Assembly (NCBI GenBank): GCA_019695185.1
Contig: JAIBAN010000005.1
Coordinates: 62,001 to 126,000, forward strand
Direction: 5' to 3'
Length of the DNA stretch: 64,000 bases
Origin: Blastocatellia bacterium
GTDB taxonomy: Bacteria > Acidobacteriota > Blastocatellia > Chloracidobacteriales > Chloracidobacteriaceae
The notes beneath the pieces are model-generated. The model saw only the letters and a program-made list of their open reading frames with translations, was not told the origin of the DNA and made no database searches. Made by a program: the position numbers and the translations under genes. Below, piece by piece: positions 1 to 64,000 of the stretch (its first letter is position 1; the number at the start of each line of letters is the position of its first letter).

Positions 1-200
1 TGATGCGGCCCTTGCAGCGAAGCAATGACACAATCCTGTTTGAGCATTTTGCGGGCCTGCCACATCATCGACACCTTGTCGCCCCCATACCCATGCAGGG
101 CAATCACGAGCGGGCGGCGTTTCCCTCCGTTGGGAGGCGCATACACGTCAAAATAGCATTTGAATTCCTGGGAAATGATTCGTTCGCTGGCTTCCGACAT
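1..200 (-). CDS. Alpha/beta-hydrolase family esterase, N-terminal part (runs off the window)
   Basis: An open frame starts at the ATG at 200-198 and runs leftward out of the window, so only 66 codons are visible. The residues include PLVIALHGYGGD, the HG-x-G oxyanion-hole strand and turn of alpha/beta-hydrolase esterases, followed by a helix rich in Met and Lys. The nucleophile elbow and the His lie outside the window, so substrate class cannot be told. A Shine-Dalgarno-like AGGGGGA sits about 9 nt before the ATG. The gene lies 20 nt downstream of the alanyl-tRNA editing gene on the same strand and is probably co-transcribed with it. Confidence 0.7.
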   Translation of the reverse strand, partial: MSEASERIISQEFKCYFDVYAPPNGGKRRPLVIALHGYGGDKVSMMWQARKMLKQDCVIASLQGPH

Positions 201-220
201 ACCTGGTATCCCCCTTGTTC

Positions 221-1399
221 TCACAGATTTCCGGCTAGTTTTTCAAGTTCAACCGCAAGGTCGCAGGGAGCGGTCACTCCGCCCTGGGCAAATTCAGATT
301 TTCCCCCTCCACGGCCACCAAATGTTTTCGTGAATTCCGTCATGGTTTTTCCACAATCAAAGGGTACTCCGGGAGCCGAGGCAAACACCAACCGAGGTCC
401 GGCGGTCGTGCCCAGTAACGCAATGGTTTGCGGAGCCCCCACCAGGGCATGGGCCAGCAATTTGACCTCCTCCGGGTCGCGGTCAGAAAAGACCTCGGTG
501 ACCACCCGCAGTCCGTTTGCAGGGGCTGTTCGTTCCAGGAGTTCACGGGCTTCGGCTTTGACGGCCAGGGTTGCCAAGTCTCGTATCCGTTTAGCCAGGG
601 TTTTGTTTTCCTGCTGTAATTTGGCCACCAGTTCGGGGCCGGCTTCGCGGGCAGCCGAAAAAAGAGCTGCTGTTGTGAGGGCGGTCTGATGTGCGGTCCG
701 ATAGTCGGTCAAGGCCCGCCCGCCACACAGAAATTCGACCCGGTACAGGTTTTTCTTGAAGCGCTCCCAGCCCCGAATCACAACCAGGCCGATTTCCCCA
801 GTGGAACGGACATGGGTTCCGCCACAGGGTGAAAAATCAAAATCAGCAATCTCAATGACCCGGAGGCAGCCTTCGCGGTCAGTGGTTTTCCGAAGGGGCA
901 ACGCCGGGTTGTTGCCGTCGGTGAGGTGAATCCGCACCGGACGGTTGTCAAAAACAACCGAATTGGCGAGGTTTTCCGCTGCCTGCACCATCTCAGCCGT
1001 CAGGTTTTCAATTTCAACATCAATCGTGGAGCTTGTCTCTCCCAGGTGAAAACTCCGGGTTTCGGCTTTGAGGGTTTGCAGGAACGCCTGCGACAAAAGA
1101 TGCTGTCCCGAATGTTGCTGCATGTGGTCACGGCGGCGTCCTGGGTCAACCCGACCAAGGACACTCCCGGCCAAGGGGGCATCAACCAGGTGGACCACCT
1201 GAGTTTCGCGGTCAATGCAATCAAGCACCTGGGCTGAACCGAGAGTTCCCCGGTCAAAAGGCTGGCCCCCACCAGTTGGATAAAAGGCAGTCTGGTCCAG
1301 CACCACTTCCCACTGGTCGCCCTGCGCCTCGCAGGTTTGCACCAAGGCGGAAAATTCAAGCACATGTGAATCCCGGTAATAGAGTCGTTCAGTCTTCAT
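221..1399 (-). CDS. Alanyl-tRNA editing protein, long AlaX type with DHHA1 domain
   Basis: Predicted trans-editing hydrolase that removes Ser or Gly wrongly attached to tRNA-Ala in the cytoplasm. The 392-residue product carries the zinc-binding signature of the AlaRS/ThrRS second additional domain: H96-x3-H100 in QQHSGQHLL and C192-x3-H196 in PCGGTH. The N-terminal barrel has the typical FYPTGGGQPFDRG strand at 39-51. The C-terminal 150 residues match a DHHA1 (C-Ala) domain ending in GGRGGGKSEFAQGG, the AlaRS C-terminal signature. Presence of C-Ala places it with long AlaX proteins rather than the short form. It is transcribed divergently from the crotonase gene, with 274 nt between them, and precedes the partial hydrolase on the same strand. 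Family assignment is secure; amino-acid specificity is inferred. Confidence 0.92.
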   Translation of the reverse strand: MKTERLYYRDSHVLEFSALVQTCEAQGDQWEVVLDQTAFYPTGGGQPFDRGTLGSAQVLDCIDRETQVVHLVDAPLAGSVLGRVDPGRRRDHMQQHSGQHLLSQAFLQTLKAETRSFHLGETSSTIDVEIENLTAEMVQAAENLANSVVFDNRPVRIHLTDGNNPALPLRKTTDREGCLRVIEIADFDFSPCGGTHVRSTGEIGLVVIRGWERFKKNLYRVEFLCGGRALTDYRTAHQTALTTAALFSAAREAGPELVAKLQQENKTLAKRIRDLATLAVKAEARELLERTAPANGLRVVTEVFSDRDPEEVKLLAHALVGAPQTIALLGTTAGPRLVFASAPGVPFDCGKTMTEFTKTFGGRGGGKSEFAQGGVTAPCDLAVELEKLAGNL

Positions 1400-1673
1400 G
1401 GAAATGGATTAGGGTTGGGGTTGTTTGAGCGACGGTTGTTTGTTCGATGAAACCCAATAGTGCTTTGCTTTCGGGCGGAACGCAACCTGCCGGGACGGTT
1501 CCGTGACCTTTCCTGCTGCAGAAAGGTACGAACCGGAGGGGCTTGCCCCAGTCACTTTTTGGTTGCGGTGCAGCCTGAGAACAGAGACAATGCGCTTTCC
1601 TGAAATCCGCTTCGGCGAGCACGCCAAATCCGCACTTCTCAGCCTTTTGCTTTCCAAACCGTAAGGAGCTGCC

Positions 1674-2441
1674 ATGGCCGTTTTCACAACGAAAAACCCA
1701 CCCATCACCACTGTCGTCATCAGCCGTCCGGATGAGCGCAATGCCGTTGACAAAGCCACTGCCAACGAGCTTTCCGAGGCTTTTCGTGATTTTGAACAGG
1801 ACGAAACCGCCCTGGTGGGGGTGTTGCACGGCGACCAGGGAAATTTTTGCGCCGGAGCCGACCTCAAAGCCATTTCATCCGGCAAATTCAACCGGATTGA
1901 ACCTGACGGCGACGGGCCGATGGGGCCGACCCGGATGATTTTAAGCAAACCCACGATTGCCGCTATTTCCGGATTTGCCGTCGCAGGCGGCTTGGAACTG
2001 GCGTTGTGGTGTGACCTGCGCGTGATGGAGGAGGATGCCACCGTCGGCATTTTCTGCCGTCGTTGGGGAGTTCCTTTGATTGATGGCGGAACTGTCCGCC
2101 TTCCCCGTCTGATTGGCCTCAGCCACGCCATGGATATGATTTTGACCGGACGACCGGTGTCTGCCGAAGAAGCTTTGCGGATGGGCCTGGTCAACCGGGT
2201 GGTTCCGAAGGGTCAGTCCCGCCAGGCTGCTGAGGAACTGGCCCGGCAGATTGCCAAATTCCCGCAGGAATGTATGCGCAATGACCGCCGCTCGGCTTAT
2301 GAGCAGTTTGATTTGACTTTTGCCGAAGCCATGGCCAATGAATTCAAAATCGGGATGCAATCGCTCCGCAACAGCGCCATTCCCGGTGCCCGCCGCTTTG
2401 CCAGCGGCGAGGGCCGGGGCGGAAACTTCGAAAACCAATAG
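1674..2441 (+). CDS. Crotonase-superfamily protein (enoyl-CoA hydratase/isomerase-like)
   Basis: A 255-residue single-domain crotonase. Both oxyanion-hole segments are recognisable: GNFCAGADL at 56-64 and GFAVAGGLEL at 100-109. The first catalytic Glu of enoyl-CoA hydratase is kept (E108), but the second, normally in a QPE motif, is replaced by the sequence FCRRWGVPLIDGGT at 127-140. Classical syn-hydration is therefore doubtful, and the protein may act on an unusual acyl-CoA or catalyse another crotonase reaction. The start ATG follows AAGGAGCTGCC, a strong ribosome-binding site. It stands alone: the next gene downstream is a secreted glycanase 266 nt away, with a terminator hairpin between. 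Confidence 0.88.
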   Translation: MAVFTTKNPPITTVVISRPDERNAVDKATANELSEAFRDFEQDETALVGVLHGDQGNFCAGADLKAISSGKFNRIEPDGDGPMGPTRMILSKPTIAAISGFAVAGGLELALWCDLRVMEEDATVGIFCRRWGVPLIDGGTVRLPRLIGLSHAMDMILTGRPVSAEEALRMGLVNRVVPKGQSRQAAEELARQIAKFPQECMRNDRRSAYEQFDLTFAEAMANEFKIGMQSLRNSAIPGARRFASGEGRGGNFENQ

Positions 2442-2540
2442 GTGAGAAGCTGTCCGCCGATTTCTGTCTGAATATTACTGTGAAAACCCTGGAAAGAAAC
2501 CTGGGGGTACTTGTCTGTTTTTTTCCTGCCGTGTAAGGTA

Positions 2541-2646
2541 GTCGCACCCCACACACCGGTGGGACAATGTGCGACTTCAAAGGCTTTTATAAGAGGTACA
2601 AAAAGAGTGAAGTTAGTTCGTATCCTTCACTCTTTTTTTGTCGCAC
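2541..2646 (+). promoter_or_regulatory. Structured leader upstream of the GH44 gene
   Basis: GTCGCAC at 2541-2547 can pair with GTGCGAC at 2569-2575, with an inner stem CCCAC (2548-2552)/GTGGG (2559-2563). A second exact GTCGCAC at 2640-2646 offers an alternative partner for 2569-2575 and would then enclose the intrinsic terminator at 2601-2639. This arrangement of two competing helices around a terminator, about 60-170 nt before the GH44 start codon, resembles a cis-regulatory leader. I do not recognise it as a known riboswitch class. It could also be just the 3-prime end of the crotonase transcript. Confidence 0.4.
2601..2639 (+). terminator. Intrinsic terminator (possible attenuator before GH44)
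   Basis: The stem AAAAGAGTGAAG (2601-2612) pairs with CTTCACTCTTTT (2625-2636), and the T-tract runs to 2639. It ends the crotonase transcript or acts as an attenuator in the GH44 leader. It lies 160 nt after the crotonase stop, which is far for a simple terminator. Confidence 0.75.
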
Positions 2647-2707
2647 CGTCCCCCGTCACAATCATAAAAAATTCCCAATCAACCGACACTTCCAAGGAGG
2701 GTGTTTT

Positions 2708-4891
2708 ATGTTGCCCCTTCGCAGCCGGCGTTTGCTCGCCTTTTTCACACTTGTTTGCACGATTTCCATGATTTTGGGAACCGGCCCCGAACCGGTTCAA
2801 TCACAAGGTGGTGTCACGATTACCGTTGATGCCAGTTCAGCCCGACATTCCATCAATCCGAATATTTACGGGGTTGCCTTTGCAACCACCGCACAGCTCA
2901 ATGATTTGAACAGTCCCTTAAACCGCTGGGGGGGAAATCCGACCACCCGTTATAACTGGCAGCAGAATTGTGACAATCGCGCCTTTGACTTTTATTTTGA
3001 AAGCATCGCGTATGGCAACGCGACCCCCGGAGCCGAAGCCGACACCTTTATCAGTGACACCAAAACTGCCAACGCCCAAGCCATGATGACCATTCCGCTC
3101 TGTGACTGGATTGCCAAGGTTGGCCCCAACCGGTCAAAGCTGTGCAGCTTTTCAATTGCCAAATATGGCCAGCAGCAGGACCGGGATTTTCAGTATTTTC
3201 CCGATGCTGGAAACGGGGTGTTGACCAACGGCCAAAATGTTGTGGGCAACGACCCGAATGATGCCAATACACCCAACAGTTCAGCAATTCAGCAGGCATG
3301 GGCCCAACATCTCGTGACCCAGTGGGGCGGAGCCAATAATGGCGGGCTCAAGTATTACATCATGGACAATGAGCCAAGTATCTGGTTTTCAACCCATCGG
3401 GATGTGGCTCCGACCGGGGTGCTGATGGAGGATTACCGGAACAAATTCATTGACTACGCCACCAAAATCAAACTGGCCGACCCCAACGCCATTGTGGTGG
3501 GACCGGAGGAATGGGGCTGGAGCGCTTATATTTTAAGCGGTTATGACCAACAATACGGGGCTTTGCATGGCTACAGCAATCTGCCGGACCGGGTGGCTCA
3601 CAACAACATGGATTACATGCCCTGGTTGTTGCAACAGCTCAAACAAAACCAGACGGCCACCGGAAAACGGCTGCTGGATGTGTTCAGCCTGCATTTTTAC
3701 CCACAGGGTGGCGAATACAGCAACGATGTTTCCACCTCCATGCAAATGAAACGGAATCGCTCGACCCGTGGGCTGTGGGACCCCAATTATCTGGACGAAG
3801 CGTGGATTGGAACCCAGGTCCAACTGATTCCCCGGATGAAGGACTGGGTGAGTACCTACTATCCCGGAACTCCAACTGCAATTACGGAATATAGCTGGGG
3901 CGCGGAAAATCATATCAACGGGGCCACGGCTCAGGCGGATATTTTCGGGATTTTCGGGCGCGAAGGATTGGACATGGCCACCCGCTGGACGACTCCGGCG
4001 GCTTCGACCCCAACCTATAAGGCCATGAAAATGTATCGCAATTACGATGGAAGCAAATCCACCTTTGGCGATACCTCGGTGTCAGCTACTGCCCCCAATC
4101 CGGACCAGGTTTCAGCTTTTGCCGCACAACGCTCCAGTGACGGAGCTTTGACCGTGATGGTCATCAATAAAAATCTGTCAGGTTCGACTTCCACCACGGT
4201 TAATCTGGCGAATTTTTCTCATCAGGGTACGGCTCAAGTCTGGCAATTGACCTCAGCCAATACCATCAACCATTTGAGCAATCTGACGGTGACCGGAACC
4301 AGCTTTTCAACCACCCTCCCGGCACAAAGTGTGACCCTGTTTGTGCTGCCCCAGGCCGTTGGAACCGCTCCCACCGTTTCCCAGTTTTTACCGATTGCTT
4401 CAAGTCCTGGAAAAACCATCACCGTCAAAGGAACTGGGTTTGTGAACGGGCAAACGCAGGTATTTTTCGGCGGAACCAATTTGATTCCAGCGGGAACGGT
4501 GACCGTGGTGGACTCAACCACCCTGACTGCGGTCGTTCCTGCCACCGGCAGCGGAGCAGCCAATATCAATGGGTATTTGACCGTGAGAGTCAATGGACAA
4601 AGCGCCACCACGCAAAATCTGGCTGACAGTTCGACGGCTCCGTGTAATGCCTCAGCCACCTATTCCCAGTTTGTCCTGTGTGGCGACATCACGGGAGAGG
4701 GTTTGACGGCTCAGGCCAGCGATATTGCCCTGGCCCGTGCCTTTACCCAATTCCAGGCGGTGCCCACCATCCGGCAGCGGCTGGCGGCGGATGTGGTGCC
4801 CCTCAACGGGACCTGTCGCGGTGATGGCACCATTACCACCACGGATATTACTTTCCTGCGGGCGGTTTCCTTCGGTCAGGCCACTTTCTAA
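2708..4891 (+). CDS. Secreted GH44 endoglucanase/xyloglucanase with IPT and dockerin-like modules
   Basis: Predicted exported glycoside hydrolase of family 44, acting on beta-1,4-glucans such as cellulose or xyloglucan. An upstream in-frame extension exists, but the ATG at 2708 is preferred: AAGGAGG lies 7 nt before it and a signal peptide follows (about residues 1-32, basic then hydrophobic, ending VQSQ). The catalytic domain has the LNRWGGNPTTRYNWQ family motif, acid/base E222 in DNEPSIW and nucleophile E394 in AITEYSWG. The 172-residue spacing fits GH44. An IPT/TIG-like beta domain (about 556-640) and a dockerin-like pair of EF-hand loops (about 655-727, ending LRAVSFGQATF) follow. The last two modules recur in the M14 peptidase at 44.6-47.2 kb, pointing to a shared sorting or attachment tail. 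Monocistronic by its flanking terminators. Confidence 0.9.
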   Translation: MLPLRSRRLLAFFTLVCTISMILGTGPEPVQSQGGVTITVDASSARHSINPNIYGVAFATTAQLNDLNSPLNRWGGNPTTRYNWQQNCDNRAFDFYFESIAYGNATPGAEADTFISDTKTANAQAMMTIPLCDWIAKVGPNRSKLCSFSIAKYGQQQDRDFQYFPDAGNGVLTNGQNVVGNDPNDANTPNSSAIQQAWAQHLVTQWGGANNGGLKYYIMDNEPSIWFSTHRDVAPTGVLMEDYRNKFIDYATKIKLADPNAIVVGPEEWGWSAYILSGYDQQYGALHGYSNLPDRVAHNNMDYMPWLLQQLKQNQTATGKRLLDVFSLHFYPQGGEYSNDVSTSMQMKRNRSTRGLWDPNYLDEAWIGTQVQLIPRMKDWVSTYYPGTPTAITEYSWGAENHINGATAQADIFGIFGREGLDMATRWTTPAASTPTYKAMKMYRNYDGSKSTFGDTSVSATAPNPDQVSAFAAQRSSDGALTVMVINKNLSGSTSTTVNLANFSHQGTAQVWQLTSANTINHLSNLTVTGTSFSTTLPAQSVTLFVLPQAVGTAPTVSQFLPIASSPGKTITVKGTGFVNGQTQVFFGGTNLIPAGTVTVVDSTTLTAVVPATGSGAANINGYLTVRVNGQSATTQNLADSSTAPCNASATYSQFVLCGDITGEGLTAQASDIALARAFTQFQAVPTIRQRLAADVVPLNGTCRGDGTITTTDITFLRAVSFGQATF

Positions 4892-4910
4892 TCGGTTTCC
4901 TTCCCTTCTG

Positions 4911-4948
4911 ATTTGGAGTCCAAACTTCGGTTCGGACTCCAAATGCTC
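4911..4948 (+). terminator. Terminator of the GH44 gene
   Basis: ATTTGGAGTCC (4911-4921) and GGACTCCAAAT (4934-4944) form an 11-bp stem with a 12-nt loop, followed by GCTCTTTTCC. It lies 20 nt after the GH44 stop. The U-tract is weak. Confidence 0.65.
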
Positions 4949-5037
4949 TTTTCCCCCAAGAGCCTTTGCGTGCATAATACCCGCTCTCGTTTCCGACTCC
5001 GGTTACAATCCAACAAACTACTTGAAAAGCAACTGCC

Positions 5038-5172
5038 CAGGGTTCAGGGCCTTTTCAATTGAGAATTGTGAATTGAGAATTGAGAGTTGAAACCCAATTC
5101 GAAATCTCGATTTTTCCGGTATTCGAAAACCCTGAACCCTGAACCCTGAACCCTGAACCCTGAACCCTGAAC
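5038..5172. repeat. Compound heptamer array (CTGAACC arms around a GAATTGA array)
   Basis: A left arm CAGGGTTCAGGG (5038-5049) is followed by GAATTGA-type units (5056-5090), a unique stretch ending ATTCGAAA, and about six CTGAACC units (5130-5172). The left arm is the inverse complement of the right array. The whole order is repeated at 7483-7620, so the two loci are copies of one composite element of about 135 bp. It ends 17 nt before the thiolase start codon. Confidence 0.85.
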
Positions 5173-5189
5173 TCTAACGATGAATATTT

Positions 5190-6395
5190 ATGACCGAAGC
5201 CTACGTGTTTGATGCGGTTCGAACGCCCCGTGGCCGGGGGAAGAAAAATGGTGCGCTCTATGAAGTCAAACCGGTTGACCTGGTGGTGCGGCTCCTGGAG
5301 GCCCTGCAACAACGGAACCGCCTGGACACTTCCCAGGTGGATGACGTGGTTTTGGGTTGCGTCACACCAATTGGTGACCAGGGAGCGGATATTGCCAAGA
5401 CGGCAGTGCTCTATGCCGGTTGGGCGGAGCCTGTTGCTGGTGTCCAAATCAACCGGTTTTGCGCTTCAGGCTTGGAAGCCATCAATCTGGCGGCCATGAA
5501 GGTTGCTTCAGGTTGGGAAGACTTGGTGGTGGCCGGCGGCGTTGAATCCATGTCGCGGGTTCCGATGGGTTCCGATGGCGGACCAATGGCCCTTGACCCG
5601 GCGGTCAGCGCCAAAATCGGGTTCGTCCCGCAAGGGATTGGAGCTGATTTGATCGCCACGATTGAGGGATTTACCCGGGCAGACCTTGACACCTATGCCA
5701 TGAATTCGCATCACCGGGCGGCTCGCGCGCATCGGGAAGGGTTTTTTCACAAATCACTGATTCCGGTGACGGACCAAAACGACGTGTTGATTTTGGACCG
5801 GGACGAACTGGTGCGCGGGGATTGCACCCTCGAATCACTGGCCAAACTCAACCCTTCGTTTGAAATGATGGGGGAATTCGGATTTGATGCGGTGGCGCTG
5901 CATAAATATTACGAAGTGGAAAAAATTACGCATCTGCATACGCCGGGAAATTCTTCAGGCATTGTGGACGGGGCGGCCTTGGTGCTGATTGGCAGCAAAG
6001 CCAAAGGCGCTGAATTAGGATTGCAACTCCGTGCCCGGATTCGTTCCGTAGCGGTTACCGGAGCCGAACCCACCATCATGTTGACCGGTCCCCAACCGGC
6101 CAGCCGCAAAGCCCTCAAAAAAGCCGGAATGACGGTTCAGGACATTGACCTGTTTGAACTGAACGAAGCCTTTGCCTCGGTTGTCCTCAAATATCAGCGG
6201 GATTTGGAGATTGACCCGGAACGGCTCAATGTCAACGGCGGCGCGATTGCCATGGGCCATCCTTTGGGGGCCACCGGTGCCATGATTTTCGGAACTGTCC
6301 TGGATGAATTGGAACGGCAGAACAAACAAACGGCGCTCGTGACGCTTTGTGTCGGGGGCGGGATGGGGATTGCCACCATCATTGAGCGGGTCTGA
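5190..6395 (+). CDS. Thiolase, acetyl-CoA C-acyltransferase
   Basis: A 401-residue thiolase expected to cleave 3-ketoacyl-CoA in beta-oxidation, or condense acetyl-CoA in reverse. The catalytic set is complete: nucleophile C91 in [11 protein letters not shown]357 in GHPLGATGA and C387 in LCVGGGMG. Length and motif spacing are normal for the degradative FadA-like class. The ATG at 5190 follows the compound repeat; no strong Shine-Dalgarno is seen. Downstream on the same strand lie a Clp-fold proteinase and a FadJ-like fusion, so thiolase plus hydratase/dehydrogenase together give the last three steps of fatty-acid oxidation. The stop TGA sits in TCTGAGG, a variant of the GGACTGA units that follow it. 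Confidence 0.93.
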
Positions 6396-6405
6396 GGTGG
6401 AACCA

Positions 6406-6427
6406 GGACTGAGGACTGAGGACTGAG
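6406..6427. repeat. GGACTGA heptamer array, one arm
   Basis: Three tandem GGACTGA units start 10 nt after the thiolase stop, in the orientation that reads TGA on the gene strand. No inverted partner arm was found before the next gene at 6471. Confidence 0.85.
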
Positions 6428-6470
6428 TTTTATTCAACATTCGCAGCGTGTCGTCACCCGTAAAGACAAA

Positions 6471-7481
6471 ATGGAACCTATGAAAAAAAATATTGAGGTC
6501 AAACGGCCTCCGCTGAAGTTTGCCGAAACACAAAAAGTCATCAAAACAATTCAGGAAAAATTGAATGCCCCGGTCCTCGCCTACTGGACCTCAGCCAACG
6601 GGTCCGTCTGCGATAACGACACGATGGCTTTACGGCAGGTTTTGGAGCAGGTCGGGCCGGGCCAACGGCTGTATTACTTTGTGAAATCCGACGGTGGCAA
6701 CGGACGGGCTTCCCTGCGGATGGTCCACCTCTTGCGGGAGTTTTTCCCGGAGGTGATTGCCCTGGTTCCTTTGAACGCACAATCCGCCGCCACGTTGCTG
6801 GTGCTGGGTGCCAACGAAATCCACATGGGAACGCTGGCCCACCTGTCGGCGGTTGATACCTCCATCACCCACGACCTGTCACCGGTGGACAAGGACAATG
6901 ACCGGGTACGGGTCGGCCAAAACGAACTCCACCGCATTATTGGCTTGTGGAATAAGGAAAATGCTGAGTACAAGAAAAATCCCTACGATGCGATTTTTCA
7001 GTACATCCATCCGCTCGTGATTGGGGCCGTGGACCGCGCCAGTTCGCTTTCGACCATGCTCTGTGAGGATATCCTTTCCTATCACATGGAAAACGAGAAA
7101 AAACGCAAAAAAATCAGCGAAATTCTCAATAACAAATATCCTTCACATGGGTACCCAATCGTTTTACGTGAAGCCATCAAAATCGGCCTTAACGCGAAAA
7201 AACTGGACAAGGAAGTTGACGACCTGTTGTTGGAACTCAACGAGTTGTATTCGGAGATGGGGCAATATTGCAAAACCGACTACGATGAGATGAATTACCA
7301 CGACAACGAAATTCTGAACATTCACGAAGTCAACGGAATGCAAATCTTTTTTCAGGTGGACAAAGACTGGCATTTCCGCCAATCAGACCGAACGTGGCTG
7401 TATACCAACGAGAAAAGCTCGTGGAAAAAATGCACCATGGTCAACGGTGAACTGACCGAAGAACGCTTTCATATTCGGTAA
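6471..7481 (+). CDS. SDH-family Clp-fold serine proteinase
   Basis: A 336-residue protein resembling the serine dehydrogenase proteinase family, which shares the crotonase/ClpP fold with signal peptide peptidase SppA. Residues 34-50 (PVLAYWTSANGSVCDND), the SDGGNGRA turn at 73-80 and the probable nucleophile S105 in LNAQSAATLLVLGA match that family. No signal peptide or clear membrane segment is seen, so it is probably cytoplasmic or peripheral. The C-terminal third (from about 200) is Lys- and Glu-rich with no recognised domain. Start may be ATG 6471 or ATG 6480. It lies between thiolase and FadJ-like genes on the same strand; a link to lipid metabolism is only contextual. Confidence 0.75.
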   Translation: MEPMKKNIEVKRPPLKFAETQKVIKTIQEKLNAPVLAYWTSANGSVCDNDTMALRQVLEQVGPGQRLYYFVKSDGGNGRASLRMVHLLREFFPEVIALVPLNAQSAATLLVLGANEIHMGTLAHLSAVDTSITHDLSPVDKDNDRVRVGQNELHRIIGLWNKENAEYKKNPYDAIFQYIHPLVIGAVDRASSLSTMLCEDILSYHMENEKKRKKISEILNNKYPSHGYPIVLREAIKIGLNAKKLDKEVDDLLLELNELYSEMGQYCKTDYDEMNYHDNEILNIHEVNGMQIFFQVDKDWHFRQSDRTWLYTNEKSSWKKCTMVNGELTEERFHIR

Positions 7482-7482
7482 T

Positions 7483-7620
7483 CAGGGTTCAGGGGCTTTC
7501 CAATTGAGCATTGAGAATTGAGAATGAAAACCCAAGCCAAGACCCTTAATTTTTGTTATTCGAAACCCCTGAACCCCAGACCCTGAATCCTGAACCCTGA
7601 ACCCCAGACCCTGAACCCTG
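7483..7620. repeat. Compound heptamer array, second copy
   Basis: CAGGGTTCAGGGG (7483-7495), then GAATTGA-like units (7501-7525), then a spacer ending TTATTCGAAA, then degenerate CTGAACC units (7566-7620) that include a longer-period variant CCCTGAACCCCAGA. Order and flanks match the locus at 5038-5172. It begins 1 nt after the proteinase stop and ends 5 nt before the FadJ-like start. Confidence 0.85.
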
Positions 7621-7625
7621 TTTTT

Positions 7626-9758
7626 ATGTCCATTACCTATCAAAAAGACGACGACAACATCGTGACCCTCACGATTGATATGCCCAACCGTTCTGCCAAT
7701 GTCATCAACTATGAATTTGGGGAGGCTTTCCAGTCGGCCATGACCAAACTGGAGGCGGAAACGGATTTGCGCGGGATTTTGGTGACTTCTGCCAAAAAGA
7801 CCTTTTTGGCTGGCGGGGACCTGGATTTGTTGTTTGCCGTCACCGATGCTGCCGAAGCCATGCGCGGAGTGGACCAGCTAAAAGTTCTGTTCCGTAAACT
7901 GGAAACGATGGGGAAACCTGTGGTGGCCTGCCTGAACGGTTCGGCTTTGGGAGGCGGGTGCGAACTGGCGTTGGCCTGCCACCGGCGGATTGCGCTCAAA
8001 GCCAAGGGTTCGGAAATTGGCATGCCCGAAGTCACCTTGGGGTTGCTCCCTGGCGCAGGCGGGGTTACGCGCACCGTGCGCCTGTTGGGTTTCGAAAAAG
8101 CCTTTCCGTTTTTGATGGAAGGCAAACGGGTTTCTCCCGAAGAGGCGTTTGAAGCCGGTCTGGTGAGTGAATTGGCCGATTCCCCGGAAGAAATGATGGT
8201 TCGTGCCCGGATGTGGATTTTTGACAACCCGGATGCCATTCAGCCGTGGGACCGTTCTGATTACCGCATGCGCGGTGGTGACCCGCGCAACCCGAAAACC
8301 GCCCAAATGCTTTCGATAGCTCCGGCCATGTTGCTCAAAAAGACACATGGCAACTATCCGGCCCCCTTGGCCATTATGAGTGCTGCGGTGGAAGGGGCAG
8401 TGGTGGATTTTGAAACCGCCAGCCGGATTGAATCCCGTTATTTTGCCCAGGTGGCCACCAGTCAGACAGCCAAAAACATGATTTCGGCTTTCTGGTTCCA
8501 GTTAAACGCCATCAACGAAGGAAAAAGCCGCCCCGGAGGTTTTCCGCCAGCCAAATTCCATAAGGTCGGCATTCTGGGGGCGGGCATGATGGGGTCTGGA
8601 ATTGCCTATGCCACGGCTCTTTCCGGCATTGAGGTGGTTCTCAAGGATGTCTCACTGGAAGCCGCTGAACGGGGCAAAAGTTATTCGGAAAAACTGCTCG
8701 CCAAACGGGTTTCCTCAGGCAAAATGGACGAGGAAAAGATGCGTTCGATGCTGGACCGGATCACACCCACCGACTCGGCGGAAGACCTCAAGGGCTGTGA
8801 TTTGATTATTGAAGCCGTGTTTGAAAACCGGGAACTGAAAGCCAGGGTCACCCAGGAGGCCGAGGCCCAGCTTGCACCCGATGCGATTTTCGCCTCAAAT
8901 ACTTCCACCCTGCCGATTACCGGACTGGCAACGGCCTCGGCCCGCCCGGAAAATTTCATCGGACTGCATTTCTTTTCGCCGGTGGACAAGATGCAACTGG
9001 TTGAAATCATCGTGGGTGAGAAAACCTCGGACGAAACGCTGGCCCGTGGTTTTGATTACGTGCGGCAAATCCGCAAAATCCCGATTGTGGTCAATGACAG
9101 CCGGGGATTTTATACTTCGCGGGTGTTTGGCACCTATGTCAGCGAAGGCATGGCGTTGCTGGCTGAAGGGCAGCATCCGAAAGCGATTGAATCCGCCGGA
9201 ATCCAGGCCGGAATGCCGGTTGGCCCGCTGGCGGTTTCCGATGAAGTCAGCATGTCACTTATGCTGCACATTCGCACCCAGACCCGCAAAGACATGGAAG
9301 CCGAGGGAAAGCCGTTCCCCGAACATCCCAGCAATACTGTGATTGAACGTATGGTCAATGGTCATGACCGGCCCGGAAAAGCTGCTGGCAAAGGGTTTTA
9401 TGAATATCCCAAGGGCGGAAAGAAATATCTTTGGCCGGAATTGACCAAGCTCTTTCCACCTCAGAGCGAAAAACTTTCCCTGGCTGAAATGATGGAACGG
9501 TTGCAATTTATCCAGGTGCTTGAAACAGCACGTTGTTTTGAGGAAAACGTGGTCCGCAGCGTTCCCGACGCCAATATCGGCAGCATTTTTGGCTGGGGGT
9601 TTGCCCCGTTCAAAGGTGGAACACTTCAGTTCATCAATGATTATGGAATCGCAAAATTTGTGGCGCGTGCCCGCGAACTGGCTGCCAAATACGGGGAACG
9701 GTTTGAACCCCCTGCATTGCTTGTCACAATGGCAGAAAAGGATGAGTCTTTCAGCTAA
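7626..9758 (+). CDS. fadJ: FadJ-like enoyl-CoA hydratase / 3-hydroxyacyl-CoA dehydrogenase fusion
   Basis: A 710-residue multifunctional beta-oxidation alpha subunit. The N-terminal crotonase domain (about 1-190) keeps both catalytic Glu residues, in GGGCELALAC and GMPEVTLGLLPGAGG. A Rossmann NAD-binding domain starts near residue 313 (KVGILGAGMMGSGIAYA), with the dehydrogenase His in GLHFFSPVDKMQLVEI. Two C-terminal 3HCDH domains follow. It should convert trans-2-enoyl-CoA through 3-hydroxyacyl-CoA to 3-ketoacyl-CoA, the substrate of the thiolase encoded 1.2 kb upstream. FadB and FadJ families cannot be separated here with certainty. ATG at 7626 directly follows the compound repeat and lacks a clear Shine-Dalgarno. 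A perfect hairpin follows the stop. Confidence 0.93.
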   Translation: MSITYQKDDDNIVTLTIDMPNRSANVINYEFGEAFQSAMTKLEAETDLRGILVTSAKKTFLAGGDLDLLFAVTDAAEAMRGVDQLKVLFRKLETMGKPVVACLNGSALGGGCELALACHRRIALKAKGSEIGMPEVTLGLLPGAGGVTRTVRLLGFEKAFPFLMEGKRVSPEEAFEAGLVSELADSPEEMMVRARMWIFDNPDAIQPWDRSDYRMRGGDPRNPKTAQMLSIAPAMLLKKTHGNYPAPLAIMSAAVEGAVVDFETASRIESRYFAQVATSQTAKNMISAFWFQLNAINEGKSRPGGFPPAKFHKVGILGAGMMGSGIAYATALSGIEVVLKDVSLEAAERGKSYSEKLLAKRVSSGKMDEEKMRSMLDRITPTDSAEDLKGCDLIIEAVFENRELKARVTQEAEAQLAPDAIFASNTSTLPITGLATASARPENFIGLHFFSPVDKMQLVEIIVGEKTSDETLARGFDYVRQIRKIPIVVNDSRGFYTSRVFGTYVSEGMALLAEGQHPKAIESAGIQAGMPVGPLAVSDEVSMSLMLHIRTQTRKDMEAEGKPFPEHPSNTVIERMVNGHDRPGKAAGKGFYEYPKGGKKYLWPELTKLFPPQSEKLSLAEMMERLQFIQVLETARCFEENVVRSVPDANIGSIFGWGFAPFKGGTLQFINDYGIAKFVARARELAAKYGERFEPPALLVTMAEKDESFS

Positions 9759-9796
9759 AGCAAGCCACTCAGGTTTGGAATATCCCGAAATTTTTC

Positions 9797-9825
9797 TTTC
9801 ACCGCAGAGGGCCTCTGCGGTGAAA
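9797..9825. terminator. Perfect hairpin between convergent fadJ-like and osmC genes
   Basis: TTTCACCGCAGAG (9797-9809) and CTCTGCGGTGAAA (9813-9825) form a 13-bp perfect stem with a GGC loop. It lies between converging genes and probably ends both transcripts, although no proper U-tract follows on either strand. Confidence 0.6.
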
Positions 9826-9855
9826 ATGTCCAACAAATAGTTCCTTTTGTTTTTT

Positions 9856-10281
9856 CTAAACCAATTTGGCTGTCAACACAATTTCAGTTCCTGCCAAGGC
9901 CTTGGAAACCGGGCAGTTCGCCTTGGCGTAAGCGGCAAAGCCCTGGAAGGCTTCATTGTCCAGGCCGGGAATTTCGGCTTCGGTTTCCAATTCGATTTTG
10001 GGAATCACAAAACCCGATTCCTGTTTTTCCAAATGGACTTTGGCCGAGGTATGAATCCGGGTCGGGGTGAAGTTATTGGCTCCCAGGGTGGCGGTCAGGG
10101 CCATGGTGAAGCAACCGGCATGAGCCCCTGCGATCAATTCCTCCGGATTGGTTCCGGCTCCGTCGCCGGAACGGGCCCGCCAGTCATACGACCCTGAAAA
10201 GGCACCGCTGCCGAGTGAAATCTGCCCGGCTCCGGCCATCAAATTTCCTTTCCATTCTGCTTCTGCTTTCCGTGTTGGCAT
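9856..10281 (-). CDS. osmC: OsmC-family peroxiredoxin
   Basis: A 141-residue OsmC/Ohr-superfamily thiol peroxidase, expected to reduce organic hydroperoxides in the cytoplasm. Both redox cysteines are present: C57 in AGAHAGCFTMAL and C123 in KANCPVSKALAG. The N-terminal RKAEAEWKGNLMAGAGQ strand and GTNPEELIAGAHA helix are typical of the OsmC branch rather than Ohr. A start ATG at 10281 is supported by the family N-terminus, and GGAGGAT lies just upstream. It is transcribed divergently from the secreted protein gene at 10460, leaving 178 nt for two promoters. Confidence 0.92.
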   Translation of the reverse strand: MPTRKAEAEWKGNLMAGAGQISLGSGAFSGSYDWRARSGDGAGTNPEELIAGAHAGCFTMALTATLGANNFTPTRIHTSAKVHLEKQESGFVIPKIELETEAEIPGLDNEAFQGFAAYAKANCPVSKALAGTEIVLTAKLV

Positions 10282-10459
10282 GGGAAAATCCTCCGTATTG
10301 TTTGAGTTTGGGTTTGCGTTGTGTCATCTGTGACTGAAAAACCGACGCCCCAGCTTTGCCGGTTTGGGAAAGAAATGCAACCCAACGCAACGGATTCCCG
10401 TTTGGATGGCATCCCAAGCCCTATCCCTCAAAAAAACCAAATAGGAACCTGAATCGGAT

Positions 10460-11983
10460 ATGTTGAGTTTGCAGCATCTGTCGCGTGGTGTCATGGCTGT
10501 CGGTGTCACCATGTTTTTGTGGACCTGGACCGTCCAGGCCGAAGTCAAAACCCTCTCTCCAAAAGAAGTCATCAAACGATACCAAAAAGCTGCCGGAGGC
10601 GAATCCGCCCTCAAAAAAATCCGTGAAACCAGCCTGAGCGGTCAGGTCGTGTCGTCCGAAGGCGTAACGGGGACTTTTACCCTCGACTTGCAACATCCAG
10701 GCAAACTGCGATTGGAACGAAAATTTGAAGCTGACAACCGCCTGGAAATTGCCGGCGGAACCTCCGTTTGGGAGCAAAGCACCCGTGCCGGCGCGGTGAC
10801 CCTGCTGGATGAAACCGCCCGCGAGCGAAAAGCCGCCAACCTTCTGTTGACGGACCGGCGGCTTGATTTCAAAGCGCAGGGGTTAGCGGCACGGTCGTTG
10901 CCCGCCGTCCAAATTGGCGGAAACCATTGTGCAGTAGTGGAATTCGTTTCCCGCCAGCGTGGAGCGGTTCGGATGTACTTTTCCCAGGCAACCTGGCTCC
11001 CTGTGCGATTGGAGAGCGGTTCCGGTGACCGGTTACGCTGCCTTGATTTTTTTGACTTCCAAACCGTGGATGGGGTGAGCGAACCCATGCGGTTGGAACT
11101 GACGGAAGGCACTGAAGGCAAGCAGACACTCAAAGTTGCTACGGTCAGGCATAACCCTGGCTTGCTGGCTGACCGGTTCATCCCTCCCGCCGGGATGGAA
11201 AACCTCGATATTGCAGCCTTGTTTTCCAAAATCGAAGCCAACCAGCGCAAAGTGGACGAACGGGTTACCAATTACACCTACATTTTGACCGAAACCCAAC
11301 GGGAACTGGACAAAAACGGGCAGGTCAAGGAAACCAAAGTCAAAGTGTATGAAGTGTATCCGTTGCCGGGCGGCGAACGGGTTTTGAAACTGACCAGTGA
11401 AAATGGAAAACCGCTGTCCCGTGACGCTGCCGAAAAGGAACAAAAGCGGGTTCAAAAATTCATCGAGGAAAATCAAAAACGCCAGGAAAAGCAGAAAAAC
11501 AAGAAAACCGACGATGCCGACAACGAAAAGAAGCATGAAATCGGAATCAAGGACTTTTTACGGGCCTGTGAGTTTTCCCACCCGCGCCGTGAAAACCTGC
11601 GGGGGCGGGAGGTAACGGTGTTTGACTTCAATCCGCGCAAAAACTTCAAACCTTCCAACAGTGAGGAAAAAATCATCAATAAACTGGCGGGAACCGTCTG
11701 GGTTGACGCCTTGGACAACACGGTTTCCCGGCTGGAAGGCCGATTTGAGGATTCATTCAAGGTGGCCGGCGGCCTGATTGCCTCGCTGGGCAAAGGAACG
11801 GCCTTTACCTTTGAGCAAACCCGCACCGAAGAAGGCGTCTGGCTGCCTTTCCGGGCGGACTTCAATGCAGGGATTAAGGTTTTCCTGATTGCAGGATTGA
11901 ATATCAGCGTTGAAAACCGCTACAGTGATTACAAGCGGTTCAATGTTTCAACCAAAATTGATCTTGATGAAAGCGCCCGCTAG
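10460..11983 (+). CDS. Secreted two-domain protein, LolA-like N-terminal half
   Basis: Function unknown. The 507-residue product starts with a signal peptide (about 1-27, ending TVQA). The following 200 residues (KEVIKRYQKAAGGESALKKIRETSLSGQV onward) resemble the outer-membrane lipoprotein-sorting/LolA-like beta fold common in Acidobacteriota exported proteins. A charged Lys/Glu-rich segment (about 330-360, QEKQKNKKTDDADNEKKHE) links to a second beta-rich domain containing DFNPRKNFKPSN. It is likely periplasmic. No catalytic motif is evident. The LysM-protein gene follows 46 nt downstream on the same strand, so they may be co-expressed; that pairing hints at an envelope role. Confidence 0.7.
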   Translation: MLSLQHLSRGVMAVGVTMFLWTWTVQAEVKTLSPKEVIKRYQKAAGGESALKKIRETSLSGQVVSSEGVTGTFTLDLQHPGKLRLERKFEADNRLEIAGGTSVWEQSTRAGAVTLLDETARERKAANLLLTDRRLDFKAQGLAARSLPAVQIGGNHCAVVEFVSRQRGAVRMYFSQATWLPVRLESGSGDRLRCLDFFDFQTVDGVSEPMRLELTEGTEGKQTLKVATVRHNPGLLADRFIPPAGMENLDIAALFSKIEANQRKVDERVTNYTYILTETQRELDKNGQVKETKVKVYEVYPLPGGERVLKLTSENGKPLSRDAAEKEQKRVQKFIEENQKRQEKQKNKKTDDADNEKKHEIGIKDFLRACEFSHPRRENLRGREVTVFDFNPRKNFKPSNSEEKIINKLAGTVWVDALDNTVSRLEGRFEDSFKVAGGLIASLGKGTAFTFEQTRTEEGVWLPFRADFNAGIKVFLIAGLNISVENRYSDYKRFNVSTKIDLDESAR

Positions 11984-12029
11984 GCGTTTTGGGGTTAAAC
12001 CTTTCACGATTAAATGGAGAGAACCAACC

Positions 12030-12422
12030 ATGTCAGCTTTAACTGATAAGTACGGTGGAATGTACATCTATGCGGAAAAACAGGGCTGCACCAATATGAG
12101 CGCCCAGGAAGACAACGGTCACATGACCATCACCATGACCGCCCCAACGCAGTTGATTGCGAATCGGGTTTGGGACGCTGCCAAAGAAGCCGACCCGGAT
12201 TTGGATGACGGAGATTTGACGCTCAACATTTCTGTGGAACGGACCGACATTCACGGCATTTACGAAGTCGAAAAAGGCGATACCCTTTCCAGCATCGCCA
12301 AGCATGTGGCCGGAAGCCAACTGACCTACATGCAGATATTCGAAGCCAATCGCAACATTTTGAGCGACCCGAACAAAATTCAAATCGGGCAGAAACTCAC
12401 GATTCCAAAGCTGCCGTCTTAG
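12030..12422 (+). CDS. LysM-domain protein
   Basis: A 130-residue protein. The C-terminal 50 residues form a LysM domain (YEVEKGDTLSSIAKHVAGSQLTYMQIFEANRNILSDPNKIQIGQKLTIP), which binds N-acetylglucosamine-containing polymers such as peptidoglycan. The N-terminal 75 residues (APTQLIANRVWDAAKEADPDLDDGDLTLNISVE) resemble the phospholipid- or ligand-binding module seen before LysM in YgaU/Kbp-like proteins, without a signal peptide. The ATG at 12030 is preferred over an upstream in-frame extension because GGAGAG lies 12 nt before it and the LysM length then matches small YgaU-like proteins. Its stop is 5 nt before a nonamer repeat array. Confidence 0.82.
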   Translation: MSALTDKYGGMYIYAEKQGCTNMSAQEDNGHMTITMTAPTQLIANRVWDAAKEADPDLDDGDLTLNISVERTDIHGIYEVEKGDTLSSIAKHVAGSQLTYMQIFEANRNILSDPNKIQIGQKLTIPKLPS

Positions 12423-12427
12423 AAACA

Positions 12428-12562
12428 GTCTTGGGAGTCTTGGGAGTCTTGGGAGTCTTGGGAGTCGTAAGACATCTTTGGCACCTTGTCACCCTGTCAC
12501 CCTGTCACCTTGTCAGGGTTTAGACCCCCAAGACCCTCAAGACTCCCAAGACTCCCAAGACT
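12428..12562. repeat. Nonamer inverted arrays with central octamer array
   Basis: Four AGTCTTGGG units (12428-12465) face inverse-complement units (12526-12562), with four CACCCTGT-type octamers (12482-12516) between. The arms could pair as a long hairpin between convergent genes: the LysM gene stop is 5 nt before the left arm and the right arm overlaps the TAA of the WGR gene by one base. Unlike the heptamer arrays, the nonamer carries no stop codon. Confidence 0.85.
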
Positions 12563-15500
12563 TACTTCCGGCTTCCCACCACTGTGGTCAAATCAAACAA
12601 CACTTCACTGATGGCCAAGGGGTCAATCTCACCCAGTTTGAGTTTGTTTTTGTGTTCCGGATAGGCTCTGGGTTTATACAATCCCGGCACAAAAAAGCAG
12701 CGTTCCAGCTTTTGGTCTTCCCATCCCTCAGAGTAACCCAACGGAACCCCATAAAATTCAACCACAGCGGTTATCCTGGCCGACACGAAGTGTTTCACAT
12801 GTTCCGAAACCACACCGTGGTCATCGCCTGACCCCCGCTCCCAGCCGAGTTTGACAAATCCATGCATGACCGTTCCAGCCGGTAGGGGCACTGCGGCAAA
12901 ACGAGTAATATCGGTTGCAGTTGCTTCACTTTCCTCCAGGGTAAAGACCGGTCGGGTCAGTTGCGGGAAGGGCGGAACAATTTCGTAATCGGCAAGCAAC
13001 TCACCCCAGGTTGACAAAACCTCTTTGGAAAGATGCAGCGGATGAGCCAACCCGATGGTGCAGATTCCGTCCAGGTTGGTGTCATCATCGGTTTGGTTGG
13101 AATAGGTCTGGTCCTCGGTCACCCGGAACGTTTTGACCAGGTTCCCGGCCTTGTCATATCCGCTCCAGACCAGCAGCCGGGCCAGATTGGTCATCAGCGG
13201 GTGTTTGACCAGGAGCATTTCAAATTCGGAAACCGTCCAGCGTCGTTCTGTGACCATGGCCTGTTCCAGGCGGGGTGCCTGGATTTTGGCGGTTTCGGCC
13301 ACCTGTTTTTTGAGGAGTTTCCATTCCTCAAGCGCAATTTTGGCTTTTTCAGCCGTATCTTTGGAATTTGGTTTGGGAAGGTCAGGCTTGAAGACACCTT
13401 CCTCATCCCGGACCATTGGTTTCATTTCCTTGCCCAAAGCAAAACGGAACTGCCTGGCTCCAAAATCAAAAACACGGGTTCCCCGTTCGTCCAGGCCGCA
13501 ATCGGGCACAATCCGGTCTTCCAGTTCAGCCCGCGACATGTTTCTTTCCGAAGCAATTTCCTCCATACATTCCTGGGCCCGCGCTTTGATGGCTTTGAAG
13601 GCCACTTTCTGGGCGATTCCGTTGATTTGCATGAGGGCTGTGTCGGTCCCCATGGCCCGCAGGCATTCCAACCCTGAAACCGCCCGTTGATGCTGACTTT
13701 CTCCAGGCCAAACCCGGACCAGCGCCGCCAGTTTGAGGGCGGTGGGGTCGGTTCCCAGCAGCCCCAGGGCCAGGAATGCCCAGGCTTCCTTGGATGAGGC
13801 TCCGCTTGCCATCCATTCCTCAAACAACTTCCAGGCAAAGGCATCCAGCACAAAGGGTGAGAAATGTTCTCTGAAATTTTTGGAAAGGACCCACAGGGTT
13901 CCGTCACCCTTTGGGGCGGAGGTTTTGTTTTTCAGGGTTTCGAGCGAAACGTTTTGCAGAACCGTTACCAATTGCTCAACCTGGGCTTCGTTCAGTCGAA
14001 AATCATCAACCGTCAGGGCAGGCAGGTCGGAAAGTGAAATCCAAACCGGTTTCCTGTTTTTCTTAAATTCCTTGAGAGGTGGCAACGCTTCCTTCAGCCA
14101 TTCAGGTGTGGTTGTCTCGTTAAAGGGGACATATTCCTTTTCCGCAAAATCCAGCACCAGTTGGACCGCTTTGGCAGCCGCTTCCGGGCTGACAACGTTA
14201 AGGCACGAGCGCATGAACGGTTCGTAACCTTTTCTTTTCAAGGAACGCAAAATTTCAATGGCTGTATCGGTGAATTTGCTTTTTTCAGCCAGCAGCGGCA
14301 ACAAACCCGCAATGGTATGTTCCGGATGTGCATCCAGCCAGGCTTTGGCCATTCCGGGTACACGTGAGGTTTTCATCAGCTCCACCATGCAGGGGGCAGC
14401 TTCGGGAGCAACGACCTTCGTGAAAATTTCCATTCCCTTTTGTGCTTCATCTTTATTTGCCCACCCGGCAATAATGTCTTTAACCACGTCCAGGGCGCGA
14501 TATTCCGTATGAGCCAGCCAGGCCCGTAAATAATCCGTTTTGTACAGATTCAATTTGAGCCGCCGCAGATGATGTTCCACCAAAGTGGAACTTCCCAGGC
14601 CGAAAATCAGCAGTTGGGGTTTGTGATAGTGGTCTTGCCAGCCGCCTTGCACCTGATAGCGTTTGTCCTCCCAACTTGCCACCACTGCCTCGATTTCAGC
14701 ATGTTTTCCCAACATCGCCCCCAGAAAAAAGCCCGCCTCCGGGGTTGCATAAAAATCAGTTGGAAACTTATCCGGAGTCGGAACCGTGATGTTTTTCCCC
14801 AGCTCAGCCAACTCTGTATCTGACAAATAGGGCAGGACAAAGCTGCGCAAGCCCGGCACCAGGTCTGCGGCAGGCAGGTTGTGCAAAACCAGTTTTCCCA
14901 TCAGCACTTTGGCGAAAACTTCCGGTTCGAGCAGCAGATATAACAAAACAGTCATTTCATCCCGTGGCAGGAATGTGATTTGGGCAAGGCGGTTGACTAT
15001 TTCATCAAAGGAAAGCCCACTTTCCCGCGCCGAAAAACCAGTCATCCGTTCAGCCAGTTGACCAGTGGTATCTTCTGTGCAACCCATTGCCATCAGCCAG
15101 AAATCAGCTTCCTGATAGGTCATTCCCAGATTGATTTTCGCTTTTTCCCATTTGCGGTCAAAGTACCAGCCATTGGGTGAACTCATTTTGTGAATCCGAG
15201 CCACACAATCAGCCTGGTCGAATGGCCGAACCGGAGGCTTGGGCAAAGGTGTGTGTGGTTTGTAGGTCACCCAATAATGGTCTTCGAGGGCAAGTCCGAG
15301 GGTTCGGGGCAGTTCAGCCAGGCTTGAAAAAACCGGAGTCTGAGAGGCCAGCGCCGGGGCTGAAGTGGGAAGAACCTCGGCTGGTTCCTCAACCGCTGGT
15401 TTCATTTTGGCAGGTTTGGCCGGAGCGGCTGGGGCCGGAACTGCGGCTGCCGGTTGAGCCGGAGGTTCCTCACCGACTGCGGCGGAAAGCTCAACATAGC

Positions 15501-15690
15501 CTTTTTTCACCTTTTCCTGCACCAGTTTATCAAAGGACTTTCGGGCTTCGTCTGCGGAAGCAAAGTCTTTGGTTTGGGTTTGTCCGGCGGTGCCGACCCG
15601 GCCAAACTGAACCGTGTGCGAACTTCCGGAAAGGGTGATGGTCCAGAACTTGTTTGAAGTGCCTTCGGAAAATTGGAATTCGCGTTTCAT
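12562..15690 (-). CDS. WGR domain and DUF4132 protein (YehI/MolR-like)
   Basis: A 1042-residue cytoplasmic protein. Residues 1-75 are a WGR domain (NKFWTITLSGSSHTVQFGRVGTAGQTQTK), a nucleic-acid or protein-binding module known from PARPs and MolR-type bacterial proteins. A Pro/Ala-rich linker (about 75-110) follows, then a long alpha-helical region, then a C-terminal DUF4132 region beginning near 800 and containing FRVTEDQTYSNQTDDD and ICTIGLAHPLHL. This architecture is that of Escherichia coli YehI. In enteric genomes YehI sits with a MoxR ATPase, a VWA protein and a SWIM-finger protein; here only a SWIM protein is near (18136-20238). It follows the HAD phosphatase gene by 12 nt, so the two form an operon. 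The molecular role is not established. Confidence 0.85.
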   Translation of the reverse strand: MKREFQFSEGTSNKFWTITLSGSSHTVQFGRVGTAGQTQTKDFASADEARKSFDKLVQEKVKKGYVELSAAVGEEPPAQPAAAVPAPAAPAKPAKMKPAVEEPAEVLPTSAPALASQTPVFSSLAELPRTLGLALEDHYWVTYKPHTPLPKPPVRPFDQADCVARIHKMSSPNGWYFDRKWEKAKINLGMTYQEADFWLMAMGCTEDTTGQLAERMTGFSARESGLSFDEIVNRLAQITFLPRDEMTVLLYLLLEPEVFAKVLMGKLVLHNLPAADLVPGLRSFVLPYLSDTELAELGKNITVPTPDKFPTDFYATPEAGFFLGAMLGKHAEIEAVVASWEDKRYQVQGGWQDHYHKPQLLIFGLGSSTLVEHHLRRLKLNLYKTDYLRAWLAHTEYRALDVVKDIIAGWANKDEAQKGMEIFTKVVAPEAAPCMVELMKTSRVPGMAKAWLDAHPEHTIAGLLPLLAEKSKFTDTAIEILRSLKRKGYEPFMRSCLNVVSPEAAAKAVQLVLDFAEKEYVPFNETTTPEWLKEALPPLKEFKKNRKPVWISLSDLPALTVDDFRLNEAQVEQLVTVLQNVSLETLKNKTSAPKGDGTLWVLSKNFREHFSPFVLDAFAWKLFEEWMASGASSKEAWAFLALGLLGTDPTALKLAALVRVWPGESQHQRAVSGLECLRAMGTDTALMQINGIAQKVAFKAIKARAQECMEEIASERNMSRAELEDRIVPDCGLDERGTRVFDFGARQFRFALGKEMKPMVRDEEGVFKPDLPKPNSKDTAEKAKIALEEWKLLKKQVAETAKIQAPRLEQAMVTERRWTVSEFEMLLVKHPLMTNLARLLVWSGYDKAGNLVKTFRVTEDQTYSNQTDDDTNLDGICTIGLAHPLHLSKEVLSTWGELLADYEIVPPFPQLTRPVFTLEESEATATDITRFAAVPLPAGTVMHGFVKLGWERGSGDDHGVVSEHVKHFVSARITAVVEFYGVPLGYSEGWEDQKLERCFFVPGLYKPRAYPEHKNKLKLGEIDPLAISEVLFDLTTVVGSRK

Positions 15691-15702
15691 AAGGAGCCTC
15701 TT

Positions 15703-16368
15703 CTAAAGGGATTCGCTCAGTAATGCGTCCGTCACTTCGGACCAGCGGGAGAAAGGCCGAAATGGTTGTCCCAGGCGGGTCAGTTCCTCCGTCAGCCAGC
15801 CACGGGCAAACCGGTTGGCGGGAGCCACCAGCAATGCCGGAGCCAAATCCGGGGGACCGTTTCCGGCAAACACCACCCGTTCATATTGTTGTTGCGCGGC
15901 TGCCACCACTGCCGGTTTGTCAATTCCGGTTGAAACCGAAAGAAAGGGGGAGCCCACGGGCAATTCCATAACCAACCCCTTCCCTGGTGCAAAATAACCA
16001 GGACAGGCAAAAACCGGAAGACTCACGCCAAAATGCGCCAGTACCTTGTCAATGTACCAATGACAGCCGGCGGATACGATTTGCAGGTCCCAGCCACGTT
16101 CCTGGAGGGCCGCCACACATTCGGCAAAGCGCGGTTCGGGCTGCATGTTCCACACCACTTTTTCCAGTTCGGCTTCGCTACAGGTGATGTGCGAGAAAAA
16201 GCCGTTCATACAATCAAAATGCGTGACTTCGCCTCTTTGGTAGGCCGCAAAATAATCGGGAATTTCCGTTCCGGTCAGCCTGGGGTAAACCAGTTCGTAA
16301 AAATCGAAATCGGTGATGGTGCCGTCAAAATCCGTAATCAGGACTGCCTTTTCAATTGTTTTCGTCAC
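15703..16368 (-). CDS. HAD-superfamily phosphatase, MtnX/SerB-like
   Basis: A HAD subfamily IB phosphatase. Motif I is VLITDFDGTITDFDF with nucleophile and acid Asp two residues apart; motif II is QIVSAGCHWYIDKVL; motif III/IV is VVFAGNGPPDLAPALLVAPANRFARG. The pattern is like MtnX (methionine salvage enol-phosphatase) or phosphoserine phosphatases, but no other methionine-salvage gene is near, so the substrate is open. The frame extends to an ATG at 16458, but the extra 30 residues precede the fold and would leave only 38 nt before the divergent gene. I prefer the GTG at 16368, though neither start has a good Shine-Dalgarno. It lies directly upstream of the WGR-DUF4132 gene. Confidence 0.8.
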   Translation of the reverse strand: MTKTIEKAVLITDFDGTITDFDFYELVYPRLTGTEIPDYFAAYQRGEVTHFDCMNGFFSHITCSEAELEKVVWNMQPEPRFAECVAALQERGWDLQIVSAGCHWYIDKVLAHFGVSLPVFACPGYFAPGKGLVMELPVGSPFLSVSTGIDKPAVVAAAQQQYERVVFAGNGPPDLAPALLVAPANRFARGWLTEELTRLGQPFRPFSRWSEVTDALLSESL

Positions 16369-16496
16369 AAGGAAGTAGGTTTGAATGTGAGGGGATGAAC
16401 CAGCTTTGAACAAACCAAGATTGCGCGAAATTCGGCAATGAATCAATATTTTCGGCAAAATTCAACCAATCACAGGTTATTGGGGGGGGATTGCGG

Positions 16497-17489
16497 ATGA
16501 ACCGGGAATTATGTTTGCTTTTGGGGCTTCTGTTTGTGTTGTGCTGGTCAACGGATATTACTTTTGCTCAGAAAAAAACGTCCCCTGAAAAAACAAAAAA
16601 ACCGGTTTATGGTTTTGTTGATGTTGGTTTTGAACCCAAAGCAGGTGATTTATTTCATACCTGCACCAGACTCTTGCCAACAATTGACAGGGTTGTTGTT
16701 CAGGAAATTCGGGAAAATTACCAAACTACAAAAGAACAACTTGCTGACCCGCAATTTCAACATTTTACAATTCTGGCTGAAGCGGAGCTGAGAGATGCTG
16801 AAGCTGAAGGTTTTGCCAAATTGTGGCGAAAACTGAAAATTGCAAATGGGATGGGGTGTTGGACACCGGCTTTCCGGCTTACTTTTTGGAGCAGCGGTCA
16901 AACAGTTCCTTTATTGAAAGCAGACCTTTGTTTTCATTGCTGGAACCTGACCTACAGCTTTGAAGGAAAAGGAGAAGGAGCTTCTTTTGATGCACAAGGT
17001 CCAACAGGCCGAAAGCTCCTTGAAGCCATAGCCAACAGACTGAAAAAGCCGGAATACAGCCCTCTCCCCAATGGTTTGTACTTGATTCAGCAAAGAGAAT
17101 CCGAACGGGAAAATCTCAAATTTGATAAAATCGAGCAAAGGGTCATTCATTTTTCAACATACTATACAGAAGGAGTCGACCCGGAACCGGCACAATTTCT
17201 GGTCGTCAATCGTCTGCCCAATGTTGCGGTACGGTTAAAGGTGCCGCCAAAAACCGAAAGAGATAAAAATGGGAAGCCGCTTTTGACCTTTCTACTCCCG
17301 GATGACCAGTCTGAGGCACTCACAAATTTCACAAAATCAAACCTGGGTCGAAAATTGGTGTTGGTGGTGGATGAACAAGCCACCATTATTCAACCTATTC
17401 AGAAGGTTATCACCAATGGCAAAATACAGTTTCGCTGTACTGATTTTGCCTGTGCCCGGCTGGCCTTCAGCCTGGAACACGACAAGTAA
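16497..17489 (+). CDS. Secreted protein with a SecDF P1-head-like C-terminal domain
   Basis: A 330-residue exported protein of unknown function. The signal peptide covers about 1-25 (ELCLLLGLLFVLCWSTDITFA). The last 110 residues (LVVNRLPNVAVRLKVPP ... GRKLVLVVDEQATIIQPIQKVITNGKIQF) resemble the P1-head subdomain of SecD, a fold often found alone in exported proteins. Residues 120-145 contain CWTPAFRLTFW and CFHCWN with several cysteines. The ATG at 16497 is preferred to a TTG 6 nt earlier because of the GGGGGGGGA stretch at a suitable distance. The base composition is noticeably more A+T-rich than neighbouring genes. It is transcribed toward trmL with an 18-nt gap. Confidence 0.6.
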   Translation: MNRELCLLLGLLFVLCWSTDITFAQKKTSPEKTKKPVYGFVDVGFEPKAGDLFHTCTRLLPTIDRVVVQEIRENYQTTKEQLADPQFQHFTILAEAELRDAEAEGFAKLWRKLKIANGMGCWTPAFRLTFWSSGQTVPLLKADLCFHCWNLTYSFEGKGEGASFDAQGPTGRKLLEAIANRLKKPEYSPLPNGLYLIQQRESERENLKFDKIEQRVIHFSTYYTEGVDPEPAQFLVVNRLPNVAVRLKVPPKTERDKNGKPLLTFLLPDDQSEALTNFTKSNLGRKLVLVVDEQATIIQPIQKVITNGKIQFRCTDFACARLAFSLEHDK

Positions 17490-17506
17490 GGTTTTCTTCT
17501 TTCATC

Positions 17507-17965
17507 ATGCACATCGTCCTTGTTGAGCCTGAAATTCCCAGCAACACCGGAAACATTTCCCGCACTTGCGCCTGCACCGGAGCCACTCTGCATTTGGTCG
17601 GACCTCTGGGCTTTTCCACCAGTGACAAATACCTGCGGCGGGCGGGTCTGGATTATTGGCACCAGTTGAAGATTTACGAATACGACAACCTGCAACAGGT
17701 GTGGGAAAAATACCCGGAGGGCCGTTTTTTCTATGCCACCACCAAAGCCCAAAAACGCTACACGGAGCATCATTACCTGCCTGGGGACTTTTTTGTATTT
17801 GGCAAGGAAACCAAAGGGCTGCCCTCAGATTTAATTTCCCAGAATCAGGAAACCGCGCTCCGCATTCCGATGACCATCACCAACCGGTCGCTGAATCTGT
17901 CAAATGCCGTGGCAATTGTTTTGTATGAAGCCCTGCGCCAGACTGGTTTTCACGAACTGGATTGA
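17507..17965 (+). CDS. trmL: tRNA (cytidine/uridine-34-2'-O)-methyltransferase TrmL
   Basis: A 152-residue SPOUT methyltransferase expected to methylate the ribose of the wobble base in tRNA-Leu isoacceptors using S-adenosylmethionine. The N-terminal VEPEIPSNTGNISRTCACTGATLHLVGPLGF, the central FFVFGKETKGLP and the C-terminal trefoil-knot segment IPMTITNRSLNLSNAVAIVLYEALRQ are all intact. Length is typical (about 150-160). The stop codon TGA lies in ATTGAAT, merging into the GAATTGA repeat array, so the end of the gene and the start of the repeat overlap. Confidence 0.95.
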   Translation: MHIVLVEPEIPSNTGNISRTCACTGATLHLVGPLGFSTSDKYLRRAGLDYWHQLKIYEYDNLQQVWEKYPEGRFFYATTKAQKRYTEHHYLPGDFFVFGKETKGLPSDLISQNQETALRIPMTITNRSLNLSNAVAIVLYEALRQTGFHELD

Positions 17966-18121
17966 ATTTGAATTAAGAATTGAGAATTGAGAATTGAGAA
18001 TTGAGAATTGAGGTTAAAACCCGGTTCGTATTTTCATTGTTCTGTTTCTTAATACAATCGGAACCAGAACCCTTTTTTCTCAATTCCCAATTCCCAATTC
18101 TCAATTCTCAATTCTCAATTT
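17961..18121. repeat. GAATTGA heptamer arrays as inverted arms
   Basis: The left arm (17961-18012) has about seven GAATTGA-type units, including variants ATTTGA and ATTAAGA, and includes the trmL stop codon. The right arm (18079-18121) is the inverse complement, with two CAATTCC variants. A 66-nt unique spacer separates them. The right arm ends 14 nt before the next start codon. The arms could form a stem of around 40 bp. Confidence 0.9.
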
Positions 18122-18135
18122 AAAAGACTCTGAAA

Positions 18136-20238
18136 ATGGACCTTGTTACCCGCATCCGCACGCAACTTGCCATGTTTGATGACGGAGCCTTTGAAACCCT
18201 CAGCAACAAAGGCTTGGTCAGGCGTGCCCGCAAAGACCTGCAAGGCGGAGCAGCGCCCGAAATTGTGGGAACCAATGAAACACACGTCCTCCTCAAGGTA
18301 ACCGATGCCGAAGTAAAAATCTCAGAGCAGGGACCGGCCAAAGCGGTTTGTTCGTGTCCTTCGGTTGAACTGTGTCGTCATATTTTGATTGCCTGTTTTT
18401 GGTTGCAGGAAACCCGTACGGAAGCGCCTGCGGCAGCCGTGCGGGCAACTCCTGAAGGGGAACCGCCTGCCGCACTGCCGCCGCCGTCCCTGGACCTGGA
18501 TGACACGGTTTTGCTTCAGGCTACGGTTGATGTTTTAACCAAGCTGGCTGGGAAAAAACTGGTCAAAAGTGCGCTCGAACTGTTTTCGGTGAGTCCCGAA
18601 CATGCCATTCACAAGGAAGCGGGAATTATGGTGGACCTCCCGACCGTCAATGCCACGGTGCGATTTTTTCCGGGCCAGGGATTGGAAGGAATGCTCTGTT
18701 CGTGCAAGGCACGGGAGTTTTGCAGTCACCGGGTGCTGGCTGTGTTGCTCTATCAGAAAGCAGCCGGTGTGGTTTTGGAAGGCGCAGCGCAGGCTCCCCG
18801 GATTTTGCAGGAAACCGGTCAGGCCCCCCGCACCCGAAATGAAATACTGGTTGCGACCAAATCCCTCCTGGCCGAATGCCTCCACACCGGAATCTGTCAC
18901 CTTTCCGAAGCCACCGAACAACGACTGGTTACGCTTTCGGTTGCGGCTGTGGGCGTTCACCTGCCCCGGCTTTCGCACGTGCTCCGAGGCAACAGCGATG
19001 AATTGAGGCTTTTGCTCAAACGGGATGCCAAGGCCGACGAAGCCCGCCTGTTTTCGCTGATGGCCCGGACGTTTGCTTTGTGCCAGGCTTTGGAAAAAAC
19101 CGGTGAAGGTCTGGGGCGGGCGGATTTGATTGGAAAATACCGAACCACCTACGATGAAGTCGGAACTCTGGAGCTTTGCGGTATTGGAGCCTATCAATGG
19201 GAAACCAAGTCCGGTTTCGCCGGGCTGACGGTGCTGTTTTGGGATGAACGCTCGCAACGGGTACATTCCTGGTCAGAGGCCCGTCCCAAGTATCAAGGAA
19301 CCGGTTTTAATCCCTTGCAACGGTTGTACCAGGAGGGTCCCTGGGAAGGCATGCTGAACCCTGCGCAGGCTTCGCGGAACCGGTTCAAGTTGATGCACGC
19401 CCGGCGCAACGGACAATTCCGTCTTTCCGGCAGTTCCGGCAGTCGAACCATCCTGGTGGGGCCAACCATGCCCGCCAAAATGAATTTTGAAAAACTGGCG
19501 TACCGTTCCTGGAAAGCCCTGGCGGAAAAACTGGCCACTCAAACCGCTATCGGGCTGGCTGAACCAAATCCGCTGGATGAAATTGTGCTGGCACAACCCG
19601 CCGTTTGGGGCGAACGGGAGTTTGATTCCGTTTCCCAAACGTTTTACTGGGAAATCCAGGATGAAGAAGGTCTTCCGCTGTTGCTTCAGGTTTCCTACAG
19701 TGACCTTGAAAAACAGCGCATCACCGCCCTGGAACAGCTTGACCCGGCTGCGCTTGCTGCCACGGGAGTGGTCTGCCGTGCCTTTCGCGGTTTGAACGGG
19801 TTGCGGCTTTATCCGATTTCCCTCCTGTCGGAAGCAGATGGCAACCAGCCTTCAGTCATCAATCTGGGGTTTTCCGAAGGGTACCAGGGAGCCAAACCAC
19901 TAAATCCGGAACCAACCACAGATACTGAATCCGAGTCGCTTGACCCGGTTGAGGAAACTCCCGAAATCGAAGTTGAACCAACCGGCCTGTTCCACCTGCG
20001 GTTGTTACGTCTCAATGAAGAACTGAACCGGCTGGCCCAACGGGGAGGATTTCTGGCTTCCGAAGCCAATCAGCAGTTTTTTCGGTCGGAAAGTGCTTTT
20101 TTCCAAACCGCCGGTTTGACGGTTCTGGCTGAATCGTTACGAAATTGTGGCCAGCCTGGAACTTCGGGCGGCAAGGAGCTGCTGGAAGCCAAATACTTGG
20201 CGTTGCTCTGCCTGGAAGCGCTTGGGAAAACCGTTTGA
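18136..20238 (+). CDS. Double SWIM zinc-finger protein (YehQ-like)
   Basis: A 700-residue protein with two SWIM-type zinc fingers, each CxCx5CxH: C72-C74-C80-H82 (VCSCPSVELCRH) and C188-C190-C196-H198 (LCSCKAREFCSH). SWIM domains bind nucleic acid or protein partners. A Pro/Ala-rich linker (about 97-120) separates them. The remaining 500 residues have no motif I recognise, apart from an acidic linker (about 600-620). The arrangement is like YehQ, the SWIM member of the yehI-yehQ neighbourhood, and a YehI-like WGR-DUF4132 gene lies 2.4 kb away on the other strand. The start follows the GAATTGA array with no strong ribosome-binding site. Confidence 0.75.
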   Translation: MDLVTRIRTQLAMFDDGAFETLSNKGLVRRARKDLQGGAAPEIVGTNETHVLLKVTDAEVKISEQGPAKAVCSCPSVELCRHILIACFWLQETRTEAPAAAVRATPEGEPPAALPPPSLDLDDTVLLQATVDVLTKLAGKKLVKSALELFSVSPEHAIHKEAGIMVDLPTVNATVRFFPGQGLEGMLCSCKAREFCSHRVLAVLLYQKAAGVVLEGAAQAPRILQETGQAPRTRNEILVATKSLLAECLHTGICHLSEATEQRLVTLSVAAVGVHLPRLSHVLRGNSDELRLLLKRDAKADEARLFSLMARTFALCQALEKTGEGLGRADLIGKYRTTYDEVGTLELCGIGAYQWETKSGFAGLTVLFWDERSQRVHSWSEARPKYQGTGFNPLQRLYQEGPWEGMLNPAQASRNRFKLMHARRNGQFRLSGSSGSRTILVGPTMPAKMNFEKLAYRSWKALAEKLATQTAIGLAEPNPLDEIVLAQPAVWGEREFDSVSQTFYWEIQDEEGLPLLLQVSYSDLEKQRITALEQLDPAALAATGVVCRAFRGLNGLRLYPISLLSEADGNQPSVINLGFSEGYQGAKPLNPEPTTDTESESLDPVEETPEIEVEPTGLFHLRLLRLNEELNRLAQRGGFLASEANQQFFRSESAFFQTAGLTVLAESLRNCGQPGTSGGKELLEAKYLALLCLEALGKTV

Positions 20239-20369
20239 AGTGCGGCAAGAGCGGAAAACACAGGCCAAAATGGACCTCCTTAAACAGGAAAAATTGGACC
20301 TTGTGAAGGACCACCTTCAGCCCTACTTTCCCTTCCATACAAAAACCTCCCTCATGGAAAGAGAAAGTT

Positions 20370-21035
20370 ATGGACACATTGCATCCCACCTCCCGAACCA
20401 CTGTAAAACGGCTTCCCAAGCGGGGAGTTTATGACCGCGAAGAAATCAACCGCATATTGGACGAAGGCTTTATTTGCCATGTGGGATTTGTCGTGGACGG
20501 CCAACCCTTTGTCATACCCACCGGGTATGGCCGGGATGGACACTTTCTCTATATCCACGGTTCAGCCGTCAGCCGGATGTTGCGCAACCTCAAGGAAGGC
20601 GTCGAGGTTTGCGTCACGGTCACCCTGGTGGATGGGTTGGTGCTGGCCCGCTCGGCCTTCCATCATTCGTTTAATTACCGCTCGGTGGTTATTTTTGGAA
20701 AGGCCGCGTTGGTTGAGGACGAAACCGAAAAAATGGCGGCTCTGCGGACCTTTACCAACCACATTATTCCGAACCGGTGGGAAGAAGTCCGCGAACCGAA
20801 TGAACCGGAGATGAAGGGAACCCTGGTGCTGGCTCTGCCCATCAGCGAGGCATCAGCCAAAATCCGGGTCGGGCCGCCGGTGGATGATGATGAGGATTAC
20901 GCCTTGCCAGTGTGGGCTGGTGTCATTCCTTTGAGCCTGGAGGCCGGAACTCCCATTGATGACCCGAAACTGACGCCGGGGATTGAGCCGTCGCTGGCCC
21001 TGCGGAACTATACAAGAAAGCCAAACCAAGCCTGA
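20370..21035 (+). CDS. Pyridoxamine 5'-phosphate oxidase-family (FMN-binding split barrel) protein
   Basis: A 221-residue split-barrel flavoprotein of the NimA/PNPOx-like family. Diagnostic segments are LPKRGVYDREEINRILDEGFICHVGFVVDGQPFVIPTGYG, the HGSAVSRMLRNL turn and the VCVTVTLVDGLVLARSAFHHSFNYRSVVIFG strands. Such proteins bind FMN and may act as reductases or flavin-handling proteins; true PdxH activity is unlikely, since the PdxH C-terminal signature is absent. It lies 131 nt downstream of the SWIM gene on the same strand. Cytoplasmic. Confidence 0.85.
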   Translation: MDTLHPTSRTTVKRLPKRGVYDREEINRILDEGFICHVGFVVDGQPFVIPTGYGRDGHFLYIHGSAVSRMLRNLKEGVEVCVTVTLVDGLVLARSAFHHSFNYRSVVIFGKAALVEDETEKMAALRTFTNHIIPNRWEEVREPNEPEMKGTLVLALPISEASAKIRVGPPVDDDEDYALPVWAGVIPLSLEAGTPIDDPKLTPGIEPSLALRNYTRKPNQA

Positions 21036-21087
21036 AGTCTGAAAGAAAAATCAGAGAACTCCCGGATACACCCTTTTGTTTTGCAGC

Positions 21088-21194
21088 GACTTGTCGCTGC
21101 TTTGGAGTGCGGGGACTTGTCACCGCTTTGGTTTTCGGCGACTTGTCGCCGAATTCTGCTGATTGTGCCAAGTACTCGGCAGTTGCGACAAGTC
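21088..21194. repeat. Cluster of GACTTGTC mini-hairpins
   Basis: GACTTGTC occurs at 21088-21095, 21114-21121 and 21140-21147, spaced 26 nt apart, and inverted as GACAAGTC at 21187-21194. Each copy is flanked by complementary bases (CAGC/GCTG, CGGC/GCCG) that make short stems. The linker TTTGGAGTGC recurs in another hairpin at 36835. It lies between convergent genes and looks like a dispersed palindromic element. Confidence 0.75.
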
Positions 21195-21230
21195 GCCTCA
21201 CCCCAAATTTTCAAACACTCTTATTGACAG

Positions 21231-22586
21231 TCAGGACAAAAATCCCAGGTCACGCACCTGGAAATTGGCCAGTTCGGGAAACAGTCCATTCAGTTGGGAA
21301 TCCTGCACGCCAAACCACTTCGCCAGCGTGGCACCATATTGTGCCAGGGAAGTGGAAGGCAGCAAAATACCCCGTGAATCGGCAAAAGCATTTGGATTAT
21401 AAGCCGAATCCGCCTGATTCATGACTGGGAAGGTTCCGTAAATCTGCTTGCCGATGACCGCTCCGCCCATAATCAGGTGATGGTTTCCCCAACCATGGTC
21501 CGAACCGGTTCCACTTGGTTGCAACGAGCGACCAAAATCCGCCAGCGTAAAGGCGGTTACCTGATTTTGCACACCCATCTCAACCGTTGCATCGTAAAAG
21601 GCTTTCATGGCCTGGCTGACCTGACGCAGCAGGTCAAATTGCTGGTAATCCTGCCCGCTGTGAGTGTCAAAGCCACCCAGTCCGCAGAAAAAGACCTGTC
21701 TGCCGACACCCGTTTGAGTCCGGAGGTTGATAAAACGGGCAACCTCCTTGAGCTGGTTGCCCAGTGAGGAAGCTGGAAACACTGTTGCCAGCGAGCCTCC
21801 TGAAGCCCCTTGTAAAATTGCATTCAATTGTTGGCTGTCGCGCAAAACCTTGTCAGCCGCAGCAATCATCCGGTTGCTGTTGGGAAGCGAGGCAATCTGG
21901 GCCTGGGCATTGGCACGAGCGGTGATGGCTGCCGGTGGATACCCTCCGGTCAAAGCGTTTTGCACCAAACTGTTGCCCGGCTGCAAATTGGTGGCTTGAA
22001 CCAATTGGCCGGCTACATAGAGCGACGAACCATTAAAGGAAATTGACGTTGGAAACGTCGAGTTGGAGTTATTGCCCTGCACGAGGTCGGCAATTCTTCC
22101 ACCCCAGCCGCTGCTGGCCGAAGTGTTGGGAATGCCGGCCTGCATTTGCACCACTTGGTCCGAATGCGAAAAAAGCTGGGTTGGCAGGGGAACCTGATTT
22201 TGTTGATATTGCTGCTGGGTTGTGGGTTGGTTGAGGATGCCGGTATTGGCCAAAACCGCCAGTTTCCCCTGCTGGAACAAACCTTGGAGTTCAACCATCC
22301 CGTAATTGAATCCATATTGACCATTGGTGGTGGTGGTGACCGGCAGGATGTTGTTGCCGGTCAAGGCAAGGCTCCCCCGCTTGCTTTGATAGGCCGGATA
22401 TTCGGTGTTGGACAGCGGTATCACCGTGTTGTGGCCGTCGTTTCCACCAAACATAAAGATACAAACCAAAGCCTTGTAATCGGGGACTTGTGCGGCATCC
22501 ACCAGATTGAAACGGCCCAAAGCAGCCATCAATCCGGCACTGCCGGTCAGTTTGAGAAAATTGCGTCGGGATAATTCGTTTTTCAT
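21231..22586 (-). CDS. DUF1501 exported protein with Tat-type leader
   Basis: A DUF1501 (sulfatase/alkaline-phosphatase-fold-like) protein of about 450 residues. The ATG at 22586 is chosen over a longer frame that begins in repeat DNA: GAGGTG precedes it, and the product then starts MKNELSRRNFLKLTGSAG, a twin-arginine leader. Downstream, VCIFMFGGNDGHNTVIPL near residue 45 and TLADFGRSLQPSGTGSDHGWGNHHLIMGGAV are family signatures. It is exported folded, probably to the periplasm. DUF1501 genes are almost always partnered by DUF1800 genes, and here DUF1800 is immediately upstream on the same strand, separated by a GGACTGA hairpin array that may uncouple or regulate the pair. Confidence 0.92.
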   Translation of the reverse strand: MKNELSRRNFLKLTGSAGLMAALGRFNLVDAAQVPDYKALVCIFMFGGNDGHNTVIPLSNTEYPAYQSKRGSLALTGNNILPVTTTTNGQYGFNYGMVELQGLFQQGKLAVLANTGILNQPTTQQQYQQNQVPLPTQLFSHSDQVVQMQAGIPNTSASSGWGGRIADLVQGNNSNSTFPTSISFNGSSLYVAGQLVQATNLQPGNSLVQNALTGGYPPAAITARANAQAQIASLPNSNRMIAAADKVLRDSQQLNAILQGASGGSLATVFPASSLGNQLKEVARFINLRTQTGVGRQVFFCGLGGFDTHSGQDYQQFDLLRQVSQAMKAFYDATVEMGVQNQVTAFTLADFGRSLQPSGTGSDHGWGNHHLIMGGAVIGKQIYGTFPVMNQADSAYNPNAFADSRGILLPSTSLAQYGATLAKWFGVQDSQLNGLFPELANFQVRDLGFLS

Positions 22587-22628
22587 CGCTTCACCTCTTT
22601 TTTCCGGACTGAGGACAATTCCAAGTGA

Positions 22629-22719
22629 TGAGGACTGAGGACTGAGGACTGAGAAAAGCTGGTATTCGTTGACCAAAATGGGCAAACTCAGTCCTCAGTC
22701 CTCAGTCCTCAGTCCTCAT
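22629..22719. repeat. GGACTGA heptamer arrays as inverted arms inside the DUF1800-DUF1501 operon
   Basis: Three units of GGACTGA (22629-22653) and four to five inverse-complement units (22687-22719) flank a 33-nt spacer. Read in the direction of the genes (minus strand), the arm nearest the DUF1800 stop has the TGA-bearing sense; it begins 18 nt after that stop. It is the only array here between two genes that clearly belong to one operon. Confidence 0.9.
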
Positions 22720-22737
22720 CGCTTTGAAATTCAAACA

Positions 22738-25700
22738 TTAGTGGGCCACCAGGTATTCGCTGGATGTGGCTGTCAGATAGAGCACGGTCAAGGCTCTGGT
22801 TTTGGCATCCGCTCCGGCGGTCTGTTGGGTTTGCAGAGTGGTCAGCAACTGTTGCCGCAATCCGGCGGACATGCGTCCGTGCAACAGGAGGTTGTCCACG
22901 GCATTGACACAAGCCGGATGGTCGCTGCCCAGAGTGAACAGCCATTGCAAATCCCAGATTCCGGTTTGGTAGTAGTTCATCCAATCCCACAGCAGGTTGA
23001 ACCGGTTGACCAGTTCTCCGGGACCGTGAATCTGGAATTCGGGTCCAAAGAGAGGGGGCGATTGTTTGGGAATTCGGAAGGTTGGCGAATAGTGACCGAA
23101 AACGGATGGCGCATTCAGAACGCTTTCACCCATTCCCGAATAGGCATAAGCGATTTGGGAAGGCTGGGTCAGATTTCCACCCAACAGCCGCAGCAGCGCA
23201 ACATGATGTTGAATCGGAGTCCGCAAACGACCGAAGTCACCCGGCGAACTGTCGTTACGGGCTTCGGTGTCAAGCAGGATGGCCGAAATAACGGCCTTCA
23301 TATCGCCTCGCACGCCCTGACCGTTGTTATTGAACACAGCAGCCACCCGTGAAATGTAACCCGGCGAAGGGTTGCTGGTGACCATTGCCCGAATCAGGCG
23401 GGAAGCCAGGAACGGACCTGTATTCGGGTGGTTGAAAACAATCTCAATCACATCGTCAATGTCTTTTTGCATGGTCTGGTTGGCTGGCAACGTCTGACCC
23501 AGAAATGTTTTTGACGACGTGTCATGAAAAGCCGGCAGCGGAACCATCGGCCCTGGGGCGTAATTCGGGTTGATGTTGGTTGGAGTTCCGTTGGCCAACG
23601 GGAAGGTCCACCCCGTCAAAGCCAGCGCCAGTTGGCGCACATCGGTTTGATTGTAGGTCGGAATGGGTTTGCCGGTTCCGTCCAGCACCTGTGACCCATC
23701 CTGGTTCAGTTGATACAGGCCGATGCTGAAGAGCTGCATCAGCTCGCGGGCATAGTTTTCATTGGCTCCGCCTGCCACACCCGGCTTGGTGCTGTTGACC
23801 ATATCGAGGAAATTACCCATTGAGGAATCAAGCGTGATTTCCTTGAGCAGGTTTTTGTAGTTCCCAAAAGCATGCTTGCTCAATATCTGTTGCCAGGGAA
23901 TCAGCATGTTCGGGTAATAGTTTTTGTTGCTTGAAATCACAATGATTTCACTCAGGGCGTAAACGACCCGCTGCCGCACCTGGTCCTGGCCGTTCAACAG
24001 GTGAAAGAAAAACTGGTCCGTCATCTGGGCAGCCGTCGAAGCATTGCCGTTCGGATAGATGGATTCCGGTGTGTTGAACTGTTCGTTCAGGTATTGCTGG
24101 ATGCCCACCTGCTTGACGTAAGCCGTCAGTTGCGGGGTTGGGCCAAACGTGGCCTGTTCCAGGAAACGCCCCACGGTCACAGCCTGCGGGTCGGTCACAT
24201 TCACCGAGGCATTGGCTTTTTTGGTGGAATCCGCCTGGCTGATGGCGGTGACAGTCACGGTTCCGGAGGGAATGGCAACGGGGGCCGAATACAATCCACT
24301 GGTATTGATGGTTCCCACCGATGAATTGCCGCCAGTCACATTGTTGACTTGCCAGGTGACGGCGGTGTTGGCTGAACCAGTCACCGTGGCGGTAAATTGC
24401 TGGGTTCCGGCCACCGGCACCGAAGCCGAGGCTGGACTAATCGAAATTGCCACCACGGGCGGAGGCGCTGTCACCGTCACGGAGGCGCTGGCCTGTTTGG
24501 TTGGGTCCGCCTGACTGACCACCGTCACTGTGATGGCTCCTGCCGGGACCGCTGCCGGCGCAGTGTATAAACCTCCGGTGCTGATGGTTCCATTGGTTGC
24601 ATTGCCGCCAGTCACTCCATTCACTTGCCACGTCACCGCTGTATTGGCGGAACCGGTCACGGTAGCCGAAAACTGCCGGGTGGCACCGGTTTGAACCGAG
24701 GCTGAGGCCGGGGAAATGGAAATGCTCACAGTTGGAGGCTGGCCAGAAACCGTCACGGCAGCACTGGCCTGTTTGGTGGTGTCAGCCTGACTGATGGCGG
24801 TGACCGTGACCGAACCGGCGGGGACGGCTCCCGGCGCACTGTACAGTCCGGTGGTGGTGATGGTTCCGGTTGTTGCATTGCCGCCCGTCACGCCATTCAC
24901 CTGCCACGTCACGGCAGAATTGGCGGTACCGGTCACGGTTGCCGTGAACTGTTGGGTGGCTCCGATTTGAACTGTGGCCGTGGCGGGAGAGAGGCTCACG
25001 ACCACAGGTTCGTTGCCGCCGCCGCCGCCAACTGTCACGGTGGCGGTTCCGGAACGTTCGCTGTTCACGGCGCTGACCGCCCGAATGGAAACTGGGCTTC
25101 CGGGTACCGTGTTCGGGGCCTTGTAAAGCCCGCTGGAAGTAATGGTTCCATTGGTACTGCCTCCCACAACATACCAGTACACGGTGGTATTGGTGGTTCC
25201 GGTAACGCTCACCGTGAATTGTTGTTGTGCCGCCGGAGCAACTGTGGCTGTGGCCGGAGTGACCGTGACCACGATGCCCTGCCCAAACTCAATCAGACGA
25301 GGTTGGGAAACCGCTCCGGGAGGTCCTGGATTGACCACCGTGATGTATCCGCTGCTGGACTGGGCGATGTTGCTCGTCACCTTCAATTGGGTCAAAGAAA
25401 CATAGGTGGTCGGGAGCGGATTTCCATCCAGCATGGCCACGGCACCGGAATAGAACTGAGTCCCGTTGATGAAAAAGGTGGTTGGTCCCAAGGGGATTTT
25501 ACTGGAGGGGGAATACCATTGAACTTGCGGGGTTGGGTAACGAACCGTCACCGTGGCTGTTGCCGAAGCCGTCGGGTCTGCCATGCTGGTGGCTTTGACC
25601 ATGACCGGATTCACTGCGGGCAAGGTTGCGGGGGCAATATACAGCCCGCTGGCGGAAATGGTTCCGATGGTTGAATTTCCGCCCACAACTCCATTCACGG

Positions 25701-25911
25701 ACCATTGGACGGCAGTGTTTCCATTATCCGTCACCGAGGCTGAAAACTGGCGGGTGCCGTTAAATGGAAGTGTATCGGTTGCTGGGGAAAGGCTGACTGC
25801 GGTAACTGAGAGTGAACGGGCCTGGACCTGTGCCGGAAAACCGACAATCAGGCAAAAGCCCAATGTAGCGAGTAATTTCAAACAGACTTGCGCAATGTGT
25901 GAGTGATTCAC
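22738..25911 (-). CDS. DUF1800 exported protein with N-terminal Ig-like repeats
   Basis: About 1057 residues. The GTG at 25911 is preferred to an ATG 36 nt upstream because AGAGGAGA lies just before it, and a signal peptide follows (CLKLLATLGFCLIVGFPAQVQA). An N-terminal region of about 570 residues contains a Big-type Ig domain, an IPT-like domain, another Ig domain and three near-identical Ig repeats of about 92 residues (SISPASASV ... QFTATVTGSANTAVTWQVN). The C-terminal half is DUF1800, with LEQATFGPTPQLTAYVKQVG, ENYARELMQLFSIGLY and FLASRLIRAMVTSNPSPGYI. Likely cell-surface or periplasmic and working with the downstream DUF1501 protein. The biochemical function of the pair is unknown. 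Confidence 0.9.
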   Translation of the reverse strand: MNHSHIAQVCLKLLATLGFCLIVGFPAQVQARSLSVTAVSLSPATDTLPFNGTRQFSASVTDNGNTAVQWSVNGVVGGNSTIGTISASGLYIAPATLPAVNPVMVKATSMADPTASATATVTVRYPTPQVQWYSPSSKIPLGPTTFFINGTQFYSGAVAMLDGNPLPTTYVSLTQLKVTSNIAQSSSGYITVVNPGPPGAVSQPRLIEFGQGIVVTVTPATATVAPAAQQQFTVSVTGTTNTTVYWYVVGGSTNGTITSSGLYKAPNTVPGSPVSIRAVSAVNSERSGTATVTVGGGGGNEPVVVSLSPATATVQIGATQQFTATVTGTANSAVTWQVNGVTGGNATTGTITTTGLYSAPGAVPAGSVTVTAISQADTTKQASAAVTVSGQPPTVSISISPASASVQTGATRQFSATVTGSANTAVTWQVNGVTGGNATNGTISTGGLYTAPAAVPAGAITVTVVSQADPTKQASASVTVTAPPPVVAISISPASASVPVAGTQQFTATVTGSANTAVTWQVNNVTGGNSSVGTINTSGLYSAPVAIPSGTVTVTAISQADSTKKANASVNVTDPQAVTVGRFLEQATFGPTPQLTAYVKQVGIQQYLNEQFNTPESIYPNGNASTAAQMTDQFFFHLLNGQDQVRQRVVYALSEIIVISSNKNYYPNMLIPWQQILSKHAFGNYKNLLKEITLDSSMGNFLDMVNSTKPGVAGGANENYARELMQLFSIGLYQLNQDGSQVLDGTGKPIPTYNQTDVRQLALALTGWTFPLANGTPTNINPNYAPGPMVPLPAFHDTSSKTFLGQTLPANQTMQKDIDDVIEIVFNHPNTGPFLASRLIRAMVTSNPSPGYISRVAAVFNNNGQGVRGDMKAVISAILLDTEARNDSSPGDFGRLRTPIQHHVALLRLLGGNLTQPSQIAYAYSGMGESVLNAPSVFGHYSPTFRIPKQSPPLFGPEFQIHGPGELVNRFNLLWDWMNYYQTGIWDLQWLFTLGSDHPACVNAVDNLLLHGRMSAGLRQQLLTTLQTQQTAGADAKTRALTVLYLTATSSEYLVAH
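24190..25000. repeat. In-gene tandem repeats encoding Ig-like domains
   Basis: Three direct repeats of about 275 bp lie inside the DUF1800 gene and encode highly similar Ig-like domains. Shared words such as the codons for TWQVNGVTGGNAT recur at each copy. Similarity at DNA level suggests recent duplication, so copy number may vary between strains. Confidence 0.75.
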
Positions 25912-26162
25912 ATTTTTTCTCCTCTGCCCAAGAGAGCCAAGTGGCATTTGGTTTTTATGCTGGAAGTAAGGGCATCGACCGTGCGGAGGTTTCCCGAAAG
26001 CCCTAGCTCGAATCTGGTTTTGGGGTATGTCAGGGGAGTATCGCCAGGAGAAAAAAACTGGATAACTACCTATTTGTGTAGGGTAAGGAAAATTTCAGCT
26101 TTTTCCAGCGAAATGAAAGAACATCGCCGGAAATATGCGAGGGTTTATCCAGGTTTCCAAAG
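25912..26162. other. Intergenic stretch, upstream region of the DUF1800 gene
   Basis: No gene or repeat is recognised. This A+T-richer stretch should hold the promoter of the DUF1800-DUF1501 operon, but I could not choose convincing -35/-10 elements. Confidence 0.4.
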
Positions 26163-26297
26163 TTAAGTGAAGGAAGTCAGGGAACCTTCGTCTGGGATGG
26201 GCTGCACCAACTGCCGCTCAAAGGCAACCGGGTCGTGAATTTTTTCAGGCTTCAGGGCCAGGCGGTTCAGCAGCCGAATTGAGCAAATTTTTATACT
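26163..26297 (-). pseudogene. Short coding-like remnant without start codon
   Basis: After the glycosyltransferase stop and a second TGA, the same frame stays open for 44 codons to a TAA at 26165-26163. The residues (IRLLNRLALKPEKIHDPVAF and on to IPDEGSLTSFT) and codon choice, rich in CTG, GCC and GAA, look like a real protein end rather than random sequence. There is no usable start codon. It may be the tail of a deleted gene. Chance is not excluded. Confidence 0.3.
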
Positions 26298-26309
26298 TCA
26301 GCCCGCTCT

Positions 26310-27530
26310 TCACAGAATCTGTTTGACCCACTCGGTCCGCAATTTGAACCAGAGGGAACGGGTGTTAATCAATGCCCGGTGGCGGGCCTCATGCGAAGCC
26401 GCAATCAGTTTCTCCCGGTGCTCGTGGCAATACCGGATGGCGGCAGCCAGTCCTTCCACATCGTCCAGTGGTGCCAAAAACCCGTCTATCTGGTCCCGTA
26501 CCGTGTCAATGCTGGCCGGAGTGCGAAAGGCAAGCACAGGTGTCCCGCCAGCCATCGCATCAAAAAAAGCCCGTCCGAAATCAGTGGTTCGATGGGGCAT
26601 GGCAAACAGGTGACCGGTCTGAATTGCTGCATAGATGGCTTTGCCCGGAGGGAGGGCACCGGGAAACCGGACCTGCTCGGCAATTCCCAAAGCGGCTGCC
26701 AAAGCCTTGAGTTTTTCGGTGTCTTCACCCTGTCCGTACAGCGTTGCCTCCACCCTGACACCGGTCTGTTCCAACAAGGACATGGCCCGAATCAGAAAAT
26801 CCAACCCTTTCAAGGCTTTGTGGCGACAGGCAGCAATCAGATGGAGCGGCGCACCCTGACGGAGGAGCCTGCATTTGGCTTCAAGCTGTTCGAGGGAAAT
26901 CACTTCGTCGGTTTCATGGCCCGGCTGACGGATGGCGATTCCGTTTTGCGTAACATTGCGAAACCGTTGAACGGCAGCCGGAGTATGCAGGAACGTCAGC
27001 GAAGCGGTGGCAGCCGTTTCCCCCACCAACCGTTCCAGTTTTTTGAGGGTGCGCAAACGGGACTGATATTGTGCCGGGCTGGAACTGGTCCGAACCCATT
27101 CCCATTCCAGCATGTCGTAAAAATCTTCCGCAATCACAAACAGGGTCTTTTTCCCAAGTTTGACCGCCTCCCGATGGGCGTAGGAAAGCCCCAGGTAGGG
27201 GGGGAAAAAATTGGAGGTATGAATCAAGTCAGCCGCCGCCACTTCCCTTTTGAGAATGCGCCAAGTCAACGGCCATTTCCAGAAATCCAGGCGGGAACCC
27301 AACGGTGGGAACCCCACAAACCGCACGCCGAAATCCGGCCCCACGGTTACTGAAGTTGGTCCCCAGGTTTGCATGGTCCCGGTTTGGGGAATTTCCGGGG
27401 CGGCAACCGAAATGGGTCCAATTGAGGCGACCAGCCCGGCTAAATCACGTTCCCATAAACCATCAATCACAATGTTTTGGGTTCCTGGCACAACCTGAAA
27501 CGGGATATGGGTCACAATCAGATATTTCAT
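26310..27530 (-). CDS. Glycosyltransferase family 4
   Basis: A 406-residue GT-B fold glycosyltransferase. The N-terminal half is an acceptor domain (MKYLIVTHIPF and further on LIHTSNFFPPYLGLSYAHREAV). The C-terminal half has the GT4 donor-binding pattern: HLIAACRHKALKGLDFLIRAM, LYGQGEDTEKLKALAAALGI, LFAMPHRTTDFGRAFFDAMAGGTPVLAFRTPA with the E-x7-E region represented by FGRAFFDAMAGG, so the first Glu is not conserved. Sugar donor and acceptor cannot be told. It stands alone, divergent from the iminopeptidase gene. No membrane segment is seen; it is probably cytoplasmic or peripheral. Confidence 0.85.
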   Translation of the reverse strand: MKYLIVTHIPFQVVPGTQNIVIDGLWERDLAGLVASIGPISVAAPEIPQTGTMQTWGPTSVTVGPDFGVRFVGFPPLGSRLDFWKWPLTWRILKREVAAADLIHTSNFFPPYLGLSYAHREAVKLGKKTLFVIAEDFYDMLEWEWVRTSSSPAQYQSRLRTLKKLERLVGETAATASLTFLHTPAAVQRFRNVTQNGIAIRQPGHETDEVISLEQLEAKCRLLRQGAPLHLIAACRHKALKGLDFLIRAMSLLEQTGVRVEATLYGQGEDTEKLKALAAALGIAEQVRFPGALPPGKAIYAAIQTGHLFAMPHRTTDFGRAFFDAMAGGTPVLAFRTPASIDTVRDQIDGFLAPLDDVEGLAAAIRYCHEHREKLIAASHEARHRALINTRSLWFKLRTEWVKQIL

Positions 27531-27817
27531 GAGGGAATCCTCCGTTGTTTTCCTGTGACGGCTGTTGTGTTTTGGTGAACTGAGATAAAGGCAAGGATTG
27601 TGCCAAACTCGCCATAAGCGGGTCTTAACTGCTTTGAATTCAACACGATTTGATTTTCTTTCAACCGGGTTTCCAACTCTACCATTTTTTTCTTGAGGGG
27701 CCAGCAGGATATTCGGGAATTTTCACAGTGGCACAGGCGGGCAGGATGCAATTCGCGCCAAAAACTGTTATCAATCGCCTCTTCACACACCATTTTACAA
27801 AGGACGGTTGACACTCC

Positions 27818-28765
27818 ATGCGAACCCTTTATCCACCCATCGAACCCTACAACCAGGGAATGCTCCCGGTAACGGACGGCCACACCTTGTACTATGAGGA
27901 AAGCGGAAATCCGAATGGAAAACCCATTGTGTTTTTGCACGGAGGGCCGGGCAGCGGAACCTCGCCGAAACAGCGTCAATTTTTTGACCCGGAAGCCTAT
28001 CGCATCATTTTGTTTGACCAGCGCGGGTCAGGAAAGAGCACGCCGCATGCCTCGCTGGAACACAACACCACCTGGGATTTGGTGGCTGACATCGAACGGT
28101 TGCGGGAACATTTGGGGATAGACCGCTGGGTGGTGTTTGGCGGTTCCTGGGGGAGCACTCTCGCGCTGGCTTACGGGCAAACCCACCCTGACCGAACCAA
28201 GGCTTTGGTTTTGCGGGGTATTTTTATGTGCCGCGATTCCGAAATCAACTGGTTTTATCAAAGCGGAATTGACCAGATTTTTGCCGATGCCTGGGAGGAT
28301 TTCATCGCGGTAGTCCCCGAAGACAAACGCAATCAGATGGTTACAACCTACTATGATTTATTGCGGAGCGAGGACGAAGACCTGCGGCTTCGGGCAGCCC
28401 AGGCCTGGAGTACCTTTGAAGCCACTTGCTGCACGCTGCTGCCCGACCCGGCCAACGTCACCAGCTTTGCCGAAGCCCATCATGCGCTTTCCATTGCCCG
28501 GATTGAATGCCATTACTTCATCAATAAGGCATTTTTTGACACGGACGACCACTTGCTCCGCAACGTGGACAAAATCCGGCATATTCCGGCGGTGATTGTT
28601 CAGGGGCGGTACGATGTAGTATGCCCGATGACTTCCGCCTGGGCCTTGCATAAAGCCTGGCCGGAAGCCGATTTCCGGTTGGTGCCTGACGCCGGACACC
28701 TGGCTTTTGAGCCGGGCATTGCCAGCGAGCTGGTCGCAGCCTGTGACCGGTTCCGCGAGCTTTAA
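27818..28765 (+). CDS. pip: Proline iminopeptidase
   Basis: A 315-residue alpha/beta hydrolase of peptidase family S33 that removes N-terminal proline from peptides. The HGGPGSGTSPKQRQFFDPEAYRIILFDQRGSGKSTPHA block and nucleophile elbow GGSWGSTLALAYGQTHP are diagnostic. The Asp and His are in VQGRYDVVCP and DAGHLAFE. Length is typical. No signal peptide, so cytoplasmic. It converges on the kgd gene; its TAA stop runs directly into AATTAAG, the first, variant unit of the GAATTGA array between them. Confidence 0.93.
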   Translation: MRTLYPPIEPYNQGMLPVTDGHTLYYEESGNPNGKPIVFLHGGPGSGTSPKQRQFFDPEAYRIILFDQRGSGKSTPHASLEHNTTWDLVADIERLREHLGIDRWVVFGGSWGSTLALAYGQTHPDRTKALVLRGIFMCRDSEINWFYQSGIDQIFADAWEDFIAVVPEDKRNQMVTTYYDLLRSEDEDLRLRAAQAWSTFEATCCTLLPDPANVTSFAEAHHALSIARIECHYFINKAFFDTDDHLLRNVDKIRHIPAVIVQGRYDVVCPMTSAWALHKAWPEADFRLVPDAGHLAFEPGIASELVAACDRFREL

Positions 28766-28889
28766 TTAAGAATTGAGAATTGAGAATTGAGAATTTCAAG
28801 ATTCGGTTCGGAATGACAACCCTGGTGAAGTCTGGTAAGCCTCAATTCTCAATTCTCAATTCTCAATTCTCAATTCTCAATTCTCAATT
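28766..28889. repeat. GAATTGA heptamer arrays as inverted arms between convergent genes
   Basis: About four units on the left (28766-28795) and seven inverse-complement units on the right (28841-28889) flank a 45-nt spacer. The left arm abuts the pip stop and the right arm contains the kgd stop codon. Each gene therefore reads first into the TGA-bearing sense of the repeat. It is likely to act as a bidirectional terminator if the hairpin forms. Confidence 0.92.
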
Positions 28890-31800
28890 ATTCCGGAAGG
28901 CATTTTCCAGAATCTGTTTTTGTTCCAGATGATGGATGGTATGCGACCCGGTGGCCGGGCTCGGATTGGAACTGCGGCCAACGTAGACCAGTTTCTGCCC
29001 CTGGTTCAACATGTGTGGCAGCCGGTCATGGACAAAACTCCAGCCGCCCATGTTAAACGGTTCTTCCTGCACCCAGCGGATTTCGGTGGCATTCGGATAC
29101 CGGTCCAATTGTGCCCTGAGCAGGGATTTCGGCCAGGGGTAAAACTGTTCCATCCGTAAAATGACGCTCGTTTCATCCTTCAGCTTCTGCCGTTCCGCCG
29201 CCAGGTCGTAATAGACTTTTCCACTGCAAATCAGCACTTTGTTGACTGCCGCCGGATTGTTGATGGTCACATCCGGCAGAATCGGGTGAAATTCGCCCTG
29301 AATAAATTCGCTGATATTGGAACCGGCAGCCGGCAGCCGCAGCAGGCTCTTGGGCGTCATCACCACCAGTGGTTTGTTTTCGGCCATTTTCATTTGACGG
29401 CGCAACAAGTGGAAATACTGGGCGGCGGTGGTACAGTTGGCCACCTGAATATTTCCCCGTGAACAAAGCTGGAGGAAGCGTTCCAAACGGGCACTGGAAT
29501 GTTCCGGCCCCTGTCCTTCATAGCCGTGCGGCAACAACATGACAAGCCGGTTGGTTTGCCGCCAGCGCTCTTCGCTGCACACAATAAACTGGTCAATCAC
29601 GGCTTGGGCCACGTTGGCAAAATCACCAAACTGGGCTTCCCACAAAACCAGTTCGTTGGGCGCTTCGATGCTGTACCCCAATTCAAAGCCCAACACTCCG
29701 GCCTCAGAAAGCGGGCTGTCATAGACCTGGAACCGGGCCAAAGCCGATTTAAGTCCGCCGAGCGGCATCCATTCGCTTCCATTCACTGTGTCATACAATG
29801 CCGAATGGCGTTGGCTGAAGGTTCCCCGCACGCTGTCCTGACCGGAAAGCCGGACCGGAATGCCTTCAATCATCAAGGAGCCGAAAGCCATGGCTTCAGC
29901 GGTTCCCCAATCAATGGCTGCCTCGCCGGTCAGCATTTTTTCACGGCGGCCAAACTGGCTGGCAATTTTGGGGTTGACGTTGAACCCACGCGGTACCGTC
30001 GAAATGGTTTGGATGATTTCCTTCAGGGAATCAGCGGCAAAACCGGTTTCAATTCCAGTGGCCGGTTCCGGTTCCACAAAAACCGGGGGCATTTTGGGGG
30101 CAGCTTCCTGTCGTTTCAGGATTTCCTTGGCACCCAGCAATGCGTTTTCATACCGTTCCACCCGATGTTTGATGAGTTGTTGAACTTCGTCGGGGGTCAT
30201 CACGCCATCCTTAATCAATTTCCGCGAATAGAGTTCGCGCACGCCTGGATGGGCATTGATGATGCGGTACATCACCGGTTGGGTGTAGGTTGGTTCATCA
30301 CCTTCGTTATGGCCGTGGCGGCGGAAGCCCAGCACGTCAATCACAATGTCTTTGCGGAATTCCTGCCGGTAATCAAGCGCAATCTGGAGAACATGCCAGG
30401 CTTCGTCCAGGTCGTCTCCATTCACGTGGAAAATCGGAGCCTGGACCATTTTCGCCACGTCCGTGCTGTACGTCGAGGAACGGCTTTCCTCCGGTGTGGT
30501 GGTAAACCCAAGCTGATTGTTGATGATGATGTGAATCGTTCCACCCGTGCTGTACCCCTGCAATTGCGAGAGGTTGAGCGTTTCAGGAACGATGCCTTCC
30601 CCGGCAAAAGCCGAATCGCCGTGAATCAACAAGGCCATGACGCGATGGGTGGCCGGATTGATTTCCACTCCCGGACGAACCGCCGGTTGCGCGATTTTGT
30701 CCTGCTTGGCCCGCACCACGCCCTGGACCACCGGGTCAATGAATTCAAGGTGGCTGGGGTTGGGTAGCACTTCAACCTTGATGCGGTGGCCTTCAGCGGT
30801 TTCGCGGTGGCCAACGGCTCCCTGGTGATATTTCACGTCGCCGGTGTCGTGGGGGAAATCGGGGTGAATCGAACCTTCGAAACTGGTGAAAATACGTTCG
30901 CAGAATTTTCCAATCACATTGGCCAGAATGTTTAACCGGCCCCGATGGGCCATGCCGATGGTGAGGTCTTCGATGCCGCGATGGGCTGCGCTTTCCACCA
31001 ACTGGTCAAGCACGGCCACAATGCCTTCGGCACCTTCCACCGAAAACCGTTTCTGGCCGAGGTATTTCACCGCCAGGAATTTTTCAAACTGTTCAGCCGA
31101 AATCAGTTTCCACAAAATCTGTTTTTTGACCTCGGTGGGAACCGGTTTATGGTCAATTTCCACCCGTTGCCGAATCCATTTCTTTTCTTCCGGGCTGGAA
31201 ATATGGCGGTATTCAATCCCGACTTTGCCGCAATAGTACCGGTGGATGCGCTCGACGATTTCCCGCAGGGTCGCAGTTTCCTGCCCGCCCAGGCCATCGG
31301 TGATGAATTCCCGGTCCAAATCCCAAATGGTCAGCCCATAGGATTTAATATCGAGTTCCGGATGATAGGGCACCATTTTGCGGCCCAACGGGTCAATATC
31401 GGCAATCAGGTGACCGCGTACCCGATAGGCGTTGATGAGTTCCATCACCCGAATATGTTTCCGGATTTTTTCGACATAGCTGGATTCGCCCAAAAGCGAA
31501 GGGTTGTCATCCGTGGCCCATTCATAAGGCCGGTAGGGAATCAGCAGTTCCTCGAAAATTTCGGTGTAAAAATTGTGTTTCCCGCGCAGCATCTCGTCAA
31601 TGTAAGCCAGAAAACCGCCTGATTCGGCCCCCTGAATGATGCGATGGTCATACGTGCTGGTGATGGTCATCACTTTGCTGATGCCAAGACGGGAAATCAT
31701 TTCGGGCGACATGGCCATGTATTCGGGTGGAAACTCAATCGAACCCGTGGCAACGATACAGCCCTGGCCAGCCATCAGGCGCGGATTGGAGGCCGTGGTT

Positions 31801-32603
31801 CCGAGTGTCCCCGGATTCGTCAGGGAAATCGTGGTTCCCTGGAAATCGCTGACTTGCAGCTTCCCGTTGCGGGCCCGTTTGACCGTATCGTCATAAGCGT
31901 CCAGGAAGGCGTCAAACCTCATGGTTTCCGCTGCTTTGATATTTGGGACCAACAGCGACCGGGTGCCGTCCTTGCGGGTCATATCCACCGCAATGCCAAT
32001 GTTGACATGGGCATTCCGGACCCGGAAGGAAGCCCCGTTGGATTCCTCGAAGGAATCATTCATTTGCGGGAACTTTTGCAGCGCTTTGACAATTGCCCTG
32101 GCAATCAAATGGGTAAACGACACCTTGCGCCCGTTGGCAGCCAGACATTGGTTGATGACCCGGCGATTTTCGTCCAGGAGCCGAATGGGAATCTGCCGTT
32201 GCGTGGTGGCGGTTGGAACTCCCAGACTGATGGCCATGTTTTCAGCAATTTTCAGGGCCGGGCCGGAAATTTGCAGCCGTTCACCTTCAGCTTTCGGAGC
32301 AGTCGGGGCCGGGGCCGGAGTTCCACTCACAGGGGCAACCGGCGCGGGAGCCGGCGCGGGAACCGGTGCCGGGGCCGGCACGGCAGCCACTGGTGCCGCC
32401 GCCTTGGGAGCTGCCGGAACCGGCGCTTCACCACCCGTGCGACCCAATAGTTCGCTGAAATATTCTTTCCATTCGTCATCCAGGTAAGCTGGGTTTTGTT
32501 CGAAGAGTTGCAGCAAATCATTGACGTAATTTGCATTCACACCGAACTCAGCTTCAAAAAACTGATTGATTTCGGTTCGATTCAATTGTCGTTTCGGCTC
32601 CAT
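28884..32603 (-). CDS. kgd: Multifunctional 2-oxoglutarate decarboxylase/dehydrogenase E1 with fused E2 domain
   Basis: A 1239-residue fusion that channels 2-oxoglutarate in the TCA cycle. A short E1 N-terminal helix (FEAEFGVNANYVNDLLQLFEQNP) is followed by a Pro/Ala-rich linker (about 75-105), an E2 acyltransferase catalytic domain (about 110-340, with STYDHRIIQGAESGGFL, the HxxxD-type active site) and a thiamine-diphosphate E1 domain (HRGRLNILANVIGK; GDDLDEAWHVLQIALDYRQEF; GFRRHGHNEGDEP). There is no lipoyl domain, as in mycobacterial Kgd. This architecture is known chiefly from Actinomycetota and also occurs in Acidobacteriota. It is monocistronic. Its TGA stop (28886-28884) is part of the last unit of the adjoining heptamer array. 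Confidence 0.95.
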   Translation of the reverse strand: MEPKRQLNRTEINQFFEAEFGVNANYVNDLLQLFEQNPAYLDDEWKEYFSELLGRTGGEAPVPAAPKAAAPVAAVPAPAPVPAPAPAPVAPVSGTPAPAPTAPKAEGERLQISGPALKIAENMAISLGVPTATTQRQIPIRLLDENRRVINQCLAANGRKVSFTHLIARAIVKALQKFPQMNDSFEESNGASFRVRNAHVNIGIAVDMTRKDGTRSLLVPNIKAAETMRFDAFLDAYDDTVKRARNGKLQVSDFQGTTISLTNPGTLGTTASNPRLMAGQGCIVATGSIEFPPEYMAMSPEMISRLGISKVMTITSTYDHRIIQGAESGGFLAYIDEMLRGKHNFYTEIFEELLIPYRPYEWATDDNPSLLGESSYVEKIRKHIRVMELINAYRVRGHLIADIDPLGRKMVPYHPELDIKSYGLTIWDLDREFITDGLGGQETATLREIVERIHRYYCGKVGIEYRHISSPEEKKWIRQRVEIDHKPVPTEVKKQILWKLISAEQFEKFLAVKYLGQKRFSVEGAEGIVAVLDQLVESAAHRGIEDLTIGMAHRGRLNILANVIGKFCERIFTSFEGSIHPDFPHDTGDVKYHQGAVGHRETAEGHRIKVEVLPNPSHLEFIDPVVQGVVRAKQDKIAQPAVRPGVEINPATHRVMALLIHGDSAFAGEGIVPETLNLSQLQGYSTGGTIHIIINNQLGFTTTPEESRSSTYSTDVAKMVQAPIFHVNGDDLDEAWHVLQIALDYRQEFRKDIVIDVLGFRRHGHNEGDEPTYTQPVMYRIINAHPGVRELYSRKLIKDGVMTPDEVQQLIKHRVERYENALLGAKEILKRQEAAPKMPPVFVEPEPATGIETGFAADSLKEIIQTISTVPRGFNVNPKIASQFGRREKMLTGEAAIDWGTAEAMAFGSLMIEGIPVRLSGQDSVRGTFSQRHSALYDTVNGSEWMPLGGLKSALARFQVYDSPLSEAGVLGFELGYSIEAPNELVLWEAQFGDFANVAQAVIDQFIVCSEERWRQTNRLVMLLPHGYEGQGPEHSSARLERFLQLCSRGNIQVANCTTAAQYFHLLRRQMKMAENKPLVVMTPKSLLRLPAAGSNISEFIQGEFHPILPDVTINNPAAVNKVLICSGKVYYDLAAERQKLKDETSVILRMEQFYPWPKSLLRAQLDRYPNATEIRWVQEEPFNMGGWSFVHDRLPHMLNQGQKLVYVGRSSNPSPATGSHTIHHLEQKQILENAFRNN

Positions 32604-32754
32604 TCCTTCTCAAGCCCCTTCTCAAATTTGTAAAATCGGTCTTGCCAGACGGGAAATTTCCAATGGTGACGGCAGGGTTGGGTCAGAAAAAAAATTTCGA
32701 TTGCGTTGGGGAAAACTCAACTTCTGCACGATCTTTGTGGTAAAAATCCAAGCT

Positions 32755-32767
32755 GTCTGAGTCAGAC
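32755..32767. promoter_or_regulatory. Perfect 13-bp palindrome, possible operator
   Basis: GTCTGAGTCAGAC is a perfect palindrome around a central G. It lies in the 273-nt region between the divergent kgd and zinc-ribbon genes, about 110 nt before the latter. It could bind a dimeric repressor controlling either gene. No consensus promoter could be fixed beside it. Confidence 0.35.
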
Positions 32768-32876
32768 CTGATTTTTTAGTCTTCACCACCCCTAAAATCA
32801 AGCATAACCGGCAGACCCTTTGCAGTATTTTTCATGGATGCCGAAACTTTTTTATTCCCTGCGGAGGAGACCAACT

Positions 32877-33104
32877 ATGAATTTATGCGATGCCTGCCAG
32901 AAACTTCCGGAAAAAGCGGATAAACTTCCGTCCAATTCAACCACGGAACATCTGGGGCCAACCAAACGGGTGGGGGATTCTTCGCCCCATTTCCCCAAAA
33001 AATATATGCGGATTTGTCCGACCTGCGGAGCCAAGTGGGGTATTGTGGAAGTGAATTCCTGGGACAGCAAGTGGTTGTTGGTCAAGGATGAAACAGCTTC
33101 CTGA
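32877..33104 (+). CDS. Small zinc-ribbon protein
   Basis: A 75-residue cytoplasmic protein with two CxxC knuckles, LCDACQ at the N-terminus and ICPTCGAKWG in the second half, expected to bind one zinc ion. The final residues (VEVNSWDSKWLLVKDE) may form a strand completing the ribbon. The ATG at 32877 follows GGAGGAG and is preferred to an earlier in-frame ATG. No family name can be given. It lies 18 nt upstream of the ATP-grasp gene, so the two are co-transcribed; a role as accessory factor of that enzyme is speculative. Confidence 0.7.
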   Translation: MNLCDACQKLPEKADKLPSNSTTEHLGPTKRVGDSSPHFPKKYMRICPTCGAKWGIVEVNSWDSKWLLVKDETAS

Positions 33105-33122
33105 CAGGGACCGCGCGGCAGG

Positions 33123-34118
33123 ATGAACAACCGTCCCAAACTGTGGGTCATGAATGCCGATTTCGAACCGGAATTGGCTGACTTAACCGGGTCTTATCGG
33201 CGCAATCCTTCATTTGCCGCTTTCAATCGGCAATTGGGTGAGCAGCTACTCTGGTTGGCCCAACCGAATGATGCCCTGTTGCTGACAAAACCCTGGTCAG
33301 CAGAGGTGCAAGCCAAAGCCCGCAGCAAAGAGGTTCGACTGGTTGACAGTTCAGATTTCCCCCTTTCCCGTGAGTACTTTTTTTCACCTTGGGGGTGGAC
33401 TCCCAGTGTCATCGAATTGGGAATAGCCAGTGGAACCAACCTCCAGCCCCTGCCGCTGGAGGTCGTGCAAAAGGTCAATTCAAAAATTTTCAGTCTGGAC
33501 CTTGAAAGGTCCCTGGGGATTGACTTGCCCGGAACAACTCTGGTTGCCAACCAGGAGGAACTGGACACGGCCCTGGACCAATATTTCTCAGACCCCGAAG
33601 CCAAATGGGTCATCAAACATCCGCTGGGCGTGGCCGCCAATAACCGGATTTTGGGGCGTGGTCCAACCTTGAAATCAGGTTATGCCACCTGGGTGGAACG
33701 CCAGTTTTCGCGCCAACAAAAGTTGATTCTTCAGCCCTGGCTGGAGGTGGTTCATGAATTTGGCACGATTGCCAGGGTTTCAGCAGAAGGAAAAACCGAG
33801 GTTATCGGTTGGAATCATCCCAAAACCAACCGGGCCGGAGCCGTCCAGGGCTACCAAATCGGCCCGTGTTCTTATGATTTCCACTTTGAACAATTGAAAG
33901 AATTGGCCATTCAAATCGGTTCCCATTTGTTTGCTTCAGGCTATTTCGGCCCGTTTGGGTTTGATTCGCTGGTCCATCGGAACGGGTTGCATCCCCTGCT
34001 CGAAATCAATGCCCGTTATACGATGGGTTTTCTTGTTTTGGCCATTGAACGGGAACTCTGTCCAACTGAGCCGACCCTGATTTCCTTTTCAGGGGCCACC
34101 ATTGTGATTGACCGGTAG
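33123..34118 (+). CDS. ATP-grasp domain protein of unknown substrate
   Basis: A 331-residue protein whose C-terminal two thirds look like an ATP-grasp ligase: NSKIFSLDLERSLGIDLPGTTLV (lid and first strand), WVIKHPLGVAANNRILGRGP (nucleotide-binding Lys and flexible loop), LILQPWLEVVHEFGTIARV, and the metal-binding LLEINARYTMGF with E-x-N. The N-terminal 100 residues form a preceding Rossmann-like domain containing SREYFFSPWGWTPS. Such enzymes join a carboxylate to an amine or thiol through an acyl-phosphate. Neighbours give no pathway beyond the small zinc-ribbon gene directly upstream. Confidence 0.75.
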   Translation: MNNRPKLWVMNADFEPELADLTGSYRRNPSFAAFNRQLGEQLLWLAQPNDALLLTKPWSAEVQAKARSKEVRLVDSSDFPLSREYFFSPWGWTPSVIELGIASGTNLQPLPLEVVQKVNSKIFSLDLERSLGIDLPGTTLVANQEELDTALDQYFSDPEAKWVIKHPLGVAANNRILGRGPTLKSGYATWVERQFSRQQKLILQPWLEVVHEFGTIARVSAEGKTEVIGWNHPKTNRAGAVQGYQIGPCSYDFHFEQLKELAIQIGSHLFASGYFGPFGFDSLVHRNGLHPLLEINARYTMGFLVLAIERELCPTEPTLISFSGATIVIDR

Positions 34119-34229
34119 CTCTCTCCGGAAAATGGATGCGGGGTTCGGGGATGTGCGTTGAGGAGGCCCCCAGGCCACTTTTCCGACCTGAGTTCGAATG
34201 CCCACAAATCCCCTAAACCCCAACCAACT

Positions 34230-34985
34230 TCACTGGGCAGTAAATCCGCCATCCACCGCAATATTCTGGCCGGTGATGAAACTGGCTCCATCGGAACATA
34301 AAAACAAAACGGTCTGGGCAATTTCTTCGGCTTTGCCAATGCGGCCAATAGGGTGCAGGGCTGCCATTGGCGATTTGTCCTCTCCGGCAAACCGATTGAG
34401 CATATCGGTTTCAATTGCCGCCGGGCAGACAGCATTGACCCGGACTCCCTGTTTGGAAAATTCCAGTGCTGCTGTTTTGGTCATACCGGAAACCGCGTGT
34501 TTGCTCGCCACATAGATGCCAACCCCTGGAAAAGCGCCAATCAGTCCGGCAATCGAGGAGTTGTTGACAACTGCCCCCCCGCCGCTTTTCAGGATTTGGG
34601 CTATTTCATGTTTCATTGAAAAGAAAACCCCCTTCACATTGACATCCATGATTTGGTTGTAGGCGGCTTCGGTTTGTTCCAACAAAGAGGTCGGGATTTC
34701 TTCCAATCCGGCATTGTTAAACGCAAAATCGAGTCGGCCAAAGGTCCGGACGGTCTGCGCCACCAGATTTTCAATGTCTGCTTCGCGGCTGACATCGGTT
34801 TTGACAAACAACCCTTTCCCGCCAGCGGCCTGAATCAAACGTACTGTTTCAGCTCCTTCAGCTTCACGGCGTCCGGCCACCACGACCTGGGCTCCGGCCT
34901 GTGCAAAGGCAAGGGCCGTGGCTCGACCAATCCCTGAGGTTCCTCCGGTCACAATGGCTACTTTTCCCTGAAAATTGAAACTCAT
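34230..34985 (-). CDS. SDR-family NAD(P)-dependent oxidoreductase
   Basis: A 251-residue classical short-chain dehydrogenase. The cofactor site is GKVAIVTGGTSGIGRATALAFAQAG, followed by an Arg pair (VVVAGRRE) that favours NADPH. The catalytic Ser lies in VVNNSSIAGLIG and the YxxxK pair in YVASKHAVSGM. The C-terminal FLCSDGASFITGQNIAVDGGFTAQ is usual for glucose-1-dehydrogenase/FabG-like members. The substrate is unknown. It stands between the ATP-grasp gene (convergent) and the medium-chain dehydrogenase gene upstream on the same strand, with 207 nt and a hairpin between. Confidence 0.92.
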   Translation of the reverse strand: MSFNFQGKVAIVTGGTSGIGRATALAFAQAGAQVVVAGRREAEGAETVRLIQAAGGKGLFVKTDVSREADIENLVAQTVRTFGRLDFAFNNAGLEEIPTSLLEQTEAAYNQIMDVNVKGVFFSMKHEIAQILKSGGGAVVNNSSIAGLIGAFPGVGIYVASKHAVSGMTKTAALEFSKQGVRVNAVCPAAIETDMLNRFAGEDKSPMAALHPIGRIGKAEEIAQTVLFLCSDGASFITGQNIAVDGGFTAQ

Positions 34986-35155
34986 GAGAGATATTCCTTT
35001 TCTATTGAATTATTTAGGATGTGCGTCCTGCAAAAAAACCTAAAGTTCCTGGGTGAGGACACACCTTTGGTTGGGGCAGCCTGAAATGGATTCAAACTGC
35101 TCTGTTTCCGCTGCTGTGGCAGTGGGGTTTGGTTGTTCGGGGGGAATCAATCAGA

Positions 35156-35182
35156 AAGGGGCTGAATGTCTGGCAGCCCCTT
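35156..35182 (-). terminator. Terminator after the medium-chain dehydrogenase gene
   Basis: A 9-bp GC-rich stem AAGGGGCTG (35156-35164)/CAGCCCCTT (35174-35182) with a 9-nt loop lies 11 nt beyond the stop. The downstream T content is modest. Confidence 0.5.
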
Positions 35183-35192
35183 CCGGCAAGGG

Positions 35193-36206
35193 TCAGGAAT
35201 TCAAGCGAATCACAATCTTGCCAAAATGCTTGCCACTCTTGAGGTGGCGATAGGCAGCCTGGGTATCTTCAAAGGGGAAAACCGAATCAATCACGGGTTT
35301 CAGCTTGGTGTTGGCCAGGAAAGCGTTCATGTCGTTAAACATATCGCGGCTTCCTACATAAATGCCCTGCACCCGGACACTCTTTTGCAAAATCGGAAGC
35401 GGATTGATTTCCGCAGAAAAACCCGTCAAAACTCCAATCAGGCTGATATGTCCGCCAAACCGAACCGCTTTCAATGATTTTCCAAAGGTTCCGGCTCCAC
35501 CGACTTCAATTACATGGTCCACGCCTTTTCCACCAGTGTAGGAGAGAACAGCCTTTTCCCAATCGGGTGTGGTGCGATAGTTGACCCCTTCGGTCACACC
35601 AAATTCCTTGAGTTTTTCCAGTTTCTCGTCACTGCTTGAGGTGGCAATCACGCGGGCCCCCATACGCTGAGCAAATTGCGCGGCAAACACCGAAACGCCA
35701 CCGGTCCCCTGAATGAGCAGGGTTTCACCACTGGTCAGTTTGCCACGCGAAACGAGGGCATTCCACACCGTGACGGCAGCACATGGCAGGGTTGCGGCTT
35801 CTTCATATGAAAGATGGTCGGGGATTTTGACCACACCCGTCTCACCCAAAACCACATATTCGGCCAGCATGCCGTTGATGGCCCCGCCCATGGCGGATTT
35901 CATGGCTTCGGCATTGATTTCACCTGAAACCCACTTTTGAAAGAAGGTGCCGGCCACACGGTCACCAACCTTGAAAAGCGTGACATGGGGTCCCACTGCA
36001 ACGACCTCTCCGGCTCCATCCGAAAGGGGCACCATCGGCTGTTTCAGTTTTCCATTCACTCCCTCGACAATCACCAAATCCCGGTAATTAAGCGAGGTTG
36101 CATGAACTTTGACCAAAACCTGGCCGGAACCGGGTTGGGGAATCTCTTTTTCAACCAACTGAAGGTTCTCAATTCCTTCATTATTCAGAATTTCAAACAG
36201 TTTCAT
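35193..36206 (-). CDS. Zinc-free medium-chain dehydrogenase / quinone oxidoreductase-like protein
   Basis: A 337-residue MDR-superfamily NADPH-dependent oxidoreductase. The GroES-like N-terminal domain contains VKVHATSLNYRDLVIVEG, where the zinc-binding Cys of alcohol dehydrogenases is absent. The Rossmann domain has LLIQGTGGVSVFAAQFAQRMGARVIATSSSDEKL. The motif GVNYRTTPDWEKAVLSYTGGKGVDHVIEVGGAGTFGKSL is characteristic of the NADPH:quinone-reductase-like group. It should reduce quinones or activated alkenes. Upstream on the same strand lies trxA, 73 nt away with a hairpin in the gap, so an oxidative-stress link is plausible. Confidence 0.9.
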   Translation of the reverse strand: MKLFEILNNEGIENLQLVEKEIPQPGSGQVLVKVHATSLNYRDLVIVEGVNGKLKQPMVPLSDGAGEVVAVGPHVTLFKVGDRVAGTFFQKWVSGEINAEAMKSAMGGAINGMLAEYVVLGETGVVKIPDHLSYEEAATLPCAAVTVWNALVSRGKLTSGETLLIQGTGGVSVFAAQFAQRMGARVIATSSSDEKLEKLKEFGVTEGVNYRTTPDWEKAVLSYTGGKGVDHVIEVGGAGTFGKSLKAVRFGGHISLIGVLTGFSAEINPLPILQKSVRVQGIYVGSRDMFNDMNAFLANTKLKPVIDSVFPFEDTQAAYRHLKSGKHFGKIVIRLNS

Positions 36207-36237
36207 GACTGCATCCTAAATGATTGTGGTGAGTTGG

Positions 36238-36265
36238 GGCCGGTCAGACGGAGTTCCAACCGGCC
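36238..36265 (-). terminator. Hairpin between trxA and the MDR oxidoreductase gene
   Basis: GGCCGGT (36238-36244) and ACCGGCC (36259-36265) form a GC-rich stem with a 14-nt loop 15 nt after the trxA stop. No T-tract follows, so it may only pause transcription or stabilise the trxA message. Confidence 0.4.
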
Positions 36266-36279
36266 TTGGGAGGTTTGGT

Positions 36280-36606
36280 TCAATGACGGGCCGTGAGCAG
36301 GTTTTCAATCACATTCTGGGAAGCTGCCCCAACCTGTCGGGCCACTTCCTGGCCGTTCTTAAAGACCACCAGCGTCGGAATGCCACGCACCCCGTATTTT
36401 TGTGGAGTTAAAGGATTTTCATCCACATTGACTTTGACCACTTTGGCCTGGCCCTGAAATTTTTCACCAACCTGTTCCAGGATGGGGGCCACCATCCGGC
36501 AGGGGCCACACCAGGCTGCCCAAAAATCAACCAGGACCGGTTGTTCTGATTTCAATACTTCCTGTTCAAATAATCTATCGGTCGTTTCGCTGACAAAAGC
36601 GCTCAT
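36280..36606 (-). CDS. trxA: Thioredoxin
   Basis: A 108-residue thioredoxin with the WCGPC active site in VDFWAAWCGPCRMVAPILE and the cis-proline in GIPTLVVFKNGQ. It reduces protein disulfides in the cytoplasm. A longer frame reaches 36684, but the ATG at 36606 matches the family N-terminus (MSAFVSETTDRLFEQEVL) and follows AAAGGAAACC. A possible promoter with an embedded palindrome lies about 180 nt upstream. The MDR oxidoreductase gene follows on the same strand. Confidence 0.96.
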   Translation of the reverse strand: MSAFVSETTDRLFEQEVLKSEQPVLVDFWAAWCGPCRMVAPILEQVGEKFQGQAKVVKVNVDENPLTPQKYGVRGIPTLVVFKNGQEVARQVGAASQNVIENLLTARH

Positions 36607-36787
36607 ATTGGTTTCCTTTTCTGTAATGCGCGGTCGCGCTGTTTTTTTTCTCCCGGTCAAAAGGAACAAACCCGATATTGGCAACGGAAAAAGTCAAAAG
36701 CCTGTTTTCCCGGTTGGTTACCCCTGCAAGTCGCGGTTTTGTATCACAAGACCAGTGATTTGGAGAGGGTTCTTTTTGACAAGGCGA

Positions 36788-36817
36788 ATAATAGACCGGT
36801 CGTCTAGTAAACACAAA
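36788..36817 (-). promoter_or_regulatory. Candidate trxA promoter containing a TAGAC-N5-GTCTA palindrome
   Basis: On the minus strand TTTGTG (36817-36812) and TATTAT (36793-36788) are spaced by 18 nt, acceptable for a sigma-70-type promoter. The palindrome TAGACCGGTCGTCTA on the plus strand (36792-36806) sits between them. Half-sites of this form are typical of TetR-family operators, including redox-responsive ones, so repression of trxA by such a regulator is plausible. The regulator is not in this window. Confidence 0.35.
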
Positions 36818-36834
36818 TGGAATTTCCGGGTTTT

Positions 36835-36862
36835 GGAGTGCAGTGGCAAATCCCCGCACTCC
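36835..36862. repeat. GGAGTGC hairpin related to the 21-kb element
   Basis: GGAGTGC (36835-36841) pairs with GCACTCC (36856-36862). The leading TTTGGAGTGC is shared with the linker of the GACTTGTC cluster at 21101-21110. It lies 31 nt downstream of the TPR/ankyrin gene on the minus strand and may serve as its terminator. Confidence 0.5.
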
Positions 36863-36892
36863 ACGTTTCACAACCGGCTTTCAAAACTGTGC

Positions 36893-39220
36893 TTATTCGT
36901 AACGAATGACTCCGGTCCGAATCATTTCCGATGTCAATGGATGGCCAAATTCCTTGGCCAACATGGAGGCGTCTTTCCCCTCGTTGTTCTTCAACTGCCG
37001 ATTGGCTTTGGCGCTGATTAGCACCCGCACCGTGTTGTCATGCCCGCCCATGGCGGCAAACATCAACGGAGTCATGCCACTGTCGGTCCGGACATCAAGC
37101 TGTGCTCCGGCTCTGACCAAAGCATCTGTGACGGAATCATGTCCCCCACGGGTGGCGTAAAGGAGCGGGGTCATTCCGGCCTTGTCCCGCACTTCGGTTT
37201 TGGCTCCGTATTTCAAAAGGGCGGCGGTCAGTTTGCTGTGCCCGCCCATGGCGGCCAAATGCAGGACCGTGTGATTTTCCGGGTCGGTCGCATTGGGGTC
37301 GGCACCGCGAGCCAGCAAAAGGGTCGCCTCATAGGTTTTTCCGGCCCGTGCATAGCCCAGTAATTGCTCATTAAGTTGAGGCGATGAATTTTGCACCGTT
37401 CCCGGATTGGGCGAAGTGGCTGGAGCATTGGTGGCGGCAATCCGGGAACGCTGGTTTTGTACGTCGCGGAAAGACTGTTCAAAATCGGTCTGAAGGCCCC
37501 CGTCCAGTTCATAACATTTTTGCAAATCTCGCCGGGCCTCGGTGTCACGGCTCATCCAGGCATAGGCAATCCCTCGATTTCCATACGCCTCGGCAAAATT
37601 GGGGTCCAGCCGGACTGCTTCGGAAAAATCATTCACCGCTGCCTGATAGTTTTGCTTTTTGGTATAAGCCAGACCTCTGGTATTAAGCGATTCCGCCGGG
37701 TCAGCCAGGGTTTTGGCGGCTTCGGTACAATCGGCGATAGCCCGGTCATAGAGCCCCAGCAAATACCCGACCCGACCCCGCCGGTCATAGCTCTGGGCGC
37801 GCAATTTGGCATCCGTATCGGCAAACCGGATGGCGTCGGTAAAATCAGCCAGCGCCCGCTCAAATTGTTTGAGATTGAGGTTACAGCGTCCGCTTCCATA
37901 AAAAGCCTGGGCGTTCCGGGGCTCAAGTCGCAAGGCATCGGAAAAGTCACGACTGGCGGTGTCCCAATCTTTGAGCCGCGAGTAGGCCACACCACGGGCA
38001 ATCAGAAAGGTGGCCGAATTGGGATTCAACCGAATGGCCGTATCATATTTTTGAATGGCTCCCTGAAAATCCCGATTGCGTGCCAGTTCCTCGCCTTCCC
38101 GAAAGCTTTGTTGGGCTGCTTCGGAATTATCCGTGCGGGAGGCGGGCAGGTTGCCGGTGTTGGTCTCAGGGCGTGGGCTGGTGGTCGGGTCTGGTTTGAC
38201 GGTTTCGGTGCGGGGAGGTTCGGTGCGGGCCGCTTCCGTTGTTTGAGCGGGTTGCGTTCCTGCCGGAGCAGCCTTGTAGTTAGGCCGAAAAACCAGAATC
38301 TGCTTCTCATAGTCCGCTTTCAAAGTTGGGTCAAGCTGGAAGCAAATCTCAAAATCCCGGTCGGCGTCCTTGTCATTGTTGAGCGCCAACTGGCAAAGCC
38401 CCCGGTTTCCATAGGCACGGGCGTTGCGGTTGTTGGTCCGGATGGCTTCGTCAAAATCCGGAACGGCTTCTTTGTATTTGGCCTGCCGCAGGCGGCAATA
38501 GCCTCGTCCGTAATAGGCTGAAGGGTTGTCGGGAGTCAGGCGGATGGCTTCCGTAAAATCCAAAATGGCCTTGTCATCCTGTTTCAGGTTGGTTTTGGCG
38601 TAGGCGCGATAGGTATAGGCAGTGGAAAATTTGGGGTTGATGCGGATGGCTTCGTCAAAATCCTTGATGGCTTTTTCATATTGCCCCAGAGCATTGTAAG
38701 AATATCCCCGGTTGTTAAACGGCATGGGGTCTTTGGGGTTGTTCCGAATGGATTCGTCAAAGTCCTTGATGGCTTCGGCATGTTTACCCAGTGAGCTGTA
38801 GGCCAGCCCCCGATTGTTATAAACCGTGGTCAGCTTGGGGTCCAGCCGGAGCGCTTCCGAGTAGTCTTTGATGGCATTTTCATATTGCCCCATGTCGTCA
38901 AACGTGTAGCCTCGGTTATGATAGGCCATGGCGTACTTGGGATTGATGCGAAGGGCCTCCGCATAGTCTTTCATGGCATTGTCATATTGCCCCAGGGTCC
39001 GAAAGCACCAGCCCCGCCAGTTGAAGGCGTCGGCAAAATCGGCATAGAGCTGGATGGCTTTGTCATAGGACTCAAGCGCGTCCTGTGTTTTGCCTTCGCC
39101 CAGCAATCGGTTTCCTTCCCGATAGGCCCGAACCGCCGGTTCCGATTGTGCAAAGGCGGCGGAATGGAAAACAATACAGAAACACGCAAGCACCACCATT
39201 TGAACCATGACTTTTTTCAT
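36893..39220 (-). CDS. Secreted TPR and ankyrin-repeat protein
   Basis: About 775 residues. The ATG at 39220 is preferred (GAGGTGA upstream; signal peptide VMVQMVVLACFCIVFHSAAFAQ). About nine TPR units follow (25-340), nearly all with the consensus AYHNRGYTFDDMGQYENAIKDYSEALRLDP. A Pro/Thr/Glu-rich linker (about 340-385), five or six further TPRs (385-580), and three to four C-terminal ankyrin repeats (640-770: NHTVLHLAAMGGHSKLTAALLKYGA and following) complete it. Both repeat types bind peptides, so this is a scaffold on the periplasmic side of the membrane. No enzymatic domain is seen. Confidence 0.88.
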   Translation of the reverse strand: MKKVMVQMVVLACFCIVFHSAAFAQSEPAVRAYREGNRLLGEGKTQDALESYDKAIQLYADFADAFNWRGWCFRTLGQYDNAMKDYAEALRINPKYAMAYHNRGYTFDDMGQYENAIKDYSEALRLDPKLTTVYNNRGLAYSSLGKHAEAIKDFDESIRNNPKDPMPFNNRGYSYNALGQYEKAIKDFDEAIRINPKFSTAYTYRAYAKTNLKQDDKAILDFTEAIRLTPDNPSAYYGRGYCRLRQAKYKEAVPDFDEAIRTNNRNARAYGNRGLCQLALNNDKDADRDFEICFQLDPTLKADYEKQILVFRPNYKAAPAGTQPAQTTEAARTEPPRTETVKPDPTTSPRPETNTGNLPASRTDNSEAAQQSFREGEELARNRDFQGAIQKYDTAIRLNPNSATFLIARGVAYSRLKDWDTASRDFSDALRLEPRNAQAFYGSGRCNLNLKQFERALADFTDAIRFADTDAKLRAQSYDRRGRVGYLLGLYDRAIADCTEAAKTLADPAESLNTRGLAYTKKQNYQAAVNDFSEAVRLDPNFAEAYGNRGIAYAWMSRDTEARRDLQKCYELDGGLQTDFEQSFRDVQNQRSRIAATNAPATSPNPGTVQNSSPQLNEQLLGYARAGKTYEATLLLARGADPNATDPENHTVLHLAAMGGHSKLTAALLKYGAKTEVRDKAGMTPLLYATRGGHDSVTDALVRAGAQLDVRTDSGMTPLMFAAMGGHDNTVRVLISAKANRQLKNNEGKDASMLAKEFGHPLTSEMIRTGVIRYE

Positions 39221-39411
39221 TGAATTCACCTCGGCTGGATTTTGTAGGTAATTCGGATGCACAAACATGACAAAAAGCTGTGTCGGACTACAGGGTAAAT
39301 AGTAAATGATGACTGGCAAATCATAAAAAAGACTTGGTTCCAGGTGCGCCAAAATCCGTCCTGAACCACGTGCCCATCACTCTTTACCTGTTATTTCAGA
39401 GATCAAACATT

Positions 39412-40659
39412 ATGACCCAACAAGGCAAACTGGCAATCCTGGTCGGGGGCGGACCTGCCCCCGGCATCAATGCGGTGATTTCTGCCGCCACAATTGAGGC
39501 CGTCAATTGTGGTTTTTCGGTTTTTGGCGTACAGGACGGCTTCAAATGGCTTGTCAAACAGGACGCGGCTAAAGTCCGCCCCTTGACCATCGAGGCCGTC
39601 TCCCGGATTCATCTCAGCGGTGGTTCCATTCTGGGAACTTCGAGGGAAAATCCGACCAAATCACCGGTTTCAATGCAGGCCGTGGTAACCACCCTGGAAA
39701 GTCTGGGGATTACACATCTGGTCACCATCGGCGGGGATGACACGGCCCTTTCCTCAAGCACCGTGGCGGAATTCACGCAAAACCGGATTCACACCGTCCA
39801 CGTTCCCAAAACCATAGACAACGACCTGCCGCTGCCGAAACACATTCCCACCTTTGGTTTTCAAACCGCCCGCCATGTCGGCACCGAACTGGTCCGAAAT
39901 CTGATGGAGGACGCCCGGTCAACCCGGCGCTGGTATTTCGTGGTGGCAATGGGGCGCAAAGCCGGCCACCTCGCCTTGGGTATTGGCAAAGCTGCCGGGG
40001 CCACCCTGACCTTGATTGGCGAGGAATTTGACCAGGACATCATTTCTTTTTCGCACATCTGCGACATTGTTGAAGGGGCCGTCATCAAACGCCGGGCCAT
40101 GGACCGTCGCTATGGTGTGGCTGTGCTGGCCGAAGGTTTGATTGAAAAACTGGACCCGGCGGAACTGGCCGAATTGCAGGATGTCGAACGTGACGACCAC
40201 GGCCACATCCGGTTTGCCGAGATTGACCTGGCTCGCAAGGTCAAGGCCGAAGTGCAGGGGCGGCTCAGTCAGCGCGGTATCCGCCTGACCATCACCAACA
40301 AAAACATCGGGTATGAATTGCGGTGTGCCGACCCGATTTCGTTTGACGCCGAATATTGCCGCGACCTCGGTTTTGCTGCCATCAAGTTTCTCTTGGGCGG
40401 CGGCAGCGGGGCCATGGTGAGCATTCAGGGGGGCAAACTGGTGCCGATTTCCTTTTCCGAGATTCGGGACCAGGCAACCGGAAAAACGGCGGTGCGACTG
40501 GTCAATCCTGACAGCGAAGGGTTCCGCGTGGCACGGGAATATATGATTCGGCTTGAAAAAGCTGATTTTGAACGGCAGTCATGGGTGGAACAACTGGCCA
40601 TCGCCGGAAATCTGACGGCTGATGAATTCCGTGCCAAATTCGGCTACTTGGGGAAATAA
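39412..40659 (+). CDS. Phosphofructokinase, pyrophosphate-type signature (first of a tandem pair)
   Basis: A 415-residue PfkA-family enzyme phosphorylating fructose 6-phosphate. It has GGGPAPGINAVI (phosphate-donor loop), IGGDDT at the position of GGDGS in ATP-dependent enzymes, and VPKTIDND where ATP enzymes have PGTIDND. Asp for Gly and Lys for Gly at these two sites are the known marks of pyrophosphate-dependent PFKs, so a reversible PPi-linked reaction is likely. MGRKAGHLALGIG binds the sugar. The ATG at 39412 is preferred over an upstream extension by homology to the N-terminus of the second copy. A second PFK and a K+ channel gene follow on the same strand. Confidence 0.9.
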   Translation: MTQQGKLAILVGGGPAPGINAVISAATIEAVNCGFSVFGVQDGFKWLVKQDAAKVRPLTIEAVSRIHLSGGSILGTSRENPTKSPVSMQAVVTTLESLGITHLVTIGGDDTALSSSTVAEFTQNRIHTVHVPKTIDNDLPLPKHIPTFGFQTARHVGTELVRNLMEDARSTRRWYFVVAMGRKAGHLALGIGKAAGATLTLIGEEFDQDIISFSHICDIVEGAVIKRRAMDRRYGVAVLAEGLIEKLDPAELAELQDVERDDHGHIRFAEIDLARKVKAEVQGRLSQRGIRLTITNKNIGYELRCADPISFDAEYCRDLGFAAIKFLLGGGSGAMVSIQGGKLVPISFSEIRDQATGKTAVRLVNPDSEGFRVAREYMIRLEKADFERQSWVEQLAIAGNLTADEFRAKFGYLGK

Positions 40660-40664
40660 CACAG

Positions 40665-40685
40665 TAACCGCGTATTTCGCGGTTA
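40665..40685. other. Stem-loop between the two PFK genes
   Basis: TAACCGCG (40665-40672) and CGCGGTTA (40678-40685) form an 8-bp stem with a TATTT loop, 5 nt after the first PFK stop and followed by an A-tract, not T. It cannot be a normal terminator on the plus strand. It may protect or process the polycistronic message. Confidence 0.5.
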
Positions 40686-40753
40686 AAAAAAATAAAAAAA
40701 TCAAAGACAGGGAAAACAGTCCTTCGGCTTTGTCCAAGGCAGAGAAGACACGT

Positions 40754-41998
40754 ATGTTGATTAAAAAAATTGGAATCATTGTGGGGGGCGGCCCTTCACC
40801 GGGAACAAACGGCGTCATTTCGGCGGTGGCCATTGAAGCTATCAAAGTTGGCTGCACGCCCATTGGGTTTCATGACGGGTTCGAGTGGCTGGCCCAACGG
40901 TATACGGACGAACAGCACGAGTTGACGATTGATGAGGTTTCACGCATTCACCTGGATGGGGGCGTGGTTTTGGGGACTTCCCGGACCGACATTGCGCATG
41001 ACGAGCAGAGTCTGGCCAATACGGTCGCCGCGTTGAAAAAGCTGGGAATTGAAGCTCTGGTCTGTATCGGCGGAGACGATATGGTTCGCAGCGCTGTGGC
41101 CATCGAACGCGCGACCAAGGGCAGCATTAAGGTCGTGCAGGTGCCGAAAAGCATTGACAACGATTTGTGGATGCCGCTGCCGGTGGTCACACTGGGCTAC
41201 GAAACCGCCCGCCATGTTGGGGTTGAAATGGTCAAAAACCTGATGGCGGACGCCAAAACCACAGGCCGCTGGTATCTGGCCGTGACGATGGGACGGCCCA
41301 CCGGACATCTGACTTTAGGGATTGGAAAAGCTGCCAGTGCCACCTGCACCATCATTCCAGAGGAATTTTCCCAGCCGACCATTTCGCTTTCCGACATTGT
41401 GGATATTGTCGAGGGGGCCATTATCAAACGCAAGGCTTTGGGGAGCAACAACGGCGTGGTGCTGCTGTCGGAAGCCCTGGTTGAACGGTTCAGCCCCGAA
41501 GAAGTGGCGGAGCTTCAGGATGTGGACCGGGATGCGCAGGGAAATATCCGCGTAACGGAAATTGACCTGGGCCGGAAAGTGAAAAGCGAGGTGCAAAACC
41601 GGCTGGAACGACGCAACATCAAGGTGACCGTGGTTGATAAAACCATTGGGTATGAACTCCGCTGTGCGCCGCCCATCCCGTATGATGCTGAATATGGCCG
41701 CGATTTGGGCTATTCCGCCGTCAACTATCTGTTACAGGGCGGTTCCGGAGCGATGGTAACCGTCCAGGGCGGAGAATCACTGATGGTGCCGCTTTCGGCA
41801 TTTTTGGACGAAGCCACCGGCAAAGGCCGTCAGCGGTTGGTGGAAATTGACACGGAAAGCTATCAGGTGGCCCGTGATTACATGGTGCGGCTTGGGGCGC
41901 GGGATTTTGCCGACCCGGAATTTCTGGAATTGTTGGCCAAAAATGCCAATCTTTCCGTGGCTGATTTCCAGCAACAGTTTATCCATCTGGCAAAATAA
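40754..41998 (+). CDS. Phosphofructokinase, pyrophosphate-type signature (second of a tandem pair)
   Basis: A 414-residue paralogue of the preceding gene. Corresponding motifs are GGGPSPGTNGVIS, IGGDDM and VPKSIDND, again the Asp/Lys combination of PPi-dependent enzymes. MGRPTGHLTLGIG and RLERRNIKVTVVDKTIGYELRC align with the first copy without gaps. The two differ at many positions spread along the chain, so the duplication is old and specialisation (regulation, substrate, or heteromer formation) is likely. The ATG at 40754 is preferred to an upstream Lys-rich extension. The K+ channel gene starts 5 nt after the stop, suggesting translational coupling. Confidence 0.9.
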   Translation: MLIKKIGIIVGGGPSPGTNGVISAVAIEAIKVGCTPIGFHDGFEWLAQRYTDEQHELTIDEVSRIHLDGGVVLGTSRTDIAHDEQSLANTVAALKKLGIEALVCIGGDDMVRSAVAIERATKGSIKVVQVPKSIDNDLWMPLPVVTLGYETARHVGVEMVKNLMADAKTTGRWYLAVTMGRPTGHLTLGIGKAASATCTIIPEEFSQPTISLSDIVDIVEGAIIKRKALGSNNGVVLLSEALVERFSPEEVAELQDVDRDAQGNIRVTEIDLGRKVKSEVQNRLERRNIKVTVVDKTIGYELRCAPPIPYDAEYGRDLGYSAVNYLLQGGSGAMVTVQGGESLMVPLSAFLDEATGKGRQRLVEIDTESYQVARDYMVRLGARDFADPEFLELLAKNANLSVADFQQQFIHLAK

Positions 41999-42003
41999 CA
42001 CCA

Positions 42004-42960
42004 ATGAGCGCCAACCCGCCGCAAAATGGAGAGGGACCCCGTGACCTGGGATTTGGCTCGGTGGTCGCACGCGAAAGCCGCCAGCGCCTGCTCAATCGGG
42101 ACGGCAGCTTTAACGTCCGCCGAAACGGGCTGAGATTTTGGGAATCGTTAAGCCTCTATCACTCGTTGCTGACGATGTCGTGGGTCAGGTTCAATCTGGT
42201 GTTGGTTGGTTCATTTTTGGCCATCAATTGCATCTTTGGGATTTTCTTCATGCTCTGTGGCCGGCAGGGTTTGCTGGGACTGCCGACAGGAGGTTGGGTG
42301 GATTGGTTTTCCGCCTGCTTTTTCTTTAGTGTTCAAACCTTTGGCACGATTGGATACGGCGTGATGAGTCCGGTTACGAAAACGGCCAATCTGGTGGTCA
42401 CGCTCGAATCGTTGGTTGGCTTATTGTGGGTGGCGATTGCCACGGGCCTGCTGTTTGCCCGGTTTTCCCGCCCTTCGGCCAAAATCATGTTCAGCCAAAA
42501 AGCCATCATTGCACCTTACCGGGGCATGACCGCTTTTGAATTCCGCATTGTCAATGCCCGCAGCAACCAGATTATTGAGCTTGAAGCCAAAGTGCTGTTC
42601 AGCCGCCTGGTGGACGAAAACGGGCGGCAGGTGCGACGTTTTGATGCTTTGTCATTGGAACGTCAGAAAGTGGTCTTCTTTCCTTTGAGCTGGACCATCG
42701 TTCATCCAATTACTGAAACAAGTCCGCTTTTTGGCCTTGCCGGGGACGACCTGCGCCGGAGTGAAGCCGAATTTCTGATTTTGCTGACCGGCATTGATGA
42801 AACCTTTTTACAGACGGTCCACACCCGGACCTCTTATAAAGCCGATGAAATTGTCTGGAATGCCAAATTCAGTTCCATTTTCAATCCCCATCAGGCAGAT
42901 GAACCCATCACCATCAACATTGACCGGCTCAGTGAAATTGAAGGGGCGGAAGAGTTTTGA
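42004..42960 (+). CDS. KirBac-type inward-rectifier potassium channel
   Basis: A 318-residue membrane channel. An N-terminal slide helix precedes M1 (about 62-85, FNLVLVGSFLAINCIFGIFFML); the pore helix and K+ selectivity filter TIGYG are at 115-119 (FFFSVQTFGTIGYGVMSP); M2 is about 128-153. The cytoplasmic beta-sandwich (about 160-318) contains the KirBac pattern LMVNARSN-like region FRIVNARSNQIIELEAKVLFSR and SPLFGLAGDDLRRSEAEFLILLTGIDETF. A tetramer in the inner membrane is expected. It is the last gene of an operon with two PFKs. The final codons GAG TTT TGA are themselves one unit of the following GAGTTTT array. Confidence 0.93.
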   Translation: MSANPPQNGEGPRDLGFGSVVARESRQRLLNRDGSFNVRRNGLRFWESLSLYHSLLTMSWVRFNLVLVGSFLAINCIFGIFFMLCGRQGLLGLPTGGWVDWFSACFFFSVQTFGTIGYGVMSPVTKTANLVVTLESLVGLLWVAIATGLLFARFSRPSAKIMFSQKAIIAPYRGMTAFEFRIVNARSNQIIELEAKVLFSRLVDENGRQVRRFDALSLERQKVVFFPLSWTIVHPITETSPLFGLAGDDLRRSEAEFLILLTGIDETFLQTVHTRTSYKADEIVWNAKFSSIFNPHQADEPITINIDRLSEIEGAEEF

Positions 42961-43128
42961 ATTTTGAGTTTTGAGTTTTGAGTTATTTCTCGAACCGATG
43001 GATTTTATTCAAAATTCGATACAATCCGCTTGCGTTCTACCATGAATGCCCTGTTTGACAGCACCATCAGGATGTTGCCTGTGCCATGTAAGATGATAGC
43101 CCCAACCATCTAAAACAAAACTCAAAAC
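42952..43128. repeat. GAGTTTT heptamer array with short inverted arm
   Basis: Four units (42952-42984, one with ATTTT) begin inside the channel gene and include its stop. A short inverted arm, AAAACAAAACTCAAAAC, lies at 43112-43128, only 2 nt before the kinase start codon. The 127-nt spacer between has no recognised gene. Confidence 0.8.
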
Positions 43129-43130
43129 GC

Positions 43131-44465
43131 ATGTATCTCAACCGGCTGACAAACGGTTTCCTCATTGAACTGCGGGAAAACCTGATTTTAGGGGTTGGCG
43201 GGGAGGGAAAGGTTTTCGCCCTGCCGCCTGCTCCTGATTTGGTGGCCAAGGTTTACCACAGCCCCAAACCGCAGCATGAAGCCAAATTACGGGCCATGCT
43301 CGCCTACGCCGTGACCGACCCGATGCAGGACCTGGGGCATACTTCGATTGCCTGGCCGGTTGATTTGCTGGTGAGTCATGCTGGTTCAGCAAAGGTTTCA
43401 GGGTACCTGATGCCCCGTGTGGCAGGGATGCGACCGGTATTCACTTTTTACAACCCGGCCAGCCGGTTGCGTGAATGCCCGTTGTTTGGGTATCGGTATC
43501 TGCTGCGGACGGCACGAAATCTGGCCACGGCAGTTCAGACCCTGCATGAATTGGGCATTGTGATCGGAGATGTCAACGAATCCAATATTCTGGTTTCGGA
43601 AAATGCTCTGGTGACGCTGGTTGATACTGATTCGTTTCAAATCAAGGACAAGCACACCTCGGAAATCTACCGTTGTCCCGTGGGAAAACCGCAATTCACC
43701 CCTCCCGAACTGCAAGGTCTGAGTTTTAAGGAAATAAACCGCAGTATTGAGCATGACCTGTTCGGTTTGGCAATTCTGTTGTTTCAGCTTTTAATGGAAG
43801 GAACCCATCCCTTTGATGGGGTTTACCAGGGTGGAGGGGAACCGCCCTTGCACGAATCCAGAATCCAAGCTGGAGATTTTCCTTATGCCCGCCAGCCGCG
43901 CAAGTTGTACCAGCCCAAACCTTCATCCCCGCCTTTTGAAATGCTGTCACCTGCGCTCCAGGCATTGTTTCGCCAATGTTTTGAGGATGGTCATCAAAAT
44001 CCTGGATTACGGCCTACGGCTTTGGTCTGGCGCGAAATGCTGGCGGAAGCCGAAACCCGGCTCACGGTTTGTGCCAAAAACCCGCAACATCACTTTGCCA
44101 ATCACAATTTGCATTGTCCCTGGTGTCAGCGAACCGAAAAATTAGGGGGAAGGGACCCGTTTCCCTCCCGTGAAGCCGTGCGGCAAGGGTTGCCGGAACG
44201 CAAATCAAAAGCCGCTCAGGCAACGCTGCCTCCGCGCAACCCGGCCTCCGCGCGGGCAGCCGTCGGCCTGCGGGCAAAAGCAGCGGCAGCGGCAGCGGCA
44301 GCCCAGGGGGTTCAGACTTCACAGCCACTGTTTCCTGCCCCGGCACCCCAAGCCGAGCAGGTGGGATGCAGCGGGTGCATTGTTTTTGTTCTGGTGCTGG
44401 GAAGCTGGGTTGGGATAATTCTGATTTTTCTGTGCCTGTTGGTTTTTTCCCGCAGACCGTTTTAG
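43131..44465 (+). CDS. Atypical Ser/Thr kinase-like protein (YegI-like) with C-terminal membrane anchor
   Basis: A 444-residue protein with an altered protein-kinase domain (about 15-300): glycine loop LGVGGEGKVFALP, K40 in LVAKVYH, catalytic loop GIVIGDVNESNILV with D147 and N152 in place of HRDxxxxN, and metal-binding D165 in VDTDSFQI instead of DFG. The substrate-loop segment YRCPVGKPQFTPPELQG is like E. coli YegI. After the kinase come a CPWC knuckle (NHNLHCPWCQR), an Ala/Arg-rich linker and a single C-terminal hydrophobic helix (CIVFVLVLGSWVGIILIFLCLLVF), so it is tail-anchored with the kinase in the cytoplasm. YegI-like kinases usually have PP2C and VWA partners, which are absent here. 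Confidence 0.82.
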   Translation: MYLNRLTNGFLIELRENLILGVGGEGKVFALPPAPDLVAKVYHSPKPQHEAKLRAMLAYAVTDPMQDLGHTSIAWPVDLLVSHAGSAKVSGYLMPRVAGMRPVFTFYNPASRLRECPLFGYRYLLRTARNLATAVQTLHELGIVIGDVNESNILVSENALVTLVDTDSFQIKDKHTSEIYRCPVGKPQFTPPELQGLSFKEINRSIEHDLFGLAILLFQLLMEGTHPFDGVYQGGGEPPLHESRIQAGDFPYARQPRKLYQPKPSSPPFEMLSPALQALFRQCFEDGHQNPGLRPTALVWREMLAEAETRLTVCAKNPQHHFANHNLHCPWCQRTEKLGGRDPFPSREAVRQGLPERKSKAAQATLPPRNPASARAAVGLRAKAAAAAAAAQGVQTSQPLFPAPAPQAEQVGCSGCIVFVLVLGSWVGIILIFLCLLVFSRRPF

Positions 44466-44469
44466 GAGA

Positions 44470-44605
44470 AGGACTGAGGACTGAGGACTGAGGACTGAGG
44501 ACTGAGTATTTCCCGTTGCTGATAGGGTTTTCTCAGATAATCAGGAAAGAAAGCCGTTTTTCTCAGTCCTCAGTCCTCAGTCCTCAGTCCTCAGTTGGTC
44601 CTCAG
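44470..44605. repeat. GGACTGA heptamer arrays as inverted arms between convergent genes
   Basis: Five GGACTGA units (44470-44506) and about five inverse-complement units with one interruption (44562-44605) flank a 55-nt spacer. The kinase stop is 4 nt before the left arm, and the M14 peptidase stop (minus strand) is 5 nt from the right arm. Both genes meet the TGA-bearing sense first. Confidence 0.9.
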
Positions 44606-44610
44606 TTTTT

Positions 44611-47154
44611 TCAAAAGGAAGCCTGTCCAAAGGACACAGCCCGTAACAGGGCAAAGTCCGTGGCATTGTTCTGGCCGTCACCCCGGCTGCCATTGCCATT
44701 GGCCGGATTGACATCGAGCGCCAGCAATTGCCGGGCGGTTGGAACTGCCTGAAACAGGTTGAAAGCACGGGCCAACGCCACATCACTGGTTAAGAAAAGG
44801 CCATCCCGATTGGCATCTCCCCACAGCACAAACTCAGGGAAGGTAGAGGTGGCGAGTCCCGGATTGGCGGCGTTCTCAAGAAACGCTGCCGAGGTGACAT
44901 CCGCAAAACCGCTGACGCGCACCGTGATAAACCCGTTGATGTTGGCTGCTCCGGTTCCGGAAACCGGAACCATGACCTGAAGAAGGGTTGAGTTAATGAC
45001 ATTCACCTGGGCTGCCGGAATCAGGTTGCTGCCCCCAAAAAAGACCTGGGTGTTGCCAGCCACAAATCCAGAGCCGAAAATTCCGATGGATTTTCCGGGT
45101 GCGGCGGCCACTGGGTAAAACTGGGTAAACTGAGGCTGGCTGGCAACGGTGACCGTGACGGTATTGCTCGCAATGGAGCCCGCCTGATTGGTAATCCGCA
45201 CCCAGAAACTGGTGGTGGTGTTCAAAACCGGCGTGGTGAGGTCTTTGGAATTGGTTCCCACAGGCGTCGTGGTGTCACCGCTTTGCCCCTGATACCACTG
45301 ATAGGAAAGGGTGCCGGTTCCGTTGGCGGTCACACTCAGCAGGGTGCTCTGCCCGGAACTGATAGTGGTACTTTGGGGCTGGGCGGTGATTTCCAGCCGG
45401 TCCACAAACAGCCAGGTAGCCGTGGTCGCTCCCCAGTTGCCAGCCGCATCACGACCACGGACAAACAACGTATGCCGTCCTTCAGTCAACCCCAGGGTCG
45501 AAACCTGGACGGTTGCGGTTTCAGTTGCAGTGTTGAATTGCCCGTCGGCAGGTTGCATTGGAATGGCTGCCGCGCCATTCAGCCAGGGCGGTGTGTCAAC
45601 GTAATATTCCGCCTGGGAAATCGCCTGGGAAGGCGGTTTTCCAACGCCGTTGTTGCCATACATGGTGTCATCAATCACAGCCTGCATCGTGGCGTTTGAA
45701 CCAAGCAGCACATGGTTGTTGGTAAAAGTGGGAGTCAGCGTGCTGGGTCCCAGGGTTGAAACATAAGGCTGGCGCGAGTTTTTGGCAGCATACAAAAACG
45801 CCCCCCGGTTGAGCGGCCAAAACAGACTGTCCTGACACGAATATTGGGGCGTGAAACCGCTGCAATTGCCGAAATCCGGGCCAACTTCAAACGTGTAGGA
45901 CGGAATTCCCAGAACCCCGTAGGTCCAGTCGTCGGTGGTCCCGGCGGCGGCATAGAGCAGTTCCGAGCCTTCACCCGTGTCATATTGGTTGAAATAGCTC
46001 ATGCGGAATGCAAAGGACCGTAACCCCGCGTCATTCGGAGCCAGGCTATTCCCGGTACAGGGATTCCCATTGCATTCGGTAAAACCCCAGGGCAGTAACA
46101 CCAAATTCGAATAGGAATGCAGGGTAATCATGCTTCCGGTCGTGGTAAGCACGGCAGGGTCAGTCAAATTCGGCCCTTTTTGATCTTTGAAGAGCTGCGT
46201 GAAGAGTTGTTCGAGGTAAAACTCTTCCGGTTCCGACGCAGCGTTCACACCTTTATAGGTTGCATTGCAGGCGTTGGAACTGGTGCTGGCTCCGCCCCAT
46301 TGAAAATCGGCATTGCGGTTGAGGTCCACTCCGTACTGGTTGCTGGAAGTAGGCGGGTCAGAACAGGTGCCAAGGGTATTGTTCCCGTTTTTTCGTTGCA
46401 GGTAGGGAGCGGATCCGCCTGATTCGGCAATCACCCGGCCATCGGGGTTGGTCACGGGAATAATCCAGATTTCGTTGTGGTCCAACAGGGCTGTGATGTC
46501 TGGGTCAACCCCGTAATTGTCCACCAGATAATCCATCCAACGCCACGCCAGTTCGGACGTGGAAAGTTCACGAGCGTGAATCGCCGCCATCAGCAAAAAA
46601 CGCGGCTTGTCCACATTTGGATTCAACACCGGGTCGCCGGGGCGCAGTTTGGTGATGAGGATGGCTTTGAGGTCGTTTCCATTGGCCTGCCCGTGGTCCT
46701 TGCGCCAGGAATTTCCGTAATCCACCACTTTGGCAAGGTCGGGATGGGCAGCCACAATGGCATCCATGTGGGCATAATGTTCAGCCACAGTCCGATAGCC
46801 GGAGGAGAAGGTTTCGGTTTCAGGTGCGGTCATGGCCTGTTCGACTTCGGTCTGAAATCCGGCGGAACGCAATTCCTTGCCGGTTTCCTGATCGCCCAGG
46901 ACCCGCAAAAAGTTGGGGCCGCGTGATTCCAGCACGTCCCAGGTGCCGGCAGTGATTTTCCTGATGTCTTGCGGTTGGTTGAAAAAAACCCGATAGACAT
47001 AGGCAGTCGTTTGGGCTCCGCCACCGGTTTGCCCTTTGGTCTGGCCGGTGGCAAAGGCCGCCGCAGGTTTGAATTGAATGGAGGCTCCGAAAAGAAGCAG
47101 ACAAAGAAGTGCGCAAAACAAAGGGAACCGTCGTTGCAAGGGGGTGCCTGTCAC
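44611..47154 (-). CDS. Secreted M14 zinc carboxypeptidase with IPT and dockerin-like modules
   Basis: An 847-residue exported metallopeptidase. A GTG start at 47154 follows GGAGAG, and a signal peptide (about 8-36, FALLCLLLFGASIQF-like core) follows. The M14 catalytic domain has zinc ligands H193 and E196 (AAIHARELS) and H346 (TLHSYSN), with catalytic E423 (SYTFEVG). After an Ig-like domain (about 560-650) come an IPT/TIG domain (SQPQFTQFYPVAAAPGKSIGI on) and a dockerin-like pair (LWGDANRDGLFLTSD, a canonical DxNxDG calcium loop, and RGDGQNNATD), ending LLRAVSFGQASF. This tail is clearly homologous to that of the GH44 enzyme 40 kb away, so the module is a shared targeting device. Confidence 0.92.
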   Translation of the reverse strand: MTGTPLQRRFPLFCALLCLLLFGASIQFKPAAAFATGQTKGQTGGGAQTTAYVYRVFFNQPQDIRKITAGTWDVLESRGPNFLRVLGDQETGKELRSAGFQTEVEQAMTAPETETFSSGYRTVAEHYAHMDAIVAAHPDLAKVVDYGNSWRKDHGQANGNDLKAILITKLRPGDPVLNPNVDKPRFLLMAAIHARELSTSELAWRWMDYLVDNYGVDPDITALLDHNEIWIIPVTNPDGRVIAESGGSAPYLQRKNGNNTLGTCSDPPTSSNQYGVDLNRNADFQWGGASTSSNACNATYKGVNAASEPEEFYLEQLFTQLFKDQKGPNLTDPAVLTTTGSMITLHSYSNLVLLPWGFTECNGNPCTGNSLAPNDAGLRSFAFRMSYFNQYDTGEGSELLYAAAGTTDDWTYGVLGIPSYTFEVGPDFGNCSGFTPQYSCQDSLFWPLNRGAFLYAAKNSRQPYVSTLGPSTLTPTFTNNHVLLGSNATMQAVIDDTMYGNNGVGKPPSQAISQAEYYVDTPPWLNGAAAIPMQPADGQFNTATETATVQVSTLGLTEGRHTLFVRGRDAAGNWGATTATWLFVDRLEITAQPQSTTISSGQSTLLSVTANGTGTLSYQWYQGQSGDTTTPVGTNSKDLTTPVLNTTTSFWVRITNQAGSIASNTVTVTVASQPQFTQFYPVAAAPGKSIGIFGSGFVAGNTQVFFGGSNLIPAAQVNVINSTLLQVMVPVSGTGAANINGFITVRVSGFADVTSAAFLENAANPGLATSTFPEFVLWGDANRDGLFLTSDVALARAFNLFQAVPTARQLLALDVNPANGNGSRGDGQNNATDFALLRAVSFGQASF

Positions 47155-47467
47155 AAAACTCTCCGGGAAAAAATGGCACTGGACCGCTGGGATGATAAAT
47201 CCGGTTAGCGGGTTCAGTGGAACAATCAGGAAAAAGGGAAACGACCGGGCGCAAGACCCGGTAAAAAAACAAATTTGGGGCTAAACGTCCCTTTTACCAT
47301 AAGTTGAAAATCCTATCACCTTGAAATCACTGGTGAATGCCTGCACTCTCTTGCGCACTTCTGGAAAAATTGGTTTATACTGCTAAAAGTGGCCAAAATA
47401 CCTTGCAGGGCCATATCTTGCCCCAATTTCAACCTTGCACATCCCGCTTCACGGGGAGGCTCAGCAC
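47155..47467. promoter_or_regulatory. Divergent promoter region between the M14 and TPR genes
   Basis: 313 nt without a gene. On the plus strand TTGCGC (47351-47356) and TATACT (47376-47381) are spaced by 19 nt, a fair sigma-70-like promoter for the TPR gene starting at 47468. The GGAGAG ribosome-binding site of the M14 gene occupies the left end. Nothing else is recognised. Confidence 0.4.
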
Positions 47468-49918
47468 ATGATGCCTCGGCATTCAGACGAACTGAAAAAA
47501 GTCGAATCTTTACTGCAAAACGGTGAAATCAATCAGGGGATTGAAGAGCTTCGCCGTATGGTGGCGGAAAACCCATCCGACGTGGTGCTGATGGAGCGGC
47601 TGGGCGATGTCTATGTGAGCATTGGCCGCTTTGACCGAGGCATCCAGTATTTTGTGCATATTGGCGACCAATACCTGCAACAAGGGTACGTGCTCAAAGC
47701 CATTGCCATTTATAAGAAAGCCCAAAAGCTGTTGCCACAAAGTACGGCCCTCATGTTGAAACTGGCGGATGCCTACGCCCGGCAGGGGTTTACCGGGGAA
47801 GCGGTCAAGTATTACCGCGAGGTGGCCGACTCTTTTGAAAAACAGGATTTTCAAACCGACGCTTATAAGATTCTGAAAAGGGTGACCGACCTGGAACCCG
47901 AAAATCTGGAACTCCGGTTGGAGCTGGCTGAAAAATACCGTCAGCGGAAAATGCCGACCGAAGCCCACGATTTTTATCTGGCGGCGGGAAAGCTACTGGA
48001 AAAAAACGGGCGGTACGCAGAATGTTTGCAGGCTTATATGAAAGCTCTGGCGCTCAATCTGCGGAGCAAACCAGCCCTCAAGTCACTGGCGGGACTCTTT
48101 GTTGACCGGAAGGAGCCGGACAAAGTAGTGGCCATGTTTTCCCGGATTTTGCAAAACAATCCGGGTGATACCGAATTGCTGCGCTTCACTGCCCAGACCT
48201 ATCTCGAAATTGGGTTGGTAGATAAGGCCGAAGAGCTTTTGCTTTCACTTTATGAGGTCGGCGAGGAATGCACTCCTGAATTGATGGAGGTTGCAGAAAA
48301 ACGAGCGGCCAGCGGAGAGACGGACCGGGTGGTGATGCTCGTCAACTTCTGCCTGGAGTCCTTGTTCAAAAATCAACAAACCCAGCAGGCGGTTTTCCTG
48401 CTGGAAACGGTCTTGCAGCATCAGCCAGGACATTTGGGCAGTTTGATTTGCCTGCGGAGTATTTTCCAACGAACCGGAAACAATCACCGCCTCACCGCCA
48501 TTCTCAACGAACTGGTTGCGGCTGGCTTGAAAATGGAAGACCGCGAGATTGCCATCAATGCGTTGGAGCAGTTGCGCAAACTGGAACCGGAAAATCAGGC
48601 GCATACCAACCGGTTGACCGAATTTGGCGTTCAGGTTGCGCCCCTGCCGGTTGCCCCCGTCAATGAGGGGTTTTATTTTGGGGAACCATCGGACGCACCG
48701 CCCCAACCCGCCCCCGCTCCCGGTGAAGCCTCCACCCTGGAAACACCTGTGCTTCCCGCCATTGACCTTGACGACCTGATGAAACAGGCGGATGGGTTAT
48801 TGCGTCAGGGACAGTTTCAGCAAGCTGTGAAAGTGCTGGAAATAGCCGTTTCCACCGTGCCGGACAGTGATGTACCCCGCCTGAAACTGGTGGGACTCTA
48901 TCTGTCATTCGGGCAAAATGATAAAGCCGCCGACCAATGCCTGGCCCTGTCGAGCATTTATGAGAAAAAAGGCGATTCGGACAATGCCAAAAAAATGCTT
49001 TCCGAAGCCTATGGCATTTTAGGTGAGGAGGAACCTGCGCTGGGTGAAGCCAAATCCACCGGCTCCTTTCGTTTTGTTTCCAACACCTATGAAATGATGT
49101 CGGTGCCAACCCTGCATGAAATGAACCAGCCGGCTTTTGCCGGTCAGGTGCTGGAACCGGCTCCGGTCCAGTCGGTTGGCGGAGCAGAACCTGTTCCCCT
49201 CCAAATTGAGCCCAAACCAATCACGATTTCCATTCCGGTTCCCCCTGGCTTTACGGTCCAGCCTTCGGTTCAGTTGCCCTATGCACCGGCCACGCTGGAA
49301 CTGGTTCAAAACCTGATGCCCGACCCGTCATCTTCCGATGATGAAGCGGAGGAGGTGGACGAGGAGGCTGGTCCCGCTGAACTCTACCCTGACGGCCACA
49401 TCGTTCGGATGGAGGAAACCAACGACGACATTCAGGAAGTATTGGCTCAGTTAAAGAAAGTCAAACCCTCTGCCCTGCCGACCGATTACGAAACCCATTT
49501 CAATCTGGGCTTGGCTTTCAAGGATATGGAACTGTTTGACCTTGCCATTCAGGAATTCCAATTCACCCTGAGCTGCATTGAATACAACTTTGAAGACCCC
49601 AGGTTTTTGCTCATCTGCGACATGATGGGCCTTTGTCAGATGGGGAAACAGGACTTCAAAACAGCGGCAGCCTGGTACCGAAAAGCCCTTTCCGGTACCA
49701 ATCTGCGGGAACCCGAACGGACCGCCCTCCGCTATGATTTGGCTTGTGCGCTTGAAGCCCAAGGCAAACTTTCCGCTGCCCTGGAAATTTTTGAGGAGAT
49801 TTATGCTGCGGATATTCATTACCGGGAAGCGGAAGGCCGTATCAAGCAGATTCAGGAGCGTCGGAAATTAGGGCGGCGAACCGGAGCCGTTGAAACGACT
49901 CCCGGAACCTTCCGCTAA
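47468..49918 (+). CDS. TPR-repeat protein, 816 residues
   Basis: A cytoplasmic all-helical repeat protein. The start ATG at 47468 follows GGGGAGG; a second ATG follows immediately. About ten TPR-like units occupy 5-400 (for example VLMERLGDVYVSIGRFDRGIQYFVHIGDQYLQ and AKYYREVADSFEKQDFQTDAYKILKRV-like units). A Pro/Ala-rich linker (about 405-430), two TPRs (440-520), a long acidic and Pro-rich linker (540-650) and a C-terminal TPR block (665-800) follow. No signal peptide is seen. The organisation resembles tetratricopeptide scaffold proteins next to motility or secretion genes, but no such genes are nearby. Function unknown. Confidence 0.82.
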   Translation: MMPRHSDELKKVESLLQNGEINQGIEELRRMVAENPSDVVLMERLGDVYVSIGRFDRGIQYFVHIGDQYLQQGYVLKAIAIYKKAQKLLPQSTALMLKLADAYARQGFTGEAVKYYREVADSFEKQDFQTDAYKILKRVTDLEPENLELRLELAEKYRQRKMPTEAHDFYLAAGKLLEKNGRYAECLQAYMKALALNLRSKPALKSLAGLFVDRKEPDKVVAMFSRILQNNPGDTELLRFTAQTYLEIGLVDKAEELLLSLYEVGEECTPELMEVAEKRAASGETDRVVMLVNFCLESLFKNQQTQQAVFLLETVLQHQPGHLGSLICLRSIFQRTGNNHRLTAILNELVAAGLKMEDREIAINALEQLRKLEPENQAHTNRLTEFGVQVAPLPVAPVNEGFYFGEPSDAPPQPAPAPGEASTLETPVLPAIDLDDLMKQADGLLRQGQFQQAVKVLEIAVSTVPDSDVPRLKLVGLYLSFGQNDKAADQCLALSSIYEKKGDSDNAKKMLSEAYGILGEEEPALGEAKSTGSFRFVSNTYEMMSVPTLHEMNQPAFAGQVLEPAPVQSVGGAEPVPLQIEPKPITISIPVPPGFTVQPSVQLPYAPATLELVQNLMPDPSSSDDEAEEVDEEAGPAELYPDGHIVRMEETNDDIQEVLAQLKKVKPSALPTDYETHFNLGLAFKDMELFDLAIQEFQFTLSCIEYNFEDPRFLLICDMMGLCQMGKQDFKTAAAWYRKALSGTNLREPERTALRYDLACALEAQGKLSAALEIFEEIYAADIHYREAEGRIKQIQERRKLGRRTGAVETTPGTFR

Positions 49919-50931
49919 ATTCGCAACACCATTCCGCCAACTGAAAAGCCTGCTGAAGTTCCCAACAGCAAAATCAGGTCACCACGTTGGATGCGACCGG
50001 TTTCCAAGGCTTCGGTCAGGGCCAGCGGTATTGAAGCTGCAATGGTGTTGCCGTAATGCTGAATATTGATGAAAAACTGCTGGTCGGAAAATCCCAGCCG
50101 TTTTTGTAAAAGCTGCATGGAGGGTAAACTGGCCTGATGCGGAATGACGCAACTGAGGTCCTCTTGGCGGCACCCGGCTTGCCCCAACAGACGGTTGACA
50201 AAATCAGGCAGCACTTCGGCAGCCAACCGGAAAATGCTGCGGCCATCCATTGAGAACAAAAAGTCCGACTGGTTTTCACTGGTGAATAAATAGCCGGGGA
50301 ATTTCGTGCCACCGGCTCTGATTTCGGTAAAAAACACTCCGCGTGGATGCGTTTCCATAGCCGCAGCAAAAACTTCAGTCGGTGGTTGATTTCCCGTGGC
50401 TCCCAGCATCATGGCGACCGCACCGTCTCCAAACAGCATGGCACTTTCCCGGTCGCTCCAGTTGATACCTTTCGAGGCGATTTCAGCCGTGACCACCACG
50501 ATGGTGGAAAACCGTCCTGTGGCCACCAACGACACCGCCACATCAAAAGCCGTGACAAAGCTCAGGCAGGTGGAATTGAGGTCAAAGGTCGCAATGCCAG
50601 TCGCTGCCATACTTAATTCCCGCAATATCAAAGCCGCAGTACAGGGAATAGGTTGTTGTGCCGTCCCACTGGCACAAATCAGACAATCAATCTGTTCCAG
50701 AGAAATGCCGGTTTGGGCCAAAACCTTCCGGATGGCCTGGGCTCCCATTTCAGCCGCACTTTCATTTTCTGCAAAATAACGGGTTTTTACCCCGGATTTG
50801 GAGGCCACCCAGCCCGGTGCTGTGCCCAGCAAGAGGTCAATTTCTTCCGAGGGGATTGGATGTGGTGGAAGGTAGCTGGCCAGCCCCAGCATGTGTATCT
50901 TTGTCACAGGTGCAGCTTTCCCAAAAGCCAA
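49915..50931 (-). CDS. 3-oxoacyl-ACP synthase III family (KAS III-like) protein
   Basis: A 338-residue thiolase-superfamily condensing enzyme like FabH. Active-site C122 lies in FDLNSTCLSFVTAFDVA, the His in CVIPHQASLPSMQLL and the Asn in NIQHYGNTIAASIPLALTEA, so the Cys-His-Asn triad is complete. It should use an acyl-CoA primer for a decarboxylative or head-to-head condensation. No other fatty-acid synthesis gene is near, so a dedicated metabolite is more likely than housekeeping FabH. Its first codons overlap the end of the upstream hydrolase gene by 95 nt (56 nt if the ATG at 50892 is used), an unusually long overlap that implies tight coupling or a misplaced start. Confidence 0.88.
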   Translation of the reverse strand: MAFGKAAPVTKIHMLGLASYLPPHPIPSEEIDLLLGTAPGWVASKSGVKTRYFAENESAAEMGAQAIRKVLAQTGISLEQIDCLICASGTAQQPIPCTAALILRELSMAATGIATFDLNSTCLSFVTAFDVAVSLVATGRFSTIVVVTAEIASKGINWSDRESAMLFGDGAVAMMLGATGNQPPTEVFAAAMETHPRGVFFTEIRAGGTKFPGYLFTSENQSDFLFSMDGRSIFRLAAEVLPDFVNRLLGQAGCRQEDLSCVIPHQASLPSMQLLQKRLGFSDQQFFINIQHYGNTIAASIPLALTEALETGRIQRGDLILLLGTSAGFSVGGMVLRI

Positions 50932-51772
50932 GGTTTTTGATCAGGATGAGGGTTTGCCGGGCATAGCTTAGGGGTTTGCCAGGGATTTGTTCAAGACTCA
51001 AATACCCTTTGCTGCCAAAGTGCTCATGTTCCCCGGTCTGAACCAGCCGGACCCGCTGCTGTGCCAGGGCCTGCTGAAACCGGCTGCCGGGCAGCCAGCG
51101 TCCGGGAAACAGCACCGTGGCCGCCCGTCCCCACCAATCCTTTCGCCCCAGCAGATGATAAACAATGATGTGACTGTTCAAGGCCGGGCTGTTCCCAAAC
51201 ACCCCGCCATAGGTCACCAGAATACAGCGGCACCGCATGAAATTTGGTATGGCCCGCAAGACGGCCAGTCCCAGGGCGGCACCGGCGCTACCTCCAATCA
51301 GGACCAGGGTGGGCTGTGCCTGTTCATTGGGGAACCCAATCCGGTTGACCAAAACCTGGGCTGCCGCGTTCCCGAATTTTCGTTCCCACCACGAGGCGAC
51401 CAACGCCTGCCAGAAATTTCGCAGACTCATCACCCACAGCGGGGGGGCGGAACGTCCAATCCTGCGCCACAGGTCAAACCGGTGGAAATATTTTCCAGTC
51501 AGAGGTTCATAAGGAAAGGCTTCGGCCACCAGCAGGTCGTGGGGAATTTCCTGCCGCAAGGATTCCCAGAAAGCTGTTTGTTCGGGTATCAACCCGCCTG
51601 CCGTAAAATCACTGACCCCGGACAGGTGAACCACCGCAGTTTTCCAACCGCTCTTTTGAGGATTCCCAACTTGGGCCTGACGACTCCAGCACCGCCACCA
51701 CCAGAGGGTTTCTCCCAGTGGAAGCAGAATCAAAAAAACGATGGTGCTCAACGCAACCCAAAGCCAATACAT
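50837..51772 (-). CDS. Membrane-anchored alpha/beta-hydrolase-like protein
   Basis: A 311-residue protein with an N-terminal membrane helix (about 3-25, LWVALSTIVFLILLPLGETLWWW). The rest resembles an alpha/beta hydrolase: TLVLIGGSAGAALGLAVL is a strand-nucleophile elbow-helix with Ser in G-x-S-x-G form, and GEHEHFGSKGYLSLEQIPG could supply the His. Hydrophobic aromatic stretches suggest a lipid-like substrate. It shares the strand with, and overlaps, the KAS III-like gene. A hydrolase acting on the acyl product or an acyl-CoA is the simplest idea. No precise family is recognised. Confidence 0.6.
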   Translation of the reverse strand: MYWLWVALSTIVFLILLPLGETLWWWRCWSRQAQVGNPQKSGWKTAVVHLSGVSDFTAGGLIPEQTAFWESLRQEIPHDLLVAEAFPYEPLTGKYFHRFDLWRRIGRSAPPLWVMSLRNFWQALVASWWERKFGNAAAQVLVNRIGFPNEQAQPTLVLIGGSAGAALGLAVLRAIPNFMRCRCILVTYGGVFGNSPALNSHIIVYHLLGRKDWWGRAATVLFPGRWLPGSRFQQALAQQRVRLVQTGEHEHFGSKGYLSLEQIPGKPLSYARQTLILIKNLGFWESCTCDKDTHAGAGQLPSTTSNPLGRN

Positions 51773-51903
51773 TTTTCGAAAGGGTTTCCTTTGTTGGCCA
51801 AAAACAGAAATTCAGGACTGCTTCCCTCGCCGGGTTGTCACAGTGGCGATGGTCCATTAGGATCGCGCCTACATTCATCTTTCTCTGAGGAGTTTTGCGC
51901 CCT

Positions 51904-52317
51904 ATGCAGCCGTTTCATCTTGCTTTTCCGGTGACCGACCTGGAAGCCACCCGCGCTTTTTACGTTGACGTGTTGGGGTGTGGCTTGGGACGGGAAAGTG
52001 ACCGGTGGATTGATTTCGATTTTTTCGGGCATCAAATTTCCGCCCATCTGATTGAAGGTGACACCAAAACCATTGCCACCAACGCGGTTGATTCCAAAAA
52101 TGTGCCGATTCCCCATTTTGGCATTATTCTGGAATGGGACCGGTTTCATACGCTGGCTGACCGGATTAAAGCGCACCATATCCCGTTTATCATCGAACCC
52201 TACATCCGGTTCCAGGGAGAAGTCGGCGAACAGGCCACCATGTTTTTCAAGGACCCCAGCGGGAACAACCTCGAATTCAAAGCCTTCAAGGAACTGAGCA
52301 TGGTGTTTGCCAAATAA
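51904..52317 (+). CDS. VOC-superfamily (glyoxalase/dioxygenase-like) protein
   Basis: A 137-residue vicinal-oxygen-chelate protein. Two beta-alpha-beta-beta-beta halves are visible: [25 protein letters not shown] and [23 protein letters not shown]. Candidate metal ligands are H5, the His of PHFGI and the Glu of NNLEFKAF. Such proteins include ring-cleaving dioxygenases, glyoxalases and resistance proteins. ATG 51904 is chosen over a TTG 9 nt earlier that is too close to GAGGAG. It is a plus-strand gene inserted between two minus-strand acyl-metabolism gene groups and is ended by a strong palindromic terminator. Confidence 0.85.
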
Positions 52318-52373
52318 GGAGTTGTGGCAATCTCCTGTTCGTATAACTTACCCCAACCGAATCAATAAGTTGA

Positions 52374-52408
52374 CCCCTTTGTAAACATGTTTACAAAGGG
52401 GCTTTTTT
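52374..52408 (+). terminator. Palindromic terminator after the VOC gene, with TGTAAACATGTTTACA core
   Basis: A perfect 28-bp palindrome (52374-52401, arms CCCCTTTGTAAACA and its complement) is followed by C and six T (52403-52408). The stem with T-tract fits an intrinsic terminator for the VOC gene 57 nt upstream. Its central 16 bases recur exactly at 54568-54583, where no T-tract follows, so the core may instead or also be a protein-binding site. Confidence 0.8.
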
Positions 52409-53181
52409 CAGCCTTTCGAAGAGATTTGCCGGTAAACCCGCTCCAGGTGAATCCGGTGTTCCTCCGAGTCTAAACAAGTCAAAAAGGTCCGGTTGATTTC
52501 GGCCAAAGCCTGCTTGGTATCAAGGTCAATCAATTCCCGTGTCAGCCGTTTGGTTTCAAACAAGGCAAAGCGGGATTTGGCAGCCATGCCCTCGGCCATT
52601 GCCATAGCTTTTGCCAAGACCTGGTCTTCCGGAAAAACATGATTGACCAAACCAATGCGCCAGGCCTCAGCCGCCGGAATCGGCGCACCGGTCAGGGCCA
52701 ATTCCTTGGCTCGCGCCAGGCCGATTGACTTATACAGGGGATGAATGATTTGGGTCAGCCCAATGTTGATTTCAGCCTGCCCAAAGATGGAATTTTCAGC
52801 CGCCAGCCGGATGTCGCAAAATGCCGACAGGTCAAACCCACCGGCCAAAGCCGCTCCCCGAACTGCTGCAATCACCGGTTGGGGCAACATCCAAATCCGT
52901 TGAAACAAACTGGAAACGGTTTCGAGGTATTGCAGTTTTTCTTCTGCCGTCCAGGTCAGCAACAAGCTCAAATCCAAACCGGCACAGAAATTCCTGCCGG
53001 CACCGGTCAACACCACGACATTGATTTCCGGATTGGACTCAATTTCCTGCAAATGCCGGTTGAGGGCCTGAACCAGCTCCGGATGGAGCGAGTTGCTTTT
53101 CTTGGCATGGTTAAGTGTTAAAAGGACGACTTTCCCCTTGGTTTCCGAAAGGACAAACGGCGGCGTGGTTTCCTGTGTCAT
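52408..53181 (-). CDS. Crotonase-superfamily enoyl-CoA hydratase/isomerase
   Basis: A 257-residue crotonase. The oxyanion-hole segments are AGRNFCAGLDLSLL and RGAALAGGFDLSAFCD. The first hydratase Glu is replaced by Asp (GGFDLS), while the second is kept in FGQAEINIGL. A single acid/base residue is more typical of isomerases, such as dienoyl-CoA or 3,2-enoyl-CoA isomerases, than of hydratases. It follows the adenylate-forming enzyme gene by 8 nt, so both are co-transcribed, and the substrate may be the acyl-CoA or acyl-adenylate product of that enzyme. Its stop abuts the T-tract of the opposing VOC terminator. Confidence 0.88.
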   Translation of the reverse strand: MTQETTPPFVLSETKGKVVLLTLNHAKKSNSLHPELVQALNRHLQEIESNPEINVVVLTGAGRNFCAGLDLSLLLTWTAEEKLQYLETVSSLFQRIWMLPQPVIAAVRGAALAGGFDLSAFCDIRLAAENSIFGQAEINIGLTQIIHPLYKSIGLARAKELALTGAPIPAAEAWRIGLVNHVFPEDQVLAKAMAMAEGMAAKSRFALFETKRLTRELIDLDTKQALAEINRTFLTCLDSEEHRIHLERVYRQISSKG

Positions 53182-53189
53182 GTGGCTCC

Positions 53190-54533
53190 TTAAAAAAGTA
53201 ATGGTCGTGATGGAAGGTACTGAGGGGTTCCCTTTTTAGCAATCCGACATTCCACCCGCTTGAGCTTTCCTGCGCCACGATGTGGAACATGGGGCACAAA
53301 GTGCAAGCACGGCAGGTTGGCTTGCAGCTTATCGCAAAGCTGCTGAATTTTGGCGGTAATCAACTGTTCCATTTCTGACGGGGTTCCTGAATCGGTACGG
53401 AAACTGATTTCCAGCTCACCTGCCAGGGTTTGGACGATTGTATATTCCTGAATTCCTGCCGCTGCTGCCATGACTGCCCGTGTCAGGAAATCCGGGAAGA
53501 CCTTGACCAACCCGCCCGATTTTCCCTGGAACAGACAAACATCGTCACAGCGGCCTTCGATTTTTTCAATCCCCTGGAACACCGAGCCACAAGGACAGGG
53601 TTCCGGCCTGATGGTCAAAATATCATTCATCCGGTAACGAATGATGGGTTGTGACCGCCGCCGAAAATCCGTAATGACCGGATTGAATCGGGTTTTTTCT
53701 TGGTCGAGAAATTCCTTTTCAACGAAAACCAGGTCTTCGTTGAGGTGAATGGTTCCCTGCGGACAGGTGACGCCCAGGAAGCCTTCGGTACATTGGTAAA
53801 TCTGGCCAATCGGACGTTGGAAAAAACCGGAAATGAATCCGGCGTCGAGCGGGTCCAGCACTTCCGCTACGGAAAAAATGGTTTCAGGGCGAATCTTCAA
53901 TGCCTGGCTCTCTGCCAACATCCGGAGCACTGACGGCGGGGCAGCCAATATGGTCGGCTGATAGAAATTCAGACGTTCAATCTGATTCTCAATCGGTGTG
54001 AGCAAATCAAAAAATTCAAACTGAATCCGGCGGGAGCGGGTAGTGTCATACAGATTGCTGCCAGCCCGCAAAAAAAGGGCAATCCGTTCTGTGCGGCCAA
54101 GTCCAAAGGGGAGAGTTTTGGCGAGCATGGTTCCTGCCCACTCGTATCGTTCCGCCGGACTGACCAGAAACAATCCCCGGCTGCCGGAGGTGCCTGACGA
54201 AAGCCCAACCGTGATGGAACCAATGGTTGGGGCAAAATCCCGCGATTCCTCTGCCTGCAAGGCAAGTTGAAAAGCTGCTTCCTTCCGGATTCCAACCGTG
54301 TTGAGGTTGTCGAAATGCTCCATCATCTGCTGTTTTTCAATGATGGGGAGGCGAGCAAAATCAGCCAGTGAAAAATCTGTGCAGTGTTGGGCGTAAAAAG
54401 GTGACTTCGAACCCACCTGCCGGAAAAACCGCCCCAATTGCCGTTGTTGCCAGGTTTGCAACTCCTCAACGGTGGAAAAACGCTGAAGGTATTTGACGCG
54501 GAGGTAATGCCAGACAATTGCAGGAAGCTTCAT
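53190..54533 (-). CDS. Adenylate-forming enzyme, phenylacetate-CoA ligase / F390-synthetase-like
   Basis: A 447-residue AMP-forming ligase of the PaaK/CapK type. The phosphate loop is TVGLSSGTSGSRGLFLVSPAERYEW. The substrate and adenine region contains IYQCTEGFLGVTCPQG (aromatic-E motif), and RYRMNDILTIRPEPCPCGSVFQGIEKIEGRCDD matches the hinge and C-terminal start of PaaK-like enzymes. It should activate a carboxylic acid as acyl-AMP and pass it to CoA or another acceptor; the acid is unknown. A 16-bp palindrome lies 34 nt upstream of the start. It sits downstream of the MBL hydrolase and epimerase genes and directly upstream of the crotonase gene. Confidence 0.82.
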   Translation of the reverse strand: MKLPAIVWHYLRVKYLQRFSTVEELQTWQQRQLGRFFRQVGSKSPFYAQHCTDFSLADFARLPIIEKQQMMEHFDNLNTVGIRKEAAFQLALQAEESRDFAPTIGSITVGLSSGTSGSRGLFLVSPAERYEWAGTMLAKTLPFGLGRTERIALFLRAGSNLYDTTRSRRIQFEFFDLLTPIENQIERLNFYQPTILAAPPSVLRMLAESQALKIRPETIFSVAEVLDPLDAGFISGFFQRPIGQIYQCTEGFLGVTCPQGTIHLNEDLVFVEKEFLDQEKTRFNPVITDFRRRSQPIIRYRMNDILTIRPEPCPCGSVFQGIEKIEGRCDDVCLFQGKSGGLVKVFPDFLTRAVMAAAAGIQEYTIVQTLAGELEISFRTDSGTPSEMEQLITAKIQQLCDKLQANLPCLHFVPHVPHRGAGKLKRVECRIAKKGTPQYLPSRPLLF

Positions 54534-54566
54534 GCAAAACCATTTTTTTCGGTCATTCAGGCAATT

Positions 54567-54583
54567 TTGTAAACATGTTTACA
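54567..54583. promoter_or_regulatory. Candidate operator TGTAAACATGTTTACA upstream of the ligase gene
   Basis: A perfect 16-bp palindrome (54568-54583, with a shared preceding T) lies in the 70-nt gap between the MBL and ligase genes. The same 17 bases occur in the terminator at 52374-52401, beyond the other end of the ligase-crotonase pair. Without a T-tract this copy cannot terminate transcription, and its size and symmetry suit a TetR- or FadR-like dimer. The regulator is not identified. Confidence 0.45.
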
Positions 54584-54603
54584 CAGGATTCAACTTGTTG
54601 ATT

Positions 54604-55506
54604 TCATTGGGGTTCATTATACGAATAATTTTTTTGTGAAAGGCTGGTTCCAACCTGACGGAAAGCTTCCACGGCTTTCATGCAATGGCAGGGAATAATG
54701 GCCGTTTCAGGGTGCAGTTCGTGAAATTCACGGATCTGGCGGACCGTATTCCGATACGTGGCGGAGTCTGCAAACAGAATTTTGGTGACCGGATGCGGCA
54801 ACCGCAGTTCCAGAAAGGCTTCACTGGCCCAGCAGGCATCCGCCACCAGAAACACAGCCTTGCCTGATGAATCGCGGGCAAATAACCCAATTTGACCCAC
54901 CGCATGACCGGGCAGTTCCACCGCCCACAGGGTTTCATCACCAAAAACATCATAACCAACCTGAAACGGCGAAAATTCAGGTGGCAACGGACGTTTTGAG
55001 GCTGGTTCCAGCACTCTCGAACGGGAAAGAAAATCAGTAGGCAGCAACCCCGGCAGATACCCCGCCAACAGTGCCGAAAAACCCTTTCGGTGGCGGACAT
55101 CCTCAAAGGCGTGCGGCACATACACAAACTGGGCCTGGGGAAAGTCCCACAACCCGCCGATATGGTCTCCGTGAAAATGCGAAATGATGATGGTTCGCAC
55201 ATCGGCTGGTGAGATTCCGAGCTGGGTCAGTTTGTGGCGGGCAGTGGTGGCGGGGTCAATCGTGACCGGTGTAATCCAACGATAGAGGCGATAGGGAAAG
55301 GATTCGGTTTCGCTGATGAATTTTTCCGAATATCCGGTGTCAAACAGAATAATTCCGTGGCGGGGATGTTCCAAAACAGCCACCATGGCGGGAAATTTGC
55401 GAGTGGCCAGCCCCCCTCCCCGCAAGGCCACAAAGCCGGGATGCACACAAAAACCGCTTTCAAGAAATGTGATTGAATTCAAGAGTTTCGGCTCGCTTTC
55501 CACCAT
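54604..55506 (-). CDS. MBL-fold metallo-hydrolase
   Basis: A 300-residue metallo-beta-lactamase-fold hydrolase. The zinc motif HFHGDHIGG is in IIISHFHGDHIGGLWDFP; further ligands are in FLVADACWASEAFL (Asp) and AIIPCHCM (His). The arrangement resembles N-acyl-homoserine lactonases and other ester-cleaving MBL proteins. The start overlaps the end of the upstream epimerase gene by 28 nt, so the two are translationally coupled. It could cleave an ester, thioester or lactone intermediate of the surrounding acyl pathway. No signal peptide. Confidence 0.88.
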   Translation of the reverse strand: MVESEPKLLNSITFLESGFCVHPGFVALRGGGLATRKFPAMVAVLEHPRHGIILFDTGYSEKFISETESFPYRLYRWITPVTIDPATTARHKLTQLGISPADVRTIIISHFHGDHIGGLWDFPQAQFVYVPHAFEDVRHRKGFSALLAGYLPGLLPTDFLSRSRVLEPASKRPLPPEFSPFQVGYDVFGDETLWAVELPGHAVGQIGLFARDSSGKAVFLVADACWASEAFLELRLPHPVTKILFADSATYRNTVRQIREFHELHPETAIIPCHCMKAVEAFRQVGTSLSQKNYSYNEPQ

Positions 55507-56510
55507 GCCGCAAACCGGTTAAGGCCGGTTTCAAGGCTGATTTTGGGCTGGTAACCAAGTTCCTGCCGGGCCGCTGTTATATCCAAAGTTTGGGTTTTGG
55601 CCAGCACCCCGACCGAGTACCGGGTCAGGACGGGTTCAGGGGCGTTTGGGATGAGCCGGGCAACGGTTTCCATGACGGTTGCCGCAATCAAGGCTCCAGC
55701 GTAAGGGATATAACCGGGACGAAAAGAAAATCCAAGTTTGGCCAGCAAGCGCGTGATGATGTCCCACAACGGTGCGGGTTCACCGTTGGTCAGGTTGTAT
55801 TTTTTTCCCAGCACATGCGTTTCTGCCTGGGCTGCCAGCAGCAATCCGTCCACCACATTGTCCACATAGGTGACATCCGCCAGATTGCGCCCTGTTCCAA
55901 TGATTTTCAGACGGCCTTGTTCAAAGGCTTTAATCAGGCGCGGAAAAATCACCGTGTCGCCGGGGCCAAAAATCGCCCGTGGCCGCACGGTCACCACCGG
56001 CAGACCTGCCCGGTGTGCCTCGTCCACCAGTGTTTCGGCCAGGCGTTTGGTGCGGGCATATTCATTGGCGGCTCTGGTTGGCAGAGGTTCGTTTTCGGCA
56101 ATGTTTTCCCGGTCCCGAAAATCAAAATAAATGCTTGGAGTGGACACATGCACCAGCCTGTGAACCCCAAATGTTTGACAGCCCGTAATGACATGCCTGG
56201 TCCCCAAAACATTGGCCGTATGAAAATCGGCTGCTTTACCCCAAGGAGCGGAAAGGGCTCCACAATGAAAGACAAAATCCTGCCGCCGGCAAGCGGTAAT
56301 GACGGCTTCTGCGTCGTGAAATTCCACCGGTTGAAAATGAACCCCGGCTCTTTCAAGTTCCTGGCCAAGCGTGCGGTTTCGCCCCAGAACCGTTACCCGA
56401 TGTCCCAGGGCCAGCAGTCTGCGGGCCAGATGCTGCCCCAGAAAGCCGGTGCCGCCTGTGACCAGTATGTTTGCCGCTGGTTGGCCCGTTGTTAAAAAAT
56501 GGTGCGCCAA
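55479..56510 (-). CDS. NAD-dependent epimerase / 3-beta-hydroxysteroid dehydrogenase-like protein
   Basis: An extended SDR of about 343 residues. The Rossmann start is ANILVTGGTGFLGQHLARRLLALGHRVTVLGRN; the catalytic pair is in EYARTKRLAETLV (YxxxK), after the Ser/Thr region VHVSTPSIYFDF. The pattern resembles 3-beta-HSD and OleD-like 2-alkyl-3-keto-acid reductases. The frame begins with a TTG at 56558, but I prefer the TTG at 56510 because GAGGAAGG lies 9 nt before it; no ATG is available in the N-terminal region. It is the first gene of a minus-strand run with the MBL hydrolase, ligase and crotonase genes. Confidence 0.85.
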   Translation of the reverse strand: MAHHFLTTGQPAANILVTGGTGFLGQHLARRLLALGHRVTVLGRNRTLGQELERAGVHFQPVEFHDAEAVITACRRQDFVFHCGALSAPWGKAADFHTANVLGTRHVITGCQTFGVHRLVHVSTPSIYFDFRDRENIAENEPLPTRAANEYARTKRLAETLVDEAHRAGLPVVTVRPRAIFGPGDTVIFPRLIKAFEQGRLKIIGTGRNLADVTYVDNVVDGLLLAAQAETHVLGKKYNLTNGEPAPLWDIITRLLAKLGFSFRPGYIPYAGALIAATVMETVARLIPNAPEPVLTRYSVGVLAKTQTLDITAARQELGYQPKISLETGLNRFAAWWKASRNS

Positions 56511-56643
56511 TCGTTCTGACCTTCCTCGCTGTGATTCCAGAAATTTACCAGATGGCAAACCAACCTATCCAAGCAGAAATGTATCGGACCGCCGAACGTT
56601 CTCAAACCACAAGGTTCCACGACACACAGAGGAAGACAATACT

Positions 56644-57051
56644 ATGTTCGGAAAACAACATTTGAAAAAATTTGCAGGGGTGTTCCTTGCGTTGGGATTG
56701 GTTTTAACCAGTGGGATTTTGCTTGGTTCCCCGGCCCAGGCTCAGGATTGGCGGCGGGATAATTGGCGGCGTGACCGGTATCGGAACAATCGTTACCCAA
56801 GCCAGCAGAATAATCGAAATTGTGAACCCAACAACCGTGGCTACGGCAATTATGGGTATTCCAATCAGCGGGAATATGAACATGGATACCGGGACGGCTT
56901 GAACCGGGGGCGTGAGGATGCCCAAACTCACCGAACACCAACCCCGAACAATTCCAGTCATTTCCGGGATGGGAATCCTTCGTATCGGGATGGATTCAGC
57001 CGGGGCTATTACGAAGCCTATCGGAGTTATGCCAGTTATCGGAGGTATTAA
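56644..57051 (+). CDS. Small secreted Arg/Asn/Tyr-rich protein
   Basis: A 135-residue protein with a clear signal peptide (about 1-34, FAGVFLALGLVLTSGILLGSPAQAQ). The mature part is low-complexity: WRRDNWRRDRYRNNRY near its start, then motifs such as EYEHGYRDGLNRGREDA and SYRDGFSRGYYEAYRSY, rich in Tyr-Arg-Asp-Gly. YRDG repeats are common in small exported proteins of soil bacteria and have no assigned function. The ATG at 56644 follows GAGGAAG. An intrinsic terminator shared with the convergent kinase gene lies just beyond. Confidence 0.7.
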   Translation: MFGKQHLKKFAGVFLALGLVLTSGILLGSPAQAQDWRRDNWRRDRYRNNRYPSQQNNRNCEPNNRGYGNYGYSNQREYEHGYRDGLNRGREDAQTHRTPTPNNSSHFRDGNPSYRDGFSRGYYEAYRSYASYRRY

Positions 57052-57103
57052 CCAGCAACCGCAAACACGGAAATTCAGTCGGTATTCCTTCTCCTTCAAG
57101 AAA

Positions 57104-57139
57104 AAACAGCGGGTGTGAGCACAACTCCACCCGCTGTTT
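57104..57139. terminator. Bidirectional terminator between convergent genes
   Basis: AAACAGCGGGTG and CACCCGCTGTTT form a 12-bp stem with a 12-nt loop. T-rich sequence follows on the plus strand and A-rich sequence precedes it (T-rich on the minus strand), so it can end both the small secreted gene and the kinase gene. Confidence 0.8.
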
Positions 57140-57148
57140 GTGTTTTCC

Positions 57149-58960
57149 TTATTTTTTCAGTTCTTTGATTTTTTGAACCAGGTCCAGGGCATCCTGAGCC
57201 CAGTCCGTCTTGCCGACCTCGGTGTACAGACGGGCGGCTTTCTCAGCCAGTTGTAAGGCCAAATCAAGCATTCCCGGAGGAATCGCCATTTGGGCCAACA
57301 TATAGCTGTTGCTGGCAATCAACATCCGGTCGCCGACTTCTTCGGCTACGGTCAGACTGGCCTGCCAACAGGTAACCGCTGCGGACATTTGTTTGAGGGC
57401 ATAGTTGGTATAGCCCTGAAAGGACAATTCCCTTCCTTCGGCGTAACGGTCCCCAATTTCGCGGAAAATCTGAAGGGCTTTTTGTGAGAACAGCAGGGCT
57501 TTTTCGGCTTCACCCAGTTTTCGGTACCGTTGTCCCAAGCTCCCCATGGTCACGGCCATTCCCCGGCGGTCGTTAATTTCAATAAACAACTCCAGGCTGA
57601 CAACCCCAAATTCAATGGATTGCTCGGTTTTGCCTATTTGAAAATAAAGGTTGGCAATCTGGTTGATGGCGGTGGCTTCCTGGCGTTTGAGCTTCAATTC
57701 CCGCGCCATCAGCATGGCTTTGTGATAGAAACCAAGGGCCTGTTCGACTTGTCCCAGGGTTTCAAAGACTCCGCCCAGATTGACCAGGGAATTCACCTCG
57801 CCCAACCGGTCTCCGATTTCAGCTTTGACCTGGAGTGACTTTTGCAGCAAATCAACGGCTGCCTGCATATTTCCCAGGTTTTTCTGGGCCAGACCGGCAT
57901 TCCCCAGCGAGGCTGCCAGCAGTTGCCGGTCGTTCAGTTCATGGGCCAGATTCAGACTTTTCTGAAAGAACCCCAGGCTGTTTTGGATTTTCCCAATGTC
58001 CAGATAGGAAAGTCCAATCGCATTCAAAGACCAACCCATCAGTTTTCTCTCAAATACCGAGGCTGTGTCGGGCGTCGGTTCCACGGGCGGGAATTGTCCG
58101 GCGGTGGTGTAATACAGATATTCCAGCGTATCGCATAAAAACGACCAGTTGGGGGGCCGTTCCGCCGGGTTGGGAAAGAGACAGATACGGACGAAATTTT
58201 TAATCAAATCAGGCAGGGCTTCCAGAGCCTGGGCCGCCACCATCTGCGGGAGCCCTTGCAAATGGGAAGCCGCTATCAATTGAACATCGCCCTGACAGGC
58301 TTCCAAAATGTAATGGCCCGTCATCATCTCATACACGATACAGCCAAAGGCATAAATATCGGCCCGGCAATCAACCGGACCGCCCTGCCATTGTTCGGGC
58401 GGCATGTAGTTTGGCGTCCCCACCACGCCATGCGGGTTTTCCTTTTGCGTGCTGACCAGACCAAAGTCCGTGATGCGGACAATTCCATCCCGGTCCACCA
58501 GAATATTTTCCGGCTTCAGGTCACGATGGACCAACCCCGGCAATTTGGCATTGGCATACCGCATTCCGCGCGCGATTTGCAGCGCATAAAACAGGGTTTG
58601 GGTCATCGGAAACGGACGCCCCGAAAGCAGCGGGGAGCGGAGGGAGGCGTCTCTGGCCCCCTCCTCACCCGCCACAAACTGCACCACTGCATAAACTTCC
58701 ATGCCGTCGTTGACATGCAGGACCTGATAGGCCCGGACCAGATTCGGATGACTTCCCAGTTGAATCCAGGCTGTGACTTCGCGTAAAAACTGTTCCCTGG
58801 CCATCCGGTTGGAAAGGTATTCGGGTTTGAAGGTTTTCAGGGCGACCGGGTGACCGTCATACGACTGGTCGGCACAGAGGTACACAATTCCCATGCCTCC
58901 GGCAAACGAATTGACAACTTCATAACGTCCGGCAATCAAAGTTCCTGGTTTGAGCGTCAT
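57149..58960 (-). CDS. Soluble Ser/Thr protein kinase with C-terminal TPRs
   Basis: About 603 residues. A complete Hanks-type kinase domain occupies 10-275: glycine loop VVNSFAGGMGIVYLC, K42 in PVALKTF, VHRDLKPENILVD with D147, DFG at 165-167 and GTPNYMPPEQWQ. After a short linker, about seven TPR units (310-590: LAASLGNAGLAQKNLGNMQAAVDLLQKSLQVKAEIGDR and similar, of the 40-residue NB-ARC/Kinesin-light-chain type) form a scaffold. No membrane helix is seen, unlike typical PknB proteins. ATG 58960 is preferred; a GTG 15 nt upstream is possible. It is probably a cytosolic signalling kinase with TPR-mediated partners. No phosphatase gene lies nearby. Confidence 0.92.
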   Translation of the reverse strand: MTLKPGTLIAGRYEVVNSFAGGMGIVYLCADQSYDGHPVALKTFKPEYLSNRMAREQFLREVTAWIQLGSHPNLVRAYQVLHVNDGMEVYAVVQFVAGEEGARDASLRSPLLSGRPFPMTQTLFYALQIARGMRYANAKLPGLVHRDLKPENILVDRDGIVRITDFGLVSTQKENPHGVVGTPNYMPPEQWQGGPVDCRADIYAFGCIVYEMMTGHYILEACQGDVQLIAASHLQGLPQMVAAQALEALPDLIKNFVRICLFPNPAERPPNWSFLCDTLEYLYYTTAGQFPPVEPTPDTASVFERKLMGWSLNAIGLSYLDIGKIQNSLGFFQKSLNLAHELNDRQLLAASLGNAGLAQKNLGNMQAAVDLLQKSLQVKAEIGDRLGEVNSLVNLGGVFETLGQVEQALGFYHKAMLMARELKLKRQEATAINQIANLYFQIGKTEQSIEFGVVSLELFIEINDRRGMAVTMGSLGQRYRKLGEAEKALLFSQKALQIFREIGDRYAEGRELSFQGYTNYALKQMSAAVTCWQASLTVAEEVGDRMLIASNSYMLAQMAIPPGMLDLALQLAEKAARLYTEVGKTDWAQDALDLVQKIKELKK

Positions 58961-59074
58961 AAGCGGGGCCACCACCTGGGGAAACCGAAGTCATTGAAAA
59001 AGGGTTTGATGATTCAAAAACGATAGTTCAAAAATTCTCAAGTCAACGATACAAAATCCAATATTTGGTCTGGC

Positions 59075-59872
59075 ATGTCAAAAAAAATCCTGTTGGGCGG
59101 TTTCATCTTACTGATTATCCTGGTGGGGTTCCGGGTTGGGTCCCGTTTCCGCCAGCAGTCGGCTGCGCCGGTGGAAAAATGTCCGACTGGGTTGACCTCC
59201 TCCGGCCCGGTTTTGATGTTATGGGCCTGGGAACGGCCAGAGGATTTGCGGTTTCTCAATCCGAATGAAGCCGGCGTGGCGTTTTTGGCTGCCACCGTCA
59301 ACCTGGGAGCCGATGAAATCGTGGTTCATCCCCGGCGGCAACCGCTGAAACTCAACCCCGGTACGTTTTTGATGGGAGTCATGCGCATCGAAACTGAGGC
59401 CGCCAAGCCGGCTGTCTTTTCTGAGGCACAACGCACCCGGCTTTTGGCAACGGCCCGCGACATCTGTCAAATGAAGGATGTCAGGGGGCTGCAAATTGAC
59501 TTTGATGCCAAGGTGTCGGAGCGGTCCTTTTACCGGCAGTTTCTGTTAGAGTTGCGGGCGCAGATGCCGCCCGGAATGGGGCTGACCATCACATCACTGG
59601 CCTCGTGGTGTATGTTTGACGACTGGATGACCGGTCTGCCGGTTGACGAAGTGGTTCCCATGATTTTTCGCATGGGGGCCGATACCCGAAATGTCTTGAC
59701 TTTCCTGGCTGAAAAGAAAGAATTCCGTTCGCCAAAATGCCGGTGCAGTATCGGCATTGCAGATGATGAGTTCCCCGCAGCCCTCCCTCGTTTTCAACGG
59801 CTTTATGTCTTTTCCACCCGTTCGTGGAACCGTCCGCTTTTGACTTCCATTCACCAGAAGGCTGGCTTATGA
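59075..59872 (+). CDS. DUF3142 membrane-anchored protein
   Basis: A 265-residue protein with an N-terminal membrane helix or signal anchor (ILLGGFILLIILVGFRVG, 5-22). The rest matches DUF3142: LMLWAWERPEDLRFLNPNEAGVAFLAATVNL, GLQIDFDAKVSERSFYRQFL (a strand ending in DFD, as in TIM-barrel hydrolases) and LTITSLASWCMFDDWMTGLPVDEVVPMIFRMG. The fold is probably a glycoside-hydrolase-like barrel; activity is not established. The last four bases ATGA contain the start of the next gene, so the two are translationally coupled and probably act together at the envelope. Confidence 0.82.
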   Translation: MSKKILLGGFILLIILVGFRVGSRFRQQSAAPVEKCPTGLTSSGPVLMLWAWERPEDLRFLNPNEAGVAFLAATVNLGADEIVVHPRRQPLKLNPGTFLMGVMRIETEAAKPAVFSEAQRTRLLATARDICQMKDVRGLQIDFDAKVSERSFYRQFLLELRAQMPPGMGLTITSLASWCMFDDWMTGLPVDEVVPMIFRMGADTRNVLTFLAEKKEFRSPKCRCSIGIADDEFPAALPRFQRLYVFSTRSWNRPLLTSIHQKAGL

Positions 59873-62307
59873 ACCGCAAATTTCGAGCATTGGTTTTGAT
59901 TGCCTTATGTTGCGTTCCGTTTCTCGGAATGCCCCTCCCCACCCGCGCCTGTGGACCCGATTTTGACGAGGCTGTTTTTACCTATACCAAACATCCTGAT
60001 TTCCCGCTGGAAGTGTATGCCAAGGGAAACCTGGGCGTGCTGCAATCCAGTTATGCCTGGTCCTATTTGATTGTGGCCTATCGGTACCTGAATGACATTG
60101 GGCTGGAACCGGCGGAACAAACGGCTGCCGTCAATGTCTGGAACACCAAACTGGGAACCGGCCCGGCTCCGGCCACACCGCCCGAAGACCCGGAAGCGGA
60201 ATGGACCAAAGAATGGTTTGCGGCCCGTGCCACCGTTCCCAACCTCAACCAGCCGCCAAAACCGGCGATTTACCGCCGGGGTGCAGAGGAATACGTCACC
60301 ATTTTGAACATCACGCCCGAAGCCTTCCATGTGGCGGCCCTGACCCTGACCGAGCGAATCAAAAAATACAGTGCCGCCAGTCCCGTGGTCCGTGATTGGG
60401 TCGCCGCCCAGGACCAGGTTTTTTCCAACGACGGTAAAACATTGGCCGTGCCGGCAGCAGCAACCGGCGCTGACAAATTGGTGGCGGCAGACCGAAATTA
60501 CCAAATCGCGGCGGCGTATTTTTATGCCGCTCAGTTTGATGAGGCCGCCAAACGGTTTGAAGCGATTGCCTCCGATTCGGCTTCGCCCTGGAAATCACTG
60601 GCACCCTATCTGGTGGCCCGGTGTCATTACCGTAAAACCAGCGAACCGAAAGTCACCGAAGAACAGAAAATCACCTTTCTGGAACAATGTGAAAAGCAAT
60701 GTGAAAAGGTGCTGGCAGCCAAACCGGTCAATGAATACAGCGAAGCGGCTGCCCGGCTGCTCCGCCGGGCCAGAGTTGATTTGGTGGACCTCAAGCTGGC
60801 GAAATCCGAGGAATCCATCCGCAATGCCGAAAAACGCAAGCTGTTTGACGGTGCCATTTCAGCCACAGCCAAAGGGCTGCTACGCAAAAATTCGGGCGAA
60901 GGGTTTGGCAAAAACCTGTGGGATTTCAGTTCCCTGCTCGACCAGGAGATTGACCTCTGGGAAACGGTTTCCTACAACATCGTCAATCGCAAATTTGCCC
61001 AGCTTCCACCGGTGCGGTTGCAGGACGATGTGACGGACTGGGTGCTGGTTTTTCAGACCAGAGACACGGACGCCCGTGATTACGCCATTGCCAAATGGGA
61101 GAAAGGCCGGCAATTGCCCTGGCTGATGGCAGCCCTGGCAAAAGTTGACGGGAAACATCCCAAAACCCAGTCGTTGCTTGCTGAAGCGGCCAAAATCCAG
61201 CCAGCTTCACCGGCTTTTGAAATGACGGTGTACCATCAGATTCGGCTGACCTTGGAATCCGGCAAAAACGCTGAAGTCCGCGCCATGCTTGACAATTTTC
61301 TCAAAACCCAGGGGGCCGGGCTGCGCCCCTCGGCCCGCAACCAGTTTATCGGGTTACAATTGCAAACAGCCAAAAATGTTTCCGAATTGTTGAAGTTCGC
61401 CCTCCGGAAACCGGTGACCACGACCAATGCTTCAGACTATAACCAGCTTCCGCTGGACGTGCCCAACGCCGGTTATTACTCAGAAGACCCGAACTTTGCC
61501 AAGACCCGGCTGGAGTTGCTCCAAAAACCTTTGTTGGACTCGGACGCAACGCGGCTGCTCAATCAAGGATTGCCCCTTTCCCTGCTTAAAGATGCAGCTC
61601 AGGATAAAACCCTGCCCAACGAAATCCGCAAACGGGTGGCCATTGCGGTGTGGGTCAAAGCAGCCTTGCTCAACAATCACGTGATTGGCCGGTTGGTGGC
61701 CCCAACCGTCGAAGCCCTGGAGCCGGAGTTGAAGGAGCATACGCAGGCGTACCTGACAGCCGACACGGATGCCAAGGCGACGTTTGCCATGATTTTTGCA
61801 ATTTTACGCTCTCCGGGATTGCGGCCCTATGTGGATGACGGGTTCCCCCGTGAAACGGCGCTGGGAAAAATGGATGAATTCCGCAATAACTGGTGGTGCC
61901 GGTTTGACGACCCGGTGGAACTCACGATTGACCCCTTTGAAAAACAATACCTGATGCAGTATGACGAGCAGGGCAATCCCAAACCAAGGCCCAAATTTGA
62001 AGCGGCTGCTTTTTACTTTCCCCCGGCTTTTCTGACTCAGGAGCAGAAAGCCGCCGGGTTGAAGGAATGGCAACAGTTGACCACCATTCCCACCGCGCCG
62101 AATTTCCTGTGTCGCCAGGTGGTTGATTGGGTGAAACAAAATCCGACCGACCCCCGCAATGCGGAGGCCCTGCATCTGGCCGTGCGGGCCACCCGCTATG
62201 GCTGCACGGACGACACCACCACCAAATTTTCCAAGGAGGCGTTTCAGGTCTTGAAAAAACAATACCCGCAAACCGAATGGGCCAAAAAGACGAAGTATTA
62301 TTTTTAG
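59869..62307 (+). CDS. Large secreted protein of unknown function
   Basis: An 812-residue exported protein. The ATG at 59869 overlaps the previous stop (ATGA) and begins a signal peptide (ALVLIALCCVPFLGMPLPTRA) followed directly by CGPDFDEAVFTY. No enzyme motif is recognised. Much of the chain is predicted helical; segments such as YQIAAAYFYAAQFDEAAKRFEAIASD resemble TPR/Sel1-type repeats. It is co-translated with the DUF3142 protein. The Cys right after the signal sequence could be a lipoprotein lipidation site, although the preceding residues are not a good lipobox. Homologues appear mainly in Acidobacteriota and similar phyla in my recollection; this is unverified. Confidence 0.7.
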   Translation: MNRKFRALVLIALCCVPFLGMPLPTRACGPDFDEAVFTYTKHPDFPLEVYAKGNLGVLQSSYAWSYLIVAYRYLNDIGLEPAEQTAAVNVWNTKLGTGPAPATPPEDPEAEWTKEWFAARATVPNLNQPPKPAIYRRGAEEYVTILNITPEAFHVAALTLTERIKKYSAASPVVRDWVAAQDQVFSNDGKTLAVPAAATGADKLVAADRNYQIAAAYFYAAQFDEAAKRFEAIASDSASPWKSLAPYLVARCHYRKTSEPKVTEEQKITFLEQCEKQCEKVLAAKPVNEYSEAAARLLRRARVDLVDLKLAKSEESIRNAEKRKLFDGAISATAKGLLRKNSGEGFGKNLWDFSSLLDQEIDLWETVSYNIVNRKFAQLPPVRLQDDVTDWVLVFQTRDTDARDYAIAKWEKGRQLPWLMAALAKVDGKHPKTQSLLAEAAKIQPASPAFEMTVYHQIRLTLESGKNAEVRAMLDNFLKTQGAGLRPSARNQFIGLQLQTAKNVSELLKFALRKPVTTTNASDYNQLPLDVPNAGYYSEDPNFAKTRLELLQKPLLDSDATRLLNQGLPLSLLKDAAQDKTLPNEIRKRVAIAVWVKAALLNNHVIGRLVAPTVEALEPELKEHTQAYLTADTDAKATFAMIFAILRSPGLRPYVDDGFPRETALGKMDEFRNNWWCRFDDPVELTIDPFEKQYLMQYDEQGNPKPRPKFEAAAFYFPPAFLTQEQKAAGLKEWQQLTTIPTAPNFLCRQVVDWVKQNPTDPRNAEALHLAVRATRYGCTDDTTTKFSKEAFQVLKKQYPQTEWAKKTKYYF

Positions 62308-62373
62308 GTGACCGGCGCTTGGCGGGATTCGGTTTGAGTTTCCGGCTGTGTTTCAAGCTGTGACAGGAAATGG

Positions 62374-62404
62374 AAAGCGGTGCCCAACTGGCACCGCTTT
62401 TTTT
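62374..62404 (+). terminator. Intrinsic terminator after the DUF3142 operon
   Basis: AAAGCGGTGCC (62374-62384) and GGCACCGCTTT (62390-62400) form an 11-bp stem with a 5-nt loop, followed by T to 62404. It is a strong rho-independent terminator 66 nt after the stop. Confidence 0.92.
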
Positions 62405-62426
62405 CGGCTGCATTCCCCAAGGGGGT

Positions 62427-63356
62427 TCAAACAAGTGCAATGGTTTTGCTTAACCGAGGTTCCAGGCTGGTTTTGGAGTGAATCCACAACACATCCTCAT
62501 ATTCGGTGTTTTCAATATTTCCCAGCAGCGGAACCAATTGCAGGCGATGGCGGAAAAACACCCGTTCAGTCGTAATGCCATACGGGTCATATCCCAAACG
62601 GCACATGAAATCGGCAACCTGGGCCCGACTTGACCCGCCCCGCTCCAAATGTTCCTGAACAAATTCCGTCACCACAAAGGGCCGCCATTGGGTCAGGGTC
62701 TGGGTCAATCCTTTGAGGACCTTGTATTCAAACCCTTCCACATCAATCTTGAGCAGCTTAACCGGCTGCGGATTGGCCCGCAAAACTTCATCGCCAACCT
62801 TGACCTCGACTTCATACGACCGTTGCACCAGGGCTTCATCCTGATAGGCCGTCATGGACCCGGTTCCGGTATGGTCCGACGTCAGGTTCAGGCGGAAGGT
62901 CGTGGCCGTATCGGCCAGGCCCATTTCGTGCAGGGTCACTTGTGGCAGCCGGTTGGAGCGCAGGGTTTCCTTGAGTACCGCAATACATTCCGGATTCGGT
63001 TCGAAACATTCAACCGACCCGGATTCAGTCACAATCGCGGCGGCTTGCAACATAATCATGCCAATATTGGCACCAATATCCACAAACCGTTCACCGGGTT
63101 TCAAGAGCGCCTGTAACAGAAGCTGAATGTCCAGTTCGTAATACCGCCCCAAAAAAAAGGTCATGCGCTCCGACCAGTCCGCCAGATTCAGATTCATCCA
63201 ATAGCCATGCCATTTCCCTTTGATCTTTTGTTTGGGAGCATCCTTCCAGAGATGATCATACTGGTTTCCCAATATATGCAGCTTGGAAAGTAAAAAACCC
63301 CAGCCGGGTAATTCAGCTCGGGTGTAGGGAAGCAAAACATAGGCCAGTCTGGGCAT
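62427..63356 (-). CDS. FkbM-family methyltransferase
   Basis: A 309-residue S-adenosylmethionine-dependent methyltransferase. Motif I is RFVDIGANIGMIMLQAAAIV, followed by the acidic VECFEPNPECIAVL; the FkbM signature VKLLKIDVEGFEYKVLKGL is present. Members O-methylate sugars or small molecules. The N-terminal 80 residues (MPRLAYVLLPYTRAELPGWGFLL) add a helical cap. AAAGGAG lies 6 nt before the ATG. It is monocistronic, with no sugar or polyketide genes nearby, so the substrate is open. Confidence 0.9.
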   Translation of the reverse strand: MPRLAYVLLPYTRAELPGWGFLLSKLHILGNQYDHLWKDAPKQKIKGKWHGYWMNLNLADWSERMTFFLGRYYELDIQLLLQALLKPGERFVDIGANIGMIMLQAAAIVTESGSVECFEPNPECIAVLKETLRSNRLPQVTLHEMGLADTATTFRLNLTSDHTGTGSMTAYQDEALVQRSYEVEVKVGDEVLRANPQPVKLLKIDVEGFEYKVLKGLTQTLTQWRPFVVTEFVQEHLERGGSSRAQVADFMCRLGYDPYGITTERVFFRHRLQLVPLLGNIENTEYEDVLWIHSKTSLEPRLSKTIALV

Positions 63357-63758
63357 AAAAAACTCCTTTGCAACAACTGGAAACCTGAATCGGGTGAATC
63401 AAGGTTTCCAGCAGACTTGAACCGGATGCGACAGGGGCTGACCCTGGGTAGGCTAATTCGGTACCTCAGGGCACTTGCTGCATTTTCCACCTGCAACCTG
63501 CGGGCCAAACTTTGAAACGTTAATTGGCACCCGCTTGGCTGCAACTTGAAAATGTGCCCCTGAACTCAGGGATAGATTGCTCACACCCGAATCCGGGTCT
63601 CAGTCCGGCAGGTTTTCCTCATCGAAAAAGTGACTTGGAATCCCTGGTACTTTCATTCACATCCCGGTGTGAGAAATCAATAGCACCAGTTTCTTGCAAA
63701 ATTATTTCAATGCCAAACATCTGTTGATTGTTTCCCGTGGTGGGGCAACCGGGTCGGG
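63357..63758. other. Intergenic stretch with one inverted repeat
   Basis: 402 nt without a recognisable gene. A perfect 10-bp inverted repeat CTGGAAACCT (63377-63386)/AGGTTTCCAG (63402-63411) lies 20 nt upstream of the FkbM start and could be a regulatory hairpin or the terminator of the aldo/keto reductase gene entering from the right. A weaker repeat of CTCAGGGCAC-like sequence (63466-63575) is seen. No tRNA-like fold was found. Confidence 0.4.
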
Positions 63759-64000
63759 TCAGGAGGTCGCCGCCTTTCCGGCGGTTTCAATTTCTTCAAT
63801 TTCAGCAATACTGAGGCGGAATTCCAGGGCACCTTTGATTCCACCTACCTGTTCCGGGCTGCGGACCCCAACAATTGCGCCGGTCACTGAAGGAAGCCGC
63901 AAGGTCCAGGCGATGGCGACTTCACCGGCAGTACGTCCGTGGCGGGCTCCGATTTCCTTGAGTTTTTCAGCTATCCTCAAATTGGTGGTCAGTTGCGGTT
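63759..64000 (-). CDS. Aldo/keto reductase, C-terminal part (runs off the window)
   Basis: An open minus-strand frame enters from beyond 64000 and ends at 63759, giving 79 visible codons. The residues LKEIGARHGRTAGEVAIAWTLRLPSVTGAIVGVRSPEQV are the cofactor-binding C-terminal helix and turn of the AKR superfamily, where G-x-R-S-P-E-Q recognises the NADPH 2'-phosphate. The catalytic Asp-Tyr-Lys-His set lies outside the window. It is an NADPH-dependent oxidoreductase of the aldehyde/ketone-reducing type. Confidence 0.85.
   Translation of the reverse strand, partial: PQLTTNLRIAEKLKEIGARHGRTAGEVAIAWTLRLPSVTGAIVGVRSPEQVGGIKGALEFRLSIAEIEEIETAGKAATS

Follow-up and report, generated by a model that had tools for sequence, protein, structure and literature searches.

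The window, a stretch of 64,000 nt of a Blastocatellia genome comprising 8.33 Mb in 222 contigs, contains two consecutive genes for phosphofructokinases (PFK) of the PfkA type, which are followed by a gene for a K+ channel. The arrangement is as follows:

39412-40659, + strand: PFK-A, predicted PPi-type PfkA of the Thermotoga type, 415 aa, ATG to TAA, motifs GGDDT and PKTIDND
40660-40753, no strand assigned: spacer between PFK-A and PFK-B, 94 nt, with a hairpin at 40665-40685
40754-41998, + strand: PFK-B, predicted diverged PPi-PFK paralogue, 414 aa, motifs GGDDM and PKSIDND
42004-42960, + strand: KirBac-type inward rectifier K+ channel, 318 aa, ATG to TGA, filter TIGYG

The initial annotation had described two PfkA paralogues with GGDD and PK-[TS]-IDND signatures and a KirBac gene starting 5 nt after the second of them. 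Both statements are exact, PFK-A containing PKTIDND and PFK-B PKSIDND, and the gap between PFK-B and the KirBac gene on the same strand extending from 41999 to 42003. For PFK-B, the ATG at 40754 was chosen as the best start, since its orthologues, the second genes of the pairs in other Blastocatellia, begin 8 to 13, mostly 10, residues ahead of the GGGP motif.

Both proteins match the Pfam PFK family, PFK-A with 179 bits and PFK-B with 166 bits (cut-off 30.9), and they are 53% identical to each other over 410 residues. With the NCBIfam model NF041103, 'PFKA_PPi_Ttgales', PFK-A scores 632.7 bits and lies above the cut-off of 550, while PFK-B, although matched over the full length of the model (1-406 of 407), falls narrowly below it with 539.3 bits and is therefore classed as a diverged relative and not as a member. 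The best relative of PFK-A with a solved structure is PPi-PFK1 of Trichomonas vaginalis (9dqm, 1.3e-117), which PFK-A matches along its length. GGDD, PKTIDND and the residues for fructose 6-phosphate (F6P) are common to PFK-A, this enzyme and the Thermotogales-type PPi-PFKs of NF041103. Judged by these features, PFK-A is an ordinary Thermotoga-type PPi-PFK.

PPi-dependent enzymes are recognized by Asp at position 104 of the E. coli enzyme, Lys at 124 and a residue larger than Gly at 108 (PMC12203962). The Asp of GGDD, K124 and S108 were each found in 21 of 21 A rows and in 21 of 21 B rows of the alignment, these and all following counts out of 21 including the duplicate L082/L093. Since both paralogues keep the Asp in GGDD and the Lys in PK, a simple division into an ATP and a PPi enzyme is not indicated, and both probably use pyrophosphate rather than ATP. 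A further criterion, Thr directly after GGDD, was added here because of its invariance in the A and single-copy rows of this alignment; it is present in all 45 of these rows and in none of the 21 B rows. Given the loss of this Thr beside the donor site in B, a subtler donor difference between A and B may exist. Two further PFK genes of the same genome, with the motifs GGEG and GGDG, are predicted to be of the ATP type by their GG[DE]G motif.

On the + strand, an A-run rather than a T-run comes after the hairpin in the spacer, which is hence not a terminator for this operon. A scan for promoters and terminators gave results at chance level.

Membership of the channel in the KirBac family follows from a score of 77.5 bits with PF17655 (IRK_C, cut-off 22.5) together with the TxGYG-type filter TIGYG. 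Its best match among solved structures is KirBac3.1 (PDB 4lp8 and others; 1.5e-64), with which it has the transmembrane and IRK_C domains and the TxGYG filter in common; it differs from KirBac3.1 only in its place beside the PFK pair, and no sequence novelty was seen. KirBac-family channels without TxGYG, designated NirBac, are reported to be non-selective (PMC4607889), and TIGYG in the present channel most naturally suggests selectivity for K+. It is the single KirBac of this genome.

On the other side of the pair, a divergent gene for a protein with TPR and ankyrin repeats (36893-39352, - strand) has its likely start, judged by eye, at about 39220 and thus faces PFK-A across about 190 nt. 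Downstream of the KirBac gene, a protein-kinase-like gene (43131-44465; Pkinase 39 bits) follows after 170 nt; its product has a hydrophobic segment at the C-terminus.

Conservation of the PFK pair and of its KirBac neighbour

The presence of PFK and KirBac genes was surveyed in 162 genomes of the Blastocatellia and in 297 genomes of the phylum, a match with E<=1e-60 being counted as PFK-B-like. In the class, such PFKs were detected in 32 genomes and KirBac in 39; the respective numbers for the phylum sample are 29 and 33. Among the 32 class genomes, 26 harbor the A/B pair and six, all of the family with code f81, have one copy, these single copies being 44-45% identical.

In 23 of the 26 carriers, A immediately precedes B on the same strand of one contig. 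The B start of G416 and the A end of G415 were found at contig ends by tblastn in the right order, raising the number to 25. In the 26th carrier, G420, a contig ends 45 nt away from each of the two genes; this agrees with adjacency without proving it. The proposal that the two PFKs belong together was thus upheld, the pair being kept in one order across six family-level groups. Between the stop of A and the most probable start of B there are -4 to 490 nt, with a median of 66 (23 spacers). A scan of contigs from named close relatives, which include Chloracidobacterium sp. and MAGs of Blastocatellia and Acidobacteria as PFK-B relatives, revealed 17 loci, of which all 14 from Acidobacteriota are paired and three, from Myxococcales and Ignavibacteriaceae, are single-copy. 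The named PFK-B relatives also served to place the genome of the window in the acidobacterial class Blastocatellia. In the phylum sample, one copy is likewise found in 21 of 29 matching genomes; a single PPi-PFK gene suffices outside the class.

The genes flanking the pair vary between genomes and are shared only by near-identical genomes, apart from scattered matches. Among ten genes beside the pair in other genomes, a Pfam scan detected unrelated functions (aminotransferase, HD domain, VWA, dihydroxy-acid dehydratase, ABC ATPase, AAA) or none. Reshuffled surroundings of an intact pair indicate either selection to stay together or a very young pair; the divergence of the carriers, with lowest pairwise identities of 65% for A and 59% for B, favours selection. 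Tight coupling is apparently not essential, since about 490 nt separate the two genes in G267 and L092. In G267, a gene for a HicA toxin, preceded by a small ORF, lies between PFK-A and PFK-B (L071:7185-7632). This stretch is likely a recent insertion, because G421, which has the same genus code, contains only 81 nt at this position.

A membrane pyrophosphatase was detected in all nine carriers tested, including one in the genome of the window, in line with an economy based on PPi. The H_PPase matches of the carriers (e.g. L101, L102, L103) fall into two score classes of about 870 and 610 bits. The window's genome and G051 have the class of about 870 bits, and G227 has both classes near each other on one contig.

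For the channel, a different picture emerged. KirBac is present in nine of the 26 pair carriers (G000, G051, G267, G283, G416, G417, G419, G420, G421) and adjoins the pair in one, G000, which is the genome of the window. In the eight others it is located on a contig separate from the pair, the remaining 17 carriers have no KirBac, and 30 class genomes contain KirBac but no PFK pair. Among the 14 genomes of the order, G051 is the only other one with both; its KirBac is 62% identical and lies on a different contig. The KirBac neighbourhoods of three relatives (L073-L075) have no gene cluster in common with the window region except KirBac itself.

It had been suggested that the pair is coupled to the K+ channel, and conservation of the three-gene order was named as a check. 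Neither the coupling nor the order was borne out: with one adjacency in 26 carriers and an unlinked KirBac in G051, the order is not kept in relatives, the very outcome specified in the initial annotation as speaking against it. The linkage is restricted to this genome, or shared at most with close relatives outside the search, and the conserved unit is the A/B pair and not a three-gene operon. That the channel works with the PFKs as a sensor of metabolic or membrane state, coupling PPi glycolysis to K+ flux, would agree with the 5-nt gap on the same strand and with the location of the genome's single KirBac at this locus, but the distribution described above, including the missing linkage in the nearest relative with both, makes it very improbable. 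The position of KirBac beside the pair is most plausibly a chance event in a single genome, and the channel no part of the PFK system. The gene probably landed downstream of the pair in this lineage alone, where, given the 5-nt gap, it is likely to share a transcript with PFK-B. The K+ channel link, potentially the surprising part of the arrangement, was not found beyond this genome.

Origin and divergence of PFK-B

Maximum-likelihood trees were midpoint-rooted and excluded the six f81 single copies. A formed one group with a support of 98/97, B one group with 100/100, and A and B together one with 90/89, with the caveat that such a group amounts to a clade only when the root falls outside it. 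The support for the A+B branch rose to 97/92 in the tree without long or redundant rows. From the alignment, L083 and L085 were dropped, being the same records as L066 and L071. The partial B rows L087, L088 and L092 as well as E. coli were left out of the first tree, and these together with L001, L002, Trichomonas, L062, L051 and L081 out of the second. In the first tree, the stem of B has a length of 0.65 and that of A 0.24. Mean identities within the groups are 71% for B and 74% for A, and dN/dS values from seven genome pairs range from 0.06 to 0.27 for A and from 0.08 to 0.27 for B; both genes are under purifying selection. Taken together, tree, stem lengths, identities and dN/dS values indicate that a single duplication in the ancestral lineage of these Blastocatellia gave rise to A and B, followed by faster change in B and subsequent constraint.

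The unequal divergence is also apparent at near-invariant columns, which were compared without L093 because it is identical to L082. In B, 12 of 95 such columns are replaced relative to A and the single-copy proteins, in A 2 of 84 relative to B and the single-copy proteins. Replacements in B (E. coli numbering) include Thr105 by Leu, Val or Met in 21 of 21 rows, T125S, Asn74 by Asp and Pro75 by mostly Ile or Val in 19 of 21 rows each, and the Gly following Glu222 by Ala or Ser in 18 of 18 rows. They are not significantly clustered at the donor site, three of the 12 lying within one residue of the contacts considered (p = 0.40). The residues D103, D104, K124, D127 (the general base), D129, R162, M169, G170, R171, E222 and R252 are kept in all B rows reaching them; the R243 column, which is misplaced around an insertion in the alignment, was left out. 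With the catalytic and F6P columns intact, F6P binding is expected for B, and catalysis is conceivable.

Possible functions of the unequal pair

The enzymes and the channel by themselves are ordinary; what is new, in a modest but real way, is the conserved unequal PPi-PFK pair, for which no description was found in the titles and abstract openings of the open-licence papers searched. The favoured explanation, to which we would assign an even chance, is a hetero-oligomeric PPi-PFK encoded by two genes, with B as a modified partner subunit. A and B would be transcribed together and both would take PPi as donor in the reaction F6P + PPi <-> FBP + Pi, A presumably representing the ancestral, fully active subunit. 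The active site of PFKs lies between subunits, Arg162 being supplied by the neighbour (PMC12203962). As both proteins keep this residue, the sites in an oligomer made of A and B would be composite.

Another explanation, favoured less and yet quite conceivable, is that one operon specifies two separate homo-oligomeric PPi-PFKs with different substrates, reaction directions or preferred donors; B could, for example, act on another sugar phosphate or prefer the reverse reaction. The B-specific changes near the donor and sugar sites (Thr105 in 21/21, T125S in 19/21, the Gly after Glu222 in 18/18 rows) argue for it, as does the constraint on B, which is as strong as that on A by dN/dS. The canonical residues for PPi and F6P, on the other hand, are all kept. 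Adjacency of A and B also fits two homomers, but two homomers by themselves leave unexplained why it was retained. A plain duplication for dosage with equivalent copies would be consistent with the PPi-PFK signatures of both proteins; it is hardly credible in view of 53% identity, the long B stem, the fixed B-specific residues and the retention of both copies in 26 of 26 carriers.

Regarding sugar phosphates, replacement of transaldolase by a route via sedoheptulose bisphosphate was considered and rejected. There is no association, TAL_FSA being present in 23 of 26 carriers and 127 of 136 non-carriers. Class I FBPase, the only class searched, was found above the cut-off in two of 26 carriers (G051 and G403) and eight of 136 non-carriers, and is absent from the genome of the window.

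Plant PFP is a heteromeric alpha/beta PPi-PFK of the long subtype, whose alpha subunit tunes its partner's affinity, direction or regulation. Like A and B, its two chains are paralogous and of unequal divergence. In the favoured hetero-oligomer, B would tune affinity, direction or regulation in much this way. The further step, that B serves specifically to regulate the enzyme or tune its affinity and that the PPi-PFK of Blastocatellia is a hetero-oligomeric, possibly allosteric enzyme that evolved independently as a bacterial counterpart of plant PFP alpha/beta, can be suggested only tentatively and is rather doubtful. All characterised bacterial PPi-PFKs are described as non-allosteric in PMC12203962, which counts against the hetero-oligomeric reading. 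The plant enzyme has fructose 2,6-bisphosphate as an activator (PMC12203962), and the complex of A and B is a proposed one. The Trichomonas enzyme 9dqm is described as a homotetramer (PMC12203962), while the carriers described here have a second, diverged paralogue next door. Two PFK-A paralogues with differing regulation in one bacterium are likewise known from Synechocystis, but PFK-A1 and PFK-A2 use ADP, unlike the PPi-type A and B, and their locus tags, sll1196 and sll0745, are very dissimilar (PMC11609450).

PPi-PFKs set how near to equilibrium glycolysis runs. An unequal pair of genes for such enzymes, retained side by side in a bacterial lineage ever since a single duplication, provides a simple way to examine how regulation or a second substrate is acquired by an enzyme that works reversibly with PPi.

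Heptamer repeats in the window and in A-B spacers

The window contains tandem arrays of heptamers in inverted pairs, which are mostly intergenic (17976-18120, 22629-22718, 28769-28889, 44470-44595 and others). Counting exact runs, 11 arrays with a period of seven were detected, while no other period between 4 and 15 accounts for more than two, the multiple 14 excepted. Three consecutive copies of TGAGGAC occur 688 times in the genome, compared to 0 for the reversed control. Such arrays resemble the STRR heptamers of cyanobacteria. In many relatives, the A-B spacers (e.g. in L113, L114, L117, L119, L088 and L070) consist of long hairpins of heptamer repeats with a genome-specific sequence, and among 17 A-B spacers of at least 40 nt, lag 7 ranked first in 12 when compared to mononucleotide shuffles.
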